Shown here in pieces: positions 1 through 64,000 of a stretch of DNA of 64,000 bases. Location of the stretch: contig PASF01000009.1 of NCBI GenBank assembly GCA_002711845.1, forward strand, positions 124,001 to 188,000. Direction: 5' to 3'. The position numbers were made by a program, and so were the translations under genes. The first letter of the stretch is position 1. The number at the start of each line of letters is the position of its first letter. Below the pieces are notes generated by a model, which was not told the origin of the DNA, made no database searches, and saw only the letters and a program-made list of their open reading frames with translations. The DNA is from Gammaproteobacteria bacterium (GTDB taxonomy: Bacteria; Pseudomonadota; Gammaproteobacteria; Pseudomonadales; Pseudohongiellaceae).

Positions 1-1
1 G

Positions 2-1111
2 GTGCATGATCCGGACCTGAACGGCGGCAAACCCATGCGCAATATCGATATCAGCACGAACCTGAAAGGGTTTATGGCTGAGTTGATGTGGAAAGGGTAT
101 AGCAATGTTGAGCTGGACCAGCCATTTAGTGATGACGAGGCGGAGAAGATCGTTACCCTGATTCGGCAGTTTGGTGACCTGGACCCCAACGGCGAATATC
201 ACGGCAGCGGACGGGCAGGCTACGTCTCTGGCGGGTATATTGATGAGGGCGTTCATCACGAAATGATCAATATCCGTGACATTCTCAAGGCCAATGTTGG
301 CCTGCTGCGTTCAACTTTGCTGGAAAACGAGGGCGAAACGGCGCCGATGCTGATGCAGCCGGTGCACGGTATGGATAACATCATCAAAGGGTTTACCCGT
401 CAGCTTGAGGGCAAAATCGAATATCACGCAATGGTCATGGGCGTTTACGACCGCGGCGAAAAGGTCGAAATTGTCTATGATCAGCATGGTGAACGCCGCC
501 GGGTCGAGGCAGATTACGTGTTCAACTGTATTCCTTCGCATTTGATGGTGGGCATCGACAACAACCTGCCCGATGCCTATATCACCGCGATGCGCCAGAT
601 TGGTCGAGGCGAAGCGTATAAAGGCGCTTTCCAGATGAAAGAGCGGTTCTGGGAGAACGAGAACATTTATGGCGGCATCACCTGGACCAACCAGCCCATT
701 CGTCAGTTATGGTATCCGTTCCATGGTTTGCTCAAGCAGAAGGGCGTCATGCTGGCGGCGTACGATTACGGTGGCGGTTCCGGGTTCATGCGGCTGACGC
801 ATGAGGAACGTATCGAAGCCATGTTGGCACAGGGTGAAAAAGTGCATCCGCAGTATCGCGATATGGCAGAGCATGGCATCACCATCGCCTGGCACCGCAT
901 GAATCACATGTTGGGCTGCTCTGCGCGCTGGGGCCAGATGACACCGGAAAAAACACAGTTCTACCGTCTGCTGCAACAGCCCAGCGGGCGACACTATTTT
1001 ATCGGTGATCAGGTCAGCATCCATGCCGCCTGGATGGAAAGTGCCATTCAGTCAGCGCACTGGGCGATGGCGAACATGGATCAGCGCGTGCGAGCGGAAG
1101 CCGGCGTTTGA
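2..1111 (+). CDS. Flavin amine oxidase family protein, C-terminal part
   Basis: The frame is open from the window edge, so the N-terminal FAD-binding part lies outside. The last 369 residues resemble the C-terminal half of flavin-dependent amine oxidases. A substrate-domain region is followed by a closing FAD-contact motif, YFIGDQVS..AWMESAIQSA, near residues 334-355. The family oxidises primary or secondary amines, or related C-N bonds, using FAD; the substrate cannot be told from this fragment. A small secreted protein follows 100 bp later on the same strand. The first in-frame GTG at base 2 is probably internal and should not be taken as the start. Confidence 0.8.
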   Translation: MHDPDLNGGKPMRNIDISTNLKGFMAELMWKGYSNVELDQPFSDDEAEKIVTLIRQFGDLDPNGEYHGSGRAGYVSGGYIDEGVHHEMINIRDILKANVGLLRSTLLENEGETAPMLMQPVHGMDNIIKGFTRQLEGKIEYHAMVMGVYDRGEKVEIVYDQHGERRRVEADYVFNCIPSHLMVGIDNNLPDAYITAMRQIGRGEAYKGAFQMKERFWENENIYGGITWTNQPIRQLWYPFHGLLKQKGVMLAAYDYGGGSGFMRLTHEERIEAMLAQGEKVHPQYRDMAEHGITIAWHRMNHMLGCSARWGQMTPEKTQFYRLLQQPSGRHYFIGDQVSIHAAWMESAIQSAHWAMANMDQRVRAEAGV

Positions 1112-1211
1112 TCTATTGGCAGTTTGATCTGCATCAAAATAGGGTACTCCCGCTGAATTTAGTATGACGTGGTTTTGTTTAATCACCGATGACTGACAGG
1201 CGGGAGATACC

Positions 1212-1604
1212 ATGATAAAGAAATCAACTGTGCAAAAGACCTTGCTGATCACCAGCCTGCTGTTTGGCAGCCAGACAGCACTGGCGCAGATTGAAGGCGT
1301 ATACAAATCCGATAGTGGCGACGATTGCATCCTCACCATTTCCGAAATCAATATTCCTGCGCCCAAATTTGGCGATGCCTATTACCGCATTGAATCACGC
1401 GGCGTGGCAGCCTGCATGTGGGACGGTGTGGGTATCTCAATCTCGACCAACCTGACGGGTGGTTATGTGACCCTGCCGCCGGTGCATAACCGTGTCAGCA
1501 TTAATGCCAGGTGGCTATTTGGCCCCACCAGCCCCAAAATCGAAATCGAGCAGCGCAATGCTGCCGGTGAACATGTGCTGACCGGAACATTTACCAGGCA
1601 GTAA
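1212..1604 (+). CDS. Small secreted protein of unknown function
   Basis: This 130-residue protein has a clear Sec signal peptide: a basic start, the hydrophobic stretch LLITSLLFG, and a likely cut after ALA at about residue 26. The mature part is short, has two cysteines that could form a disulfide, and alternates in a way typical of small beta proteins. A GGGAG ribosome site sits just before the ATG. I do not recognise a family. It lies between an amine oxidase and an acyl-CoA synthetase with no obvious functional link. Signal peptide and ribosome site make it very likely real. Confidence 0.65.
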   Translation: MIKKSTVQKTLLITSLLFGSQTALAQIEGVYKSDSGDDCILTISEINIPAPKFGDAYYRIESRGVAACMWDGVGISISTNLTGGYVTLPPVHNRVSINARWLFGPTSPKIEIEQRNAAGEHVLTGTFTRQ

Positions 1605-1633
1605 GCAGGCGCCGATCATTGGTCCTGCACATG

Positions 1634-1668
1634 AGCGCGGGGGCTGCGGACAAGCAGTCCTGCGCGCT
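1634..1668 (+). other. Stable stem-loop downstream of the small secreted gene
   Basis: AGCGCG at 1634-1639 pairs with CGCGCT at 1663-1668. Inside this, a GCTGC-type stem pairs with GCAGTCC around a GGACAA loop. No T-run follows, so it is not a standard intrinsic terminator. It may mark the 3' end of the upstream transcript or act as an RNA stabiliser. A perfect 12-bp palindrome, TGAATGCATTCA, lies further on at 1695-1706, about 77 bp before the acyl-CoA synthetase start. It could be a regulator site, but nothing supports this beyond symmetry. Confidence 0.3.
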
Positions 1669-1782
1669 TGCTCTGAATTGCCCTCCCGACAAGTTGAATG
1701 CATTCACTATCTGTTGAACTGCGACACAAGCTGGTTTAGTCTTCCTGTTTCGCCGAACAACCGTGTCAGGAGCAAAAAATAA

Positions 1783-3423
1783 ATGACAATGCAACAGACT
1801 CCCCTCTTAATGCACCGGCTGATGGATCGGGGTGCCATGCTGCAACCCGACGTTGAAGTCCTGACGGCCACCGCCGATGGTGCCCGCAGCCAGACCATGC
1901 TGGAAACCCGCAACCGTGCCCACCAGCTGGCCCACGCATTGAACGATGCCGGTATTGAGATCGGCGACCGTGTCGGAACCTTCATGTGGAACGGGGCCCG
2001 GCATCTGGAGGCCTACCATGCGGTCGCCTGCATGGGCGCCGTGATTCACACACTCAATATTCGCCTGTCGCCCGTTGATCTTGAATACATCATCAACCAC
2101 GCACAGGACAAGATCATCATTGTTGATGCCGACATCCTGCCAGCACTTGAAAAGCTGGCTGGCAAAATGCCCAGTGTGGAAAAAATCGTGGTCGCGGCAG
2201 AACCCGGCTTTGAGAACTGGGAAACCAGCCTGCCCAATGCCATTGACTACGAAGAATTCATCAAGGGCAAGCCCACCAGGTACCAGTGGCCGGAGATCGA
2301 CGAGAACTCTGCCATGGGTCTGTGCTACACCAGTGGCACGACCGGCAAGCCCAAAGGCGTCATGTATACCCACCGCGCCAACTATCTGCACACGGTTGCC
2401 ATTGCCATGACCGACGTCATGGGTCTGTCGGCGACCGATACCCTGCTGGGTATTGTACCCATGTTTCACGCCAACGCCTGGGGGCTGCCCTGGGTTGCCT
2501 GCATGCTGGGTATGAAACAGGTGTATCCGCACCGCTTTATGGTGCCGGATCACCTGGCGCGCATGCTTATGGATTACGATGTGACCATTTCGGCGGGCGT
2601 CCCGACGATCTGGCAAGGTGTTAAAGGCCTGATCGAGGCCAATCCGGACAAATACAAGTTCAGTGCCCTGACACGACTGACCTGTGGCGGTTCCGCGCCA
2701 CCCCCGTCACTGATCGAATGGTTCTGGGATGCGTTGGGCGTGGAAATGGTGCAGGGCTGGGGCATGACCGAAACCAGTCCGCTGGCCACCATCAGTCGCC
2801 GTACCGGCAAGCGCAAGCACCTGGATATGGGCGATGCTGAGCGCGCGGCCAACCAAGCGAAAGCCGGCCTGCCCATTCCAGGACTGGAAATTGAAATTTT
2901 TGACGATCAGTGGAATGTGCTGCCGCACGACGGCAAAGCGTTTGGTGAACTGTTGATCCGTGGTCCCTGGATCTGCTCCGAGTATTTCAATAATCCGCAG
3001 CCGGACAAGTTTCACGATGGCTGGCTGATCACGGGCGACGTCGCCAAGATCGACCCGGAAGGTTACATCATCATTACCGACCGCTCCAAAGACCTGATCA
3101 AATCAGGTGGGGAGTGGATATCCTCCGTGGACCTGGAAAACCACATCGCCGGTATGGCCGCCGTGGCCCAGGCCTGCGTGGTGGCGCACCCGCACCCACG
3201 CTGGGACGAGCGGCCGGTGGCGTTGATTATCAAAAAGGCGGATGTCGAGTTGACCCCAGAGCAGGTGATCGCGCATTGCGAGAGCAAGTTTGCCAAGTGG
3301 CAGCTGCCCGATGATGTTCTGTTTGTGGATTCGATTCCGCTGACAGCAACCGGCAAAATGGACAAGAAAGTAGTCCGTGCCCAGCTCGAAGCCGACGGCT
3401 ACCAACTGCCCGACCAACGCTGA
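1783..3423 (+). CDS. Acyl-CoA synthetase, AlkK-type (AMP-binding family)
   Basis: This enzyme activates a fatty acid with ATP to an acyl-adenylate and transfers it to CoA. It has 546 residues. The AMP-binding P-loop YTSGTTGKPKG is at 182-192, a GWGMTETSP adenylate motif sits in the middle, and GDVAKIDPEGY plus DRSKDLIKSGGEWIS form the hinge region. The catalytic lysine of the mobile C-terminal domain is K525 in PLTATGKMDKK. Length and local motifs (INHAQDK, IKSGGEWIS) resemble the AlkK medium-chain group more than classical FadD; chain-length preference is inference. An AGGAG site precedes the ATG by about 11 bases. No signal peptide, so probably cytosolic. Confidence 0.92.
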   Translation: MTMQQTPLLMHRLMDRGAMLQPDVEVLTATADGARSQTMLETRNRAHQLAHALNDAGIEIGDRVGTFMWNGARHLEAYHAVACMGAVIHTLNIRLSPVDLEYIINHAQDKIIIVDADILPALEKLAGKMPSVEKIVVAAEPGFENWETSLPNAIDYEEFIKGKPTRYQWPEIDENSAMGLCYTSGTTGKPKGVMYTHRANYLHTVAIAMTDVMGLSATDTLLGIVPMFHANAWGLPWVACMLGMKQVYPHRFMVPDHLARMLMDYDVTISAGVPTIWQGVKGLIEANPDKYKFSALTRLTCGGSAPPPSLIEWFWDALGVEMVQGWGMTETSPLATISRRTGKRKHLDMGDAERAANQAKAGLPIPGLEIEIFDDQWNVLPHDGKAFGELLIRGPWICSEYFNNPQPDKFHDGWLITGDVAKIDPEGYIIITDRSKDLIKSGGEWISSVDLENHIAGMAAVAQACVVAHPHPRWDERPVALIIKKADVELTPEQVIAHCESKFAKWQLPDDVLFVDSIPLTATGKMDKKVVRAQLEADGYQLPDQR

Positions 3424-3544
3424 TCCGGACGGAAGTGTTTAGTCAGGGCAGATGGTGATACGGGAGTCCGTCGAGGAACAATCAGGGCGCCAACGGCGAC
3501 CGTTCCGAGACTGACCGCCAGGGATGGCGGAAATGCAGATTTTG

Positions 3545-6500
3545 TCAGGAACTAAAATCCGCCGACCCCGTGTCTCCAGCTGACCTGACGGAATTGTTCG
3601 CAGTACCCATCGGCTTTAGCGTTAGCCGGCACACTGCCGGCACCACCAGCAGCGTCTGCACCGTCGACGCCAACAACCCCGATATGATCGCCCACGCCAT
3701 CGGCGGCCATAACGTCGACGCCGAAAATGCCAGTGGTAGCAAGCCCGCCACAGTGGTTGCGGTGGTCAACAGAATTGGGCGAGTGCGCCGGCTTACCGCA
3801 TCACTGACTGCCTCATTAATGGAAACCCCGTCCCGCAACCGCTGATCAACCCGATCCAGCAATACGATGGCGTTGTTGACCACGATGCCGACCAGCGCGA
3901 TGATCCCCAGCAAAGGCTGAAAGCCGAACGGTGAGCCACTGAGAACCAGACCGGGAACGATCCCGGCGGCCGCCAACGGCACGGTCAGTAATATGATGCC
4001 GACGCGGGCAAAGGAGTTGAACTGCAGGATCAGAAAGAACAGCAGCAACAACAGTCCAATGGGCGCGGTATTGAGAATAGCCTGGTTGGCTTCGCCAGAC
4101 CCTTCCAGGTCACCACCCAGCTCCATGCGTGTGCCCGGGGGAAGTGGTTCAGTTTCAAGCCGGGCATTCAGCACCTCCAGAATCTGACTGAAGTTGTAAC
4201 CCGGCGCCAGGCCTGCGGTGATGGAATACACACGCACGCCATTTCTGTTCTGTATACCGGCCTCCTGCCAGTCCGCTGACACGCTGGCCACCAGGCTAAG
4301 CGGGATTGCCTCACCGTTATCGTTGTAGACATAGCTGGACAACAGTTGAGATATATCCAGCGCAGGTCCTTCCGGCGAGCGCAAGACAATCGGGATAGGG
4401 TCCAGTTCCTGCCGGTATTGCTCGGTATTGAATCCAAAGCTGCGGGCAAACAGGGTTTGTGCGACGTCAGCGCGACTGACACCGTGGCGCTGGGCACTGG
4501 CATCATCAACGATTGTCCGCAGTACGGGGGTCCCCAGGTCTATGTCGTGCCTGACGTCAACCGCGCCAGGTATCGTTTTTAACAGGCGGAATATGTGTTC
4601 GGCAGCCGCCAGTCGGGTATTGTTGTCTGCGTGATAGAGACGGACTTCAACCGGTGCGACCCGGGGCGGGCCCTGGGCCAGTGTACCGGCAACGATGTCG
4701 ATTTCCGGCAAGGTGGTTGCGGCATGCTCGCGTGCCCAACGGATAAAGGCGTCTGTGTCATCCAGGGCCTCCATGTTAACGACCAGTCGTGCGCGGTTGG
4801 GCGCCCGGGTGGCGTTAGGCAGGTTGTAGTAAAAACCCGGGCCGGTAAAACCGACAAAGCGATGCACCGACACGACATGATCCTGCGCCCGGGTCAGACG
4901 CTCAAAGTCTGCCGATACCTGGTCGGTGTAGGCCTGGTCGGTGCCCTCTGGCAGAAAGATCTCGATGACCACCTGCGGGCGATCGGCATTCGGGAAAAAC
5001 TGGACGTTTAGAAGGCTGCTGAGCAGCATGCTGGCAGTCACCAGGAGCAGGCCGGTGGCAATGATCAGGCGGGGCCAGGTCGCACTGAGGGACGCCAGCC
5101 ATGCACCCAGCCTGTCAAACCAGATACTGCGTCGGGCCTGTTGGGCGGGCAGAAACCAGGCAGCCAGCAACGGCGCCACGCTGATCGCCAGTAAATAGCT
5201 GATGCTGAGCGTCAGCATGATCATGACCGGAATGCCACGCGTGAAATCGGCGGTACCGCCACTGGAAAGCAACAACGGCGTGAAGGCGGCAAGCGTGGTG
5301 CCGGTTGAGGCACCCAGCGGCCCTGCCAGTTCCCTGACGCCCAGCAACATGGCGCGCTGGCGATTGTTGCCCTCGCTCAGGTGATTCTGGATGCTTTCGA
5401 TCATCACGATAGCATTGTCGATCAGGATACCCAGTGATATCACCAGGCCGATCACAGCGATCTGATGCAGCACCCCACCACCCAGATCATAGATGCCAAG
5501 ACTGATCAGCGTCACCAACGGCAGCATGGCCGCTACCAGAATGCCCATGCGCCATCCCATGCCCAGAAACACCACCAGAGTGATGATCAGCATGCTCAGT
5601 AGCAGGCTGCCCTGCAGGTCACTCAACCGGGATTCAACCTGGTCGGGCTGGAAAAACAGCTCTTTGATTTCCAGCGGTGTGAACGCGGGAGCAAGGTCAC
5701 TGACGCGCTGCCGCAGCGTTTCACCAAAGCCGATGGCATCGACCTGATTGTCCTGGATATAGATGTTCACGGTCACGACCCGTTCGCCGTTCATCCAGGT
5801 GGCCGGTTGCTCGGGTTGCAGCGACGTGCGGTTAACATCGGCGATACTTGCCAGTGGCACATAACCGCCTTCCGGCAGAGCAATCTGCGTACGTCGAATT
5901 GACGCCAGATCTTCGAATTCATTGTTGCTCAACAGACTGATGCGCTTATTGTCCACGACGATGAAGCCGCCCGGAGATACCTGGTTGCGCTGGCCGATCA
6001 GATTCGCCAGGTAGCCGGGGCTGATGCCCAGTCGGTTGAGCTCTGCGTCCTTGACGGCGATGGTGATCTGCTCATCAGCATCCCCTTCAATTTCGATGCG
6101 TGACAGGCCTGGCAGATCGGCCAGCTGGCGTTTTAGACGCTCAGCGGCCAGCGATAACGACACCACCGAGGGATCGCCAGAGATGGCCAGCACGACGGCC
6201 GGATTGGCGGTCATGCGGTCATCCAGTTCCATTTGCCTGACCCCCTCGGGAAATTCCAGTCGGGCTCGGTCCATGGCCTGGCGCACGCGTTCCCAGGCCG
6301 GTTCCGTGTCATAAAGGCTGTCCTGCAGACCAATGCTGACCAGTGCAACACCGCTGCGAGCAACGGCAGAATACTCCAGCACTTCTTCGACCTGCGAGAT
6401 TTCATCCTGCAGGGGCTCCAGAATCAGGCGCTCCAGTGCCTCGGCAGTAGCGCCTGGATAAAGTACGGTAATGAGACCATTACGCGCAGGGAATACCGGG

Positions 6501-6604
6501 TCTTCCTGGCGGGCCATATTGCCAAAGGATGCCAGACCGGCCAGCGTCAGCATGATGACGATCATGAGGATCAGGCGGGGTCGGAGCAGGGCGTTGATGA
6601 TCAT
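3545..6604 (-). CDS. RND efflux transporter, inner-membrane pump subunit
   Basis: This 1019-residue protein has the AcrB-like layout: a first membrane helix at about 10-28, a large periplasmic loop, a helix block at 335-480, a second periplasmic loop and a C-terminal helix block. It would drive proton-coupled export of drugs, lipids or metabolites. The TM4 motif reads LGILIDNAIV, with D396 followed by N397, so the second of the two acidic residues of AcrB is Asn here. The start ATG overlaps the stop of the adaptor gene (ATGA), showing translational coupling. No outer-membrane channel gene is in the window, so it presumably uses a shared TolC-type protein. It is likely repressed by the divergent TetR protein. 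Confidence 0.93.
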   Translation of the reverse strand: MIINALLRPRLILMIVIMLTLAGLASFGNMARQEDPVFPARNGLITVLYPGATAEALERLILEPLQDEISQVEEVLEYSAVARSGVALVSIGLQDSLYDTEPAWERVRQAMDRARLEFPEGVRQMELDDRMTANPAVVLAISGDPSVVSLSLAAERLKRQLADLPGLSRIEIEGDADEQITIAVKDAELNRLGISPGYLANLIGQRNQVSPGGFIVVDNKRISLLSNNEFEDLASIRRTQIALPEGGYVPLASIADVNRTSLQPEQPATWMNGERVVTVNIYIQDNQVDAIGFGETLRQRVSDLAPAFTPLEIKELFFQPDQVESRLSDLQGSLLLSMLIITLVVFLGMGWRMGILVAAMLPLVTLISLGIYDLGGGVLHQIAVIGLVISLGILIDNAIVMIESIQNHLSEGNNRQRAMLLGVRELAGPLGASTGTTLAAFTPLLLSSGGTADFTRGIPVMIMLTLSISYLLAISVAPLLAAWFLPAQQARRSIWFDRLGAWLASLSATWPRLIIATGLLLVTASMLLSSLLNVQFFPNADRPQVVIEIFLPEGTDQAYTDQVSADFERLTRAQDHVVSVHRFVGFTGPGFYYNLPNATRAPNRARLVVNMEALDDTDAFIRWAREHAATTLPEIDIVAGTLAQGPPRVAPVEVRLYHADNNTRLAAAEHIFRLLKTIPGAVDVRHDIDLGTPVLRTIVDDASAQRHGVSRADVAQTLFARSFGFNTEQYRQELDPIPIVLRSPEGPALDISQLLSSYVYNDNGEAIPLSLVASVSADWQEAGIQNRNGVRVYSITAGLAPGYNFSQILEVLNARLETEPLPPGTRMELGGDLEGSGEANQAILNTAPIGLLLLLFFLILQFNSFARVGIILLTVPLAAAGIVPGLVLSGSPFGFQPLLGIIALVGIVVNNAIVLLDRVDQRLRDGVSINEAVSDAVSRRTRPILLTTATTVAGLLPLAFSASTLWPPMAWAIISGLLASTVQTLLVVPAVCRLTLKPMGTANNSVRSAGDTGSADFSS

Positions 6605-7728
6605 GGCAGCACCTGGACACGGTCGCCGTCAGCGAGACGGGTCAGGCCAGCATAGATCACTGCGTCCTGCAGATTCAGTGTGTTGTCTTGCAGAACCGCC
6701 TGGTCTCCAAGCAGTTCACTGATGAGTACCGGGACCCGCCTGACCGACCCGGCTTCGCCACTGGCGTCGGCGGTGAACCTGAAGACTGTCAGGCCGTCGG
6801 CCGAACGCATGACGGCGCCAATGGGGATGACCAGGGCCGGTTCGGTGCGGCGGGGAATGCCGACTTCATATGCCTCGCCAGACAGAATGTCATCACCGTC
6901 CAGGGCCACGACCAGAGGAAACAGGGTGTTGGTACCGGAGCTGGATGAACCGATCTCCAGTACCTGACCGCTGCTGCGTGCGCCGCTCAGGCTTGACCAC
7001 ACCGGCAGCGTCTGTCCTGCCTGCACGTCGCGCAGCAGGTGCGCCGGGGCCCGTATTTCGATTTCCATGCCTTCGCGCGCGGCCAGTCGAACAACAGCCT
7101 GACCGGCCTGGACAAATTCTCCCGGCTCCAGGAACACGGCTTCGATGACGCCGGCGAACGGCGCTTTCAGGGTGTTTTCGGCCAGCAGTCCCTGGGTTTG
7201 CTGCAGGGTGGCCTCTGCGTTGTTGACGGCAGCCAGCAGACCTTCCACCCGGGCACGTTGCTGTTCCAGATCGGACAGCGGGGACACGCCACGTTCATAC
7301 AGTTGCTCGGTCCGGTCCAGGTCGCGTCGGGCCTGCGCGATGTCCGCACGCAATTGCTCCAGTCTCGACTGCGCAGCATCGCGAGCGGGTGCCAGTTGCG
7401 GGTTATAGAGTTGCGCCAGGGGCTGGCCCGCGACCACCTGTTGACCTATGTCGGCATCACGGTTGCGCAGTACACCGCCGACCTGAAAGGTCAGCGTCGC
7501 GCGCTGCCGGGCGCGACTGATGCCGGCAAAGCGCAAAGTGTCATCACTGTGGATCTGCTGCACTGCGGCAACGCGGACCGGGATGGGTTGCGCATTGGCG
7601 CTGCCCGGCGCTGCGTCGGTACCGTCGTCAGGTTGTCCGCACGCTGTCAGACCGATACCGACAAAAAGGCCCGCAAGCAGGGTCGTCAGGGGACGGGGAG
7701 GGCGTAGCGAGGGAAAACAGGCGCGCAT
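6601..7728 (-). CDS. RND efflux periplasmic adaptor (membrane fusion protein), predicted lipoprotein
   Basis: This 375-residue adaptor links the RND pump to an outer-membrane channel. The N terminus has a hydrophobic stretch ending in a lipobox, GLTAC, with C30 as the predicted lipidated cysteine. The lipoyl/barrel-sandwich halves flank a coiled-coil hairpin rich in Gln, Arg and Ala at roughly 110-180. A beta-barrel and a membrane-proximal domain follow. It is first in a two-gene operon and overlaps the pump gene by four bases. The promoter lies in the operator-rich gap shared with the TetR gene. Confidence 0.92.
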   Translation of the reverse strand: MRACFPSLRPPRPLTTLLAGLFVGIGLTACGQPDDGTDAAPGSANAQPIPVRVAAVQQIHSDDTLRFAGISRARQRATLTFQVGGVLRNRDADIGQQVVAGQPLAQLYNPQLAPARDAAQSRLEQLRADIAQARRDLDRTEQLYERGVSPLSDLEQQRARVEGLLAAVNNAEATLQQTQGLLAENTLKAPFAGVIEAVFLEPGEFVQAGQAVVRLAAREGMEIEIRAPAHLLRDVQAGQTLPVWSSLSGARSSGQVLEIGSSSSGTNTLFPLVVALDGDDILSGEAYEVGIPRRTEPALVIPIGAVMRSADGLTVFRFTADASGEAGSVRRVPVLISELLGDQAVLQDNTLNLQDAVIYAGLTRLADGDRVQVLP

Positions 7729-7750
7729 CAGTGAGCTCCGTCAAAAGGAT

Positions 7751-7802
7751 TTATTGACATAATGTCAGCAAATGACACTATGTCAATAAAATTCGCTGAC
7801 AT
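7751..7802. promoter_or_regulatory. Tandem TetR-type operators with overlapping divergent promoters
   Basis: Two 13-bp inverted repeats, TGACATAATGTCA (7755-7767) and TGACACTATGTCA (7773-7785), lie 18 bp centre to centre. With their flanks they form one larger 39-bp inverted repeat (7751-7789) around GCAAA. A further TGACAT half-site is at 7797-7802. TTGACA occurs on each strand within the repeat (7754-7759 on plus, 7781-7786 on minus), placing -35 boxes inside the operators. On minus, CATTAT lies about 16 bp downstream; on plus, CACTAT does. Binding by the adjacent TetR protein would block both the pump operon and the regulator gene. Regulator identity is inferred from position. Confidence 0.7.
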
Positions 7803-7876
7803 TAAACAGAGACTGGTATTGCGGACAACTATGCTGGAGAATTCGTGACAGAATCGATACAGAGGTTTCCAAGGGA

Positions 7877-8509
7877 ATGACAGTGCGCAGACGACGAGCA
7901 AAAGAGAAGCAGGAACGGCATGACGAAATACTGGATGCTGCCGAGCTGACGTTTTTTGACAAGGGTTACGAGCAGACCTCAATGGATGATATTGCGCGCG
8001 CGGCGCAACTGAGCCGGGCGCTGCTCTATGTCTATTTCAGGGACAAGGCAGCCATCATGCGCGGCGTGATGCTGCGCGCTGCCCAGTCCTTGCAGCATCG
8101 CTTTGAAGCAGCACTGGCTGCGGGTGACAGTGGCGTGGCGCAAATCGAAGGTATCGGCCACGCCTATCACGCCTTTTCGGTAGATCAGGCAGACTATTTT
8201 GACGTGTTGACCAGCATGGCGACATTTCCCGGCCCTGAGGAAAGCGATGCACAACTGCTGGCACTCGATCATTGCCGGGAATCTGTCAATGAGCTGATGG
8301 TGAAGGCGTTACGTAATGGTATTGACGATGGCAGTTTGAGTGAAACTTATATCAAGAACCCGTTGCAGACGGCCTTTTATCTGCAGGGCGCCCTGCACGG
8401 TGTGATCATGCAGACCCGGGGGGGCAAATCATCACAGACCGACTATCCGGAAGCCGGCGAACTCATCCGGTACACCATTGCCATGCTGACCAATTCCATC
8501 CAGCCCTGA
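7877..8509 (+). CDS. TetR/AcrR family transcriptional regulator
   Basis: A 210-residue one-component regulator. The N-terminal helix-turn-helix spans about residues 15-60, with the family pattern ILDAAELTFFDKGYEQTSMDDIARAA then LLYVYF split over the recognition helix. The remainder is a helical ligand-binding and dimerisation domain with no recognisable ligand signature. It is divergent from the RND operon, and the gap holds palindromic sites, so it is most likely a local repressor of the pump and of itself. The acyl-CoA dehydrogenase 51 bp downstream could be co-transcribed, raising the possibility that the ligand is a fatty acid or acyl-CoA. Confidence 0.9.
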   Translation: MTVRRRRAKEKQERHDEILDAAELTFFDKGYEQTSMDDIARAAQLSRALLYVYFRDKAAIMRGVMLRAAQSLQHRFEAALAAGDSGVAQIEGIGHAYHAFSVDQADYFDVLTSMATFPGPEESDAQLLALDHCRESVNELMVKALRNGIDDGSLSETYIKNPLQTAFYLQGALHGVIMQTRGGKSSQTDYPEAGELIRYTIAMLTNSIQP

Positions 8510-8560
8510 ACCGGACGCTGGCTGGGAACTATCCATTCTGATTATTGACAGGACCGTGTT

Positions 8561-10351
8561 ATGTCTTCGCTTATTCTGAGCCGTCGTGATATCGATTTTA
8601 TGCTGTATGAGTGGCTGAACGCCGAGTCGCTGGTGACCCTGCCCCGATACGCTGATCACTCCCGCGAAACCTTTGATGCCGTGCTGGACCTGAGTGCGCA
8701 GATGGCAACCGAGCATTTCGCCAGTCACAACAAGAAAAATGATGCCAATGAACCCTGGTTCGATGGCGAAACGGTGCACATGATTCCTGAGGTCAAAGCC
8801 GCGCTGGATATATTCGCCGAAGCCGGATTGATTGCCGCAGGCCAGGATTACGACCTGGGTGGCATGCAATTACCAACGTTGGTCGAAAAAGCCTGTTTTG
8901 CCTGGTTTCTGGCGGCCAATGTGGGCACGGCGGCGTATCCCTTCCTGACCATTGGTAATGCCAATCTGCTGTTGAGTTACGGCACCACAGAGCAGCAAAA
9001 GACTTGGGTACAGCCCATGATGGACGGTCGCTTTTTCGGCACCATGTGCCTGTCCGAGCCTCAGGCCGGGTCGTCGCTGGCTGATATCAGCACGCGAGCA
9101 GAACCGGACGGTCAGGAGCGTTACCGCTTGTTTGGCAACAAGATGTGGATTTCCGGTGGTGAACACGGCCTGTCGGACAATATTGTCCATCTGGTGCTGG
9201 CCCGGTTACCGGATGCGCCGCCCGGGGTGAAGGGCATTTCCCTGTTTATCGTTCCCCGGCATCTGCTTAACGACGATGGCTCAGTGGGCGAGCACAACGA
9301 TGTGGTACTGGCAGGCTTGAACCACAAGATGGGCTATCGCGGGACCACCAATACCCTGCTCAATTTCGGGGAGGGCAAGTTCCTGCCCGATGGCAAACCG
9401 GGTGCAGTCGGTTATCTGGTGGGCGAGCCGCACAAAGGCCTGTCCTGCATGTTCCACATGATGAACGAGGCCCGCATCGGTGTCGGCCTGGGCGCCGCCG
9501 CGCTGGGATACACCGGTTACCTGCATGCCCTGGACTACGCCAGGCAGCGCAAACAGGGCAGGGCGCCCGGTGCCAAGGAACCGTCACTGCCGGCAATTGC
9601 CATTATCGAGCACACCGATGTGAAACGTATGTTGCTGGCCCAGAAGGCCTATGTGGAAGGCGGCCTCGGGCTCAATCTGTATTGTGCCCGGCTGGTCGAT
9701 GAGGAACGGACCAGCACCGGCGACGATAAAGCCCGGGCCACGCTGTTGCTGGATATGTTGACGCCAGTGGCCAAGAGCTGGCCATCGCAATGGTGTCTGG
9801 AGGCCAACAACCTGGCCATTCAGGTACACGGGGGTTACGGCTATACTCGTGACTACAATGTGGAGCAGTTTTACCGGGATAACCGGCTGAACCCGATCCA
9901 CGAGGGTACACACGGCATTCAGGCGCTTGACCTGCTTGGACGCAAGGTGGTCATGCAGGACGGGCTGGGACTGGATGTGTTGCTGAACCTGATTCAGGCG
10001 TCGACCGCACAGGCGGCGGAACTGCCCGAACTGGCTGAAGCAGGCGCGCAACTGGATGCCGTGGTGTACCGGCTGGCCGACGTCACCCGCAAGCTTCATG
10101 GCAGCGGTCAGCCAGCGCTGGCGCTGGCCAATGCCGCCGTCTACCTGGAAGCCTTTGGTCATACCGTGGTGGCCTGGATATGGCTCGAACAGATGCTGGC
10201 CGCAGCCGGAAAAGCAGGGGATTTCTATGCGGGTAAACAGCAGGCGGGTCAATGGTTTTTTGCCTGGGAGTTGCCCAAGACCGAACAATGGCTGGATCTG
10301 CTGGCAAGCCTCGATGACACCTGTCTGACCATGCGTGATAATTGGTTCTGA
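8561..10351 (+). CDS. Acyl-CoA dehydrogenase with extra C-terminal domain (DmdC-like)
   Basis: A 596-residue FAD enzyme that introduces an alpha-beta double bond into an acyl-CoA. It is longer than the usual 380-residue dehydrogenases because of an added C-terminal domain, as in the DmdC/AidB-like branch. Visible motifs are MCLSEPQAGSSLAD (flavin and substrate contacts), QVHGGYGYTRDYNVEQFYRD, and IHEGTHGIQALDLLGRK, where E448 is the likely catalytic base. Some relatives act on 3-methylmercaptopropionyl-CoA in DMSP breakdown and others on ordinary acyl-CoAs; the sequence alone does not decide. It lies 51 bp after the TetR gene on the same strand. Confidence 0.88.
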   Translation: MSSLILSRRDIDFMLYEWLNAESLVTLPRYADHSRETFDAVLDLSAQMATEHFASHNKKNDANEPWFDGETVHMIPEVKAALDIFAEAGLIAAGQDYDLGGMQLPTLVEKACFAWFLAANVGTAAYPFLTIGNANLLLSYGTTEQQKTWVQPMMDGRFFGTMCLSEPQAGSSLADISTRAEPDGQERYRLFGNKMWISGGEHGLSDNIVHLVLARLPDAPPGVKGISLFIVPRHLLNDDGSVGEHNDVVLAGLNHKMGYRGTTNTLLNFGEGKFLPDGKPGAVGYLVGEPHKGLSCMFHMMNEARIGVGLGAAALGYTGYLHALDYARQRKQGRAPGAKEPSLPAIAIIEHTDVKRMLLAQKAYVEGGLGLNLYCARLVDEERTSTGDDKARATLLLDMLTPVAKSWPSQWCLEANNLAIQVHGGYGYTRDYNVEQFYRDNRLNPIHEGTHGIQALDLLGRKVVMQDGLGLDVLLNLIQASTAQAAELPELAEAGAQLDAVVYRLADVTRKLHGSGQPALALANAAVYLEAFGHTVVAWIWLEQMLAAAGKAGDFYAGKQQAGQWFFAWELPKTEQWLDLLASLDDTCLTMRDNWF

Positions 10352-10675
10352 TCGTCATTGTCCAGTTGTAACAAGTTGTGTCACCGCGCTGGCGCCGATC
10401 GGGGTGCCAGCGCCGGGTTGGGTCAAAGAATGGTGCCTGATTTGCCGAATACCACGTGTGGCTGCCTTCCTGTTACCTACCTGTAAACCTCCTATTTTCC
10501 TCCCCGAATGTTTACGGATTTGTGACTTATCATAATAGTTTGTCGTTTTGACGACAGTGTTCATGCGGCCTGGCAGTACACTGAGCGGGATGTGTTCGGG
10601 TTCCGTCGGGAGAAATGGAACCGGGACACGTCATGTATGGTCCCGATAAGCACAATAATAGGAGAGAGACTGCAT
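10352..10675 (+). other. Intergenic region before the TonB receptor gene
   Basis: No gene is visible in this 324-bp gap. A GC-rich hairpin (10387-10396 with 10103 bp-scale offset partner 10403-10412) just after the dehydrogenase gene lacks a T-run. An AT-rich patch with TATCATAAT near 10528-10536 is a possible -10 element without a convincing -35. The last 15 bases carry the GGAGAG ribosome site for the receptor. The receptor promoter must lie here, but I cannot place it with confidence. Confidence 0.35.
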
Positions 10676-13546
10676 ATGCCTGTCAAAAACTCAAAAAATT
10701 ATCTCAGAGCGATGATTCACGCCTGCATGAGTGGATCGTTGCTCCTGCCAGCGGCGGTACTTGCTCAGCAGAGCGATACCCCTGAAGTGGAAGAGGTGGT
10801 GGTAACCGGTTCCTTTATCCGGAACAGTGCCTTCGCGCAAAACAACCCCGTCGACACCGTGACCCAGAGCGACATCCTGGAATCAGGGGCGTCGAGCATG
10901 GGCAATTACATCCGTGATCTGCCGTATACCCAGAACACCAACACAGTTGCCAACGTCAATGCGGGTAATAGCGGTCCTCAGTCCAGTATTGGCACCACCT
11001 TCAACCTGCGCGGGCTGGGGGAAAACAGCACCCTGACGTTGCTGGATGGCACCCGTTCGGTTGATCCCGGCATCAATACCCTGTTGCCGGAAATCGCCAT
11101 TGATCGTCTGGAAGTGGTGCTCGACGGCGGTTCCGCACTTTACGGGTCCGATGCGGTCGCGGGTGTTGTCAACCTGATTCCGGTTAAAGAATTTGATGGC
11201 TTTCGGGTGCGTTTGTACCACCAGTTTGATGAGCCTCAGGATTTTGAAGACAACAAAATCGGTGTGATGTTCGGTCGTAACTTCAATAACGGCATAAACT
11301 ATGTTTTTGCTGCCGACTATGCACGCACGACACCGCTCATGATGTACGAGCGCCCACGTACGCTGCGGGCGGCCTACGGCTGGGCAAACTCCGGTAACCC
11401 AGGCGTTTGGCGCGAGCTGGACGGTGCAACAGCCAATCCGGGACAAGTACACGGGGGCCGTCTCGTTGGCGGCAACATGGTCGATCCAAGCTGCGGTACG
11501 TTTAATGAAGTAACCGACTTTGGCGCTGCCAACAACAACCCGTCGGGTATTCCGCGTCCGGGTAACAACTGCTTCTTTAACTACAATGCGCAATGGCCAT
11601 TGGCGGAAGGTAGAACCGAGTACAACATCTACCAGAACATGACATATGACCTCAATGATCGAGTTCAGCTTGACGCGCAGATGACCCTGGCGAATCGTGA
11701 AAGCGAAAACCACAACACCCTGAGCTATCAGTTGAATGCCAACAATCGGGAGGCACTGGTAGTGCCAGCGGCACACCCGGCGAATCCGTTCGGGATGGAT
11801 GTTGGCCCCCAGTTGTGGCGACCGTTTGCTGCTGCGGGAACCTTGCCAAGTTACGCTGACCCCAAAACGGGCGCGCGTAAACAAACCTACGATGACACGA
11901 TCCAGCGTTATAAAGTGGGCGCCCGATTCGACCTGAATAGCTCTTGGACGGCGAACACGTCTTATTCCTGGCAGCGCGTGCATCGCGATTACACGGCGCG
12001 CATGATCAATATGCCCAACCTGGCTTCGGCACTGATCGGACAAGGTGGCCCTAATGGCAATGAATGGTTTAACCCGTTTGGATCTGCTGACACACGATCA
12101 CCATTCTACGATGCCAATACTACGGCCAACAGCCAGGCATTGGTCGACTGGATCGCACCCACGGTGCCCTTTAGAACATCTCAGCAAGAATTAATGGTGT
12201 TTGAAGTCAATGCCACCGGTGATCTGTACGAATTGCCTGCCGGTATGGCCCAAATGGCAATTGGCTACCAGATGCGCGACATTGATGAGTGGAATTATGC
12301 CAATCCACTGTCTGCTGCCGGCAGAGACTACAACACCAGTGTCATCGATACGCCACCGACAACGCGTAACTACGGTAGCCGTGTGCAGGCAGCCTATCTG
12401 GAATTCGAAGTGCCGTTGCTGGATACCCTTGATGCCCAGATAGCCGTGCGTCATGAAAATTTCACTACTTATGATCTGCAAACCACAACGCCGAAGGTGG
12501 CATTGCGCTGGGAAGCATTACCTGAATTGGCGGTTCGTGCGTCAATCGGTGAGAGCTTCCTGGCACCGACACCTGCTGATGCCCGTCCGTTTGATCCCAA
12601 TGAAAACTGTGGTGAGATTTTCTTCGGCAGCGACCCGATTACGGGTGGCGTGCTGAATGGTGGCGCAACCTGTTCATCGGGCAACCCTCGTCTGGATCCG
12701 GAAACATCGGATATCTGGAACGTAGGCTTCACCTGGGAACCGCTGGATGATCTGACTCTCAGTATGGATTATCAATCTATCGAGTACACAGATCGTATTC
12801 GGACATTGGGGACGCTGGATATCGTCGCCATCGAGTTCGAAGAAATGCTGGCGGCGATTGGTTCGACTCCGGCAGCCTATGACCCGACCCCCGGTTCGGC
12901 GACGCGGCAGGCGGCCAATGCCTGGATCGCGGGGGGTGGTTTACCAACGGTAACGCGGTCTTTGAACGATAATCAGCGGGTTTCGCGTGTTGTCAGACAG
13001 GCACAGAATGTCAGCACAGTCTGGGTCGATCTGGTGGATGCCCGAGCGAGCTATACGATGGATACCAATAACCTGGGTTCATTTACCGCGTCCATAAACG
13101 CCACCTATAATACCAAGTATGAATATGACGATGGTGGTGACGTGGTGGATGCACTGGGCAAACAAAATGGCCGCACCGGGATCGTGCCGCCTTTGCCTCA
13201 GGTAAAAGGCCAGGCTCGTTTGAGCTGGATTCGTGACAAGCACAATGCCTCGGCAAGCTGGAATTACCAGCATTATGTTGAGTTCGATGACAACGTCAAC
13301 AACGCGTTGACTGGCACACCGCCGCCGCCCGATGGCAAGATCCGGGCACAGGGTATTGTCAACGCGCAATATACCTACCTGATGGATCAGTACTTCGACA
13401 GTGAAGTGACCCTGAGCATTGGCGTCAGTAATCTGTTTGACGAGCTGCCACAGCGGCTGCCTATACTGGGTGGTTTTGAAAGCCGCCTGCATAGCCCGTG
13501 GGGCCGGCAGTTCTGGATTTCCGCGGACTGGCGTCCGGGGTTCTAA
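10676..13546 (+). CDS. TonB-dependent outer-membrane receptor
   Basis: This 956-residue protein imports a ligand across the outer membrane using TonB energy. A signal peptide with AAVLAQQ is followed by VEEVVVTGSFIR, typical of the plug start in the large Caulobacter/Xanthomonas-like receptor group. The plug spans about 40-170 with LRGLGENSTLTLLDG and LYGSDAVAGVVNLI. A long beta-barrel ends in an aromatic residue (RPGF). I start at the ATG at 10676, preceded by GGAGAG at a normal distance, rather than at an upstream in-frame ATG with no ribosome site. Substrate unknown; no siderophore or sugar genes are adjacent. A bidirectional terminator follows. Confidence 0.93.
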   Translation: MPVKNSKNYLRAMIHACMSGSLLLPAAVLAQQSDTPEVEEVVVTGSFIRNSAFAQNNPVDTVTQSDILESGASSMGNYIRDLPYTQNTNTVANVNAGNSGPQSSIGTTFNLRGLGENSTLTLLDGTRSVDPGINTLLPEIAIDRLEVVLDGGSALYGSDAVAGVVNLIPVKEFDGFRVRLYHQFDEPQDFEDNKIGVMFGRNFNNGINYVFAADYARTTPLMMYERPRTLRAAYGWANSGNPGVWRELDGATANPGQVHGGRLVGGNMVDPSCGTFNEVTDFGAANNNPSGIPRPGNNCFFNYNAQWPLAEGRTEYNIYQNMTYDLNDRVQLDAQMTLANRESENHNTLSYQLNANNREALVVPAAHPANPFGMDVGPQLWRPFAAAGTLPSYADPKTGARKQTYDDTIQRYKVGARFDLNSSWTANTSYSWQRVHRDYTARMINMPNLASALIGQGGPNGNEWFNPFGSADTRSPFYDANTTANSQALVDWIAPTVPFRTSQQELMVFEVNATGDLYELPAGMAQMAIGYQMRDIDEWNYANPLSAAGRDYNTSVIDTPPTTRNYGSRVQAAYLEFEVPLLDTLDAQIAVRHENFTTYDLQTTTPKVALRWEALPELAVRASIGESFLAPTPADARPFDPNENCGEIFFGSDPITGGVLNGGATCSSGNPRLDPETSDIWNVGFTWEPLDDLTLSMDYQSIEYTDRIRTLGTLDIVAIEFEEMLAAIGSTPAAYDPTPGSATRQAANAWIAGGGLPTVTRSLNDNQRVSRVVRQAQNVSTVWVDLVDARASYTMDTNNLGSFTASINATYNTKYEYDDGGDVVDALGKQNGRTGIVPPLPQVKGQARLSWIRDKHNASASWNYQHYVEFDDNVNNALTGTPPPPDGKIRAQGIVNAQYTYLMDQYFDSEVTLSIGVSNLFDELPQRLPILGGFESRLHSPWGRQFWISADWRPGF

Positions 13547-13570
13547 GTCTGTTGCCTGGAATCAAGGCAT

Positions 13571-13607
13571 AAAAAAAGGGCTGACACGCAAGTGTCAGCC
13601 CTTTTTT
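13571..13607. terminator. Bidirectional intrinsic terminator
   Basis: A perfect 10-bp stem, GGGCTGACAC (13578-13587) with GTGTCAGCCC (13592-13601), encloses the loop GCAA. It is flanked by seven A on the left and six T on the right. It can stop transcripts of the TonB receptor gene on plus and of the cold-shock gene on minus, which converge here. Confidence 0.92.
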
Positions 13608-13654
13608 GTTGAATTCGCGTTACTTCACAGCTCGGCGATTCAAACGCTGTCGTC

Positions 13655-13861
13655 TTACAGACCGATAACGTTTTCTGCCTGAAGGCCTTTGGCGCCTTTA
13701 GTCACGGTAAACTCAACACGCTGGCCTTCAGCCAGAGTTTTGAATCCAGCAGATTTGATGGCGCTGTAATGTACAAATACATCGGCGCCGCCGTCTTGCT
13801 GAATGAAGCCGAAGCCCTTGGATTCGTTGAAGAATTTAACCTGACCTGTCACTGTAGACAT
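13655..13861 (-). CDS. Cold-shock protein, CspA family
   Basis: A 68-residue single cold-shock domain that binds single-stranded nucleic acid and acts as an RNA chaperone. RNP1 is KGFGFIQ and RNP2 is DVFVHY, both intact. Length and sequence fit the CspA/CspD-like group; which paralogue it is cannot be stated. The nearest gene on the promoter side is about 400 bp away, leaving room for a long leader of the kind known for cold-inducible csp genes. Transcription ends at the shared terminator near 13.6 kb. Confidence 0.95.
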
Positions 13862-14096
13862 AAAATATTCCTTGAAATTACTAAAATTAAATATGCACCG
13901 ATGGCGGAAGAGGACATGCTCTACAGAAATTCTGATACAGCAAACCTACGTACCGACAAGCGGTAAGCAGAAAAATACGATTACAAATACATTTACAGGA
14001 CGAGGGTCTACTTGCGGCACTTCGTATTGCAGATATAAATATAGCCGGTATTCTGGCTTGCCCCGCAGTCTACAGTAACGTCGGGGCAAGTCAATG
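13862..14096 (-). promoter_or_regulatory. Probable cold-shock gene promoter and long 5' leader
   Basis: On minus, TTGACT (14089-14094) and TAGACT (14067-14072) form a -35/-10 pair with 16-bp spacing. A perfect 9-bp inverted repeat, CTTGCCCCG (14057-14065) with CGGGGCAAG (14082-14090), surrounds the -10. A start near 14060 would give a leader of about 200 bases before the ATG, similar in scale to known cspA leaders. The leader is AT-rich. I do not see a convincing cold-box copy. The remaining bases up to 14261 hold no gene; a GGGGAG ribosome site for the next gene is at the end. Confidence 0.5.
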
Positions 14097-14261
14097 ACTA
14101 TTTATCGACGGCTGAGCAAGCAGCAGACCACTCTACAGGGTAAATTGTGCTTTCAGCCAGAGTGTCCGCCCGGCTCGCCGGAGATTTAGTGACTATTACA
14201 TTATCACAGATGCTGGGTTATCATTCGCGTCAAATAGAGACAATCAATGGGGAGTAAACGG

Positions 14262-15542
14262 ATGCGTTTCAAACAATTGCGATCAACGCTGGTGCTCGCG
14301 ACAGCCTCGCTGGTACTGACAGCACAGGGTTCTGCGCAGGACCTTTCCTACGCGACGCCCGAATCAGTGGGCATGTCCTCGGAGCGACTGGAACGCATTG
14401 CGCCGGTGCTCCAGCAATATGTGGACAGCGGGGAGCTGGTTGGCGTTGTAAGTATGCTGGCCCGCCGGGGCGAAGTTGTGCATTTTGAGGAGTTTGGTGA
14501 CCTGAACAAGAACACCGGCCAGGACCTTGAGACGGACAGTCTTTTTCGAATCTACTCCATGACCAAGCCCATCACCACGATGGCAGTGATGATGCTCTAC
14601 GAGGAAGGCAAACTGCAGCTCAATGATCCGGTGGCCCTTTATCTGCCGGCATTCTCCGACGTCCGGGTAGCCGGCGCTGGTGGCGCCCTGGTGTCTCCGC
14701 AGCGGCCGATGACCGTGCAGATGCTGATGACCCACAGTGCGGGGCTGACCTACGGTGTGTTCGGCGATACCATGATCGATCGTCAGTACCGTGACGCCAA
14801 CGTCATGACCAGTCCCGATCTTGATACATTTATTGAGCGTTTGGGACAGATCCCGCTACAGTACCAGCCCGGTACCCGTTTCCACTACAGTGTTGCCACG
14901 GATGTGCTGGGGGCGCTGGTAGAGGCTGTGTCCGGGCAGACGTTGGGTGAATTTTTTGAGCAGCGCATTTTCGCACCGCTGGAGATGGAGGACACGTTCT
15001 TTCAGGTGCCGGCGGATAAACTGAACAGGTTTGGCACCAACCATACTTTTGATCCGCAGGCTGGTGAGCTGGTGGTCAGTGATGCGCCCAGTACCAGTAA
15101 TTTTGTTAACCGGCAGACCTTTGAGTCTGGCGGCGGCGGGCTGTTGTCGACCGCAGAGGATTACATGAAGTTCAGCCAGATGGTGCTGAACGGCGGCGAG
15201 CTTGATGGCGTGCGTATCATCGGCAGCAAAACGCTGGAATATATGACTCAAAACCATCTGCCCGGCATTTTTGCTGACCATGGCGTGCATGCGCCGGATA
15301 CCCTGCCAGGTTTTGTGGACGGCACCGGATTCGGTCTGGGCTTTGCTGTTATTGAAGACCCGACAGCCGCCGGTGGTATCGGCTCCGAAGGGGAATACTA
15401 CTGGGGCGGAGCCGCAGGGACGATTTTCTGGATAGATCCGGTGGAGGAACTCATTGGTGTCGTGATGATCCAGCATATGAATGTGCAGGTGCCGTTGCGC
15501 GCGACATTCAAGGCACTGGCCTACGGTGCCATTGTCGATTAG
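14262..15542 (+). CDS. Serine hydrolase, class C beta-lactamase-like (family S12)
   Basis: A 426-residue exported protein with a signal peptide ending near QGSAQ. The catalytic SXXK motif is SMTK at 99-102, followed by a Tyr-Ser motif in FHYSVATD and a C-terminal GGAAGT segment in the place of the KTG box. The family includes carboxypeptidases, esterases and class C beta-lactamases, and this variant set fits an esterase or peptidase better than a true beta-lactamase. I use the ATG at 14262 because GGGGAG lies seven bases before it; an earlier in-frame ATG at 14247 has none. It stands alone, 62 bp before the KAS III gene. Confidence 0.85.
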   Translation: MRFKQLRSTLVLATASLVLTAQGSAQDLSYATPESVGMSSERLERIAPVLQQYVDSGELVGVVSMLARRGEVVHFEEFGDLNKNTGQDLETDSLFRIYSMTKPITTMAVMMLYEEGKLQLNDPVALYLPAFSDVRVAGAGGALVSPQRPMTVQMLMTHSAGLTYGVFGDTMIDRQYRDANVMTSPDLDTFIERLGQIPLQYQPGTRFHYSVATDVLGALVEAVSGQTLGEFFEQRIFAPLEMEDTFFQVPADKLNRFGTNHTFDPQAGELVVSDAPSTSNFVNRQTFESGGGGLLSTAEDYMKFSQMVLNGGELDGVRIIGSKTLEYMTQNHLPGIFADHGVHAPDTLPGFVDGTGFGLGFAVIEDPTAAGGIGSEGEYYWGGAAGTIFWIDPVEELIGVVMIQHMNVQVPLRATFKALAYGAIVD

Positions 15543-15604
15543 CCGGCTGACGCCAAAAGATGCTGTCGGCAGTAAAATAATATTGGGGAGAGAAGGAATC
15601 AGTC

Positions 15605-16744
15605 ATGCGCTTGCATCAGGCAGGTGATCGTGTCGTTATCAGTGGCGTTGGCCTCTGGACACCGGATCACGTTGTAACGAATACCGAACTGGTGCAGGCC
15701 TTGAATGCCTACGCCGACAAATACAATGACATGCATCAGGCAGCTATTGAAGCGGGTCATGTCAAGCCGGTGATGAAATCCGATCCCGAGTTCATCGAAA
15801 AAGCCAGTGGCATCAAACAGCGTCACGTGTACGTCAAAGACGGGATACTCGATACTGATCACATGCGTCCGCGGATACCGGAGCGGGGCGACGACGAGCT
15901 CAGTCACCAGGCCGAAATAGCACTGCATGCTGCCCGCAGCGCATTGGCTTCTGCCAACAAGCAAGCAGAGGACATTGATGCCGTTATCGTCAGCTGCGCC
16001 TACACACAGCGCGCCTATCCGGCCATTGCCATTGAGGTTCAGGACGCACTGGGAATTGATGGCTTCGGTTTTGACATGCTGGTGGCGTGTTCGGCGGCGA
16101 CCTTTGCCTTGCACCGTGCCTGGGAGATGGTGAAGTCGGGCTCTGCGCGGGCGGTGCTGGTGATAAATCCCGAACTGGTTTCGCCGCAGGTCAATTATTG
16201 TGACCGTGACAGCCACTTTATTTTTGGCGACGTCGCCACGGCGGTTGTTATCGAGCGGGCGGAAACAGCCGTCAGCGAACACTGTTTTGAGATTCTTGGC
16301 ACCCAGGCCAAGACACTTTATTCCAACAATATCCGTTCCAATTTTGGCTACATGTCGCGAGCTTTTGGCAGTGACCCGTTTGCCGCTGACAAGTTGTTTC
16401 ATCAGGAAGGGCGTTCGGTGTTCAAGGAAGTCTGCCCGATGGCGGCTGAACACCTGTCTGAACACCTGGCTCTGCATGGCCTGCAGCCGGCCGATGTCCG
16501 GCGCTGGTGGTTGCATCAGGCCAATATCAACATGAATCAGCTGATTTCGAAAAAACTGCTGGGTCGGCTGCCAAACGAAGATGAGGCGCCGATTGTGCTG
16601 GATCGCTACGCCAATACGGCGTCTGCGGGCTCCGTGATTGCGTTGTCACTGTATCACAAGGACCTGAAGCCGGGAGACATTGGCGTGCTGTGTTCTTTCG
16701 GCGCAGGTTATTCCATCGGCAGCCTGTTGTTGAAAAAACTGTGA
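15605..16744 (+). CDS. Beta-ketoacyl-ACP synthase III family enzyme
   Basis: A 379-residue condensing enzyme. The triad is complete: C162 in VACSAATF, H304 in WWLHQANINMN and N337 in RYANTASAGSV. It is about 60 residues longer than FabH, mainly through an insert in the first 100 residues (EKASGIKQRHV, DHMRPRIPERGDDELS). From memory this pattern matches the Pseudomonas PA3286-type enzyme, which primes fatty acid synthesis from a medium-chain acyl-CoA; function here is inference. The neighbours are a serine hydrolase and a barrel protein, and no other fatty acid synthesis gene is nearby, which argues against the housekeeping fabH. Confidence 0.88.
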   Translation: MRLHQAGDRVVISGVGLWTPDHVVTNTELVQALNAYADKYNDMHQAAIEAGHVKPVMKSDPEFIEKASGIKQRHVYVKDGILDTDHMRPRIPERGDDELSHQAEIALHAARSALASANKQAEDIDAVIVSCAYTQRAYPAIAIEVQDALGIDGFGFDMLVACSAATFALHRAWEMVKSGSARAVLVINPELVSPQVNYCDRDSHFIFGDVATAVVIERAETAVSEHCFEILGTQAKTLYSNNIRSNFGYMSRAFGSDPFAADKLFHQEGRSVFKEVCPMAAEHLSEHLALHGLQPADVRRWWLHQANINMNQLISKKLLGRLPNEDEAPIVLDRYANTASAGSVIALSLYHKDLKPGDIGVLCSFGAGYSIGSLLLKKL

Positions 16745-16779
16745 GTTGCCAGTTCGGCGTTTGATCATGGAGCAGTTGC

Positions 16780-17916
16780 ATGAAGTCAATTACCCCGCAG
16801 ATAATTAACAGCGTTTTGCCAGCGCTGGCAGCAACGTTGGCGGTGCTGCTCAGCTGGCCCGCCGGGTTGCAGGCAGCGACCCCTGCGGAGCGCGGACAAT
16901 GGATGGCAAGCATGGGGGCTTCGGGACTGCGACGCTTCTATGCATCGGGCAGTGATCTTGGTGAGATGGTAAACCGGGCGGTCAGCTATCAGACTGCACA
17001 ACGGGTGTTCAATCAGCAGCAGGCAAACCCGGAGACGGCGCCGTCGGCACAAGACATGCGGTCACGCTCTGATACCTGGGTGATGCAATCCGATTCACTG
17101 ATTCCGGTTGCTGATTCAGTCGCGCGGCCTGTGTTTCTGCGCACGCTGGTGCGTCTGGCAGGGCGCGACGAAGAGGGCCGTGTCGACAGCCGCAATGACC
17201 GGCTGGACCTGGGGCTGCTGTATGCGCCGAGCGCGGATTCCTTTGTCAGCGTCGGGATCGCCGGTGAAATTACCGATGCTGATATTTATTACGTCACGGG
17301 TCACACGCGAGGCAAGGCCTGGGGTCCCCGGTTTGATGCCGGTCTGGTGCTGGGTCCGGTCTGGGCAGTCGGCATGCGTGCGGACTACCTGCAGTTTGAC
17401 GGTGACAATGCGGTGACGGTGCCTACCGGACGTGGCCCGCTGACGATCACACGGGATGTGGAAACCCGGCGTCGTTATCTGCAGATCGATGCGATGGCGC
17501 GATTCAGCCAGTCCACATTACCCTGGTTGCCAGCTGGTTCAGTGCTGAGCTGGTCCAACAGCTTCCGGCATTTACACACCACAATTGAGCCGACGCGCAA
17601 CAGTCTGGGGCAGCTGGTTGCGGAGCCGTTTGGTTACCGCGAAAGGTTGAGCCTGGTCAGCACGGGGCTGAACCTGTCCTACCCGCTGGGCGATAATGGC
17701 CGTTGGAGCATCTACGGGGATGTGACGCTGGACTACGAACTGGAGACCAGCATGAATCACCCGATTGATGATCGCACGGCAGTCACACTGGGGTCGGGCC
17801 TTGTCAGACAGCTGGCCCGGGGTAAACGTGTGCAGTTGGAGTTTCAGCGTTATCAGCATACGCAGGACACCCGCTCGCGCAATAACCTGTCACTGATAGC
17901 GGTGGTGGATTTTTGA
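16780..17916 (+). CDS. Predicted outer-membrane beta-barrel protein
   Basis: A 378-residue protein with a long signal peptide cut near residue 33 (GLQA-AT). The last 230 residues alternate polar and hydrophobic positions in repeated strands and end in AVVDF, a typical barrel-assembly C-terminal signal with terminal Phe. The middle holds DNRLDLGLLYAPS-like strand pairs reminiscent of autotransporter barrels, but there is no long passenger. It begins 35 bp after the KAS III gene and may be co-transcribed. Specific function unknown. Confidence 0.65.
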   Translation: MKSITPQIINSVLPALAATLAVLLSWPAGLQAATPAERGQWMASMGASGLRRFYASGSDLGEMVNRAVSYQTAQRVFNQQQANPETAPSAQDMRSRSDTWVMQSDSLIPVADSVARPVFLRTLVRLAGRDEEGRVDSRNDRLDLGLLYAPSADSFVSVGIAGEITDADIYYVTGHTRGKAWGPRFDAGLVLGPVWAVGMRADYLQFDGDNAVTVPTGRGPLTITRDVETRRRYLQIDAMARFSQSTLPWLPAGSVLSWSNSFRHLHTTIEPTRNSLGQLVAEPFGYRERLSLVSTGLNLSYPLGDNGRWSIYGDVTLDYELETSMNHPIDDRTAVTLGSGLVRQLARGKRVQLEFQRYQHTQDTRSRNNLSLIAVVDF

Positions 17917-17934
17917 TGCCCAGACGGTGGGGCG

Positions 17935-18885
17935 TCAGAGCCAGCCTTTAACCCTAAAAAGTACATAGGGTGCGACGCCCGACAATACCATCAAACCCAG
18001 AGCCCACGGATAACCCAGCTGCCAGCCCAGTTCGGGCATCGAATCAAAGTTCATGCCGTAGATGCTGGCGATCACGGTAGGGGGCAGGAATACCACGGCG
18101 GCAATGGAAAAGATCTTGATGATCTTGCTCTGCTGTATGCTGATAAAACCCTGGGCTGCATCCATCAGAAAGTTGATCTTGTCGAAAACAAAACTGTTGT
18201 GGGGCAGCAGGGAATCGATGTCTCTCAGCAGTTCGCGGGCCGTTTCCGCATGGTCGGCAGACATTTTGCCACGACGCAGCAGAAAGCTGAGTGCGCGTTG
18301 GGTGTCCATCAGACACAGGCGTACCTTGCCGTTGGTGTCTTCCTGGCGTGCCAGTTCGTCCAGCGCATCCTCGATCGGGCTGTCGTTGTCCTCAAGTACC
18401 AGGTTGCTGGTATTTTCCAGCTGCGTGTAAACCTCCTCCAGTGTGTCAGCCAGGTCGTCTATCTTGATTTCGAACAATGACAATACGATACTGACCGGAT
18501 CCTCCACCAGGCCGTGCAGGCGTCGCGCGCGCATGCGCATCAGGCGAAAGGCGGGAATTTCCCGCTCGCGCAGGGTAATCAGCTGGGTGTCCGTCAGGGT
18601 GAATGCAACACTGGTATTGCGGTGACGTTCATCCACTTTGTGCAGAAACAGAGAGTGTACATGCAGGCCGGCTTCATCCTGATACGAACGTGCGCTGGCC
18701 TCGATTTCCTCAACATCTTCCGTGTCAGGTAATGGTTGGCTGTGCAGGCTTTCCACCAACTGGCGTTCGTCATCATCCGGGTTGAGCAGGTCAAGCCACA
18801 TGGCAGAGGCCAGCGCTTCTCGCGTGATCTCGCCCTGGGTTGAAACCAGGTATTTTTGATCATTAAGTTGATAACGAATCAGCAT
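17935..18885 (-). CDS. CorA-family divalent cation transporter
   Basis: A 316-residue inner-membrane channel for magnesium or related divalent cations. A long cytoplasmic alpha/beta and helical funnel domain leads into two C-terminal membrane helices, with the signature YGMNF between them and a positively charged tail after the second. The magnesium-channel GMN motif is intact. It faces the barrel gene with only 18 bp between stops. ilvD lies upstream on the same strand 45 bp away; a shared transcript is possible but no functional link is evident. Confidence 0.92.
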   Translation of the reverse strand: MLIRYQLNDQKYLVSTQGEITREALASAMWLDLLNPDDDERQLVESLHSQPLPDTEDVEEIEASARSYQDEAGLHVHSLFLHKVDERHRNTSVAFTLTDTQLITLREREIPAFRLMRMRARRLHGLVEDPVSIVLSLFEIKIDDLADTLEEVYTQLENTSNLVLEDNDSPIEDALDELARQEDTNGKVRLCLMDTQRALSFLLRRGKMSADHAETARELLRDIDSLLPHNSFVFDKINFLMDAAQGFISIQQSKIIKIFSIAAVVFLPPTVIASIYGMNFDSMPELGWQLGYPWALGLMVLSGVAPYVLFRVKGWL

Positions 18886-18930
18886 ACCATTTCCTGCCTG
18901 TTAGAGTTTGTTCTGACACTCAAACAACGT

Positions 18931-20610
18931 TTACACGTCGCGGTCGGTTACGGCACCGTCTGAGGCCGAGGCGGTGGTTCTGGCAAATTTGGCGAGCACA
19001 CCGCGTGTGTAGCGTGGCGCTGGTTTTTCCCATCTTGCCAGTCGGGCGGCGATATCGGCATCGTCAAGGTGCAACATCACTTCCTCTCGCTCCGCATCAA
19101 TGGTGATCTCGTCGCCATTTTCGATAATGGCTATCGGGCCACCATCATAGGCTTCAGGTGTCACATGCCCGACCACAAAACCGTGGCTGCCGCCGGAGAA
19201 GCGGCCATCGGTGATCAGCGCGACGTCCTGGCCCAGTCCGCGGCCCATGATCGCGGAGGTAGGACTGAGCATTTCACGCATCCCGGGACCGCCTTTCGGG
19301 CCTTCGTAGCGAATGACGATGACATCGCCGGCCACGACAGTGCCGTCGAGAATGCCTTTCATGGACTCTTCTTCTGAATGGAAAACGCGGGCTTTGCCGG
19401 TGAAGCGCAGACCTTCCTTGCCGGTGATCTTGGCAACGGCGCCCTGGGGTGCCACGTTGCCGCGCATGATCACCAGGTGACTGTCTGCCTTGATTGGATT
19501 GTCAAAGCCACGAATGATTTCCTGTCCTTCGGGATAGGGCTCCACGTCGGCCAGGTTCTCGGCCAGGGTCTTGCCGGTCACTGTCAGGCAGGAACCGTCA
19601 AGCATGCCGGCATCCAGCAGCATTTTCATCAGGGGCTGAATACCACCAATCTTGATCAGCTCTGACATCAGGAAGCGTCCGCTGGGGCGCAGATCGGCCA
19701 GCATCGGCGTCACCTTGCCCAGGCGGGTAAAATCATCAAGGGTAATCCTGACGTTAATGGTGTGAGCCATGGCAATCAGGTGCAGCACGGCATTGGTTGA
19801 TCCGCCGAGTGCAATGACGACCCTGATGGCATTCTCAAAGGCTGCTTTGGTCATGATATCCGACGGCTTAATGTCATGGCGGATCAGATGCAGGATCGCC
19901 TCACCGGCGCGCACACAGTCGTCTTCCTTTTCCTGGGAAATAGCGTCCTGTGCCGAGCTGTTGGGCAGGCTCATGCCCAGTGCTTCGATGGCCGACGCCA
20001 TGGTGTTCGCGGTGTACATACCGCCACAGGAGCCGGGGCCCGGAATGGCGGTTTCTTCAATATTCTTCAGTTCAATATCCGATACGGTGCCGGCCGCGTG
20101 GCCACCCACGGCCTCAAAGACCGACACAATATCTGTGTGATTCTTGCCGGGCTGGATAGTGCCACCGTAGATGAAAATGGCGGGGCGGTTCAGACGCGCC
20201 AGGCCCATGACGCAACCGGGCATGTTTTTATCACAGCCGCCAATGGCAATGATGCCGTCATGGCCCATGCAGCCCGATACGGCTTCAATCGAGTCGGCAA
20301 TGATTTCCCGTGACACCAGCGAGTACTTCATGCCCTCGGTGCCCATGGAGATCCCGTCGGAGATCGTGATCGTATTGTAGATGACGCCCTTGCCCTGGGC
20401 GGCATCGACACCCCGGTTGACATCGTCCGCGAGTTTGTTGATGTGCATGTTGCAGGGGGTGACCATGCTCCAGGTGGAGGCGATACCAACCTGGGGTTTT
20501 TTGAAGTCGGCGTCTGAAAATCCGACAGCATGCAACATGGCGCGACTGGCGGCGTGCTCGACACCGTCGACAACCTGACTTGAGTATTTGCGGGTATTCT
20601 TGTCACTCAT
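18931..20610 (-). CDS. ilvD: Dihydroxy-acid dehydratase
   Basis: An iron-sulfur enzyme of valine, isoleucine and pantothenate synthesis that dehydrates 2,3-dihydroxy-isovalerate and its methyl homologue. It has 559 residues from the ATG at 20610. Conserved cysteine segments CDKNMPGC and [12 protein letters not shown] are present, as is [12 protein letters not shown] near the C terminus. The open frame extends upstream to 20802 but that part (Arg-rich, low similarity) overlaps the divergent promoter space and is not credible. An alternative ATG four codons earlier at 20622 is possible. Length fits the shorter IlvD group. Confidence 0.95.
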
Positions 20611-20833
20611 GGCAATGTCCATTGTCCGCCGTCGGGCGGGTGCGATATTTCCGCGAACTATACACCAGATGGGCATGTCGCGGCCAGCTCGTGCTGGCCA
20701 CTTGTCTCCGCTGGTGGCGTTCTGACGCATGAGCGGTTCGTTTTGAGTGACGATTCGGTTAACATCGGTCGTCTTGTATTTCGGCCTGAACAAACGGGCC
20801 ATTCATTGCAACGAAGTAGAGGTGTTTGACACG

Positions 20834-22660
20834 ATGAGAAAGTTCACAAGCATGCTGATCGGGTTGGCAGTCAGTGGCGCGAGCGGCCTGGCACTGGCGG
20901 CGGAAAACCTTGATGGCGCCAGTCTGTACGATCAGTACTGTGCTACCTGTCATGCCGATCCGCAGGATGTCCGCACCCCGAACCGTGAGGCGCTGGCATC
21001 GTATACCGCCAACAGTCTGTATAGCGCACTGACCGACGGTATCATGCAGGCGCAGGCGGCCGCTTTGACCAATGCCCAGAAGATTGCGCTGTCTGAGCAT
21101 CTCACCGGCAGCCGTATGCAGGCAGATTCGGTGGCAGGGCTGTCCCGCTGTGAACAGCCGATGCCACACCTGGAGCTGTCCCTGGACAGTAACTGGAATG
21201 GCTGGGGCAACGGTCTGAGCAATGAGCGTTATCAGTCATCGCAGGGCACGGCGATCAGTGCGACCAACATCGATCAGCTTGAGCTGGCGTGGGTGATGGG
21301 GCTGGACAACTCCACGGTTGCCCGTGCGCAACCCACCGTGGTCAACAATACAATGTTCATGGGTACCCCGTCGGGCAGTGTCTATGCCATGGATGTTGCC
21401 AGCGGTTGCGCCTATTGGAGTATTGACGTGCCGGGCGAGGTGCGCGCGGCGATCACGGTAGCCTTTTCACAGTCACTGGATAGGTATCTGGCAGTGATCG
21501 CTGAGAACTCCAATCACATCTTTGTGGTTGATGCGAACACAGGCGAGTCGCTGTGGGACACCGAAGTCGACGATAACCCTTACGCCCGCAGCACGGGTTC
21601 GCCGGTGGTCTACGACGACCGGATCTTTGTGCCGGTGTCATCGATTGAAGTGGGTGCCGCCGGACGACCCGATCACCACTGCTGCACATTCCGTGGCAAT
21701 ATGGCGGCGTATGACCTGAATTCAGGCGCCAAACTCTGGCATACCTACATCATGGACGAGCCCGAGCTGGTCGGCCAGAACAGTGCCGGTAACCCCGTTT
21801 ACGCACCTTCCGGCGCGCCCATCTGGCAAGCCCCGAGCATCGACCCAACACGAAACCTGGTATATGCCGGCTCCGGACAGAACTACAGCCGCCCGGCGAG
21901 CGACACCAGTGATTCGGTGATTGCCTTTGATATGGACACCGGGGAGATGAAGTGGGTGTATCAGACCACCAGTGAAGACCAGTTCGTGATGGGCTGCCGG
22001 CCCGATGGCGCCCACCCCAACTGCCCGGATCCGGGCCCTGACCTCGACATCGGTGCGCCGATTGTCACAACCACGCTGTCCAATGGCCAGGAAATCGTGG
22101 TCGCCGGTACCAAGGGTGCAGAAATTTTCGGACTGGACCCCACTCGCGATGGTGAAGTGTTGTGGCGGACCCGGGTAGGGCGCGGCGGCGCGCTGGGCGG
22201 TGTGCACTGGGGCATGTCTTTCCACGGCGATGTGGTATACGTGCCTGTTTCTGACCGCAGCGGCATCACTGACGAAGGTGAGCCCCGTCAGCCCGGTCTG
22301 CATGCCATTGACATGAAAACCGGCGAGGTGCTTTGGTATGCGCCGGTGCCTGAGCGCTGCGCCGGCGAGCGGGGCTGCATGGATGCCTATTCAGCGCCGA
22401 TCACGCTGACCGATGACCTGGTGCTGGCCGGCTCGCTCAGTGGTTACCTGTTTGCCCATGACCCCGAGACCGGCGCCCTGTTGTGGGAGTACAATACCGT
22501 GCGGGACTATGACACTATCAATGGTGTTCAGGCCAGCGGCGGCTCACTGGATGCCACCGGTCCGGTGATATCGGGCGACTACATGATCGTCAATACCGGT
22601 TATGCGACATTCGGCCAGATGCCCGGCAACGCCGTGCTGGTTTTCAAGCTCAATAATTAA
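20834..22660 (+). CDS. PQQ-dependent dehydrogenase with N-terminal cytochrome c (polyvinyl-alcohol dehydrogenase-like)
   Basis: A 608-residue periplasmic quinohaemoprotein. A signal peptide (GLALAA) is followed at once by a haem c site, CATCH at 36-40, in a domain of about 90 residues. A PQQ-type beta-propeller follows with repeated blades (e.g. VYAMDVASG, IFGLDPTRDGEVLW, GLHAIDMKTGEVLWY). Haem first and propeller second matches cytochrome-type polyvinyl-alcohol dehydrogenases, but related enzymes oxidise other alcohols. The ATG at 20834 is the first that leaves an intact signal peptide. The second quinohaemoprotein starts 28 bp later, so the pair is an operon. Confidence 0.85.
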   Translation: MRKFTSMLIGLAVSGASGLALAAENLDGASLYDQYCATCHADPQDVRTPNREALASYTANSLYSALTDGIMQAQAAALTNAQKIALSEHLTGSRMQADSVAGLSRCEQPMPHLELSLDSNWNGWGNGLSNERYQSSQGTAISATNIDQLELAWVMGLDNSTVARAQPTVVNNTMFMGTPSGSVYAMDVASGCAYWSIDVPGEVRAAITVAFSQSLDRYLAVIAENSNHIFVVDANTGESLWDTEVDDNPYARSTGSPVVYDDRIFVPVSSIEVGAAGRPDHHCCTFRGNMAAYDLNSGAKLWHTYIMDEPELVGQNSAGNPVYAPSGAPIWQAPSIDPTRNLVYAGSGQNYSRPASDTSDSVIAFDMDTGEMKWVYQTTSEDQFVMGCRPDGAHPNCPDPGPDLDIGAPIVTTTLSNGQEIVVAGTKGAEIFGLDPTRDGEVLWRTRVGRGGALGGVHWGMSFHGDVVYVPVSDRSGITDEGEPRQPGLHAIDMKTGEVLWYAPVPERCAGERGCMDAYSAPITLTDDLVLAGSLSGYLFAHDPETGALLWEYNTVRDYDTINGVQASGGSLDATGPVISGDYMIVNTGYATFGQMPGNAVLVFKLNN

Positions 22661-22688
22661 AATCTGACGCAGATTCAGGGGATTCAAC

Positions 22689-24851
22689 ATGAACATGACC
22701 AAACACCTCCCGATACTGGCCGGCGCGGCTTTGTTGCTGGCGGCCTGTGGGCCGGCCGAACAACCAGGCACCACGGCCAGTGCGCCGCAGGCACAGGCAC
22801 CGACCAGCATGCCCAGGTACGGCGCCTCGGTGACAACCGAGCGACTGGTGGCGGCTGACAGTGAGCCCGGGCAGTGGATGTCGACGGGCCGCAATTACTG
22901 GGAGCAGCGTTTCAGCCCGCTGGATCAGATCAATACCGAAAACGTAGACCAGTTGGGCCTGGCGTGGTCGGCCGACATGGATACCAGCCGTGGCCAGGAA
23001 GCCACACCCATTGTGGTCGACGGTGCCATCTATATCACGACGGCCTGGAGCATGGTAAAGGCTTTCGACGCCGAGGACGGCAGTCTGTTGTGGGAGTTTG
23101 ATCCCGAAGTGGATCGCGCGCGTGGTGTTGATGCCTGCTGCGATGTCGTCAACCGTGGTGTTGCCGCCTGGGATGGCAAGATCTTTTTTGGCGCCCTGGA
23201 TGGCCGTCTGATCGCACTGGACGCGGCGACCGGTGAGCAGATCTGGAGTGTGGTTACCACGGACCAGTCGCAACCTTATACCATTACCGGTGCACCCCGC
23301 ATCGTGGACGGCAAGGTTATTATCGGCAACGGTGGTGGCGAATATGGCGTTCGCGGTTACATCACCGCTTACGACGCGGATACCGGTGAGGCGCATTGGC
23401 GTTTTTACACGGTTCCTGGCAATCCCGAGAACGGTTTTGAACAGCCGGAACTGGAAATGGCCGCGGAAACCTGGACCGGAGAATGGTGGGTCATGGGCGG
23501 TGGCGGCACGGTCTGGGACTCGATGGCCTATGATCCGGAATCCAACCTGATGTATATCGGTGTTGGTAACGGTTCTCCATGGAACCAGACACTGCGCAGC
23601 CCGGGCGGTGGCGACAACCTGTTTCTGACGTCGATTGTTGCCATCAACCCGGATGATGGCAGTTATGTCTGGCACTACCAGACCACCCCGGGTGAAACCT
23701 GGGATTACACGGCCACTCAGCAGATCATTGTGGCCGACCTGAACATTGGTGGTGAAGACCGTCGTGTGGTCATGCAGGCCCCCAAGAATGGCTTCTTCTA
23801 CGTCCTGGACGCATTGACCGGCCGGCTGTTGTCGGCGGAGAACTTTGTGCCGGTAAGCTGGGCGACGCACATTGACCTGGAGACCGGCCGGCCGGTGGAA
23901 ATACCCGAGGCCCGCTATGATGTCACCAAACAGCCCATCATTGTGCAGCCAGGGGCGCTGGGTGGCCACAACTGGTATCCGATGTCCTTCAGCCAGAATA
24001 CCAACCTGGTGTATTTGCCGGCCACGGAGAACTTCATGGGATATCACGCGCAGGAAGAGTTTGAGCGCTCGGATCGTGGCTGGAACACCGGTACCGACCT
24101 GGCTGAAGGTGCCCGTCTGGTCGCCGCTGCCGGAGATGCCGCGCCCGAACGCAAAGCCTACCTGCTGGCCTGGGATCCTGTCGCACAGCAGGAAGTCTGG
24201 CGCCAGCCGCAACCGTCACCCACGGCCGCCGCAGGCGTCATGTCAACGGCGGGTGGCCTGGTTTTCCAGGGGAACGCCGGTGGTGAGTTTGTTGCCTACC
24301 GTGATACCGACGGTGAGCGCCTGTGGAGCGCCATTACCCAGTCCCATACCGTTGCTGCACCGGTCAGCTACAGTATAGACGGTACCCAGTACGTGGCGGT
24401 CCTGACCGGTTCACGTGCGTTGCCGCAGGTCGGCCCCGGGGCTATTGGCTCGACAACCCGCGAGTCCAGCAATAATTCCCGGCTACTGGTTTACACGCTG
24501 GGTGGCGGGCATGCACTGCCAACCGAGGTGGCCGTCGCCGAGGATCGTGAGCTGAATCCGCCGCCATTGCTGGCCAACAATGAAATGCTGGCTCACGGTG
24601 AGCAGGTTTATGGCCAGTATTGCAGCGTGTGTCATGGCAATAACGCCGCCAGCGACGGCGCCGGTGTGTTCCCGGACCTGCGTTACACCGAGCGCCTGCA
24701 TGACATCGAAGACTGGAACGCTGTGGTACTAGGTGGTGAACTGGCGTCTGGCGGCATGGTGTCTTTCGCCGGGCAGCTGGAAGCGTCCGATTCCGAAGCG
24801 GTGCTGCAATACGTCATCTCGCGTGCCAATGCCTTGCTGGATTCGCAGTGA
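22689..24851 (+). CDS. Quinohaemoprotein alcohol dehydrogenase, predicted lipoprotein
   Basis: A 720-residue PQQ dehydrogenase with a fused C-terminal cytochrome c, the type II alcohol dehydrogenase architecture. The propeller carries the adjacent-cysteine pair C150-C151 in DACCDVVNRG, which forms the strained disulfide near PQQ in this family, plus GETWDYTA in the active-site region. Haem c is at C645-x2-C648-H649. The N terminus ends in the lipobox LLAAC with C20, so the enzyme is probably lipid-anchored; known type II enzymes are generally soluble in the periplasm. It presumably passes electrons from an alcohol through its own haem to the respiratory chain. ogt overlaps its stop. Confidence 0.9.
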   Translation: MNMTKHLPILAGAALLLAACGPAEQPGTTASAPQAQAPTSMPRYGASVTTERLVAADSEPGQWMSTGRNYWEQRFSPLDQINTENVDQLGLAWSADMDTSRGQEATPIVVDGAIYITTAWSMVKAFDAEDGSLLWEFDPEVDRARGVDACCDVVNRGVAAWDGKIFFGALDGRLIALDAATGEQIWSVVTTDQSQPYTITGAPRIVDGKVIIGNGGGEYGVRGYITAYDADTGEAHWRFYTVPGNPENGFEQPELEMAAETWTGEWWVMGGGGTVWDSMAYDPESNLMYIGVGNGSPWNQTLRSPGGGDNLFLTSIVAINPDDGSYVWHYQTTPGETWDYTATQQIIVADLNIGGEDRRVVMQAPKNGFFYVLDALTGRLLSAENFVPVSWATHIDLETGRPVEIPEARYDVTKQPIIVQPGALGGHNWYPMSFSQNTNLVYLPATENFMGYHAQEEFERSDRGWNTGTDLAEGARLVAAAGDAAPERKAYLLAWDPVAQQEVWRQPQPSPTAAAGVMSTAGGLVFQGNAGGEFVAYRDTDGERLWSAITQSHTVAAPVSYSIDGTQYVAVLTGSRALPQVGPGAIGSTTRESSNNSRLLVYTLGGGHALPTEVAVAEDRELNPPPLLANNEMLAHGEQVYGQYCSVCHGNNAASDGAGVFPDLRYTERLHDIEDWNAVVLGGELASGGMVSFAGQLEASDSEAVLQYVISRANALLDSQ

Positions 24852-25345
24852 GTGAAACGTTTTACAGCTACTATGACTCACCCGTCGGCAACCTGTTGCT
24901 GGCGGGTGATGAAAGTGCGCTGACACTGATCAGCTTTCCGGGTGGCAAAGCTGCCCGGCAGCCGGCACCGGACTGGTTGCGTCGCAATGAGTTGTTTACC
25001 GCTGCCAAACAGCAATTGGCTGCCTATTTTGCTGGTGAGCTGACGGATTTTGAGCTGGCACTTCGCCCGGCAGGCACTGTGTTTCAGCGTCAGGTATGGC
25101 AGGCACTGCGCGACATTCCTTACGCGGAAACACGCAGTTATGGCGAGATTGCCGCGATGGTCGGCAAGCCTGACGCGAGCCGGGCGGTAGGCGCGGCCAA
25201 TGGTCAAAACCCCTTGCCCATTGTCATCCCCTGTCACCGGGTGATAGGCAGCAATGGGGAGTTGACCGGATTCGGTGGCGGACTGACCTGCAAAAAGCAT
25301 TTACTGGCGCTGGAACAGGCTCACACGCCGTTCAGCCTGCAATAA
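24848..25345 (+). CDS. ogt: Methylated-DNA-protein-cysteine methyltransferase
   Basis: A 165-residue suicidal repair enzyme that removes methyl groups from O6-methylguanine to its own cysteine, C129 in the PCHRV motif. The following segment with GELTGFGGGL completes the active-site domain. It starts with GTG overlapping the stop of the upstream dehydrogenase, so translation is coupled. The AdaB/Ogt distinction is by size only. Placement behind alcohol-oxidising enzymes could help where aldehydes or other alkylating products form, but this is speculation. Confidence 0.93.
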   Translation: MSETFYSYYDSPVGNLLLAGDESALTLISFPGGKAARQPAPDWLRRNELFTAAKQQLAAYFAGELTDFELALRPAGTVFQRQVWQALRDIPYAETRSYGEIAAMVGKPDASRAVGAANGQNPLPIVIPCHRVIGSNGELTGFGGGLTCKKHLLALEQAHTPFSLQ

Positions 25346-25355
25346 CGCTGTCAGC

Positions 25356-26324
25356 TCAACGACTGGCGACTTTGCTGCAATTGCGGCCGTCTTCCTTGGC
25401 CTGATATAACGCCTTGTCACTGAGTTCCAGCCATGCCTGGTGACCATCAAGTACATCCGAAAATTCGGCGATGCCCAGGCTGACCGTGACCTGAAGGGGC
25501 GTCTCTTCCCAGTTCACCACCGTGTCGGCTATCGCTGCGCGCAACCGTTCGGCGACCAGCAAGGCTTGCGCCTGCGTCGTTTCAGGCAACACCAGGCCAA
25601 ATTCTTCGCCGCCGTAACGGCCGGCAATGTCGGTGGCGCGTTGAGTCTGCCGGACTGTCCTGGTAACAGCGCGCAACACCTCATCACCGGCGGCATGACC
25701 CTGGCTATCATTCAATGCCTTAAAGTGGTCAATATCAAAAAGAATCAGTGACGCCGGGCGTTTGCTGCGGTGACAGCGTTTGAACTCCTGTTCCAGACAC
25801 TCTTCCCAGTAGCCCCTGTTGTGCAGGGTCGTCAATTTGTCGGTGCGGCTGAGTTGCTTCAGTATGCTGTTGGCGGATTCAAGTTCTTTCTTGCGCGTGG
25901 CAATTTCCGTGACATCGTAAACCAGCAGGCAGACGCTGCTGATCTCCCCATTAAGACCGCTCAGGGGAATCAGGGTGATGTTCTGGTACATCAACGCCGA
26001 ATGCCCGGTCAATGGACGTGTGCTTTTGAAATTGAAGAGTCTGGGATGTTCTTCCCAGGTGCAGAAGGCCCGGCTGTGCAGGCTGAAAACCGAGTCAATT
26101 TTGCGTTTCAGCCAGGTTTTTGGCAAATCCGGAAACAGGTCGAACAGACTCTGGCCGCGCGCATGACTGATCGCAATACCACTGTGGTTTTCCATGAAGC
26201 TGTTCCACATTTGTACTTTGTAGTCGGCATCAAGCAGCACCAGACCATTGTCCAGTGTCTGCAACAGCTGCATGGTCAGGTGCAGGCTGTCGAGGTCTGT
26301 GCTGTTGGAGGATGAACTCAGCAT
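25356..26324 (-). CDS. PAS-GGDEF diguanylate cyclase
   Basis: A 322-residue cytosolic protein. A PAS-like sensor domain spans roughly residues 15-140 and a GGDEF domain follows, with the active signature GGEEF in YGGEEFGLVLPE. It should make cyclic di-GMP from GTP. No membrane segment is seen. I start at the ATG at 26324, preceded by GGGAG; the longer frame reaches into the upstream gene. Its start lies only five bases beyond the stop of the receiver-CheC gene, so the two are made together and may form a signalling pair. An RxxD inhibitory site is not obvious. Confidence 0.9.
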   Translation of the reverse strand: MLSSSSNSTDLDSLHLTMQLLQTLDNGLVLLDADYKVQMWNSFMENHSGIAISHARGQSLFDLFPDLPKTWLKRKIDSVFSLHSRAFCTWEEHPRLFNFKSTRPLTGHSALMYQNITLIPLSGLNGEISSVCLLVYDVTEIATRKKELESANSILKQLSRTDKLTTLHNRGYWEECLEQEFKRCHRSKRPASLILFDIDHFKALNDSQGHAAGDEVLRAVTRTVRQTQRATDIAGRYGGEEFGLVLPETTQAQALLVAERLRAAIADTVVNWEETPLQVTVSLGIAEFSDVLDGHQAWLELSDKALYQAKEDGRNCSKVASR

Positions 26325-26329
26325 GGCGT

Positions 26330-27343
26330 TTACTCTCCCGCATCCTGCATCAGTATTTCCACTCTGGCACGCAGTGCCGGCATCGAGTCTTCCGTTAACA
26401 GCAGTAGCAGATGACAATCCATATCGGGAGTCGACAGATGGTAGGAAATATTGATAACCAGCACATTGGCCGGGCTCGATTCACAATCCAGTAACAGGGT
26501 GCATGCCTGTTCATGACCCAGCACCACTGGGTAACTGTGATTGAACTCGATATCCAGTTGCTGACTGATGCCTTTGAGGCATGACCCCACCAGTAATTCC
26601 GACAGGTCTGTAAGAATGCCGGTATGGGAATTACTGCCTTCGGGCATGTCCAGGGCGACCAGCGACTCCAGGTCAGAGAAGCCCGTGGCGCTCATCAGGA
26701 ATATGCCTTCGCCGGCAACGCCATTGCCGCTGAAGCCATGAGACACGGCACTCATTGTCGCGCCATCCGCGTAAGGCAGATGTTGGGCCAGACGGTTGTA
26801 GGGCGTGGTGAACACGTCGGGCACGGGCAACTGGATGAACGTGCCGAGCAATTCACTGAGTCGACTGCCTGCCTGTCCCATGGCAATGTTCACGACTTCT
26901 CGAAGTGCAGGTAAAAAATCAGCGCTGGGCAGTTCCATTGTGGCTGCTGCGTAAGCGGGGCGGGTGCTATCGGCCAGTGACAGGATGCCGTAACGCTTGA
27001 GCACCGCACTGATCTGCTCGGGGGAGACGGGTTTGCGGATAAAATCCAGAGCGCCTTTGGCCATCACCCGTGAGCGCGCCTCGGCCTGGATGTCACCAGA
27101 GACCACCAGCACCAGTGTTGGCAGATCGTCGGTACGAATCTGGTCCAGCACCTCATAACCGTTCATCACAGGCATATTCAGGTCAAGAAACACCAGGTCT
27201 GCCTTGCCTTGCTGAATGGCCGCTATCGCCTGGCTGCCGTTTTCGGCGAAACTGACGCTGATATCCCATTCCGGCGGCAGGGCGCGGGCCATCTGGCGGC
27301 GAGCCAGACCAGAATCATCACAAATCAAAACCGCTAATGTCAC
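26330..27343 (-). CDS. Response regulator receiver with C-terminal CheC-type domain
   Basis: A 337-residue two-domain protein. Residues 1-115 are a receiver with D9/D10, phospho-acceptor D54 in FLDLNMP and K104 in FIRKP. The remainder resembles the CheC/CheX phosphatase family, including a segment like ELLVGSCLKGISQQLDI; the family's Glu-Asn phosphatase pairs are not fully clear to me. No DNA-binding domain, so output is by protein contact or phosphatase action. It is immediately followed by a diguanylate cyclase. The cognate kinase is not in the window. Confidence 0.85.
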   Translation of the reverse strand: MTLAVLICDDSGLARRQMARALPPEWDISVSFAENGSQAIAAIQQGKADLVFLDLNMPVMNGYEVLDQIRTDDLPTLVLVVSGDIQAEARSRVMAKGALDFIRKPVSPEQISAVLKRYGILSLADSTRPAYAAATMELPSADFLPALREVVNIAMGQAGSRLSELLGTFIQLPVPDVFTTPYNRLAQHLPYADGATMSAVSHGFSGNGVAGEGIFLMSATGFSDLESLVALDMPEGSNSHTGILTDLSELLVGSCLKGISQQLDIEFNHSYPVVLGHEQACTLLLDCESSPANVLVINISYHLSTPDMDCHLLLLLTEDSMPALRARVEILMQDAGE

Positions 27344-27493
27344 ATGCGTTTACTCGAGTCCGGTGAAACAGTTGCACTCCCATCGTAACACATTGTGACA
27401 ATCAGGCGTGCAGACAAATCGTCACTTGCGGATTATACTTTCCGCCCGTTATGTGACGTTGATACGCCCCCCCAACTGCAGGAGTGCAGACCC

Positions 27494-27557
27494 ATGAAGC
27501 TACTGACCACAGGCTTTCCCAAGGCCGTTTGAGCCGCCATTGTCACATGACAGTGGC
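27494..27557 (+). other. Possible leader peptide and hairpin ahead of the MATE pump
   Basis: A 12-codon frame (ATG at 27494, TGA at 27530-27532) has GGAG nine bases before it. A 9-bp hairpin follows at once: GCCATTGTC (27536-27544) and GACAGTGGC (27549-27557) around ACAT. The MATE gene begins 36 bases later. This layout resembles leaders where a short translated peptide controls the next gene, but the hairpin has no T-run and does not cover the MATE start. A TATACT hexamer at 27434-27439 could be the -10 for this transcript. Confidence 0.3.
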
Positions 27558-27592
27558 AATCTCGTTTTCAGTGCGTATTCAGGGTTTGTGTC

Positions 27593-28993
27593 ATGTTTAC
27601 AAAAATTCGTGCGGGCCTGAGCCTGTTCAGACAGGCATTGGTTGGCAATGCCACGATCAATTACACCGAAGGTTCGATCGCGCGGGCCACTTTTCTGTTG
27701 TCGGTGCCCATGATCCTGGAAATGGCAATGGAGTCGGTGTTCGCCATTGTCGACATCTTTTTTGTTGCCGGTCTGGGGGCCGAGGCTGTTGCCACCGTAG
27801 GCTTGACGGAGGCGGTGATCTCCCTGCTGTATGCATTGGCCATTGGTCTGAGTATGGCCGCGACAGCGTTGGTGGCGCGGCGCATCGGCGAGAATAATCC
27901 CGCCGCCGCTACTGTGGTGGCCGGGCAGGCCATCTGGGTCGGTATGGCAGTTTCCGTGCTGGTCGGGGTTGTCGGGTTCTTCTATGCCGGGCGTATCCTG
28001 ACCCTGATGGGTGCGGACGATGCGGTACTGGCGACCGGAGAAACCTACACCCGCATCATGTTCAGTGGTTCCTTCACCATTGTTTTTCTGTTTTTGAACA
28101 ATGCCATTTTCCGGGGCGCCGGTGATGCCAGCATTGCCATGCGAGCATTGATTCTGGCTAACGGCATTAATATCGTGCTTGACCCGGTGCTGATCTATGG
28201 TTGGGGGCCATTCCCCGAACTGGGTCTCACCGGGGCCGCCGTGGCAACCAATATCGGTCGGGGTGTGGGTGTTGCGTACCAGGTTTACTACCTGTGTGCA
28301 CACAATCGCCGGATACGACTGATGTTGACTGATCTTGCATTACAACTGCCTATCGTGATGCAGTTGTTGCGGATTTCTGTGGGGGGTATAGCACAGTTCC
28401 TGATTGCCACTGCCAGCTGGGTGTTCCTGATGCGGCTGGTGTCGAATTTCGGTAATGAGGCCGTGGCAGGGTATACCATTGCCATTCGTGTCATCATTTT
28501 TGTGATCCTGCCATCGTGGGGATTAAGTAACGCCGTGGCAACACTGGTCGGCCAGAATCTCGGTGCCGGCAAGCCCGATCGTGCCGAGCGCACGGTCTGG
28601 CAAGTGGTCGGTTACAATGTGACGTACATGTTACTGGTTGGCCTGGTGCTGATCCTGTTCCCGGTGTGGGTGATGGCGTTCTTCAGCACCGATCCTGATG
28701 TGGTTGCCAACGGCATCCAGAGCCTGCGAATACTGAGCTACGGTTTCGTATTTCTGGCACTCGGATCCGTTGTGACGCAGGCGTTTAATGGCGCCGGTGA
28801 CACCATGACGCCGACCTGGATCAATGGTTTCAGCTTCTGGCTGGTGCAGATTCCGTTGGCCTGGACATTGGCCATGGCAGCCGGATGGGGCGCGGAAGGT
28901 GTATACTGGTCAATCTTTGTCGGCGATTTGACCATGGGCATCATCGGCACCTGGTTGTTCATGCGCGGCAGCTGGAAAAAGCGATCGGTATGA
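27593..28993 (+). CDS. MATE family efflux transporter
   Basis: A 466-residue membrane protein with twelve predicted helices in two homologous halves, the multidrug and toxin extrusion layout. It would export organic cations or drugs using sodium or proton gradients. Hydrophobic segments such as FLLSVPMILEMAMES, GLTGAAVATNIGRG and QIPLAWTLAMAAGWG fit the family, including the conserved Gly-Ala-rich stretch between halves. The first 30 residues are cytoplasmic and somewhat longer than usual. The XdhC gene begins 28 bp later on the same strand. No local regulator gene is adjacent. Confidence 0.92.
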   Translation: MFTKIRAGLSLFRQALVGNATINYTEGSIARATFLLSVPMILEMAMESVFAIVDIFFVAGLGAEAVATVGLTEAVISLLYALAIGLSMAATALVARRIGENNPAAATVVAGQAIWVGMAVSVLVGVVGFFYAGRILTLMGADDAVLATGETYTRIMFSGSFTIVFLFLNNAIFRGAGDASIAMRALILANGINIVLDPVLIYGWGPFPELGLTGAAVATNIGRGVGVAYQVYYLCAHNRRIRLMLTDLALQLPIVMQLLRISVGGIAQFLIATASWVFLMRLVSNFGNEAVAGYTIAIRVIIFVILPSWGLSNAVATLVGQNLGAGKPDRAERTVWQVVGYNVTYMLLVGLVLILFPVWVMAFFSTDPDVVANGIQSLRILSYGFVFLALGSVVTQAFNGAGDTMTPTWINGFSFWLVQIPLAWTLAMAAGWGAEGVYWSIFVGDLTMGIIGTWLFMRGSWKKRSV

Positions 28994-29021
28994 CCCCTGT
29001 TCACAGTCAGAAAGGTAAACA

Positions 29022-29993
29022 ATGCAAAGCAGTCAGCATCACATAATAACCAGCGTCTCGGCCTGGCTGGCACAGGACAAGCCGGTCTGGTTGTGTACGA
29101 TCCTTAAAACCTGGGGTTCATCGCCAAGGCCGGTCGGCGCCATGATGGCCTGCACGTTACAGGGCGAGATGGTGGGTTCAATTTCCGGTGGCTGTATCGA
29201 GGAAGACTTTCTCGAGCAGTTGCGAACCGGCAGTCTGAAACAACGCTATGAGGACCAGGGTCAGCCCTTTATTGTGCAGTACGGTGTCTCGGCGGAAGAA
29301 CAGGCGCGATTGCGCCTGCCTTGTGGCGGACAGTTGCATGTGCTGGTTGAATTCATCACGCCGGTGCCCGAGATGATCAACGTGTTCTCAGCGCTGGCGG
29401 CCGCATTGAACGACCACCAGCGCATCAGTCGTCACGTTGACCTGCAGTCAGGCCAGATCGGCATACGCCAGGTCGCCTCAGATGATGCGATCACGCTTGA
29501 TGATCAGTATATGTTGCACAGCCTCAGCCCGCGCTATCGTCTGTTGCTGCTGGGTGCCGGCGATGTCGCCCGCTATGTGGCAGAGCTGGCACTGATCATG
29601 GACTACGAGGTAACACTGTGTGATCCACGACCGTCGTACCTGGACAATTGGCAGGTGGCTGGCGTGCATCTGTCAGCGGATTTACCGGATGACGTCGTGC
29701 GTGACCAGTTCAGCAATCCGTACAGCGGTATCATCGCCCTGGCGCACGATCCACGGGTTGATGACATGGCGCTGATGGAGGCTCTGAAAACAGATGCTTT
29801 TTATATCGGCGCCATGGGCTCCGAGCGCACCTCGGCCAATCGCCGTCTGCGGCTGCCGGAGCTGGGCCTGACTGATGAGGAAATTGCCCGCCTGCATGCG
29901 CCGATCGGCTTCGCGATCGGCAGCAAAACACCGGCCGAGATCGCCATTGCCATCATGGCGCAAGTGACGTCGGTGCGTCACACGCAGATGTGA
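29022..29993 (+). CDS. XdhC/CoxI family protein
   Basis: A 323-residue protein of the family that handles molybdenum cofactor for xanthine dehydrogenase or carbon monoxide dehydrogenase-type enzymes. The N-terminal XdhC domain has GSSPRPVGAMM and SGGCIEEDF, with LRLPCGGQL a little later. The second half is a Rossmann domain beginning with LLLLGAGDVARYV. XdhC helps insert sulfurated cofactor. No molybdenum hydroxylase is in the window, so it probably serves an enzyme encoded elsewhere. A MocA-like enzyme of the same pathway lies about 17 kb away. Confidence 0.85.
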   Translation: MQSSQHHIITSVSAWLAQDKPVWLCTILKTWGSSPRPVGAMMACTLQGEMVGSISGGCIEEDFLEQLRTGSLKQRYEDQGQPFIVQYGVSAEEQARLRLPCGGQLHVLVEFITPVPEMINVFSALAAALNDHQRISRHVDLQSGQIGIRQVASDDAITLDDQYMLHSLSPRYRLLLLGAGDVARYVAELALIMDYEVTLCDPRPSYLDNWQVAGVHLSADLPDDVVRDQFSNPYSGIIALAHDPRVDDMALMEALKTDAFYIGAMGSERTSANRRLRLPELGLTDEEIARLHAPIGFAIGSKTPAEIAIAIMAQVTSVRHTQM

Positions 29994-30001
29994 TGACCGG
30001 C

Positions 30002-30042
30002 AAAAAAAAGCGGCGCAGAGTCCCGGCGGGAAACTGCGCCGC
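30002..30042 (-). terminator. Intrinsic terminator for the pyrophosphatase gene
   Basis: The stem GCGGCGCAG (30010-30018) pairs with CTGCGCCGC (30034-30042). Eight A at 30002-30009 become a U-run on the minus transcript, which ends the pyrophosphatase message. On plus, only two T follow the stem, so it is at best weak for the XdhC gene ending at 29993. Confidence 0.85.
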
Positions 30043-30066
30043 TTGCATGCGGACAGGCAATCCTGC

Positions 30067-30690
30067 TCAGTCCTGCGGTAAATCACCGTAGTCTTCGTCG
30101 TAATCAGCCATTGCCGCCTGCAACACCGTCGTGGCGTGGTCGAAACCGTAGGCTGGTCCGATCGAGACCTTGTTGTCCTTGCCCGGTACCATTTTGTAGG
30201 TATTAAAGTAATGGGCAATGCGTTCAACCAGAATCGGTGGCAGTTCTGAAATATCATTCATGTGGCCATAGGCCGGATCATCCTGCACGATGGCAATGAT
30301 CTTGTCATCGGCTTCCCCGCCATCATTCATCGGCAGGCCTCCCACGACTTTGGCCTTGATCAGTATTTCACTGCGATCGATAGGGCGCTCGCTGATCACG
30401 CAGATGTCGAGCGGGTCGCCGTCACCACATTCGGCACCCGGCATCAGGTCACGGACACGGTTGCCACAGTAGGTGCGCGGGACAAAGCCATACAGCGTTG
30501 GCTGTTGTGCGGACGTGCGTTGTGGCCGGTCGATACACAGGTAGCCGGTGTCCTTGTCGATCTCGTACTTCATCTGGTCAAACGGTGTGATTTCGATATA
30601 GGCATTGACCACACGGGGCAGATCGGGGCCGACTTCCAGGCCATGCCAGGGATGCGGGCGCCAGCGAGAGTGCGAGGGAGACTGTTTCAT
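30067..30690 (-). CDS. ppa: Inorganic pyrophosphatase
   Basis: This cytosolic enzyme hydrolyses pyrophosphate and drives biosynthetic reactions. It belongs to the soluble family I and has 207 residues. Active-site segments are visible: [21 protein letters not shown] and the [13 protein letters not shown] signature carrying the metal-binding aspartates. At 207 residues it is longer than the 175 of E. coli, with an N-terminal extension before VVNAYIEI. I start at ATG 30690; the frame extends two codons to a TTG. It is a single-gene unit with its own terminator. Confidence 0.94.
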
Positions 30691-30805
30691 GTGCAAGAGG
30701 ATCCTTGTGACGAATCGGGTTGGTGAAAAGTGGAGCTCGGTAAACGGCGCGCATTATAACAACAGCCTCCGGCGATGTGTAGGCGCCTGTCTGCCACGGA
30801 CGCCA

Positions 30806-32245
30806 TTACCCGGCTACCGGCACCCGGTCAGGCATCAGCTGGTTTGCCAGTTGCAGCAGCAGGTGATCGTGTCCCCAGGCAGCGCTGAACATGACGCCGA
30901 TGGGCAAGCCGGTATCGTTGCGGTGCATCGGCAGTGCGATACTGGGTTGCCCGGTGCCATTGTAAAGTGCTGTAAAGGGGCTGTAGGTGGCGTAGCGCCG
31001 GGCATATTCACGAATATCATCAGCGTTCATGTCCAGCCAACCCAGCTCTGCCGGCGGCAGTGCCAGTACCGGAGACAATATCAGATCGTAGTGCTCGTGG
31101 AAGCCGGCCATCTGACGTTCCGCCTGTTTCAGGGTATCCAGCGCGGCCAGATACTGCGCGGCGGATGTTTTCATGCCATTGGCTGCCATGCGCCTTGTTG
31201 ATTCGGCCAGGCCCGCCTGTTCCAGGGTCTGGCCGCTGGCTTCCAGGCCCGGGCTGAGAATCTGGCCGGTATGGACGTTTATCAGGGTCGACATCGCTCG
31301 ACCGATCAGTACGTAGTCAACCGGCGGCGCCAGGTCTTCGATGTGATGGCCGGCACTTTCGCACTGGGCCACTGCACGGTTCAGTGCCGCCAGACAGTCG
31401 TCGTGGACCGGCAGGCCCGCCGGGTGCTGGCGTTGCACGGCAATACGCAATTTGCCGGGCTCGCGCCCATAGCTGTCAAGGTAAAGGTCACGGAAGTCTG
31501 GAACAGGAAACAGCCCCGGTCGCTGCAAACGCAGCAGATCCAGGAACGCCGCGCTGTCACGGACTGAACGACTCAAGACATGACCTACACTCATGCCGCT
31601 CCAGGCGCTGCCCCAATCGGGTTCGGTGACCGTCAGACCGCGACTGGGTTTTAGCCCTACCAGGCCGCAACAGGCAGCCGGTATTCGAATCGAGCCGCCT
31701 CCGTCGCTGCCATCGGCCGCCGGAACGATGCCGGCGGCCACGGCAGCTGCTGAGCCGCCGCTGGACCCGCCGCTGCTGTGGTTCAGATTGTGGGGGTTGC
31801 GACTGCTGCCGAACAGGGAGAACTCGGTGCTGATGGTCAGGCACAGTTCTGGCGTGTTGGTGCTGCCAAAGGCAATCAGGCCGGCCTGGCGATAACGTCG
31901 CATGATGGCACTGTCGCTGCTCGCGACCTGGTGCCTGTAAAGTCTGGTACTGCGCGTATGTGGCCACCCGGCCACGGCGTTTACCTCTTTGATCAGGAAG
32001 GGCACGCCGGACAGCGGGCCATGCTTCGCCGAGTCAGGTTGCACCCCGGCACGCTGATCGATCTGCCGGGCTTGCTGGCGAGCATTGTCGCGGTCCTGGT
32101 GCACAATGGCATTCAGCTGCGGATTCAACCTGTCGGATTGGGCAAAGGCACATTCCAGCAGTTCGCTGGCACTCACCTGGCCGCGCCGGCGCAGGTCGGC
32201 CATGGCGATAGCATCCAGCCGGGTGTATTCTTCCGTCGTTAACAT
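30806..32245 (-). CDS. Amidase family hydrolase
   Basis: A 479-residue amidase-signature enzyme with the Ser-Ser-Lys triad: Lys in FLIKEVNAV, the middle Ser in [13 protein letters not shown], and the nucleophile Ser in [10 protein letters not shown]. It hydrolyses an amide bond, but members range from nitrile-derived amides to peptides and aryl acids, so the substrate is open. The start at 32245 is set by AAGGAG eight bases upstream; it overlaps the end of the CoA transferase gene by seven bases, so the two form an operon. It contains no GatA context (no gatB or gatC). Confidence 0.9.
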
Positions 32246-33339
32246 GCGTTTGACTCCTTGATCCATTCACGCAGGATGGCATCCCGGTGTTCGTCGGCGG
32301 CCGCAGGCTGGCCGGGGGTGCCAGACGGGGTGCGACTGAAGCGGGGGGCCGGTGCTGCCTGGGTGATGCCGTTCAGTTCGATAAAGGTCTGTCGGGCCAC
32401 GTTGTGCGGGTGCGCAGCGGCTTCCCGGGTATCAAGCACCGGGGCGAAGCAGGCGTCGCTGCCTTCCAGCAACGCGCACCACTCATCGCGGCTGCGGGTG
32501 CTGAAAATGTTGGCTAATTTCTGCTTTAATGCCGGCCACTGGCTGGCGTTCATTTGCGCAGTAAATGCCGGGTCATCGATCTGGCAGAGTTGCAACAGGG
32601 TGGCATAGAACTGTGGTTCAATCGGCCCGATACTGATGAATTTGCCATCGGCACAGGCATAGCTGTTGTAGAAATGCGCGCCGCCATCAAGCATGTTGGT
32701 CCCCGGTTCAGCGCGCCAGTTGCCGGCCGCCTGCAAACCATGAAACAGGCTCATCAGCGCGGCTGAACCGTCGGTCATGGCGGCGTCAACAATCTGACCG
32801 CGGCCAGAGCGACTGCTTTCCAGCAAAGCCGCCAGGATACCGGTTGCCAGCAGCATTGCACCGCCACCGTAATCACCAATCAGGTTGAGAGGCGGAGACG
32901 GCGGCTGGCCGTCGCGTGACATGGCGTGCAGGGCGCCGGACAGGGCGATATAGTTGATATCGTGGCCGGCTGCGGGTGCCAGTGGTCCTGTTTGTCCCCA
33001 GCCGGTCATGCGACCGTAGACAAGCTTGGGATTTTCTGCCTGACACTGTTCAGGGCCCAGCCCCAGGCGTTCCATGACACCGGGCCGGAAGCCTTCCAGC
33101 AAGGCATCGGCGCGCGCGATCAGTGACCGCGCGATGGCCAGATCTGCCGGCTGTTTAAGATCCAGTGCAATCGAACGACGCCCGCGGTTGACCGGATTGT
33201 CCTGGTGCGCCACCGGACTGCCAAGACGATCGATACGGACGATGTCCGCACCCATGTCGGCGAGCATCATGCCGCAAAAGGGAACCGGGCCGATGGCGGC
33301 CATCTCGATAATTTTAATGCCGTGAAGGGGTCCGTTCAT
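32239..33339 (-). CDS. CaiB/BaiF CoA-transferase family protein, alpha-methylacyl-CoA racemase-like
   Basis: A 366-residue class III CoA-transferase fold. The pattern [25 protein letters not shown] and [12 protein letters not shown] carries the His and Asp that do proton exchange in alpha-methylacyl-CoA racemases, making racemase the favoured call over CoA transfer. Such enzymes convert 2R- to 2S-methylacyl-CoA ahead of oxidation. It is divergent from an SDR and an acyl-CoA dehydrogenase, fitting catabolism of branched or sterol-like chains. It overlaps the amidase start. Confidence 0.88.
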
Positions 33340-33440
33340 GTTTTCTGAATTCGTTCATTTTGTTATTGATTTTAGGACTGTGATCTTCCATTCTTGTTGC
33401 CTGGTCAATACATGTTGAGCTGTAAGCACGAGGTTTTACC

Positions 33441-34211
33441 ATGCAATTACAAGAAAAAACAGCCTTTATCACCGGCGCAGCGTCGGGACTGGGGCTGGCA
33501 GCCGCGCAACGCTTCATCGCAGAAGGTGCCAATGTCATGCTGTTTGACCTGGATGCCGACAAGGTGCAGGGGGTTGCGGCTGATCTGGGCAGTCAGGCCA
33601 GCTGGGCGTCCGGGGATGTCAGTGACGAGGCACAGGTAGAAGCCGCCGTACAAAAGACGCTTGCCACCTTTGGTGCGTTGCATGTCAATGTTAACAGTGC
33701 CGGGATTGGCGCCGCCGCGAAAACGGTGGGCCGTGATGGGCCGATGCCGCTGGCGCAGTTCGAGCGCGTGATTCGCGTCAACCTGCTGGGTACGTTTAAT
33801 GTGCTGCGGTTATGTGCTGCGGCGATGCAAAAAAATGCCCCGCAAACCTCGGATGATGAGCGCGGTGTGATCATTAATGTCGCTTCAGTGGCCGCCTATG
33901 ACGGCCAGATGGGGCAGGCGGCCTATAGCGCGTCCAAGGGCGGTATTGTATCGATGACCTTGCCCATTGCCCGGGATCTGGCGCGTGACGGGATTCGGGT
34001 GATGACAGTGGCGCCGGGTATTTTTTTAACGCCGTTGATGCAGGCATCGCCACAGCCGGTCAAGGACGCGCTGGTGGACATGATTCAGTTCCCCAAGCGT
34101 ATGGGCCAGCCTGAAGAGTTTGCTGATGTGGCAGTACATATCGTTAATAGTTCCTACCTGAACGGTGAAGTCATTCGGCTGGATGCGGCAATTCGCATGG
34201 CAGCGCGCTAG
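33441..34211 (+). CDS. SDR family 3-hydroxyacyl-CoA dehydrogenase-like oxidoreductase
   Basis: A 256-residue short-chain dehydrogenase. The nucleotide site TGAASGLGLAAA is near residue 10, D34-region LFDLDADK suggests NAD preference, and the Ser-Tyr-Lys triad appears as NVASVAAYDG and AAYSASKGG. The order resembles mitochondrial type 10 hydroxysteroid/3-hydroxy-2-methylacyl-CoA dehydrogenases, with GPMPLAQFERVIRVNLLGTFNV. This fits oxidation of hydroxyacyl-CoAs made by the neighbouring enzymes. The acyl-CoA dehydrogenase starts 11 bp after its stop. Confidence 0.9.
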   Translation: MQLQEKTAFITGAASGLGLAAAQRFIAEGANVMLFDLDADKVQGVAADLGSQASWASGDVSDEAQVEAAVQKTLATFGALHVNVNSAGIGAAAKTVGRDGPMPLAQFERVIRVNLLGTFNVLRLCAAAMQKNAPQTSDDERGVIINVASVAAYDGQMGQAAYSASKGGIVSMTLPIARDLARDGIRVMTVAPGIFLTPLMQASPQPVKDALVDMIQFPKRMGQPEEFADVAVHIVNSSYLNGEVIRLDAAIRMAAR

Positions 34212-34222
34212 GAGAGTCATAG

Positions 34223-35386
34223 ATGGCAAGCAATACCCATACACCCCCGTGGATGAATGAAGAGCTCAATATCATGCGCTCGCATATCGCACGATTTTTT
34301 GAGCGCGAGTTTGTGCCGCACGTCAAACGCTGGGATGAACAGGGCGTTGTTGACCGCGATGCCTGGCTCAAGGCAGGTCAGGCGGGCATCCTGTGTGCCT
34401 CCGTGCCTGTTGAATATGGCGGTGGTGGCGGTGACTTCCGCCACGAAATGGTGATTGAGGAAGAAATGGCGCGTGCGGGTGTCACCGGCATCGGCAATTC
34501 TGTACATTCAGGCATTGTCGCGCATTATATACTGAATTATGGTTCGGAAGATCAAAAACAACGCTGGTTACCACAAATGGCAAGTGGTGAGCTGGTCGGC
34601 GCAATCGCCATGACCGAGCCGGGTACGGGTTCGGACCTGCAGGCCGTGGCGACAACCGCCGTGAAAACTGAGGGAGGGTACCGCATCAATGGCCAGAAAA
34701 CCTTTCTGACCAATGGTCAGCTCGCCAACCTGATATGTGTGGTGGTGAAAACCGATCCGGGTGCCGGCAGCAAAGGCGTTTCCCTGTTGATGCTGGAAAC
34801 CGACTCGCCAGAAGCGCAGTCAGGTTTCAAGCGGGGGCGAAACCTGGAAAAAATCGGCCTTAAAGCGCAGGACACATCGGAGGTTTTTTTTGACGATGTG
34901 TTTGTACCTGCGCAGAACCTGCTGGGTCAATCCGAAGGCCTGGGGTTTGGGCAGTTGATGGAACAGCTGCCGCAAGAACGCCTGATTATTGCAGTCAGTG
35001 CCTGTGTCGCCATGGAAAGAGCATTGGACTTTACCTGTGACTATGTCAAGCAGCGCAAAGCATTCGGCAAGCGTATTGCAGATTTCCAGAATACCCAGTT
35101 TAAATTAGCCGAGCGCCTGACCGAGGCTCGTATCGCTCGGGTATTTGTCGATGACTGTGCCATGAAATTGCTGGAGGGCAAGCTTGATGCTGCCACAGCC
35201 GCGATGGCCAAATGGTGGACGACACAGAAGCAATGTGAAATTGTCGACGAATGTCTGCAGTTCTTTGGCGGGTACGGGTATATGATGGAGTACCCGATAG
35301 CCAAAATGTATATCGATGCCCGTATTCAGAAGATCTACGGTGGCAGCAACGAGATCATGAAGCTGCTGATCGCCCGGGAGATCTGA
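34223..35386 (+). CDS. Acyl-CoA dehydrogenase, LCAD-like
   Basis: A 387-residue FAD acyl-CoA dehydrogenase. AIAMTEPGTGSDLQAV and the YVKQRKAFGKRI segment are clear. The C-terminal motif reads YGGSNEIMKLLIAREI, lacking the YEGT Glu of short- and medium-chain enzymes. The base is instead likely E265 in VAMERALDF, the helix-G position used by long-chain and isovaleryl types. It is paired with the SDR gene in an operon and faces the racemase and amidase genes, so long or branched acyl-CoAs are the probable substrates. Confidence 0.92.
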   Translation: MASNTHTPPWMNEELNIMRSHIARFFEREFVPHVKRWDEQGVVDRDAWLKAGQAGILCASVPVEYGGGGGDFRHEMVIEEEMARAGVTGIGNSVHSGIVAHYILNYGSEDQKQRWLPQMASGELVGAIAMTEPGTGSDLQAVATTAVKTEGGYRINGQKTFLTNGQLANLICVVVKTDPGAGSKGVSLLMLETDSPEAQSGFKRGRNLEKIGLKAQDTSEVFFDDVFVPAQNLLGQSEGLGFGQLMEQLPQERLIIAVSACVAMERALDFTCDYVKQRKAFGKRIADFQNTQFKLAERLTEARIARVFVDDCAMKLLEGKLDAATAAMAKWWTTQKQCEIVDECLQFFGGYGYMMEYPIAKMYIDARIQKIYGGSNEIMKLLIAREI

Positions 35387-35402
35387 GCGACCCCCTGTCA
35401 GG

Positions 35403-36632
35403 TCATGCGGCGGCTGTTTTCATGACACGGTCGCGCCCGGCGTGCTTGCCCTGATACAGGGCGTCATCAGCGCGCCGGATGATGTCGCCGATATTTTTAT
35501 CGTGTTCACAGACTTCGGTCATGGCAAACGTGGCCGTTATCTGTATAGTGTGGCCATCCTTGATAATGGCTGTGGAGCGCAGTGCCTGGCGCATGCGTTC
35601 AGCGATGATCACCGCCTGATCCAGGCTGGTTTCCGGTAATATCAGTATGAACTCCTCACCGCCGAACCGGCCCAGTATATCGCAGTTGCGCAGGGGCGCC
35701 TGCAGCGCTTCGCCGACAGTTCTGAGTACCTGGTCGCCGAACTCGTGACCATGTTCGTCATTGATGTGCTTAAAGTGATCCAGGTCTATCATGCCCAGCG
35801 CGAGCGGTGTTTTGTGGCGCCGGTAACGATCCAGTTCATGAGAGAACAGCATTTCGTACTGACGGCGGTTGCTAAGGCCGGTCAGCGGGTCGGTCAGCGC
35901 CTGGTGCTGCAGCTCTGCCTCCAGGGTTTTTCTGTGGGCTATTTCATCCGCCAGCGCGCGATTGGCATCTTCGGCCGCCAGCAATGCCGCAAACGCCTTG
36001 CGGTTGCCGATATTGATGCGTTGGGCGGCGGCGAACCCGATGGCGATCGGCCAGGCGAGTACCATGGCGACCAGAATGATCTCAACGGCGTTGCCGCCCG
36101 CGATGATGACGTTCAGGACTACCATGGCAAAACCCGTCAGCGCGATGAGGTTGGTCAGGTTAAGCCGGTTAGGTACAAAAACGTAGACGCTCAACAGCAT
36201 CATCATCATGATGGCCAGGCCGAAAACGCCATTGTCAGGCAATACATAGGGGTAAGCAAAAAACAGCGGGTAGCCTGCAATCGCCACCCAGGTCACTGGC
36301 CAGCCCCGGGTCGCCCAGTGAGGTTTGTGAGGCAGCATGAATGCCAGGCCCAGGAGCAGGGCAACATGACTCATTCGCAGGCCCAGCAGGGTGTAGAACG
36401 CGGGGCTATTGCCCAATGCGAGCCAGTCCGGCCAGGCAAAAATGGTCAGCAGGAATGCCCAGAGCTTGAGCGCCAGCGCAAGAAATGCGGCAACATCGGC
36501 TTCGACGTGCTGATGATAGGCTCGCTCCGTCTCCGCGTTGGTAAACTCGGCGTTCCAGCGAGAGATTGTGTGGTTGTGGTTATTGGTATCGAACATTGTC
36601 GGGAGTATAGCGGATTCCCGGAGCGCTGACAT
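35403..36632 (-). CDS. Membrane-bound GGDEF diguanylate cyclase
   Basis: A 409-residue protein. Residues about 50-210 form six or so hydrophobic helices, a membrane sensor module of MASE type. A short coiled coil (RALADEIAHRKTLEAEL) leads into a GGDEF domain with the active motif GGEEF in FGGEEFILILPE. It should make cyclic di-GMP in response to a membrane or ligand signal. No strong ribosome site marks the start; an ATG at 36596 is an alternative. It lies 39 bp downstream of pilU on the same strand, suggesting a transcript that joins pilus retraction and second-messenger production. Confidence 0.85.
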   Translation of the reverse strand: MSALRESAILPTMFDTNNHNHTISRWNAEFTNAETERAYHQHVEADVAAFLALALKLWAFLLTIFAWPDWLALGNSPAFYTLLGLRMSHVALLLGLAFMLPHKPHWATRGWPVTWVAIAGYPLFFAYPYVLPDNGVFGLAIMMMMLLSVYVFVPNRLNLTNLIALTGFAMVVLNVIIAGGNAVEIILVAMVLAWPIAIGFAAAQRINIGNRKAFAALLAAEDANRALADEIAHRKTLEAELQHQALTDPLTGLSNRRQYEMLFSHELDRYRRHKTPLALGMIDLDHFKHINDEHGHEFGDQVLRTVGEALQAPLRNCDILGRFGGEEFILILPETSLDQAVIIAERMRQALRSTAIIKDGHTIQITATFAMTEVCEHDKNIGDIIRRADDALYQGKHAGRDRVMKTAAA

Positions 36633-36671
36633 GTCAATGGTTGCCTGCCATGCAACAGCAAGGCCGATTGT

Positions 36672-37784
36672 TCAGTCTTTCGGCCGCAGGGACAACCCGA
36701 ATTCATCTGCCTGGGCGGCTGGTGTCCCCTCAGCCAGCTGGATTTTCAGGCGCAGGTTGTTTTTTGAATCGGCATTTTTCAGTGCTTCATCCATACTGAT
36801 GCGCCCGGCCTGATACAGGGACAGCAGCGCGGCATCAAAGGTCATCATGCCCAGCTCTGCCGAGCGCTCCATGGTTTCACGAATGTCATCAATCTTGCCT
36901 GACTTTATCAGGTCACAAACCCGGGGTGTGCCCAGCAGGATTTCAAACGCGGCGGCGCGGCGGCCATCCGACGAGGGGACCAGTCGCTGGGAAATCAGGC
37001 CGCGCAGGTTCAGTGACATGTCCAGAAATAATTGTTTGTGTCGCTCTTCCGGAAAGAAATTGATAATTCTGTCCAGGGCCTGATTGGCGTTGTTGGCATG
37101 CAGGGTGGATACGCACAGGTGTCCTGTTTCAGCGAATGCCAATGCATGTTCCATGGTTTCGCGACTGCGGATCTCTCCAATCAGAATGACATCGGGCGAT
37201 TGGCGTAGCGTGTTTTTCAGGGCCGTTTCGTAACTGACCGTATCCAGCCCGACCTCGCGTTGACTGACGATCGATTTTTTATGCGGATGAATAAACTCGA
37301 TCGGATCTTCAACGGTAATGATATGCCCGTCAGCATGCCGGTTGCGATAGTCAATCAGCGCCGCCAGCGATGTGGACTTGCCTGAGCCGGTGGCACCGAC
37401 AAACAGCAGAAGACCGCGTTTCTCCATGATCAACTGTTTCAGCGTGTCGGGCAAACCGAGGGACTCCGGCTGCGGAATGTCGGTTTTGACGTGCCGGACG
37501 ACCAGGGCGATCTGGCCTCGCTGGCGAAAGATGTTGGCGCGAAAGCGTCCGATTTGCGGCTCGTCGATAGCCAGATTCAGTTCCGGTTCGTGTTCAAACT
37601 GTTCCCGCTGTTCGCTGCTCATGACCGCAAACGCAGCTGCCGCCACCTGATCTACGGTCAAAGGCTGGTCGGCAAGAGCCTGCATGTGCCCGAATACCTT
37701 GATCATGGGTGCCGCGTGTGCGGTCAGGAAAAGATCCGATGCTTCCTGTGCTACCATGGCCTTTAACAGATTGTCGATTTGCAT
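36672..37784 (-). CDS. pilU: Twitching motility retraction ATPase
   Basis: A 370-residue secretion/retraction ATPase of type IV pili. Walker A is GATGSGKST, the Asp box is ITVEDPIEF, Walker B is VILIGEIRSRETM and the His box is HLCVSTLHANNA. The C-terminal stretch MMTFDAALLSLYQAGRIS then EALKNADSKNNLRL is characteristic of PilU rather than PilT. PilU works with PilT and cannot usually drive retraction alone; pilT is not in this window. GGAG lies seven bases before the ATG. pyrB is 41 bp upstream and a diguanylate cyclase downstream. Confidence 0.9.
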   Translation of the reverse strand: MQIDNLLKAMVAQEASDLFLTAHAAPMIKVFGHMQALADQPLTVDQVAAAAFAVMSSEQREQFEHEPELNLAIDEPQIGRFRANIFRQRGQIALVVRHVKTDIPQPESLGLPDTLKQLIMEKRGLLLFVGATGSGKSTSLAALIDYRNRHADGHIITVEDPIEFIHPHKKSIVSQREVGLDTVSYETALKNTLRQSPDVILIGEIRSRETMEHALAFAETGHLCVSTLHANNANQALDRIINFFPEERHKQLFLDMSLNLRGLISQRLVPSSDGRRAAAFEILLGTPRVCDLIKSGKIDDIRETMERSAELGMMTFDAALLSLYQAGRISMDEALKNADSKNNLRLKIQLAEGTPAAQADEFGLSLRPKD

Positions 37785-37825
37785 GTCCTTGCTCCGGCAT
37801 ATTGTGCGGTTCAGGAAGGTACGGT

Positions 37826-38839
37826 TCAGAAACGTCGTTCAGTGTACCAGTTGACCTCACGTGAGGACTTGTCGATCTGTTCGCAGACATCCAGCGTTAG
37901 CGCGAACAGCGCCATGCGAACCAGGACACCGTTGTCGGTTTGACGGAAAATCGCCAGGCTCGGGTGCTGGTTAAGATCATTGTCCAGTTCATTGGCATCG
38001 TCGCGGGAGTCGCGGGGCAGGGGGTGCATGATGACGGTGTTAGGCTGGCAATACTGGGTGTATATCGACTGGTTCAGCCGGAACCGGCCGCGGTAAAGAT
38101 CTGCCTCGGGTTTGCTGGCAAAGCGTTCTTCCTGGATCCGTGTCAGATAGACAATATCGTTGCTGATCAGGCCGGTTTCCATGTCCTCGGTTTCCACCAC
38201 CTCGTGACCCTGCTGTCGCAGATCCTCAACGATGCCGGCCGGCATGGCCAGTTCCTTCGGTGAAATCAGCGTGAATTTGACCTTGCTGTAGAGACTCACG
38301 AGTTTCGACAGAGAGTGGACAGTGCGTCCGTGCTTCAGGTCACCGATCATGGCGATGTGCATGCCATCAATCTGCTGCTGCCGGGACTTGAGCTCTTTTT
38401 TGATCGTGTACAGATCCAGCAGTGCCTGACTGGGATGTTCGTTGGGGCCATCACCGGCGTTCAGCACCGGCACCCGGCTGGCTTTGGCGAACTCAGCCAC
38501 CGACCCGGCCTGCGGATGCCGCATGACGATGATGTCGCTGTAGCCACTCATGACACGGCCGGTATCATACAGGGATTCACCTTTGGTGAGGGAGCTGGCC
38601 TTGATGTCGGTGGTCTCGCGGACTTCGCCGCCCAGTAGATTGAAAGCACAGCCAAAGCTGACCCGCGTCCGGGTGCTGGGCTCAAAGAACATGTTGCCGA
38701 GGATGGCGCCATCCAGCACCTTGGTCATACGCTCACGATGCGCGTAGGGTCTCATGCTGTCAGCGACCTCGAAAATCCGTTCCACGTCGGCTCGTTCAAA
38801 CTGGGTGACGCTGAGGATGTGGGCTCCGGGGAAACGCAT
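37826..38839 (-). CDS. pyrB: Aspartate carbamoyltransferase catalytic subunit
   Basis: This enzyme joins carbamoyl phosphate and aspartate in the second step of pyrimidine synthesis. It has 337 residues, more than the 311 of E. coli. The carbamoyl phosphate loop is FFEPSTRTR with S55-T-R-T-R59, and HPSQALLDL and HPLPRDSRD are present, so the active site is complete. No regulatory pyrI gene and no inactive pyrC-like partner follow; the next gene is pilU. argF elsewhere in the window is the paralogous ornithine enzyme. Confidence 0.92.
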   Translation of the reverse strand: MRFPGAHILSVTQFERADVERIFEVADSMRPYAHRERMTKVLDGAILGNMFFEPSTRTRVSFGCAFNLLGGEVRETTDIKASSLTKGESLYDTGRVMSGYSDIIVMRHPQAGSVAEFAKASRVPVLNAGDGPNEHPSQALLDLYTIKKELKSRQQQIDGMHIAMIGDLKHGRTVHSLSKLVSLYSKVKFTLISPKELAMPAGIVEDLRQQGHEVVETEDMETGLISNDIVYLTRIQEERFASKPEADLYRGRFRLNQSIYTQYCQPNTVIMHPLPRDSRDDANELDNDLNQHPSLAIFRQTDNGVLVRMALFALTLDVCEQIDKSSREVNWYTERRF

Positions 38840-38876
38840 AATACAAAGTCCTTTGGTATCGCAGTGACTGATGGTG

Positions 38877-38894
38877 CAGATAGTACACTATCTG
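38877..38894. promoter_or_regulatory. 18-bp palindrome between pyrB and sbcB
   Basis: CAGATAGT (38877-38884) and ACTATCTG (38887-38894) are perfect inverted arms around AC. The site lies 37 bp before the pyrB start and 76 bp before sbcB, a place suited to an operator controlling pyrB. The cognate protein is unknown. Confidence 0.4.
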
Positions 38895-38931
38895 GCTTGT
38901 GGCCGCCGAACGCTGTGGCAAAAATTCTCTG

Positions 38932-38940
38932 TGTTATAGT
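38932..38940 (+). promoter_or_regulatory. Extended -10 promoter element for sbcB
   Basis: TG followed by one base and TATAGT (38935-38940) forms an extended -10 motif. The ATG of sbcB is at 38970, giving a short leader. No good -35 is seen, as is common for extended -10 promoters. Confidence 0.4.
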
Positions 38941-38969
38941 CGACGCTTGGCATTGGCAGGGAGTAGGGA

Positions 38970-40442
38970 ATGGCAGACAATCACCGCGCCGCAAGTATTT
39001 ACTGGCACGACTACGAGGCATTTGGTGCAGACGCACGGCGTGACAGAGCCTCGCAGTTTGCCGGCATCCGCACCGACCTGGAGCTCAATGAGATTGATGC
39101 GCCACTGGTCATCTACTGCCAGCCGGCGGTTGACATGTTGCCGCATCCGCAGGCTTGCCTGATCACCGGCATCAGCCCGCAACTGGCCCGCCAACGGGGC
39201 CTGCCCGAAGCTGAATTCATCCGCCAGATCCATCAACAATTGTCGCAGCCGCAGACCTGTGTGGCGGGCTATAACAGCATACGCTTTGATGACGAGTTGA
39301 CCCGACAATTGTTGTACCGGAACTTCTACGACGCCTATGAGCGGGAGTGGAAGAACGGCAATTCACGCTGGGACATTATCGATGTTGTGCGATTGTGCCA
39401 TGCGCTGCGTCCAGAGGGTATTGTCTGGCCCAAAAAAGACGACGGTACCGTATCGTTTCGCCTGGAGGCGCTCACTGCAGCCAACGGCATCAGTCATCAG
39501 GATGCACACGATGCGCTTGCCGATGTCCGGGCAACCATTGCGTTGGCCGGACTGATAAAAAGCCGCCAGCCCAGGTTGTATGATTATGCGTTCGCGCTGC
39601 GCAGCAAGCATCGCGTCAATGAGCTTGTCGACGTCGCTGCACATACCCCGGTGCTGCATGTGTCGTCCATGTACCCGGCGCAGCTGGGATGTCTTGCGCT
39701 GACCATGCCGTTGGCGGCGCACCCTGTCGATAACAACGGGATTCTGCTTTACGATCTCAGGATCGATCCTGCGCCCTGGCTGGACATGACGCCGGAACAA
39801 CTCAGGCAGAGTCTGTTCAAGCCCCGGGAAGCGCTGACGACAGATGAAGCCCGCCTGCCCATCAAGGTACTGCACGCCAACCGCTGCCCGATGCTGGCGT
39901 CACCGGCAGCACTGACTGATGCGCGGGCCGAGCAATTGCAGATCGACATGAATCGGGCGCGGGCCCACTGGCAGGCGATTATTGACAGGCCGGACTTTAT
40001 GGCCAGGGTCAGTGAGGCTTTTGCGGCGCGACCGGAATTTGCCCCCGTGACGGACCCGGATTTCATGTTATACGCGGGAGGTTTTTTCAGCGCTGCAGAT
40101 AAACGTCTGATGGCCCGGGTGCGCGATATGGGCCCGGACCAGTTGGCCACCGAGTCAGCGCAATTGATAGCTGCGTTTGCGGATGTTCGCCTGCCGGATA
40201 TGCTGTTTCGTTATCGGGCACGCAATTTCCCGCAGTCGCTGACCGCACCTGAGCGCCGGTTGTGGCAGACGTACTGCTGCCAGCAACTGACCCGAGGTGC
40301 TGACATACCGGGTGCGGGACCTGATCTGACGAGCTTTAATGACATGTTGTTGGCGATGCAACAAAGCACGGTGGACGACGACCAGCAACGTTTGCTGGCG
40401 GAACTTCAACACTGGCGTGACGAGGTTTGCCAGGCCTGCTGA
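38970..40442 (+). CDS. sbcB: Exodeoxyribonuclease I
   Basis: A 490-residue 3'-5' single-strand DNA exonuclease with roles in recombination and mismatch repair. The DEDDh exonuclease domain begins with IYWHDYEAFG (acidic pair Asp and Glu), continues with AGYNSIRFDDELTRQ and closes with HDALADVRATIALAGL carrying the His and Asp. The C-terminal half matches the SH3-like and helical parts of ExoI. GGGAG lies just before the ATG. Confidence 0.94.
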   Translation: MADNHRAASIYWHDYEAFGADARRDRASQFAGIRTDLELNEIDAPLVIYCQPAVDMLPHPQACLITGISPQLARQRGLPEAEFIRQIHQQLSQPQTCVAGYNSIRFDDELTRQLLYRNFYDAYEREWKNGNSRWDIIDVVRLCHALRPEGIVWPKKDDGTVSFRLEALTAANGISHQDAHDALADVRATIALAGLIKSRQPRLYDYAFALRSKHRVNELVDVAAHTPVLHVSSMYPAQLGCLALTMPLAAHPVDNNGILLYDLRIDPAPWLDMTPEQLRQSLFKPREALTTDEARLPIKVLHANRCPMLASPAALTDARAEQLQIDMNRARAHWQAIIDRPDFMARVSEAFAARPEFAPVTDPDFMLYAGGFFSAADKRLMARVRDMGPDQLATESAQLIAAFADVRLPDMLFRYRARNFPQSLTAPERRLWQTYCCQQLTRGADIPGAGPDLTSFNDMLLAMQQSTVDDDQQRLLAELQHWRDEVCQAC

Positions 40443-40455
40443 AAATGGTTAGAAT
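40427..40455 (+). promoter_or_regulatory. Sigma-70-type promoter for the acyltransferase gene
   Basis: TTGCCA (40427-40432) and TAGAAT (40450-40455) are separated by exactly 17 bp. The -35 overlaps the end of sbcB. The predicted start is about 60 bp before the acyltransferase ATG at 40522. Confidence 0.5.
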
Positions 40456-40521
40456 CGCGCGCACTCTGAGTGCCGTGCCAACACTGCCGCGACACCAACG
40501 CCATCAGCAGGTTACCCGATC

Positions 40522-41688
40522 ATGGATCCATACAAGGATATCAGGCCCTACCATGACGAAGAGATTCGTCCGGTACTGGATACGTTGCTGAAGGACCGCG
40601 ATTTTATCCGCAGTATCGCCAGCTTCAGTCACCCGAGGCTGTTCCGCTGGTTGCCATCACTGTTGACCATGGTCACCCGGCAGCGACTGAGCGCCCAGCT
40701 GAAAGATGTCGACAGCGTCAAATCCATGCAGGATGTTATCGCCGGCTACATGGACCAGATGATTGAGCGCACGACCTCGCGATTGACCAACAGTGGCCTG
40801 GAAAAGCTTTCACACGACAAATCCTATCTGTTTATCAGCAATCACCGTGATATCGCCATGGACCCGGCGTTTGTCAATTACATGTTGTACCACGCCGGTT
40901 TTGACACACTGTATATCGCCATCGGTGACAATCTGCTGAAGCGTCCTTTCGTCACTGACCTGATGCGGCTCAACAAAAGCTTTATCGTCAAGCGTTCGCT
41001 GAAAGGCCGTGATTTGTTGAAGTCGTCGAAACAGCTGTCCGAATACATTCATCACTGTATCGACATCAAGCGCAACGTATGGATTGCACAGCGGGAAGGG
41101 CGTGCCAAAGATGGCGTGGACAGAACCGATACCGCGCTGCTGAAAATGCTGGGTATGGCGCGCCGCCCTGAAACGCTGGGCGAGGCTTTGCAGGCGTTGC
41201 ATATCGTGCCGGTATCGATTTCCTACGAATTCGATCCCTGTGATGCGCTAAAGGGTGACGAGCTGTATCAGAAACAGGAAACCGGTGCCTACCAGAAAGA
41301 TGAACAGAGCGACATCAACAGTATCGTCACCGGCATGATCGGATTCAAGGGTCATGTCCATGTGGCTTTCGGCGACGAACTGGCGCTAGACGCCACCATG
41401 GATGACGAAGCTATTGCCGCGTCAGTTGATACCCAGGTGATCAGTAATTACCTGTTGCAACAAACCAACCTGCTGGCCCTGCAGCAGCTGCAGAAGGAGT
41501 CGCCGGCGTCGGTACCGGCATTGTCCGAAGAGGGCAGGCAGATGCTGTCGGCGCTGCAGGCGGATCCGGTAACCGAGTCGAATTTCAATGCGCGACTGGC
41601 TGCCATGCCCGCAGGGGTACAGCGCCACGTGCGCTTGATGTACGCCAATCCGGTGATCAGCCGTTTCGCTGTTGAGGAACCGGACTAG
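40522..41688 (+). CDS. PlsC-like glycerolipid acyltransferase family protein
   Basis: A 388-residue protein with the phosphate acyltransferase domain at about residues 95-280. Motif I reads NHRDIAMD, which places five residues between His and Asp instead of the usual four. Motif II-like KSFIVKRSLKGRDLL, motif III-like QREGRAKDGVD and motif IV-like IVPVSISYE follow. No membrane helix is evident, and the C-terminal 100 residues are helical. The family transfers acyl groups to glycerol phosphates; a different acceptor is possible. It is preceded by a good promoter and is followed by a convergent DUF349 gene four bases away. Confidence 0.8.
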   Translation: MDPYKDIRPYHDEEIRPVLDTLLKDRDFIRSIASFSHPRLFRWLPSLLTMVTRQRLSAQLKDVDSVKSMQDVIAGYMDQMIERTTSRLTNSGLEKLSHDKSYLFISNHRDIAMDPAFVNYMLYHAGFDTLYIAIGDNLLKRPFVTDLMRLNKSFIVKRSLKGRDLLKSSKQLSEYIHHCIDIKRNVWIAQREGRAKDGVDRTDTALLKMLGMARRPETLGEALQALHIVPVSISYEFDPCDALKGDELYQKQETGAYQKDEQSDINSIVTGMIGFKGHVHVAFGDELALDATMDDEAIAASVDTQVISNYLLQQTNLLALQQLQKESPASVPALSEEGRQMLSALQADPVTESNFNARLAAMPAGVQRHVRLMYANPVISRFAVEEPD

Positions 41689-41692
41689 CGGG

Positions 41693-43747
41693 TCAGATTT
41701 TCTGTCGGATATGCTGCAGGCGGTTCTGCAGCGTGCTGCGGGTGAGCGGCAGCAGTGGGCCGAGACACAGAAACGCCATGTCAGTCTGTTGCATCTGCTG
41801 CAATTTGTCTTTCTGTGTCAGCGGCATGCGACCCAATCCGCGCTGAAGCTGATTGAGTTGTTGTTGCATGCGAATGGCCTTGTCTGCAGCCGGCGTATCG
41901 ACACCACTCATGATTTCGGCTGCCACACACAACTCACGTCCGCGGGTTTCCTGTTTTGCGGCCATGGCCGACCAGGCTGCAGGGTCTTGCAAATGTTGCT
42001 GTAGCTGGCGAAGACGCTTTTTCATGGCTTTCTCGATATCGGCATCAGCAATGCTGTCCAACTCGCCCCATGCCTCATCCAGTGACTCGCTGGAGATGTC
42101 CGGTGTTTTTCCGTCCAACAGCATTTCCTCATACTGCTGGCACAGTGCCGCTTTGGCCTGAACCTGCTGCATCAGCTGCAGTACTTTTTTGTCCGGCGTG
42201 GTGCGCAGCCGCGCCTCATACTTGCGACTCAACTGATTGAACTGATCCTGCAGTGCCTTGCGTTCCGCTTTCATGTCCGGCGTCAGGGCTGCCCGGAACT
42301 CCTGGGCCAGGCTGTTGAACTGGCTGCGTGACTGGCTGAATTCCTCATCGGTGAGACTGAGCAGTGCCGCGATTTTGCGCAGGGTGTCACGTGCGGCTGA
42401 AGATACCTGGCGCTGCTGTTGCTTTTGCTCTTTGGTGACGGTGTCCCGGCGCTCGAACAGTGCGTCACAGGCGGCACGGAACTCTGTCCACAGTTTGCGG
42501 TCATCCTTGAAAGACCCGGCGCCCAGTGCTTTCCAGTTCTGCTGCAGGGTTTTTGCCTGCTGGATGGCGCCTTGCAGATCGTCCTGCGTGAGCAGGGCCT
42601 GTGCCTGTTCAATCAGCGCCTGCTTTTGTGCATTGTGCGCTTGCAGGGCCTGACGCTTTTTCTGACGCAAATCGGCAAGCACAGTATTGAATCGTTTTTG
42701 CAGATTCTTGATTTTTGCCTGTGCGACAGGGGCGTATTTTTTCCAGTCGTCACGGGCCTGATTTTCCAGTTTCGACACTTCTGCCAGGTTGACGGCGTCA
42801 GGATCCATGGTAGCCGCATAGGCTTCCAGTTGCTCACAGATGTTATTGCGGGCAATCAGGTTGGCTGCCTGCTTTTCCTTGCGTTCGCGGAAATAGACCT
42901 TGCATGGTTCAAACGCTACTTTGGCCAATTCGCTAAAACGGGTCCACAGATCATCATTGTCATCCGAGTGGCCGAGCAGTTTCCATTCATCCTGCAGGGC
43001 GCGGATCAATTTGGCTTTTTGTGGCGGTGATGACTCATCGGTGGTCAGCACCTCCATCTGGTCTATCAGCTCTTTTTTCTTTTCCGAGGAGGCAAATTTT
43101 TTCCAGTCAAGCAGCTTGTTCAGCTCCAGTTTTAACGGTGTCAATTGCGCCTGCAGCCTGTCCTGTTCATCACTGGCCAGACGTTTAATGGCGTTCTGGC
43201 TGCGATCCCACAGACTTTGTGCTTCGCTGACCCGACCATCATTGATATGGGCGGTCATGGTAATCACCGACTGCTCAACGTCCTTGCTCAGCTTTTGTTG
43301 CCAGCGCTGGTGTTCCGCGATCAGCGCCTGCAACTGTGTCGCGATTTTGACCAGGTCGTCGTCAGCCTGCGCGGGTGTTGGCGGCACGGTTGCTGTTTCG
43401 TCGGATGCGCTACCCTCGGCCATCAGCCGTTCCAGGCGTTTTTGCAGCGACAGCAATGTCGGCAGGTCCTTAAAGGACGTTGCGGCGGCAGCTTTCTGCA
43501 ATTTCTCTTTCTCAGAGGGTTTCACTGCCGGGGCCGGCGGCGCGGCAGTGTCACTGTCCGGCTTGAGGGCAGCCGTGTTGCTGGTCTCGGCAGGCGCAAC
43601 GTCGGGCGTGGCAGTGGCGTGAGGCGGGTCACCTGCCTGTGTGGCGGCGGTCTGAGCCCCGTCGTCTACAGCTGCAGCGGGTTGCCCGGTTTCTTCTGGC
43701 TGGTCCGGCATTGCTGGGGTCGTATCCGGTGTTGTCGACGATGTCAT
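41693..43747 (-). CDS. DUF349 domain protein, long coiled-coil
   Basis: A 684-residue protein of unknown function. Residues 1-100 are low-complexity, rich in Ala, Pro, Thr and Asp. The rest consists of repeated helical units of about 70 residues typical of DUF349, with recurring WKKY/WKKF, LWTRFSEL and FEPCKVYFRERKEKQ-like segments, giving long coiled coils with high Gln, Lys and Glu content. No enzyme motif is visible. Members occur widely in gammaproteobacteria as single genes and their roles are poorly defined. It is divergent from dinG across a 100-bp gap. Confidence 0.8.
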   Translation of the reverse strand: MTSSTTPDTTPAMPDQPEETGQPAAAVDDGAQTAATQAGDPPHATATPDVAPAETSNTAALKPDSDTAAPPAPAVKPSEKEKLQKAAAATSFKDLPTLLSLQKRLERLMAEGSASDETATVPPTPAQADDDLVKIATQLQALIAEHQRWQQKLSKDVEQSVITMTAHINDGRVSEAQSLWDRSQNAIKRLASDEQDRLQAQLTPLKLELNKLLDWKKFASSEKKKELIDQMEVLTTDESSPPQKAKLIRALQDEWKLLGHSDDNDDLWTRFSELAKVAFEPCKVYFRERKEKQAANLIARNNICEQLEAYAATMDPDAVNLAEVSKLENQARDDWKKYAPVAQAKIKNLQKRFNTVLADLRQKKRQALQAHNAQKQALIEQAQALLTQDDLQGAIQQAKTLQQNWKALGAGSFKDDRKLWTEFRAACDALFERRDTVTKEQKQQQRQVSSAARDTLRKIAALLSLTDEEFSQSRSQFNSLAQEFRAALTPDMKAERKALQDQFNQLSRKYEARLRTTPDKKVLQLMQQVQAKAALCQQYEEMLLDGKTPDISSESLDEAWGELDSIADADIEKAMKKRLRQLQQHLQDPAAWSAMAAKQETRGRELCVAAEIMSGVDTPAADKAIRMQQQLNQLQRGLGRMPLTQKDKLQQMQQTDMAFLCLGPLLPLTRSTLQNRLQHIRQKI

Positions 43748-43791
43748 AAATCACTGCTCTCCCTACTCGGCCACGTATAATAACAGACAGG

Positions 43792-43800
43792 TGCTATAAT
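43792..43800 (+). promoter_or_regulatory. Consensus extended -10 promoter for dinG
   Basis: TGCTATAAT at 43792-43800 matches the extended -10 consensus fully (TG, one base, TATAAT). The dinG start used here is 51 bp downstream. I see no LexA-type CTGT-N8-ACAG box in the gap, so SOS control as in E. coli is not supported. Confidence 0.55.
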
Positions 43801-43850
43801 CACAGCAGAGTCTTTCATTGCACCCGTCGCGCACGCATCAGGCCGGTTTT

Positions 43851-46037
43851 ATGCTCCCCGATCAGATTAAAGAAGAAATCCAGCAGGCTTACAAGCAGAT
43901 ACTGGCCAGCAAATCATTGCGGCCGCGCTATGGTCAGCGTTTGATGATTGCCGAGATCGCCCGCGCATTGGCGCAGATCGATGCCCAGCCAGGCAGCGAC
44001 GACAGCGAAGCGGCGGGAGATACTGATGGTGGTCCCGTCTGTGTGATTGAAGCCGGCACCGGGACTGGCAAGACGCTGGCCTATGTTCTGGGCGCATTGC
44101 CGCTGGCCAGACACCTGGGCAAAAAAGTTGTGCTGGCCACTGCGACGGTAGCCTTGCAGGAGCAGGTAACACTGCGCGATCTGCCCGATATAGCCAAACA
44201 CAGCGGCTTGAGTTTCACCTATACCCTGGCCAAGGGGCGAGGGCGGTATCTTTGTCTGTCACGTCTGGATCAGATTCTGCAGGGCAATGACAGTGAAAAC
44301 GCCATGCTGGCCCTGTTCGGCGACGATGTCAGTGATCCGGGTCTCGCAACGCCCGACGACAAGGCCCTGTATGAATCCATGCTGGACAAGATCAGCCGTG
44401 GTGAGTGGCACGGTGATCGCGATGACTGGGACGGCGTGCTGCGGGATACCGAGTGGTCGCCGGTGACCGTCGAGGCGGGTCAGTGCGCCGGCCCTAAATG
44501 CAGCAATTACAGCCGTTGTTTCTTTTATCAGGCACGCGAGCAGGTTGAGAAAGTCGATTGTGTGGTGGCCAATCATGACCTGGTGCTGGTCGATCTGGCG
44601 CTTGGCGGCGGGGCCATCCTGCCGGCCCCGGAAGACACTATTTATATTTTTGACGAAGCCCATCATCTGCCGGCAAAAACCAATCAGCATTTCTCCTCGT
44701 CTACCCGGGTGCGCGCAACGCTGCAATGGCTTGATGCCAGTGCCAAAACCCTGGCTAAACTGGCCGGCGATACGGTCATCGAAGATAACGGTGTCATCTC
44801 CCGGGAACAGGCAGATATCAAGCCGCTGTTCAGACAGCTGTCCGAGACGTTGGGCAGCACGTTGTTACTGCTTGAACCCTTATTGCAGGCTGCTGATGGC
44901 GCAGAGGAATCCATAACGTTCGAATTGGGGGTGGTACCGGCGGAACTGCGCGAGCAGGCTGTGCAGTTGGCGTCCCGGTTTTATCGACTGACCCGGGGTC
45001 TGAAGGAGATCTGCACCGTGTTGCGGCGCCAGATGGAGGAGGCCGGCTCCGCGCAGGGGCGTCAGCATGCAGAGCAGTGGTTTCCGTTGCTTGGCAGTAT
45101 GGCCAACCGGGCGGAGGCCGGGGAAAAACTGTGGCAGGCATTTGCCAATCCGGATGCCGCCGGTCAGGCTCCTTCTGCACGCTGGTTAAGCCAGGTGGAG
45201 CAGGGAGATACCCGTGAACTTGTGTTGAGCTGCAGCCCGGTGCTGGCGGCGCACACACTGACTGAACACCTCTGGCAACGTTGCGCCGGCGCGGTATTGA
45301 CATCCGCCACACTGTCGGCGCTGGAAAAATTTGATGTGCTGGCCATGCGTGCCGGTTTGCCTGCCCATACCGTCTACCATCGAATCAGCAGTCCGTTCGA
45401 TTATGCCCGTGCGGCACGTTTGATCATTCCCCGCCTGAATTGTGATCCCTCTGATACGCGTGCCCATACAGCGGCGATCATAGCGTTGCTGCCGCAGTTG
45501 CTGGACAGGCAAGAGGCGTCATTGATGCTGTTCAGCTCCCGTCGCCAGATGCTGGACGTGCTGGAAGGCATGAGTGATGAATGGCGCCATATTATCCTGT
45601 GTCAGGATGACTATCAGAAAGCCCAGCTGCTGAATTTTCATCGTCAGCGAATCGACAAAGGAGAGCCAAGTGTCATTTTTGGTCTGGCCAGTTTTGCTGA
45701 GGGTGTGGATTTGCCGGGCAAGTATTGCGAGCATGTGTTGATCGCAAAAATACCGTTTGCCGTGCCCAATGACCCGATTGAAGCAACACTGGCGCAATGG
45801 CTGGAGCAACAGGGCAAAAACCCATTCATGACCCTGTCGGTGCCAGAGGCTGCGTTTCGCCTGGTCCAGGCCAGCGGGCGGCTGTTACGTAGCGAGTCCG
45901 ATACCGGGCGCATCACACTGTTTGATGAACGTGTGATCAGCAAATTCTATGGCAAGTCGATTTTGGCTTCGTTGCCGCCGTTTACGCGCGAGATTTACCC
46001 GGCACATCTGTCATTGCCCGCAGCCACCGGCGGCTGA
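43851..46037 (+). CDS. dinG: DinG-family iron-sulfur DNA helicase
   Basis: A 728-residue superfamily 2 helicase that unwinds DNA 5'-3', including R-loops and forked structures. Walker A is AGTGTGKT at 68-75 and the DEAH box sits in YIFDEAHHL. Four cysteines, C135 in GRGRYLC, then C212, C217 and C223, match the spacing of the E. coli DinG 4Fe-4S cluster. The C-terminal helicase motifs include VIFGLASFAEGVDLPG and LVQASGRLLRS. The frame opens earlier at a TTG at 43818, but the ATG at 43851 aligns with the family. An acidic insert near 48-60 is local. Confidence 0.93.
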   Translation: MLPDQIKEEIQQAYKQILASKSLRPRYGQRLMIAEIARALAQIDAQPGSDDSEAAGDTDGGPVCVIEAGTGTGKTLAYVLGALPLARHLGKKVVLATATVALQEQVTLRDLPDIAKHSGLSFTYTLAKGRGRYLCLSRLDQILQGNDSENAMLALFGDDVSDPGLATPDDKALYESMLDKISRGEWHGDRDDWDGVLRDTEWSPVTVEAGQCAGPKCSNYSRCFFYQAREQVEKVDCVVANHDLVLVDLALGGGAILPAPEDTIYIFDEAHHLPAKTNQHFSSSTRVRATLQWLDASAKTLAKLAGDTVIEDNGVISREQADIKPLFRQLSETLGSTLLLLEPLLQAADGAEESITFELGVVPAELREQAVQLASRFYRLTRGLKEICTVLRRQMEEAGSAQGRQHAEQWFPLLGSMANRAEAGEKLWQAFANPDAAGQAPSARWLSQVEQGDTRELVLSCSPVLAAHTLTEHLWQRCAGAVLTSATLSALEKFDVLAMRAGLPAHTVYHRISSPFDYARAARLIIPRLNCDPSDTRAHTAAIIALLPQLLDRQEASLMLFSSRRQMLDVLEGMSDEWRHIILCQDDYQKAQLLNFHRQRIDKGEPSVIFGLASFAEGVDLPGKYCEHVLIAKIPFAVPNDPIEATLAQWLEQQGKNPFMTLSVPEAAFRLVQASGRLLRSESDTGRITLFDERVISKFYGKSILASLPPFTREIYPAHLSLPAATGG

Positions 46038-46043
46038 CAGGGC

Positions 46044-46268
46044 TCAGGGCTTGCGGCGGGTGTAGGGAATGTTGTTTTTCCTGTCGAAATAGTAACCCGT
46101 GGCGCTGCCGGCCAGCAGGCCGAGCACGGTGATTAACAGGACATTGTTCATCAAGGCGCCAAGGCCGAAACCAAGGAAAAATCCGGCCGTTGCACAGAGG
46201 GCAATGACACTGACCGGCTTTACTTTACGGCTGGTTTTTGCGGGTTTTTTTCTTGCGGTTCTGGCCAC
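46044..46268 (-). CDS. Small membrane protein of unknown function
   Basis: A 74-residue protein with a very basic N terminus (about nine Lys/Arg in the first 18 residues) followed by two hydrophobic helices rich in Gly, the first with FFLGFGLGAL and the second with VLGLLAGSATGYY. I prefer a GTG start at 46268, nine bases after AGGAG and just past the stop of the cyclophilin gene. The longer ATG start at 46298 would overlap that gene. It probably inserts in the inner membrane with both ends inside. Convergent with dinG, six bases away. Confidence 0.55.
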   Translation of the reverse strand: MARTARKKPAKTSRKVKPVSVIALCATAGFFLGFGLGALMNNVLLITVLGLLAGSATGYYFDRKNNIPYTRRKP

Positions 46269-46272
46269 GCTG

Positions 46273-47193
46273 TCATTCTCCTGTGTCAATACTGCCATTG
46301 GTCTGTCTGATCTGATAAATGCGGGTGCTGGCGGCTGGGCTTTGACTGATGCGCTCCGCGATCTGCATGCCTGTCACGACCCGACCGATCACGGTGCTGC
46401 TGCCGATCAGCCAGGGCATATCGGTCAGAGCGATAAAAAATTCGCCATCGTTGGTACCGGGCCCCCGGTTGACCATGACGACGCTGCCACGAACCGGGCG
46501 ACGAGAGGGCAAACTGCCATCGTAGCGATAACCCTGCATCTCGTGGAACTGAAACAGGTTCATCGACTGCAGCCGCTGCAGGGCGCGATCCAGTTGAGTC
46601 TGCAGGCCTCGTTCACTGTCAATGCCCATGTCCCGGTAAAGCGGTACCAGCACACTGTGTCTGAAATCGTCGTGACTGGCAATGTTAAGCCATGGATGGG
46701 GTTTGCCGCTGGCATCAAGCAGCCGTTGCTGTTCCAGGCCCAGCCCTCGCGCATTGATCTCATCAATGACGGTTTGTGCTGGCCGCTGGCGTCCCGCCCG
46801 CTCAGGGTCCCCTGCCTGGATCAGCGTGTCGCGCAGGACGCGGTGAAAGGTGAGGCCATCATAATACGGCGGCGCTGTGGGCGAGTCGCTGTCCGGGGTC
46901 GGCAAGGGCAGGTTGCCTGATGTCAGGTCGAGGAAAAACTGCACGTTTTGCGGCGCTGCATCCGGGAACAATTCCAATTGTAACTCTCCCAGACTGGTCT
47001 GAATGGCCACCAGTGGATTGCGCGGATTCTCCATCAGGGCTTCGAGACCGGGTGCTGCCGGGCGTGAGGAGGGTGGGGTGTCGGCTGTACTCTGGGCCAT
47101 GGTGGTCGCGCCGGCAAACAGCATGAGACTGCTGACCGCCACTGTCACCAGGCGCCTGAAGCCGGAAAGAAGTCTGCCAATATCCTGGGTCAC
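46273..47193 (-). CDS. Cyclophilin-type peptidyl-prolyl isomerase, exported
   Basis: A 306-residue protein with a signal peptide (SLMLFAGATTMAQ). A cyclophilin-like domain follows: VAIQTSLGELQLELFPDAAPQNVQFFLDL, then YYDGLTFHRVLRDTLIQAGDP, and NDGEFFIALTDMPWLIGSSTVIGRVVTGMQI. The catalytic Arg of FHRV is present. A long insert of about 110 residues between strands, including ERGLQTQLDRALQRLQ, is not in simple PpiA, so catalytic competence is not assured. It would assist folding of proline-containing proteins in the periplasm. Confidence 0.85.
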   Translation of the reverse strand: MTQDIGRLLSGFRRLVTVAVSSLMLFAGATTMAQSTADTPPSSRPAAPGLEALMENPRNPLVAIQTSLGELQLELFPDAAPQNVQFFLDLTSGNLPLPTPDSDSPTAPPYYDGLTFHRVLRDTLIQAGDPERAGRQRPAQTVIDEINARGLGLEQQRLLDASGKPHPWLNIASHDDFRHSVLVPLYRDMGIDSERGLQTQLDRALQRLQSMNLFQFHEMQGYRYDGSLPSRRPVRGSVVMVNRGPGTNDGEFFIALTDMPWLIGSSTVIGRVVTGMQIAERISQSPAASTRIYQIRQTNGSIDTGE

Positions 47194-47264
47194 GCCATCA
47201 GATCCTGTATGGTGGGCATTTGCTCAAGCTTTTATCCGGATCATTTTAGGTAAGGCTGATGCTG

Positions 47265-47840
47265 CTAGCAAGCAGTCAAATCCTCAGGCGTGTCGATATC
47301 CTGCAGGATGCCGGCATCATTGACGGCGACGAGCTCGACCTTGTCGGCATGACGTTTGATGAGCTCGCGACCACCGGTATCACCCTGGCTGTGGGCCAGC
47401 TCAGCAAAAAAGTCGCGACCGAAGCAGATCGGATGACCCCGGTGTTGATTAAACACGGGGATGATGATCCGGTGCGGTGTCGCCATCGCCTGTAATTGCT
47501 GTAATGTTGCGGATTTGATGAAAGGCATGTCGGCCAGGCAAACCAGGCAGGCATCCCAGTGATCAGGGAGCGCCCGTATGCCGCAGGCGAGGCTGTGGCC
47601 CATGCCCATATCGGCATCGTGACAGAGCACGACTTGAGATTGACTGATGCCTGAACGTTGCAGGACCCCTGCATCCAGCAAGGCCGGGCGGGTTACCACC
47701 ACCCATTCGTTGACGGTTGCTGACAGCAGGCGGCTCGTGTGTTGAAACACGGTGCAGCCATCTGACAGCACCGCATTCAACTTGATACTGCCAAAGCGGC
47801 GGCTGAATCCAGCCGCCAGCAAAATGGCTCCGGTGGTCAT
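47265..47840 (-). CDS. MobA/MocA-like nucleotidyltransferase
   Basis: A 191-residue GT-A-fold enzyme. The nucleotide motif LLAAGFSRRFGSIK is at 7-20, the metal-binding LADMPFI is in the middle, and HRGHPICFG follows, all typical of MocA-type molybdopterin cytidylyltransferases. These attach CMP to molybdenum cofactor for xanthine dehydrogenase-family enzymes. No such enzyme is in the window; the XdhC-like gene at 29 kb belongs to the same pathway. Related sugar nucleotidyltransferases are a second possibility. It lies 18 bp upstream of the nrdB end on the same strand, so read-through from nrd transcription is possible. Confidence 0.8.
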   Translation of the reverse strand: MTTGAILLAAGFSRRFGSIKLNAVLSDGCTVFQHTSRLLSATVNEWVVVTRPALLDAGVLQRSGISQSQVVLCHDADMGMGHSLACGIRALPDHWDACLVCLADMPFIKSATLQQLQAMATPHRIIIPVFNQHRGHPICFGRDFFAELAHSQGDTGGRELIKRHADKVELVAVNDAGILQDIDTPEDLTAC

Positions 47841-47858
47841 AGGTTATGGCTCCGGACA

Positions 47859-49283
47859 TCAGTCCCAGCTCAGCGCACCGCCAGTCTGATACTCAATTAC
47901 CCGCGTTTCAAAGAAGTTCTTCTCTTTGCGCAGGTCCATGATCTCTGACATCCATGGGAAGGGGTTTTTGACACCTTTGAACTGCTCCGGCAAACCGATC
48001 TGAACCAGGCGTCGGTTGGCAATGAACTGCAGATATTCTTCCATCATTACCGCGTTCATGCCAAGCACCCCACGCGGCATCGTGTCGCGGGCGTATTCGA
48101 TCTCCAGCTGCGTGGCCTGCAGAATCATCTGCGTGGCTTCACGTTTCATGGCATCGTCCCACAAATGCGGGTTTTCGATCTTGATCTGGTTGATCATGTC
48201 GATACCAAAGTTCAGGTGCATGGATTCATCACGCAGGATGTACTGGAATTGCTCTGACGTGCCGGTCATCTTGTTGCGGCGGCCCATAGACAGAATCTGC
48301 GTGAAACCACAGTAAAAGAAGATACCTTCCAGGCAGCAATAGAACGCGATCAGATTCTTCAGCAGGGCCTTATCGGTTTCCGGGGTGCCGGTGGTGAAGT
48401 TGGGATCGTTCAGTTCCTTGGTATATTTAAGGCCCCAGGACGCTTTTTTCGCGACTGACGGGATCTCGTGGTACATGTTGAAGATCTCGCCTTCATCCAT
48501 GCCCAGCGACTCAATGCAATACTGATAGGCATGGGTATGAATGGCTTCTTCGAACGCCTGTCGCAGAATGTACTGACGGCACTCCGGGTTGGTAATCAGT
48601 CGATACAGCGCCAGCACCAGGTTATTGGCGACCAGCGAGTCGGCCGTGGAAAAGAAACCCAGATTGCGTTTGACGACAAGCCGCTCGTCCGGTGTCAGGC
48701 CGTTGGCGCTTTTCCACAGGGCAATGTCCGCATTCATGTTGATTTCCTGCGGCATCCAGTGATTGGCACAACCATCCAGATACTTCTGCCATGCCCAGTC
48801 GTATTTAAAGGGCACTAACTGGTTAAGGTCAGCACGGCAGTTGATCATGCGTTTGTCGTCAACGGTTACCCGTTCCGTCCATTCGCCGATTTCCTGCTGC
48901 GCTACCTCGACATCCAGGTCTTCCAGCTGGCTGGCAACCTGCTGCATGATCTGGTTGTTGACCACTTCTGCCGCTGCTTCAGAGGCATTGCGACTGGTAG
49001 AGGGTTCGGCAACGTAGGCGGGCCTGGCTGCTGCGACGGCATCGTTGTAGCTTCTTTCCGCCTTCGCGGCTTGCGCCGCTGCAGCAGACGGGTCCACCGT
49101 AGCCCGGCGTGCTGAACCGGCTGAGCCCAGTGTGGCACCGTTGGTGGCAGAATCCGGTCCTCGCAGCGAGGCTGATGCTGGCTTGGCAGCGCTCGCCGTC
49201 GCTGCATGTGCAGCGTCGGCGGACGGGTTTGAGCCCGTGTCCAGTGAGGTCGGATCGTCGTGGAATTCGTCCCAAGATATCAT
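47859..49283 (-). CDS. nrdB: Ribonucleotide reductase class Ia, beta subunit
   Basis: This subunit holds the diiron-tyrosyl radical that starts reduction of ribonucleotides. The 474 residues split into a disordered Ala/Ser-rich N-terminal region (1 to about 140) and the conserved core starting near [14 protein letters not shown]. Visible ligands are E180, then E246 and H249 in EEAIHTHAY with the radical Y253, plus later CLEGIFF and DESMH. The C-terminal tail TGGALSWD binds NrdA. E. coli NrdB has 376 residues and the Pseudomonas protein, from memory, about 415, so the extension is unusually long. It starts 25 bp after nrdA. Confidence 0.95.
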
Positions 49284-49308
49284 TGTAATCCCCTGATAAT
49301 ATGTGATT

Positions 49309-52158
49309 TTACTGACATGCTTCGCAGTCAGGATCGTCAATGGAGCACGCTTGTGGAACCGGTGCCGGCCCACTGGACACGGCATTCAGTTTGCTGCCCG
49401 ATACCGTCGATTTCTCGGTACTGGTAGCGGCCAGTGAGCGCAGGTAGTAGGTTGTTTTCAGGCCGCGCAGCCAGGCCATGCGGTAAGTAACATCGAGTTT
49501 CTTGCCATTGGCACCGGAGATATACAGGTTCAGTGATTGTGCCTGGTCAATCCACTTCTGCCGGCGACTGGCAGCATCCACCAGCCAGCGTGGTTCGATT
49601 TCAAAGGCCGTGGCATACAGGTCCTTGATGTGCTGCGGTATCCGATCGATCTGCTGCAGGCTGCCATCATAATATTTCAGGTCATTGACCATGACGTTGT
49701 CCCACAGGTCCAGCGCTTTCAGGTCACGCACCAGGTACGGGTTGACCACGGTAAATTCACCTGACAGGTTCGATTTCACATACAGGTTCTGGTAAGTCGG
49801 TTCAATGGACTGCGACACACCGGAAATATTGGCGATGGTGGCGGTCGGAGCAATGGCCAGCACATTGGAGTTGCGCATGCCCACAGCGGCGATGCGCTGA
49901 CGCAGGCTTTCCCAGTCCTGGGTTTGTGCCAGGTCGACTTCCAGATACTTCTCGCCACGCACGTCCTGCAGCAATTTTAATGAGTCGATTGGCAGGATAC
50001 CCTGATCCCACAGCGAGCCCTGGTAGGTCTGGTAAGTGCCGCGCTCTTCCGCCAGGTCTGTGGAGGCCTGGATGGCATAATAGCTGATGACTTCCATCGA
50101 ACGATCGGCAAACGTCACTGCATCGTCGGATGCATACGGTATGCGCTGAGCGTACAGGGCATCCTGGAAACCCATGATGCCCATGCCCACAGGCCGGTGC
50201 TTCAGGTTCGAGTTCTCCGCCTGGGGTACCGAGTAGTAATTGATATCGATCACGTTATCCAGCATGCGCACTGCGGTCTTGATGGTGCGCTGCAGTTTCT
50301 CGGTATCCAGACCGGACTCGGTGACGTGGTTGACCAGATTGACCGAGCCCAGGTTGCACACGGCGATCTCATCCTCGCTGGTGTTCAGCGTGATCTCGGT
50401 GCACAGGTTGGAGGAGTGGATGGTGCCCACATGTTGCTGCGGCGAGCGCACATTACAGGCATCCTTGAAAGTGATCCATGGATGACCGGTTTCAAACAGC
50501 ATGGACAGCATCTTGCGCCACAGATCCTTGGCGCGCACGGTCTTGTAGATTTCCACCTGGCCGGCAGCGGCCTTGCGCTCGTATTCTTCGTAAGCCTGTT
50601 CGAATGCCATGCCGTGCAGATCATGCAGATCCGGTACATTGTTGGGTGAGAACAGGGTCCAGTCGCCGTCTTCAAATACGCGCTTCATGAACAGATCCGG
50701 GATCCAGTTGGCGGTGTTCATGTCGTGGGTACGGCGACGGTCATCTCCGGTGTTCTTGCGTAACTCCAGGAACTCCTCGATGTCCAGGTGCCAGGTTTCC
50801 AGGTAGGCGCACACCGCGCCCTTGCGTTTGCCGCCCTGGTTGACCGCTACCGCGGTATCGTTGACTACCTTCAGGAAGGGGACGATACCCTGTGAGGAGC
50901 CATTGGTGCCTTTGATGTGAGCGCCCAGTGCCCGCACCGGCGTCCAGTCATTGCCCAGGCCACCGGCCCATTTGGACAGCATGGCATTGTCCTTGATGGC
51001 ACCATAGATGCCATGGAGGTCGTCGGGCACGGTCGTCAGGAAGCAGGATGACAGCTGCGGGCGCAAGGTGCCGGAATTGAACAGTTGTGGCGTTGACACC
51101 ATGTAGTCGAAACTGGAGATCAGATTGTAAAACTCGATCGCCCGTGCCTCGCGGTCTGTTTCATTGCTCGCCAGTCCCATGGCAACGCGCATGTAGAATA
51201 TCTGTGGCAACTCAAACCGTACACCGTTGCTGTGGATGAAGTAACGGTCGTACAGGGTCTGCAGGCCCAGGTAAGTAAATTGGGTGTCACGCTCGGACTT
51301 GAGGGCTTCGCCCAGAACATCCAGGTTATATTCCAGCAGGTGTGGGGACAGCAGGCCCAGGTCGACGCCTTTTTCGATATAAGGACGCAGCACGCTAGGG
51401 TAGCGGTAATTCATTTCGCTTTGCGTGGCGGCGTCGGCAACGCCCAGGAAACCCAACGCTTCAGAGCGCAGCGTATCGAGCAGCAGGCGGGCCGTGACAT
51501 AGGAATAGTTGGGATCCTTTTCAACCATGGTGCGGGCGGTCATCACGGCAGATGTCCGCACGTCATCCATTTTCACGCCGGGGTAGAGGTTCTTCAGGGT
51601 TTCCTGGTAAATGTCGTCACTGGAGACGCCCTCAAGACCCGCGCAGGCTTCGTCGATGACGGTGCGCAGACGGGCATTGTCCAGCGGTCCCTGCGTGCCG
51701 TCGGCAAAGGTGACCTGAATGGTGGACTCTTCCGTGCTTTCACGGGCACGCTGCTGGTCCCGCACGCGCGCGTGCTCGGCACGATAAAGCACATAGGAGC
51801 GGGCTACCTTGTGTTCACCGGTGCGCATCAGCGCCAGTTCCACCTGGTCCTGGATCTCTTCAATGTGAATGGAGCCGCCGGAGGGCATGCGGCGCTTGAA
51901 AATGGTGCTGATCTGACTGGCCATTTTGCCAACGGTTTCATGCACGCGCGAAGACGCGGCGGCAGTGCCGCCTTCTACGGCCAGATAGGCCTTGGTAATG
52001 GCCACAATGATCTTGGATTCATCATAGGTGACAACAGCGCCATTGCGCTTGATGACGCGAAGCTGACCCGGAGCGGTAGCGGGCAAATCCTCATTCGCGC
52101 GAGTGCCTGAGCGGGGATTGGCAGAGCTGCTGCCATAACTGGGGGTACTGGTTTGCAT
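49309..52158 (-). CDS. nrdA: Ribonucleotide reductase class Ia, alpha subunit
   Basis: The catalytic subunit that reduces ribonucleoside diphosphates. It has 949 residues from ATG 52158, chosen because GGAG sits six bases before it; the frame also has an ATG at 52170. An ATP-cone is at about residues 30-125 ([18 protein letters not shown]), and a second, divergent cone-like region follows at about 140-235, as in Pseudomonas NrdA. Catalytic segments [16 protein letters not shown] and VCNLGS are intact, and the redox tail [12 protein letters not shown] interacts with thioredoxin or glutaredoxin. It is first in an operon with nrdB. Confidence 0.96.
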
Positions 52159-52207
52159 CGGATTCTCCATGATGTTGTCATTAATCCCGTGCGAGCGCCG
52201 TGGAAAT

Positions 52208-52235
52208 ACAATATATAGGTGGTTTTTGCGGTCAA
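52208..52235 (-). promoter_or_regulatory. nrdA promoter P2 overlapped by an NrdR-like box
   Basis: On minus, TTGACC (52230-52235) and TATTGT (52208-52213) form a -35/-10 pair with 16-bp spacing. The stretch 52208-52223 on plus reads ACAATATATAGGTGGT, similar to the NrdR consensus ACACWATATATWGTGT. A repressor bound here would cover the -10. Confidence 0.5.
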
Positions 52236-52240
52236 GGCAC

Positions 52241-52269
52241 AAGATAGAGCGCTATGAAGCGGATTGCAA
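52241..52269 (-). promoter_or_regulatory. nrdA promoter P1
   Basis: On minus, TTGCAA (52264-52269) and TATCTT (52241-52246) are separated by exactly 17 bp. The start would be about 75 bp before the nrdA ATG. The DnaA boxes lie directly upstream. Confidence 0.5.
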
Positions 52270-52279
52270 GCCCTTTTTG

Positions 52280-52299
52280 TGTGGATAGCTTGTGGATAA
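52280..52299. promoter_or_regulatory. Paired DnaA boxes upstream of nrdA
   Basis: TGTGGATAA at 52291-52299 is an exact DnaA box (TTATCCACA on minus). TGTGGATAG at 52280-52288 differs in one position. They lie 11 bp apart, start to start, and just beyond the P1 -35. E. coli nrdAB is known to be controlled by DnaA at similar sites. Confidence 0.6.
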
Positions 52300-52318
52300 G
52301 ATGTGTGTATCGGGGTAC

Positions 52319-52344
52319 TGCGACCACTATATATGGTGGTCGCA
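52319..52344. promoter_or_regulatory. NrdR-like box inside a 26-bp palindrome
   Basis: TGCGACCAC (52319-52327) and GTGGTCGCA (52336-52344) are perfect inverted arms around TATATATG. The centre, CCACTATATATGGTGG (52324-52339), closely matches the NrdR consensus. It lies about 55 bp upstream of the P1 -35, over 100 bp from the other box. Confidence 0.6.
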
Positions 52345-52390
52345 GTCAATGCTCTGAGGCATTGATGCGGAAAATGCCGGCCCCTCAGCG

Positions 52391-54253
52391 TCAGTGTGTC
52401 AGAACGGCCGCACCGGCATCCCGGCCCGGAGAAAAGCGTCTTTCCATGCGCAGCATGTGCTCTGGCAGGTCGGCAGCGCTGACCGGCCGGCAGAACAGAA
52501 AGCCCTGCAGTATGTGGCACTGGTGACCGGTCAGAAAGCTGGCCTGGGGCTCGGTTTCGACACCTTCAGCGACCACCTGCAGATTGAGGCGCTGGGCCAT
52601 GGCGATGATCGCCGTGGTGATGGCGGTATGACGCGGGCTGTCCGGCAGGTTGCTGACAAACGAGCGGTCCACCTTGAGTTTGTCTACCGGCAACTGGGTC
52701 AGGTAACTCAGCGAGGAGTATCCAGTGCCGAAATCATCAATGGCAATGGCGACGCCCAGCGCCTTGAGGTCGCTCAGGATGCTGATGGCCTGATCGATAT
52801 TGTCCATCAGCATGCTTTCGGTGATTTCCAGCTCCAGCCATTGCGGCGCCAGGCCGGTCTCGGCAAGCACCCGACGAACCATCTGCACCAGTTTGTGATC
52901 ACGAAACTGACGTGCCGACAGATTAACGGCAACAGTCTGATCACTGATGCCTGTTGCCTGCAGGGCCTTGAGTTGCAGGCAGGCCTGACGCAGGACAATT
53001 TCGCCAACCTTGATGATCAGGCCGGTTTCTTCGGCAACCGGGATAAAGCGGTCAGGGGAGATGACATCGACCTGCTCATGACGCCAGCGCACCAGCGCCT
53101 CGTACCCGCAGATGCGGCCTCTGGCCATATCTACCTGCGGCTGGAAGTGCACAACAAAGTCCTGATTGGCGACAGCGATACGCAGCTCGTTCTCCAGTGA
53201 CATACGGGCCAGGGATTCGATATTCATGTCGTCAGTAAAATACTGGAAGTTGTTACGTCCCTGGTCTTTGGCCCGGTACATGGCCAGGTCTGCATTACGC
53301 ATCAACACACTGGCGTTCATGCTGTCCTCCGGTGCCACGGTAATGCCGATGCTGCCGCTGACAGTAACCTCCTGTGTACTCAGTGTCACTGGCTCGAGCA
53401 GCGACCGGAGAATCTTGCGCGCCACCAGGCCAGCATCATCCGCACTGGTGATATCGGCCAGTAAAATGGTGAATTCGTCACCCCCCAGGCGCGCGACAAT
53501 GTCTTCCTCTCGGACGCAGTCACGCAGGCGCTGGGCAACGGTGCATAACAGCTCATCGCCCGCGTCATGACCCAGGGTGTCGTTGATACGCTTGAATTGA
53601 TCAAGGTCGAGAAACAGCAGGGCCATGGATTTTTTGCTGCGACGCAGATGCTTGAGTCCCTGTTCCAGCCGGTCACGGAACAGGCGGCGATTCTCCAGGC
53701 CGGTAAGCGGGTCATAAAAAGCCAGTTTTTCCATCTGCGCCTGGGTTTCCACGCGATCGCTGATGTCCTCGATATTGAGTACGATATGGCTCAACGCGCC
53801 CAGGTCATCGTTAATCGGAGAGACAGTGACCTGTTGCCAGAAGTGTTCCCCATTACGACGCTTGGAGACCATGAAGGTATTCCAGCTGGCGCCCAGTTGC
53901 AGGGCTTCCTGCAGACTGATGTTATTGACATCGGTCAGCTCCTCATTATTCAGCAGCTCGGCAACCCGGCCGACGGCATCTTCCTTGCTGTAGCCGGTGA
54001 TCTGGGTGTAGCGGGGATTGACGTAGTCGATGACGCCGGCACAGTCGGCAATGATAATGCCGCTCTGGCTTTGTTCGACGGCGCTGGACAGGATGCGCAT
54101 GGACTGGTCATTCAGGCGTTCCCGGCGACGCTGGCTTTCCAGGATCGCCGGACGCCAGCGCGCCAGCCACAGTAACAGGGGCGCGATCACCACGGCCGAC
54201 AAGGCAAAGATCAGCAGTCCCTGCAACAGATATCCCTGAGTGAGTATGCCCAT
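52391..54253 (-). CDS. PAS-GGDEF-EAL cyclic di-GMP signalling protein
   Basis: A 620-residue protein. One N-terminal membrane helix (about 8-28, GLLIFALSAVVIAPLLLWL) is followed by a PAS domain at about 50-165, GGDEF at 180-340 with intact LGGDEF, and EAL at 350-610 with YEALVRW and DDFGTGYSSLSYL. Both catalytic domains look competent, so it may make and degrade cyclic di-GMP, with net direction set by the sensor. It starts at the ATG of MGILTQGY. Divergent from nothing close; argF follows upstream on the same strand. Confidence 0.92.
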   Translation of the reverse strand: MGILTQGYLLQGLLIFALSAVVIAPLLLWLARWRPAILESQRRRERLNDQSMRILSSAVEQSQSGIIIADCAGVIDYVNPRYTQITGYSKEDAVGRVAELLNNEELTDVNNISLQEALQLGASWNTFMVSKRRNGEHFWQQVTVSPINDDLGALSHIVLNIEDISDRVETQAQMEKLAFYDPLTGLENRRLFRDRLEQGLKHLRRSKKSMALLFLDLDQFKRINDTLGHDAGDELLCTVAQRLRDCVREEDIVARLGGDEFTILLADITSADDAGLVARKILRSLLEPVTLSTQEVTVSGSIGITVAPEDSMNASVLMRNADLAMYRAKDQGRNNFQYFTDDMNIESLARMSLENELRIAVANQDFVVHFQPQVDMARGRICGYEALVRWRHEQVDVISPDRFIPVAEETGLIIKVGEIVLRQACLQLKALQATGISDQTVAVNLSARQFRDHKLVQMVRRVLAETGLAPQWLELEITESMLMDNIDQAISILSDLKALGVAIAIDDFGTGYSSLSYLTQLPVDKLKVDRSFVSNLPDSPRHTAITTAIIAMAQRLNLQVVAEGVETEPQASFLTGHQCHILQGFLFCRPVSAADLPEHMLRMERRFSPGRDAGAAVLTH

Positions 54254-54318
54254 TGTGTCTGAGTCTTCCGGTCGGCCGTGAGTTCAGCGCCACACGTCGA
54301 CCGGAAAATTAATTCTGT

Positions 54319-55221
54319 TCAACGTGTTGCGCACAAAAATTCAAGTAACGCTTTCTGTGCATGCAGGCGGTTTTCAGCCTCGTCCCACACCACACTGTCT
54401 TCCGCATCGAGCACCGCTGCGCTGACTTCCTCGCCCCGGTGGGCCGGCAGGCAGTGCATGAACAGAGCGTCCGGGCGGGCGCGTGACATCAGTTCACCGG
54501 TCACTTCGTAACCGGTGAACTTCTGAATGCGCAGCCGGCGTTCCTCTTCCTGACCCATGGAGGCCCAGACATCAGTCGCGACCAGGCTGGCGCCGGTCAC
54601 TGCCGTGGCCGGATCCCGAACGACGCGAACCCGATCCCGGTTGGCCTGTAACATGTGATCGTCAGGATCAAAACCTTCCGGGCAGGCAATGACCAGTTCG
54701 AAATCGAATTGCCGTGCCGCGTTGATGTAGGACTGGCACATGTTGTGCCCATCGCCTACCCACGCGACCGTGTGCCCTGCAATATCGCCCCGATGCTCAA
54801 AAAACGTTTGCATATCAGCCAGTAACTGGCAGGGGTGAAAGTCGTCTGTTAACGAATTGATCACCGGTACGCTGCTGTGGCGGGCGAACAGTTCGAGTTT
54901 TTCATGTTCAAACGTCCGTATCGTGATGACATCGACCATGCGTGACAGAACTTTAGCACTGTCTTCAATGCTCTCACCGCGTCCCAGCTGGGTATCGGCG
55001 GGAGACAGGAACAACGCACTGCCGCCGAGCTGATTCATGGCCACTTCAAATGATACCCGTGTGCGGGTTGATGATTTCTCAAAAATCATCGCCAGGGTTT
55101 TGTTCTTGAGTGTTTCTTCGCGCAGTGCGGGACTCTTCTTGAGGGCAATGGCGCGGTGAATAATATCGCGAAGTTCAACCGGGCTGAGATCCAGCAAGGT
55201 TAAAAAATGTCGTGTTGCCAT
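54319..55221 (-). CDS. argF: Ornithine carbamoyltransferase
   Basis: This enzyme joins carbamoyl phosphate and ornithine to citrulline in arginine synthesis. It has 300 residues. The phosphate-binding loop is S51-T-R-T-R55, HPCQLLADM-like sequence is in the middle and [10 protein letters not shown] is near the C terminus, so the active site is intact. Length fits the anabolic group. The leader contains an intrinsic-terminator-like hairpin about 56 bp upstream, so attenuation is possible. argG lies 3.4 kb away on the other strand. Confidence 0.95.
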
Positions 55222-55276
55222 ATCGGTACGGGTTTCCCGGCGATGGGCCGAGTCTGCATTCAGCTCAGCGGAAATT

Positions 55277-55300
55277 AAAAAAGGGCAGCGTCCGCTACCC
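55277..55300 (-). terminator. Terminator-like hairpin in the argF leader
   Basis: On minus the RNA reads GGGUAGC, loop GGAC, GCUGCCC, then six U. The stem has seven pairs including one U-G wobble; the same DNA gives a C-A mismatch on plus, so the structure is minus-specific. It lies between a candidate argF promoter and the argF ATG at 55221. The next minus gene upstream is rnt, ending 487 bp away with grxD in between, so the hairpin is either an argF attenuator or a stop for rnt read-through. Confidence 0.6.
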
Positions 55301-55318
55301 TCTGACCAAGCGTCCTAT

Positions 55319-55346
55319 CTTATATTACTTTACCGGATGCGGGCAA
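55319..55346 (-). promoter_or_regulatory. Candidate argF promoter
   Basis: On minus, TTGCCC (55341-55346) and TATAAG (55319-55324) are separated by 16 bp. A small palindrome, TTATC-G-GATAA (55347-55357), lies just upstream and could be a control site shared with the divergent grxD, whose own TAGAAT -10-like hexamer is at 55373-55378. Confidence 0.4.
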
Positions 55347-55413
55347 TTATCGGATAACAGACATTAATCGTGTAGAATATGCCATCATTTCGCACAACAC
55401 AGGTAACCGCATT

Positions 55414-55755
55414 ATGAGTAATGAGCAGTCGAGCATCGAACAGACCATTCGTGATCAGATCAGCGCTAACAGCATCCTTTTATACATGAAAGGTTCGCCG
55501 GATCAGCCTCAGTGTGGTTTTTCCGCCCAGGCGGTTCAGTGCCTGATGGGTTGCGGCAAGCGCTTTGCCTATGTGGACATTCTGGCCAATCCGGAAATAC
55601 GCTCGACGTTGCCGATGATTGCCAACTGGCCGACATTCCCGCAGCTATGGATAGACGGCGAGCTGGTCGGTGGCTGTGACATCATCACCGACCTGCATCA
55701 GAAGGGCGAGCTCAAAACTCTGGTTGAGGACGCCGGAGAAGCCCCGGCAGAGTAA
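55414..55755 (+). CDS. grxD: Monothiol glutaredoxin
   Basis: A 113-residue Grx4-type protein that carries and inserts 2Fe-2S clusters, often with BolA. The active site CGFS starts at C34 in QPQCGFSAQ. LYMKGSPDQP, YVDILANPEIRSTLP, TFPQLWIDGELVGGCDI and a GSH-binding pattern are all present. It is divergent from argF and convergent with rnt. Confidence 0.94.
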   Translation: MSNEQSSIEQTIRDQISANSILLYMKGSPDQPQCGFSAQAVQCLMGCGKRFAYVDILANPEIRSTLPMIANWPTFPQLWIDGELVGGCDIITDLHQKGELKTLVEDAGEAPAE

Positions 55756-55786
55756 TTGCCGGATTTTCGGGCAGTCAGTCCGGGCA

Positions 55787-56431
55787 TCAACGCAAGGGCC
55801 AGCCGCCGAGTTTCTGCCATTTGTTGACGATGCCGCAGAACAGCTGGGCGGTTTTTTCCGCGTCATACTTTGCCGAATGTGCCTCGTTGCCATCAAAGGC
55901 AATGCCTGCCACCTCGCAGGCCCGGGCCAGCACTGTCTGCCCGTAAGCCAGACCGCTCAGCGTGGCCGTATCAAAACTGGAGAAGGGATGGAACGGGTTG
56001 CGCTTCAGGTCATGTCGCATGACGGCCGCATTGATAAAACCGTGGTCAAAGTGGGCATTGTGCGCGACCAGGATGGCACGTTTGCAGCCATTGGCCTTCA
56101 TCGCCGAGCGAATGACCTTGAACAGGTCCTGAAAGACATCCCGTTCGCCGCGCGCTACGCGCAGAGGATGCCAGGGATCGATGCCGGTAAATTTCAGCGC
56201 GGCATCCTCGATGTTTGAGCCTTCAAACGGGATGACGCGATGGAAGTAGGTCTGCTCCACGTCCAGAATTGATTTTTCATCCATGCCCAGAATGACGGCG
56301 GCGATTTCCAGGATGGCATCGGTTTTGGCGTTAAACCCCCCGCATTCAATGTCTACCACGACCGGCAGATAGCCGCGAAAGCGTGATGCCAGCAAACTTT
56401 CGGCCATGTCGTCTTCATCATAATCGTACAT
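55787..56431 (-). CDS. rnt: Ribonuclease T
   Basis: A 214-residue 3'-5' exoribonuclease of the DEDDh group that trims the CCA ends and 3' tails of tRNAs and other stable RNAs. Exo I VVVDIECGGF, the middle Asp in VAHNAHFDHGF and the final His/Asp of NEAHSAKYDAEKTAQL are intact. The first bases overlap the end of pyrC by one base, so the two are co-transcribed as pyrC-rnt. Confidence 0.94.
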   Translation of the reverse strand: MYDYDEDDMAESLLASRFRGYLPVVVDIECGGFNAKTDAILEIAAVILGMDEKSILDVEQTYFHRVIPFEGSNIEDAALKFTGIDPWHPLRVARGERDVFQDLFKVIRSAMKANGCKRAILVAHNAHFDHGFINAAVMRHDLKRNPFHPFSSFDTATLSGLAYGQTVLARACEVAGIAFDGNEAHSAKYDAEKTAQLFCGIVNKWQKLGGWPLR

Positions 56432-57480
56432 CAGGCAGTCACCCCTTTGATCCGCCAGTGAATTTGTTCACCTGCGCGTAATGGCACCAGTGTGCTGTCG
56501 TCCAGTGGATAATGAGCCGGGACGCTCCAGCTTTCGCGATGCAGTGTGACGGTGTCGGTATTGCGTGGCAAGCCATAGAAATCCGGTCCGTAAAACGAGG
56601 CAAATGCTTCAAGCTTGTCGAGAGCACCGGCGTCGTCGAACGCTTCGGCATACAGTTCCAGGGCCGCGTGGGCGCTGAAACAGCCGGCGCAGCCACAGGC
56701 GGTTTCCTTGTCCGGTCGTGCGTGCGGTGCTGAGTCGGTGCCCAGGAAAAACTTGCTGCTGCCACTGGTGGCGGCGGCAATGAGAGCGCTCTGGTGAGTG
56801 TTGCGTTTCAGCACTGGCAGGCAGTAAAGATGCGGCCTGATACCGCCCACCAGCAGATGGTTGCGGTTGTAGAGCAAGTGTTGCGGCGTAATGGTGGCGG
56901 CAATGTTGTCGCTGGCTTCGCCGACAAATGTGGCAGCGTCGGCCGTCGTAATGTGTTCCAGTACGATCTTGAGTGTCGGGAATCGCGCACACAGGGGCAA
57001 CAGAGTCTCGTCAATAAAGGCTTTTTCGCGATCGAAAATATCAACATGGCTGTCCGTGACTTCGCCATGCATCAGCAAGGGCATGCCCAATTCTGCCATG
57101 GTCTCCAGTGCCGGATAGACGTTTTCGATGGCGGTGACGCCGCTGTCGGAGTTGGTCGTGGCGCCGGCCGGGTAATACTTTACCGCCTGAATATAACCCG
57201 ACTGACGGGCCTGGCGAATTTCAGCCGGCGACAGTGTGTCGGTCAGATACAGGGTCATTAATGGCTCGAAATCCAGTCCCGCGGGCAGGGCATCAACAAT
57301 GCGCTGTCGATAGGCAAGTGCGGCCTGGGTGGTTGTCACCGGCGGCTTCAGATTGGGCATGACGATGGCGCGGCGAAATGTGCTGGCCGTGTGTGCCACC
57401 AGCTGGCTCAGTACCTTGCCGTCGCGCAGGTGCAAATGCCAGTCATCGGGCCGGGTCAGGGTCAATGTTTGTACGGTCAT
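56431..57480 (-). CDS. pyrC: Dihydroorotase
   Basis: This zinc enzyme closes carbamoyl-aspartate to dihydroorotate in pyrimidine synthesis. It has 349 residues, the class II length. [23 protein letters not shown] (with the carboxylated Lys), LLMHGEV, LEHIT and [13 protein letters not shown] carry the metal ligands and catalytic Asp. It is divergent from motY across 180 bp that hold a flagellar promoter on the other strand. Confidence 0.95.
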
Positions 57481-57568
57481 GGGGCGGGTTTACCTGTTTT
57501 GGTCAGTGCGGCTGCCGGCTCGCAGTCCTGTGTGTCTGAGGACATCGTGCGAGCCCGCAACGGCCTGG

Positions 57569-57595
57569 TAAAGTTTGCTGGCAAGTGGCCGATTA
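57569..57595 (+). promoter_or_regulatory. Sigma-28 (FliA) promoter of motY
   Basis: TAAAGTTT (57569-57576), 11 bases, then GCCGATTA (57588-57595). Against the E. coli FliA consensus TAAAGTTT-N11-GCCGATAA this differs in one base. Start codon of motY is 66 bp downstream of the -10 end. It strongly suggests motY is a late flagellar gene. Confidence 0.8.
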
Positions 57596-57660
57596 TAGGA
57601 TACGACAGTCAATGGGCGTCCAACACTCACTCAGTTAATGACGGAATTCACAGTCTGAGA

Positions 57661-58554
57661 ATGAAAACGCGATACAAGTTTACCTTATCTTGGCTCCTGA
57701 TGCTCTCTGTGACGCTGGCGTCGCCGCTGGCGCCGGCCGGCAGCGTGTCGTCTTACTATGCCGATATTGATGAGGCTGGCTGGCACACGGATTCCACCGT
57801 CTTTGAGTGTCTGCTGACGCAGCAGGTACCCGGCCTGGGCCAGGCGGTATTTTACCATCAGGCAGGCGAGTCTTTGCGCTTCTATCTGCAGACGCCGGCC
57901 ACGCCCATGCAGGCCGGCAGGGCCTTGCTGACCTCACAGCCGCCGGTCTGGCGTCAGGAGTTGGGTGTGCGTGACCTGGGCTATGTCGATGTCACTGTCA
58001 GCAAACGCCCGGTGGCGCTGGACGCCCCGCTCAGCCGGCTGCTGCTGGCTGAACTTGAGCGGGGCATGGTACCGACCATCATGCGACGGGCCTGGTTCAG
58101 TGATCAGGAATCCGTCCACGTTGGCCTGTCTCCTGTCCACTTTGGTGGCGCCTATGCCGATTATCATGAATGCACCGCCTCATTGTTGCCGGTCAATTTC
58201 AGTCAGGTCGAGCGCAGCACCGTATTCTGGCGCCCCAATGAGAGGGAGCTGACCGAGGCCATGAAGGCACAACTGGATGATATCGTCACCTACACCAACG
58301 CTGACCCCGGTGTCACCGGCTTTGAGATCAACGGGTTTACTGATGGTGCCGGGAATCCGCGGGAAAACTTTGAATTGTCCAGAATCAGAGCGTTTGCGGT
58401 GCATCAGTACCTGGTCGATCAGGGCATCAACGAAGACATGCTCAATACCCGTTTCTTCGGTTCTGCACCGCAGTTCCGTATCGTTGAGAATGAGCGGTCC
58501 GCTGCCGACCGCGACCGAAACCGCCGGGTCACTGTAAGACTGTTACGCGACTGA
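57661..58554 (+). CDS. motY: Sodium-type flagellar stator-associated protein MotY
   Basis: A 297-residue exported protein forming the T-ring part around the flagellar motor. A signal peptide (SWLLMLSVTLASPLAPAG) is followed by a MotY N-terminal domain at about 30-175, with FECLLTQQVPGLGQAVFYHQAGESLRF, then an OmpA-like peptidoglycan-binding domain with GFTDGAGNPRENFELSRIRA and RRVTV. I use the ATG at 57661, which gives a proper signal peptide; longer frames start inside pyrC. A FliA-type promoter precedes it, and the position between pyrC and argG matches the Pseudomonas gene order as I recall it. Confidence 0.9.
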   Translation: MKTRYKFTLSWLLMLSVTLASPLAPAGSVSSYYADIDEAGWHTDSTVFECLLTQQVPGLGQAVFYHQAGESLRFYLQTPATPMQAGRALLTSQPPVWRQELGVRDLGYVDVTVSKRPVALDAPLSRLLLAELERGMVPTIMRRAWFSDQESVHVGLSPVHFGGAYADYHECTASLLPVNFSQVERSTVFWRPNERELTEAMKAQLDDIVTYTNADPGVTGFEINGFTDGAGNPRENFELSRIRAFAVHQYLVDQGINEDMLNTRFFGSAPQFRIVENERSAADRDRNRRVTVRLLRD

Positions 58555-58629
58555 CGGCTGCCTGTCGAATTTGCAAGGCGGAACGAGTACAATAGCTGCC
58601 TTTTTACAGACTTGCAGACAGGAGCAAAC

Positions 58630-59844
58630 ATGTCGGGCATCAATAAAGTCGTGCTGGCCTACTCCGGTGGCCTCGATACATCAGTGATTGCCAAATGGCT
58701 GATGGAGACTTACCAGTGTGAGGTGGTGACCTTTACCGCTGACCTGGGACAGGGAGAAGAGCTGGAACCGGCCCGCGCCAAAGCCAGGGCCATGGGCATC
58801 AAGGAAATCTACATCGAAGATCTGCGCGAAGAATTCGTCCGCGACTTCGTCAACCCGATGTTCCGGGCCAATGCTCTGTACGAAGGCGAATACCTGCTGG
58901 GCACCTCCATTGCGCGGCCGCTGATTGCCAAACGTCTGGTCGAGATCGCCAACGAGACCGGCGCCGATGCCATTTCCCATGGTGCCACCGGCAAGGGTAA
59001 TGACCAGGTGCGTTTTGAACTCGGTGCCTATGCGCTGAAACCCGGCATCCGCGTGATTGCCCCCTGGCGCGAGTGGGATCTGAACTCGCGTGACAAACTG
59101 CTGGCATATTGTGAGCAACACGATATCCAGGTAGAGAAGAAGCGTGGCACCAAATCACCGTACTCCATGGATGCCAACCTGCTGCACATTTCCTACGAAG
59201 GTGACATTCTGGAAAATCCGGGTGCCGAGCCGGAGGAAGACATGTGGTTGTGGTCCGTGTCGCCTGAAGCGGCCCCGGACAAACCCACCTATATCGAATT
59301 GACCTACGAGAAGGGTGACATTGTTGCCATCGACGGCGAAAAGATGTCACCGGCAACGGTCCTGGCCCATCTCAACAAGGTGGGTGGTGCCAACGGCATC
59401 GGGCGTGCTGACATCGTTGAGAATCGTTATGTCGGCATGAAGTCGCGCGGCTGCTATGAAACGCCCGGCGGTACCATCATGCTCAAAGGCCATCGGGCCA
59501 TCGAGTCGGTGACGCTGGATCGTGAGTTGGCGCACCTGAAGGATGAACTGATGCCGCGTTATGCCTCTCTGGTGTACAACGGTTACTGGTTCTCGCCTGA
59601 GCGCAAGGCCCTGCAGGCCCTGATCGATTATTCGCAGGTGTATGTCAATGGCACTGTGCGCCTTAAACTCTACAAAGGTGGTGTTGCCGTCGTCGGTCGC
59701 GAGTCCGCAGACTCTCTGTTCGATGCCTCCATCGCGACCTTTGAGGACGATGCCGGCGCTTATGATCAGGCTGATGCCGGTGGCTTCATCAAGCTGAATG
59801 CCCTGCGTTTGCGGATTGCGGCCAACAAGGGTCGCAAGGTCTGA
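58630..59844 (+). CDS. argG: Argininosuccinate synthase
   Basis: This enzyme condenses citrulline and aspartate with ATP in arginine synthesis. It has 404 residues. The nucleotide motif [10 protein letters not shown] is near residue 10, followed by [10 protein letters not shown] and [21 protein letters not shown] lies seven bases before the ATG at 58630; an upstream ATG at 58612 lacks a site. A ten-base G-run and an oxygenase gene follow at once. Confidence 0.96.
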
Positions 59845-59872
59845 GCCCGGGCTGATTAAATGGTCCTGGGCC

Positions 59873-59882
59873 GGGGGGGGGG
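59873..59882 (+). repeat. G10 homopolymer before an oxygenase gene
   Basis: Ten consecutive G lie five bases before the ATG at 59888, in the position of the ribosome-binding site. Slippage would change spacing or translation of the next gene but not its reading frame. Confidence 0.9.
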
Positions 59883-59887
59883 TGCTG

Positions 59888-60508
59888 ATGGAACATCAGA
59901 TGATGAACATGTTCGCGGTGCCCCTGTATCGCGCGTCGCTGGGCCGGGCATTTACGGACGAGGAGATGCAGTTTTTCAAGGCCGAGCTCAGCAATCCGGT
60001 CGCGGCCATTGCCAACTATGCCTCACCCAGCAAGAAGGTGCTTGATGCCGGCCCGATGCAAGCCATCCGGACGGCATTACAGGCCCATCTTGACGAGTTT
60101 TTCAGGATCACCTTTAATACGACCAATAAGGTCAGCCTGCAGATAACCCAGTCCTGGCTGACCCGGTCGCAGCAAGGTGACTCCCATCATACGCATACGC
60201 ATCCCAACAGCGTGGTCAGTGGCGTTTTATACATCAACCTGGCGCCCCGGGACGGTATCAATTTCTACCGTAATGAAGACAATCTCTGGTATGAGCTGAT
60301 CCGGGAGCAGGACAGCTACTACAATGCGACCCGGTATTTTGTGCAGACCAGTATCGGAGACATCATCCTGTTCCCCTCCCACATCCGTCATGGCGTCGGC
60401 GAAGTCACCGAAAATATTGACCGTGTCAGTCTGTCGTTCAATACTTTCTTTTCAGGTGAACTGGGCCGCGAAGAGTTCTCCAACCAGCTGAACATCCGCT
60501 TGGTGTAA
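59888..60508 (+). CDS. 2OG-Fe(II) oxygenase family protein, TIGR02466-like
   Basis: A 206-residue protein of the double-stranded beta-helix oxygenase group. A His-rich segment, SHHTHTHPNSVVSGVLYIN, carries iron ligands, and the second part has ILFPSHIRHGVGEVTENIDRVSLSFN, with the further His and an Arg for 2-oxoglutarate. Such proteins hydroxylate small molecules or residues, here unknown. The ATG at 59888 is used; a frame opening upstream overlaps argG. It starts about 44 bp past argG and may be co-transcribed. Confidence 0.8.
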   Translation: MEHQMMNMFAVPLYRASLGRAFTDEEMQFFKAELSNPVAAIANYASPSKKVLDAGPMQAIRTALQAHLDEFFRITFNTTNKVSLQITQSWLTRSQQGDSHHTHTHPNSVVSGVLYINLAPRDGINFYRNEDNLWYELIREQDSYYNATRYFVQTSIGDIILFPSHIRHGVGEVTENIDRVSLSFNTFFSGELGREEFSNQLNIRLV

Positions 60509-60543
60509 ACGCATTGCGGCATCATGCGCACCGGCCAGACTGG

Positions 60544-61494
60544 TCAGCGGGCAAGTTTGCCAAGACGCTCCCTGGTTTCCGGCGTTAATAAACCCACACT
60601 CTTCATGTTCAGTGTCAATTGACGAAACAGGTCGTGGCGTGGCTGCGGTTGCCTGATCCGGTTTTGCCGAAGGTGCATTCTCAGTGCCCGTGTGCACCAG
60701 CCGAATTCTTCCGCCACCCGGGTGTAGATATTCATGGCGCTGCTCAGTCGCACCACGTTTTCAACCACAAAACTGCTGCGTGCCTGCAACTCGCTGGCAC
60801 TGAGTGTGGCGAGATGCCGGCGCAACACATCGGTACCGAATTTGACATGCCGCGCCTCATCGGCACTGATGAAATCAATGGCATAGGCCAGCACCGGAAC
60901 CAGTGTGGCTCTGCGGATATCCTGCAGACGTGCCAGGGCAAGGCTTTCAATCAGAATCTGGCAGGCGATGAATTTATAGTCCCAGCGTGCATCATTGACC
61001 ATGGCCTTTATCAAATCCGCGACGGCATCACTTGGCGGATACACGGTACCAATGCTCTCGAGCAGGTAGCGCGAGAAAAACTCAACGTGCTGTGCTTCAT
61101 CAGCAACCTGAGAGCTGGCAAACAGTTTCGCTTCGACATCCGGCATGCATGACACCAATTGTGACGACACCAGCAGGGCGCCTTGCTCACCGTGGAGGAT
61201 GTCGCTGATCTCCAGCGCGTGACGATACCAGCTGCAGGCGATCTTTCGGGAGGCGGACAGTGACTCGAACGGCGCAAATCCTGCCAGCGGTTCAAACTGC
61301 AGCCGGCTGGGTGGCAGGCTTTTGTCAACCAGGGTTTCCCAGGGCGCCTCACTGGTTTTCCAGACCTTGTTTTTCGCCAATTCATAGAGGCTGTGGATAC
61401 GCGATTTCTCTTCCGTATACTGCCAGCGGATATGACCACGCAATCGTGTATCGATGGGCGTGATAGTTGCTGAAGCCTTGTTATTATCTGGCAT
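60544..61494 (-). CDS. Ferritin-like diiron protein, probable oxygenase
   Basis: A 316-residue helical protein with a full set of diiron ligands: E103 in HGEQGAL, E133 and H136 in DEAQHVEFF, E183 in ILIESLALA, and E213 and H216 in DEARHVKFG. This E / ExxH / E / ExxH pattern is that of soluble diiron oxygenases and desaturase-like enzymes, with no membrane helix. Helix spacing is closest to AurF/R2-like proteins, but a confident family name is not possible. An AAGGA site precedes the ATG. It is convergent with the 2OG oxygenase and divergent from the fatty acyl-AMP ligase, and a role in acyl modification is inferred. Confidence 0.75.
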   Translation of the reverse strand: MPDNNKASATITPIDTRLRGHIRWQYTEEKSRIHSLYELAKNKVWKTSEAPWETLVDKSLPPSRLQFEPLAGFAPFESLSASRKIACSWYRHALEISDILHGEQGALLVSSQLVSCMPDVEAKLFASSQVADEAQHVEFFSRYLLESIGTVYPPSDAVADLIKAMVNDARWDYKFIACQILIESLALARLQDIRRATLVPVLAYAIDFISADEARHVKFGTDVLRRHLATLSASELQARSSFVVENVVRLSSAMNIYTRVAEEFGWCTRALRMHLRQNRIRQPQPRHDLFRQLTLNMKSVGLLTPETRERLGKLAR

Positions 61495-61723
61495 GTCATC
61501 GTTCCTTGATGAGGTTTGTGGTGCTGTCGTTCCGGGCGGGCTGTTGCCTCGAGCGTGTCCGGTTTACCCGGAGTGTATAGACCAGATGCAGCAACAATAC
61601 GTGTCCCTTTTATCGTTCTTTGTCGACCTGTTTGCCACGCTGTGCGGTGGGTCACAGTTTGGCCCGGGAATGAGTTATCCGGCCAGCCGAACCAATCCGC
61701 AACAGCTAAAGTGATGTTGAGTC

Positions 61724-61751
61724 TTGTCAAAAAAGCATCATCAAATATACG
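61724..61751 (+). promoter_or_regulatory. Possible promoter close to the FAAL start
   Basis: TTGTCA (61724-61729) and TATACG (61746-61751) have 16-bp spacing. The ATG at 61761 is only ten bases after the -10, so the message would be nearly leaderless; no ribosome site is visible before this ATG, consistent with that. The rest of the 266-bp divergent gap shows no gene. Confidence 0.3.
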
Positions 61752-61760
61752 GGTAATGCC

Positions 61761-63416
61761 ATGGACGGTACGTTACTTGATCTACTGGAACGGAAAGCGG
61801 CAGAGTATGGCGACCAAGCGCTATATTCATTTCTTGACCGGCGCCTGTCCGTCAGCCAGTCGCTCAGCTATGAATCACTTTATCTGCGTAGCCGGAGGTT
61901 TGCCGGGGTATTGCAGCATGAGCACTGTTATGGTCAACCGGTGCTGCTTTATTGTCCGCATGGTCCGGGATTTCTGGTTGCGTTTTTTGCCTGTGTCATG
62001 GCAGGGGCATGGCCAGTGCCGGTCACCCGACAGCGGGTGCAATCTGTCGCCAGCCTGTCTTCGTTGCTGCAGGCAAGCGGTGCGGCAACGGTCGTTACCT
62101 CTGACTCGCGGCGCACTCATCTGCCACCGTCACTGCTGCAAACAGGATTGCGTGTGTTGTCTGTGGATACACCGGATGAACACGGCCGCGCCTACCAGCG
62201 CCCTGCACTGGCAGCCGAGGACACAGCGTTTATCCAGTATACGTCCGGGTCTACGTCATCGCCCAAAGGCGTGGTGATCAGTCATGGCAATGTCTTGCAC
62301 AATGCCAGAGCCATTGCCCGCGCGTTCTCCTGCCGCCGCGATGATATTGGCGTGTCATGGTTGCCGTTTCATCATGACATGGGGCTGATCGGGCACGTCA
62401 TCGAACCATTGTATGCAGGCCTGCATAACTACTTCCTGAACCCGGTAGATTTTGTAGCGAGGCCGGTGCGTTGGCTACAGGCGATAGCGAAAGTGGGTGG
62501 TACCCTGAGTGGCGGTCCGGATTTCGCATTTGCGCTGGTGACACAAAAAACACCCGACACGCAGCAGCGCGAGCTGTCACTGGACACCTGGCGCCTCGCC
62601 TATTGCGGCGCTGAGAAAATCAGGCCGCAGACCCTGTCCAGTTTTGTTGATCGTTTCTCGCCTTGCGGATTTCGCAAGTCATCCGTGTTCCCCTGCTATG
62701 GTCTCGCAGAGGCCACGCTGTTTGTCAGCGGCCAGCACGGCGTCGCAACGCATGTGCCAGTCGAACCCGGGAGAGCCATGCCCGCGGTATGTCTTGGCAG
62801 GCCTGCAGCGGACACGACAGTACGGATTATCAATCCCGATACCGGTTGCCAGGTTACCGAGGGTGGAAGTGGTGAAGTCTGTATTTCGTCGCCTTCCGTT
62901 GCCAGCGGCTATTACCGTAACCTGGTGGCCAGCAACAATGTCTTTGGGCCGCTCGTTGAGGACAGACGGCACTATTGCCGTACCGGCGATCGGGGGTTTC
63001 TCCGCGAGCAGCGTCTGTATCTGCTGGGGCGTTTCAAAAATGTTATCAAACGGTATGGCTGCAGCTTTCATGCCGAAGACCTGGAGGCCACATTGAAGCG
63101 GGGCCTGGGCGCGCAGAACATAAGTCGCTGCGCCGCTTTCACGACGGGTGACCCGAGCGCCGACAAACTGGTCGTGTTGCTTGAGCGCGACCGCGACCAC
63201 AGGAAGGTGATGATCGCCGCGGACGGGCATCTGATTGAAAGGGCCGGGGCACTGGTGAGTGATGAGTTCGGGCTGGTCGTTGATGATGTCCGCATCATGC
63301 CCGCCAACTCCCTGCCGCTGACCAGCAGTGGCAAGATTCGCCGTGATGCATGCCCTGATTTGTATCAGCAACAGATCATTCAAGAGACGAGGATTGGCAA
63401 TGCAAGGCAGTCATGA
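61761..63416 (+). CDS. Fatty acyl-AMP ligase (FAAL)
   Basis: A 551-residue member of the acyl-adenylate family. It makes an acyl-AMP and hands the acyl group to a carrier protein rather than to CoA. The P-loop YTSGSTSSPKG is at 160-170, WLPFHHDMGLIGHVIEPLYAG is FAAL-like, and YCGAEKIRPQTLSSF and GRFKNVIKRYGCSFHAEDLEATL follow the FAAL pattern. The final Lys-containing GKIRRD is present. The ACP gene overlaps its end, a strong hint that this carrier is the acceptor. Chain length and final product are unknown. A divergent diiron protein is upstream. Confidence 0.9.
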   Translation: MDGTLLDLLERKAAEYGDQALYSFLDRRLSVSQSLSYESLYLRSRRFAGVLQHEHCYGQPVLLYCPHGPGFLVAFFACVMAGAWPVPVTRQRVQSVASLSSLLQASGAATVVTSDSRRTHLPPSLLQTGLRVLSVDTPDEHGRAYQRPALAAEDTAFIQYTSGSTSSPKGVVISHGNVLHNARAIARAFSCRRDDIGVSWLPFHHDMGLIGHVIEPLYAGLHNYFLNPVDFVARPVRWLQAIAKVGGTLSGGPDFAFALVTQKTPDTQQRELSLDTWRLAYCGAEKIRPQTLSSFVDRFSPCGFRKSSVFPCYGLAEATLFVSGQHGVATHVPVEPGRAMPAVCLGRPAADTTVRIINPDTGCQVTEGGSGEVCISSPSVASGYYRNLVASNNVFGPLVEDRRHYCRTGDRGFLREQRLYLLGRFKNVIKRYGCSFHAEDLEATLKRGLGAQNISRCAAFTTGDPSADKLVVLLERDRDHRKVMIAADGHLIERAGALVSDEFGLVVDDVRIMPANSLPLTSSGKIRRDACPDLYQQQIIQETRIGNARQS

Positions 63417-63699
63417 CCAGGTATGGCGACAGGTATCACAGGAAATAGCAAGGGCCCAGGGCTACGCTGCTGCGGAGGCTTTGCAGCCGGAGCACACACC
63501 GTTGTCAGCGCTCGGGCTGGACTCGCTCAAACTGATAGAGATTGTGTACGAGCTGGAGACGTTCTACCAGCTTGACGTCGACGAGGAGCGCCTGGCAGAA
63601 CTCAACAGGGTTGGGGATCTGATAGATCTCATTGTCACTGCCCTGGCTGTAACCGATGATCCGTCACCCGCCGGAGGCACGCATGGCACACATCTTTGA
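63400..63699 (+). CDS. Acyl carrier protein
   Basis: A 99-residue discrete carrier. The phosphopantetheine attachment Ser is S42 in ALGLDSLKLIEIVYELE, and the flanking helices fit an ACP. GAGG lies seven bases before the ATG. It overlaps the end of the FAAL gene by 17 bases and the next gene by 17, so the three are one operon. Not the fatty acid synthase AcpP, which is more acidic and shorter. Confidence 0.92.
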   Translation: MQGSHDQVWRQVSQEIARAQGYAAAEALQPEHTPLSALGLDSLKLIEIVYELETFYQLDVDEERLAELNRVGDLIDLIVTALAVTDDPSPAGGTHGTHL

Positions 63700-64000
63700 C
63701 ACATTGGCCACTAACAGTCAGTGCCAGTCCGAGCGCGCGGGTGCCCGCGACAGCATTGATGCTGATTTGCACTCGCTATGCTCAAGATTTCAAAAGGTAA
63801 TTGCCTCGCGTAGTGAGGCGGTTATCAGCGAAGCCTTGAGGGCATTGCCGATACCGGTCAAGGGCCTGGGGATTGTGCGCTCGGAGTTCGGTGTGACGTT
63901 GCGTCTCAGCAGGATTGATGTCAGTCGTGAGCAATGCAAATGGCTCTTCGATTACATCAACATTCTTGAGGACAGCCTGCCAGCCCCGTCGCTGCCAGAA
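63683..64000 (+). CDS. Unknown protein following the ACP, cut by the window end
   Basis: The ATG at 63683 has GGAGG six bases before it and overlaps the ACP stop. The frame is open to the window end, giving 106 residues that begin MAHIFDTLATN and continue through a helical region and EFGVTLRLSRIDVS. I do not recognise it. No signal peptide or membrane segment is seen. As the third gene of the FAAL-ACP operon it is probably part of the same pathway. Confidence 0.7.
   Translation, partial: MAHIFDTLATNSQCQSERAGARDSIDADLHSLCSRFQKVIASRSEAVISEALRALPIPVKGLGIVRSEFGVTLRLSRIDVSREQCKWLFDYINILEDSLPAPSLPE

Follow-up and report, generated by a model that had tools for sequence, protein, structure and literature searches.

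Closest described systems

Terminal alkyne formation of the JamABC type uses a membrane desaturase. In jamaicamide biosynthesis, the fatty acyl-AMP ligase (FAAL) JamA and the acyl carrier protein (ACP) JamB operate with a desaturase, and this system, together with stand-alone FAAL/ACP pairs, follows a logic shared by the locus described here, in which a FAAL loads a private ACP and an O2-activating enzyme lies close by, as presented in the available sections of a FAAL review (PMC11837247). In the context of ribosomal peptides, the class IIb (siderophore) microcins carry double-glycine (GG) leaders, depend on a C39 ABC exporter plus a membrane fusion protein, may employ a single exporter and a single set of modification functions for several peptides, and have a C-terminal serine to which a siderophore derivative is attached, according to the accessible part of one account (PMC10233263). 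Fatty-acylated ribosomal peptides are represented by the lipolanthines/goadvionins and by the selidamides, in which a GNAT enzyme acts on (hydroxy)ornithine or lysine, and the lipidation of ribosomal peptides was still considered very rare in the accessible text of a 2022 review (PMC9505594). No FAAL/ACP-fed peptide lipidation was found in the titles and abstract openings of the literature on bacteriocins/RiPPs, on microcins and acyltransferases and on Pseudohongiella bacteriocins, a body of text from which subscription journals are mostly absent, nor was a FAAL/ACP-fed route to ribosomal peptides found in the available sections of the FAAL review (PMC11837247).

The locus analyzed here suggests that some Pseudohongiella-like bacteria attach a fatty acid to small bacteriocin-like peptides prior to secretion, possibly at the C-terminal serine. 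We lean towards reading it as a lipidation-and-export cassette for GG-leader class II bacteriocin- or microcin-type peptides. By its logic, the class IIb microcins would be the closest described relatives, sharing with it the GG-leader peptides, the C39 ABC exporter with its membrane fusion protein, the sharing of these functions by several peptides and, as proposed for the cassette, the C-terminal serine as the modified residue. In contrast to those microcins, the cassette carries FAAL, ACP, diiron and PatA-like acyltransferase genes and not siderophore linkage genes, its precursors are often unlinked, and its source genome has no detected NRPS condensation domain. The fatty-acylated ribosomal product proposed for the cassette would resemble selidamides, lipolanthines and goadvionins, but the candidate enzyme is a PatA/LpxL-like transferase, unlike the GNAT of the selidamides, and most of the peptides of acyltransferase-bearing genomes contain no lysine. 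Compared with JamABC, the oxidant would be a soluble R2-like diiron protein, and its product would be handed to an acyltransferase and an exporter, not to a synthase.

Gene organization in and beyond the window

The window, i.e., the whole analyzed stretch of 64,000 nucleotides (G000:C9:124001-188000), belongs to a source genome of 3.59 Mb that is 99.98% complete. The FAAL, ACP, diiron and 2OG-Fe(II) oxygenase genes called near its end by the earlier note were all upheld by profile matches. The 2OG-Fe(II) oxygenase (2OG-FeII_Oxy_5; 59888..60508, + strand; PF13759, E 3.8e-20) is a neighbor judged to lie outside the cassette. It is followed by the diiron oxygenase, a candidate acyl-chain oxidase of R2lox/AurF-like fold (60544..61494, − strand; PF11583, E 2.3e-9, 37.3 bits against a cut-off of 29.6), which is divergent from the FAAL gene (61761..63416, + strand; PF00501, E 6.6e-65). 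The best NCBIfam matches of the FAAL were FAAL models or a synthase model starting with a FAAL domain, all of them under the curated cut-offs. The discrete ACP (63400..63699, + strand; PF00550, E 7.9e-9) has its ATG inside the FAAL gene, and the ATG of the following PatA/LpxL-like acyltransferase (63683..64000 in the window, on to G000:C9:188915, + strand; PF03279, E 1.1e-8) precedes the ACP end at 63699, so that both overlaps noticed earlier exist and each comprises 17 bases.

The cassette continues beyond the window, and its 3′ part was read from the adjoining contig sequence (L009), giving the order argG, 2OG oxygenase (+), diiron gene (−), FAAL (+), ACP (+), PF03279 acyltransferase (+), HlyD (+), C39-peptidase ABC exporter (+), GNAT and GST. 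This extension past 64 kb, which the earlier note had proposed, thus added a 410-residue PF03279/PatA-like acyltransferase, a protein with HlyD domains (about 188917-190185, + strand) and an ABC exporter with a C39 peptidase domain (190182-192290, + strand; PF03412, E 2.6e-33). The acyltransferase and HlyD genes nearly touch, and HlyD and ABC overlap by 4 bases. Because of these overlaps and near-contacts, the five genes from FAAL to ABC resemble a single operon, from which the diiron gene diverges.

A polyketide or peptide synthase downstream, which the earlier note had named as a sufficient explanation for the FAAL-ACP pair, was not found; an acyltransferase and an exporter occupy that place in 18 of 18 loci of the family survey described below. 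Moreover, a search for NRPS condensation domains, positive in an E. coli control, gave no match in the source genome, and the longest AMP-binding reading frame of this genome measured 706 codons. The JamABC-type tailoring logic therefore survived in part: FAAL, discrete ACP and soluble diiron protein do occur together, but they are followed by an acyltransferase and a peptide exporter, with neither a PKS/NRPS nor a membrane desaturase. Acyl-ACP tailoring of that type feeding a polyketide or peptide synthase, for which FAAL, ACP and an oxygen-activating enzyme are all present as in jamaicamide biosynthesis, is exceedingly improbable in view of the conserved acyltransferase and exporter and of the condensation domain search. 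Since the rest of the unit consists of an acyltransferase and a peptide-processing exporter, its endpoint would probably be an acylated secreted peptide and not a JamABC-like starter unit.

Conservation across the family and the class

In a survey of 137 genomes of the family, diiron genes were counted at E <= 1e-15 and the neighborhoods of all 21 positives were read. The diiron gene adjoined the FAAL gene in 21 of 21, and all six genes (diiron, FAAL, ACP, acyltransferase, HlyD and C39 ABC) were side by side in 18 of these 21 genomes, a complete locus being defined by a profile or sequence match for each gene and not as proof that each is intact. Such a contiguous set, recurring in 18 genomes, excludes a chance grouping; the earlier proposal that FAAL, ACP and soluble diiron protein belong together was thus supported by the search for this neighborhood in other genomes. 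The diiron match of G046, counted as a complete locus, contains one stop, as do the acyltransferase matches of G020 and G024, and the diiron gene of LSUCC0112 seems to be interrupted close to its 3′ end, giving two frames (L036:9923-10926). Of the three incomplete loci, those of G028 and G019 were cut by contig ends and that of G021 has transposase-like frames; in G019 (L050), diiron and FAAL genes lie on the same strand. The G021 cassette ends after the ACP near these frames (L049:17-757 and 815-2470, by eye, in the region L049:1-3600), and this genome has no C39 match, yet retains a GG peptide ending in serine (L156).

The 2OG oxygenase, which the earlier note had included as a partner of FAAL and ACP, did not hold its place. 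At E <= 1e-10 it was present in 54 of 137 family genomes, cassette-less ones included; G029, G031, G032, G035, G044 and G045, which lack the diiron or acyltransferase gene, encode it with 61-67% identity. It stands beside the cassette, at argG, only in the four nearest genomes, and in four other surroundings that were checked (L247-L250) neither argG nor the cassette adjoined it. Its adjacency in only 4 of 18 loci, together with its presence where the cassette is missing, led to its rejection as a member. Similarly, the GNAT and GST genes 3′ of the exporter were dropped, the GNAT gene following the exporter in just 4 of 18 loci and both genes being there only in the same four nearest genomes.

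In a sister genus, 37 genomes matched the acyltransferase profile, and the acyltransferase, ACP, HlyD and C39 ABC genes were found together with no FAAL or diiron gene beside them in 6 of 6 loci read. Since this core stands there without them beside it, FAAL and diiron protein would be accessories to a nucleus of acyltransferase, ACP and exporter, which would agree with a role in determining which acyl group is attached; the retention of acyltransferase, ACP, HlyD and C39 ABC in the sister genus likewise points to an acyl transfer tied to export.

Outside the family, no match to the acyltransferase profile was found in 368 other genomes of the class, with at most four candidates scored per genome, and diiron homologues occurred in 7 of 369 class genomes besides the source genome. 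In the 11 such loci that were read there was no cassette, only weak generic profile matches to FAAL (L095) and ABC (L101), and the neighbors were ordinary where examined (L093, L096 and L097), so these homologues give no hint of a substrate. Diiron relatives of 35-40% identity, longer than the cassette protein, stand alone in several other gammaproteobacterial families (L093, L096, L097, L098, L099, L100 and L102); for example, that of L096 has pyrG-like and dnaB-like neighbors, named by eye, and no cassette.

The diiron protein

The set of ligands pointed out in the earlier note (E103, E133xxH136, E183 and E213xxH216) is present, and all six are invariant in the 21 aligned cassette proteins. 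The AlphaFold model (pLDDT 86) found its best PDB folds in R2lox, followed by CmlI, the ribonucleotide reductase R2 and AurF, and this R2-like fold supports the earlier expectation that the oxidant would be soluble. The N-oxygenase AurF has an additional His ligand, located four positions N-terminal to the final ExxH; in the cassette proteins that place is taken by Ile209, in 21 of 21. With R2lox, the cassette protein shares the fold and the six-ligand E, ExxH, E, ExxH set. R2lox forms a Val-Tyr ether cross-link between V72 and Y162, as given in the accessible part of one report (PMC6060897), but the cassette proteins carry Ala106 and Cys178 at the equivalent offsets in 21 of 21, and the score lies far under the NCBIfam cut-offs. 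By the residues tested, the protein is thus neither a canonical R2lox nor an AurF.

R2lox has been reported to bind a fatty acid (PMC6060897; PMC6399176) and one of its homologues has been reported as an alkane monooxygenase (PMC10867098), as far as the available portions of these papers state, which together make an acyl substrate plausible for the cassette protein. Oxidation of the acyl chain would be its corresponding reaction.

Acyltransferase, carrier protein and exporter

Members of the PatA/LpxL acyltransferase superfamily are characterized by an HX4D/E motif, and the relatives of the cassette acyltransferase perform O-acyl chemistry. The 410-residue enzyme scored 35.1 bits with PF03279 against a cut-off of 22.3, and PatA was its best PDB match both by sequence and by fold (Foldseek E 4.4e-11); the predicted structure (pLDDT 84) was closest to PatA, then to LpxM. 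The fold over about 250 aligned columns and the conserved His (19 of 19) are shared with these enzymes. In contrast to them, the acid of the HX4D/E motif is not conserved, position H+5 being V/F/L/R/T, and roughly 160 of the approximately 410 residues extend beyond the aligned part. Position H+3 is Asp in 16 of 19, and the forms of the sister genus are shorter than the cassette form.

The carrier serine of the ACP was present in 20 of 20 aligned sequences. All 18 exporters have the C39 Gln/Cys/His/Asp residues unchanged; cleavage of a leader would thus be expected from sequence, and the C39 domain leads to the expectation of GG-leader substrates. The source genome yielded a single PF03412 match, which is the cassette's own C39 domain.

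Double-glycine-leader peptides

Candidate peptides were taken from 148 leader-profile matches and from a scan of the loci that had been read, and rows that failed the criteria were dropped. These criteria were a leader profile of at least 10 bits, G[GAS] next to it, a start codon within 60 codons upstream and a stop-closed frame of 25-270 codons, with duplicates within a genome merged; in GGG leaders the cleavage position is possibly off by one residue. This gave 142 GG-leader peptides from 79 of the 137 family genomes. Three related entries (L143, L144 and L112) belong to a peptide family whose Ser/Gly-rich tail terminates in ...SRYPIE(D/N)CxxCS, slightly like the tails of siderophore microcins.

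GG-leader peptide genes with ribosome-binding-site-like sequences adjoin the cassette in 6 of 18 loci (L033, L036, L042, L044, L045 and L046), and in the other 12 no adjacent GG peptide was found. The peptides directly after the exporter in L033, L036 and L046, in tandem pairs in the last two, end in serine in 5 of 5 cases, and those next to the diiron gene in L042, L044 and L045 end in R, H and H. The tandem peptides at L046:2542-2872 and L036:2700-3036 differ from each other within each pair, as in two-peptide bacteriocins.

In the source genome, no precursor was found in the window or beside its cassette with a looser pattern and a ribosome-binding-site filter, nor among the small ORFs after the exporter and diiron genes, and no cassette-adjacent peptide was found in the clade of this genome. 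A window match at 5984 (+ strand), produced by the first pattern, was dropped as not precursor-like. The profile search located four scattered GG peptides (C1:521683, C1:318634, C1:302571, which is the weakest, and C11:286151), 4 of 4 ending in serine, and their processing would by exclusion fall to the cassette exporter, since no C39 domain other than its own was found in the genome. Of 6 peptides tested, 3 scored above the NCBIfam cut-off of TIGR03949, which comprises Gram-positive-type class IIb bacteriocins, namely two of three from the source genome and one of L046.

Class IIb microcins, whose C-terminal serine is linked to a siderophore derivative, likewise rely on GG leaders and on export through a C39 ABC transporter with its membrane fusion protein (PMC10233263, accessible part), which raises the question of whether the terminal serine here bears a siderophore-like group, the FAAL activating the acid for it. 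We consider this very improbable: the condensation domain search and AMP-binding frames of at most 706 codons mean that no enterobactin-type synthetase was seen, and the long Ser/Gly-rich tail is absent, by eye, from most listed peptides.

Regarding the acceptor group of the proposed lipidation, 76 of the 106 peptides of acyltransferase-bearing genomes have no lysine, and lysine acylation is consequently disfavored. The O-acyl relatives of the acyltransferase, the scarcity of lysine and the enrichment of terminal serine described below together argue for a hydroxyl acceptor.

Terminal serine and the acyltransferase

The terminal-serine pattern was first noticed by eye, and the first set contains the peptides that suggested it. 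In this set, serine was the last residue of 64/82 peptides in acyltransferase-plus genomes (a list of 59 genomes that includes two weak ones, G059 and G060) against 5/24 in the rest; at positions −2 to −12 of the first 82 peptides its frequency was 2-20%. A prediction written before the held-out set placed the share of serine at 60% or more for acyltransferase-plus genomes and at 30% or less for acyltransferase-minus genomes. It failed, with 14 of 24 (58%), just under the threshold, and 7 of 12, respectively. All seven Ser-ending minus peptides came from genomes without a detected C39 exporter, an account made after the fact; five of them (G072, G115, G124, G125 and G132) resemble, by eye, Ser-ending peptides of acyltransferase-plus congeners, and the two of G079 do so less clearly.

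With both sets pooled, 78/106 peptides end in serine in acyltransferase-plus genomes and 1/15 where a C39 exporter occurs without this acyltransferase, the latter becoming 2/19 if G029 is counted, whose weak C39 match is not in an ABC-sized frame. Among the orphans, i.e., peptides of acyltransferase-minus genomes with no C39 exporter detected, 11 of 21 end in serine. Divided by strong C39 matches, acyltransferase-plus genomes gave 54/66 with one match, 22/38 with several and 2/2 with none seen. After clustering at 50% identity the contrast was 42/64 versus 7/22 (Fisher p 0.011, with relatedness uncontrolled). An association between terminal serine and the acyltransferase is therefore clear among exporter-bearing genomes, confounded by kinship. 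In G096, three tandem GG peptide genes (L133:4432-4987) lie near a second HlyD/C39 exporter pair that has no acyltransferase beside it, and none is Ser-ending, the last residues being W, L and R.

These numbers bear on two further explanations. In the first, the peptides would be acylated elsewhere, at the N-terminus or at an internal Ser/Thr, and the terminal serine would be a recognition or export feature of the transporter, or a mark of shared ancestry. Because acyltransferase and exporter co-occur, the correlation cannot separate the two, and the clustered contrast reaches just p 0.011 with about half of the orphan peptides ending in serine. Nevertheless, terminal serine is common to dissimilar mature sequences, and related peptides without the acyltransferase end in ...WWDPAGYYD (G001) and ...WWDPAGYYSSGC (G009), whereas their counterparts in acyltransferase-bearing genomes end in ...WWDPAGYYNRS and ...SRS (G037 and G038), so that we hold acylation at another site to be quite improbable.

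In the second, FAAL, ACP, diiron protein and acyltransferase would serve to produce an acylated small molecule or a membrane lipid distinct from the peptides, e.g., for self-protection, the exporter would handle unmodified bacteriocins, and the genes would be co-inherited for reasons of regulation or function. The resemblance of the acyltransferase to the glycolipid-acylating enzymes PatA and LpxM agrees with such a product, as do the indirect assignment of the peptides as acceptors and the failure of the held-out serine prediction; it is opposed by the six sister-genus loci that keep acyltransferase, ACP, HlyD and ABC together with no FAAL or diiron gene beside them, and by terminal serine going with the acyltransferase among C39-exporter genomes. 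We regard a separate lipid as unlikely.

Proposed pathway and significance

What the DNA and its predicted translations show directly is the conserved gene set with its catalytic residues, the peptides, and one C39 domain as the sole match of the source genome. On this basis, a lipidation-and-export cassette might work as follows. The FAAL would activate a free fatty acid and load it onto the private ACP, and the soluble R2lox-like diiron protein would oxidize the acyl chain, either before loading or once it is bound to the ACP. Transfer of the acyl group from the ACP to a hydroxyl of the peptide, most simply that of the C-terminal serine, would then fall to the PatA/LpxL-like acyltransferase. 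The leader would subsequently be cut after GG by the C39 domain of the exporter, and the peptide would exit through ABC, HlyD and an outer-membrane channel. We infer this order of steps, as well as the peptides as acceptors, the serine, the nature of the acyl chain, the diiron reaction and any antibacterial role of the products. The most specific version, in which a FAAL/ACP-supplied acyl group oxidized by an R2lox-like enzyme is attached by a PatA-like transferase to the C-terminal serine as an O-ester, with one cassette serving many scattered precursors and the products forming a new class of lipidated ribosomal peptides, is put forward tentatively and is, taken as a whole, doubtful.

If it were true, these bacteria would possess a further route for fatty acid attachment to ribosomal peptides, and an R2lox-like protein would have a physiological acyl substrate. 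Moreover, the acyltransferase would perhaps be a portable enzyme for C-terminal acylation, and the terminal serine would mark the substrates of the cassette, a simple claim that is open to experiment.
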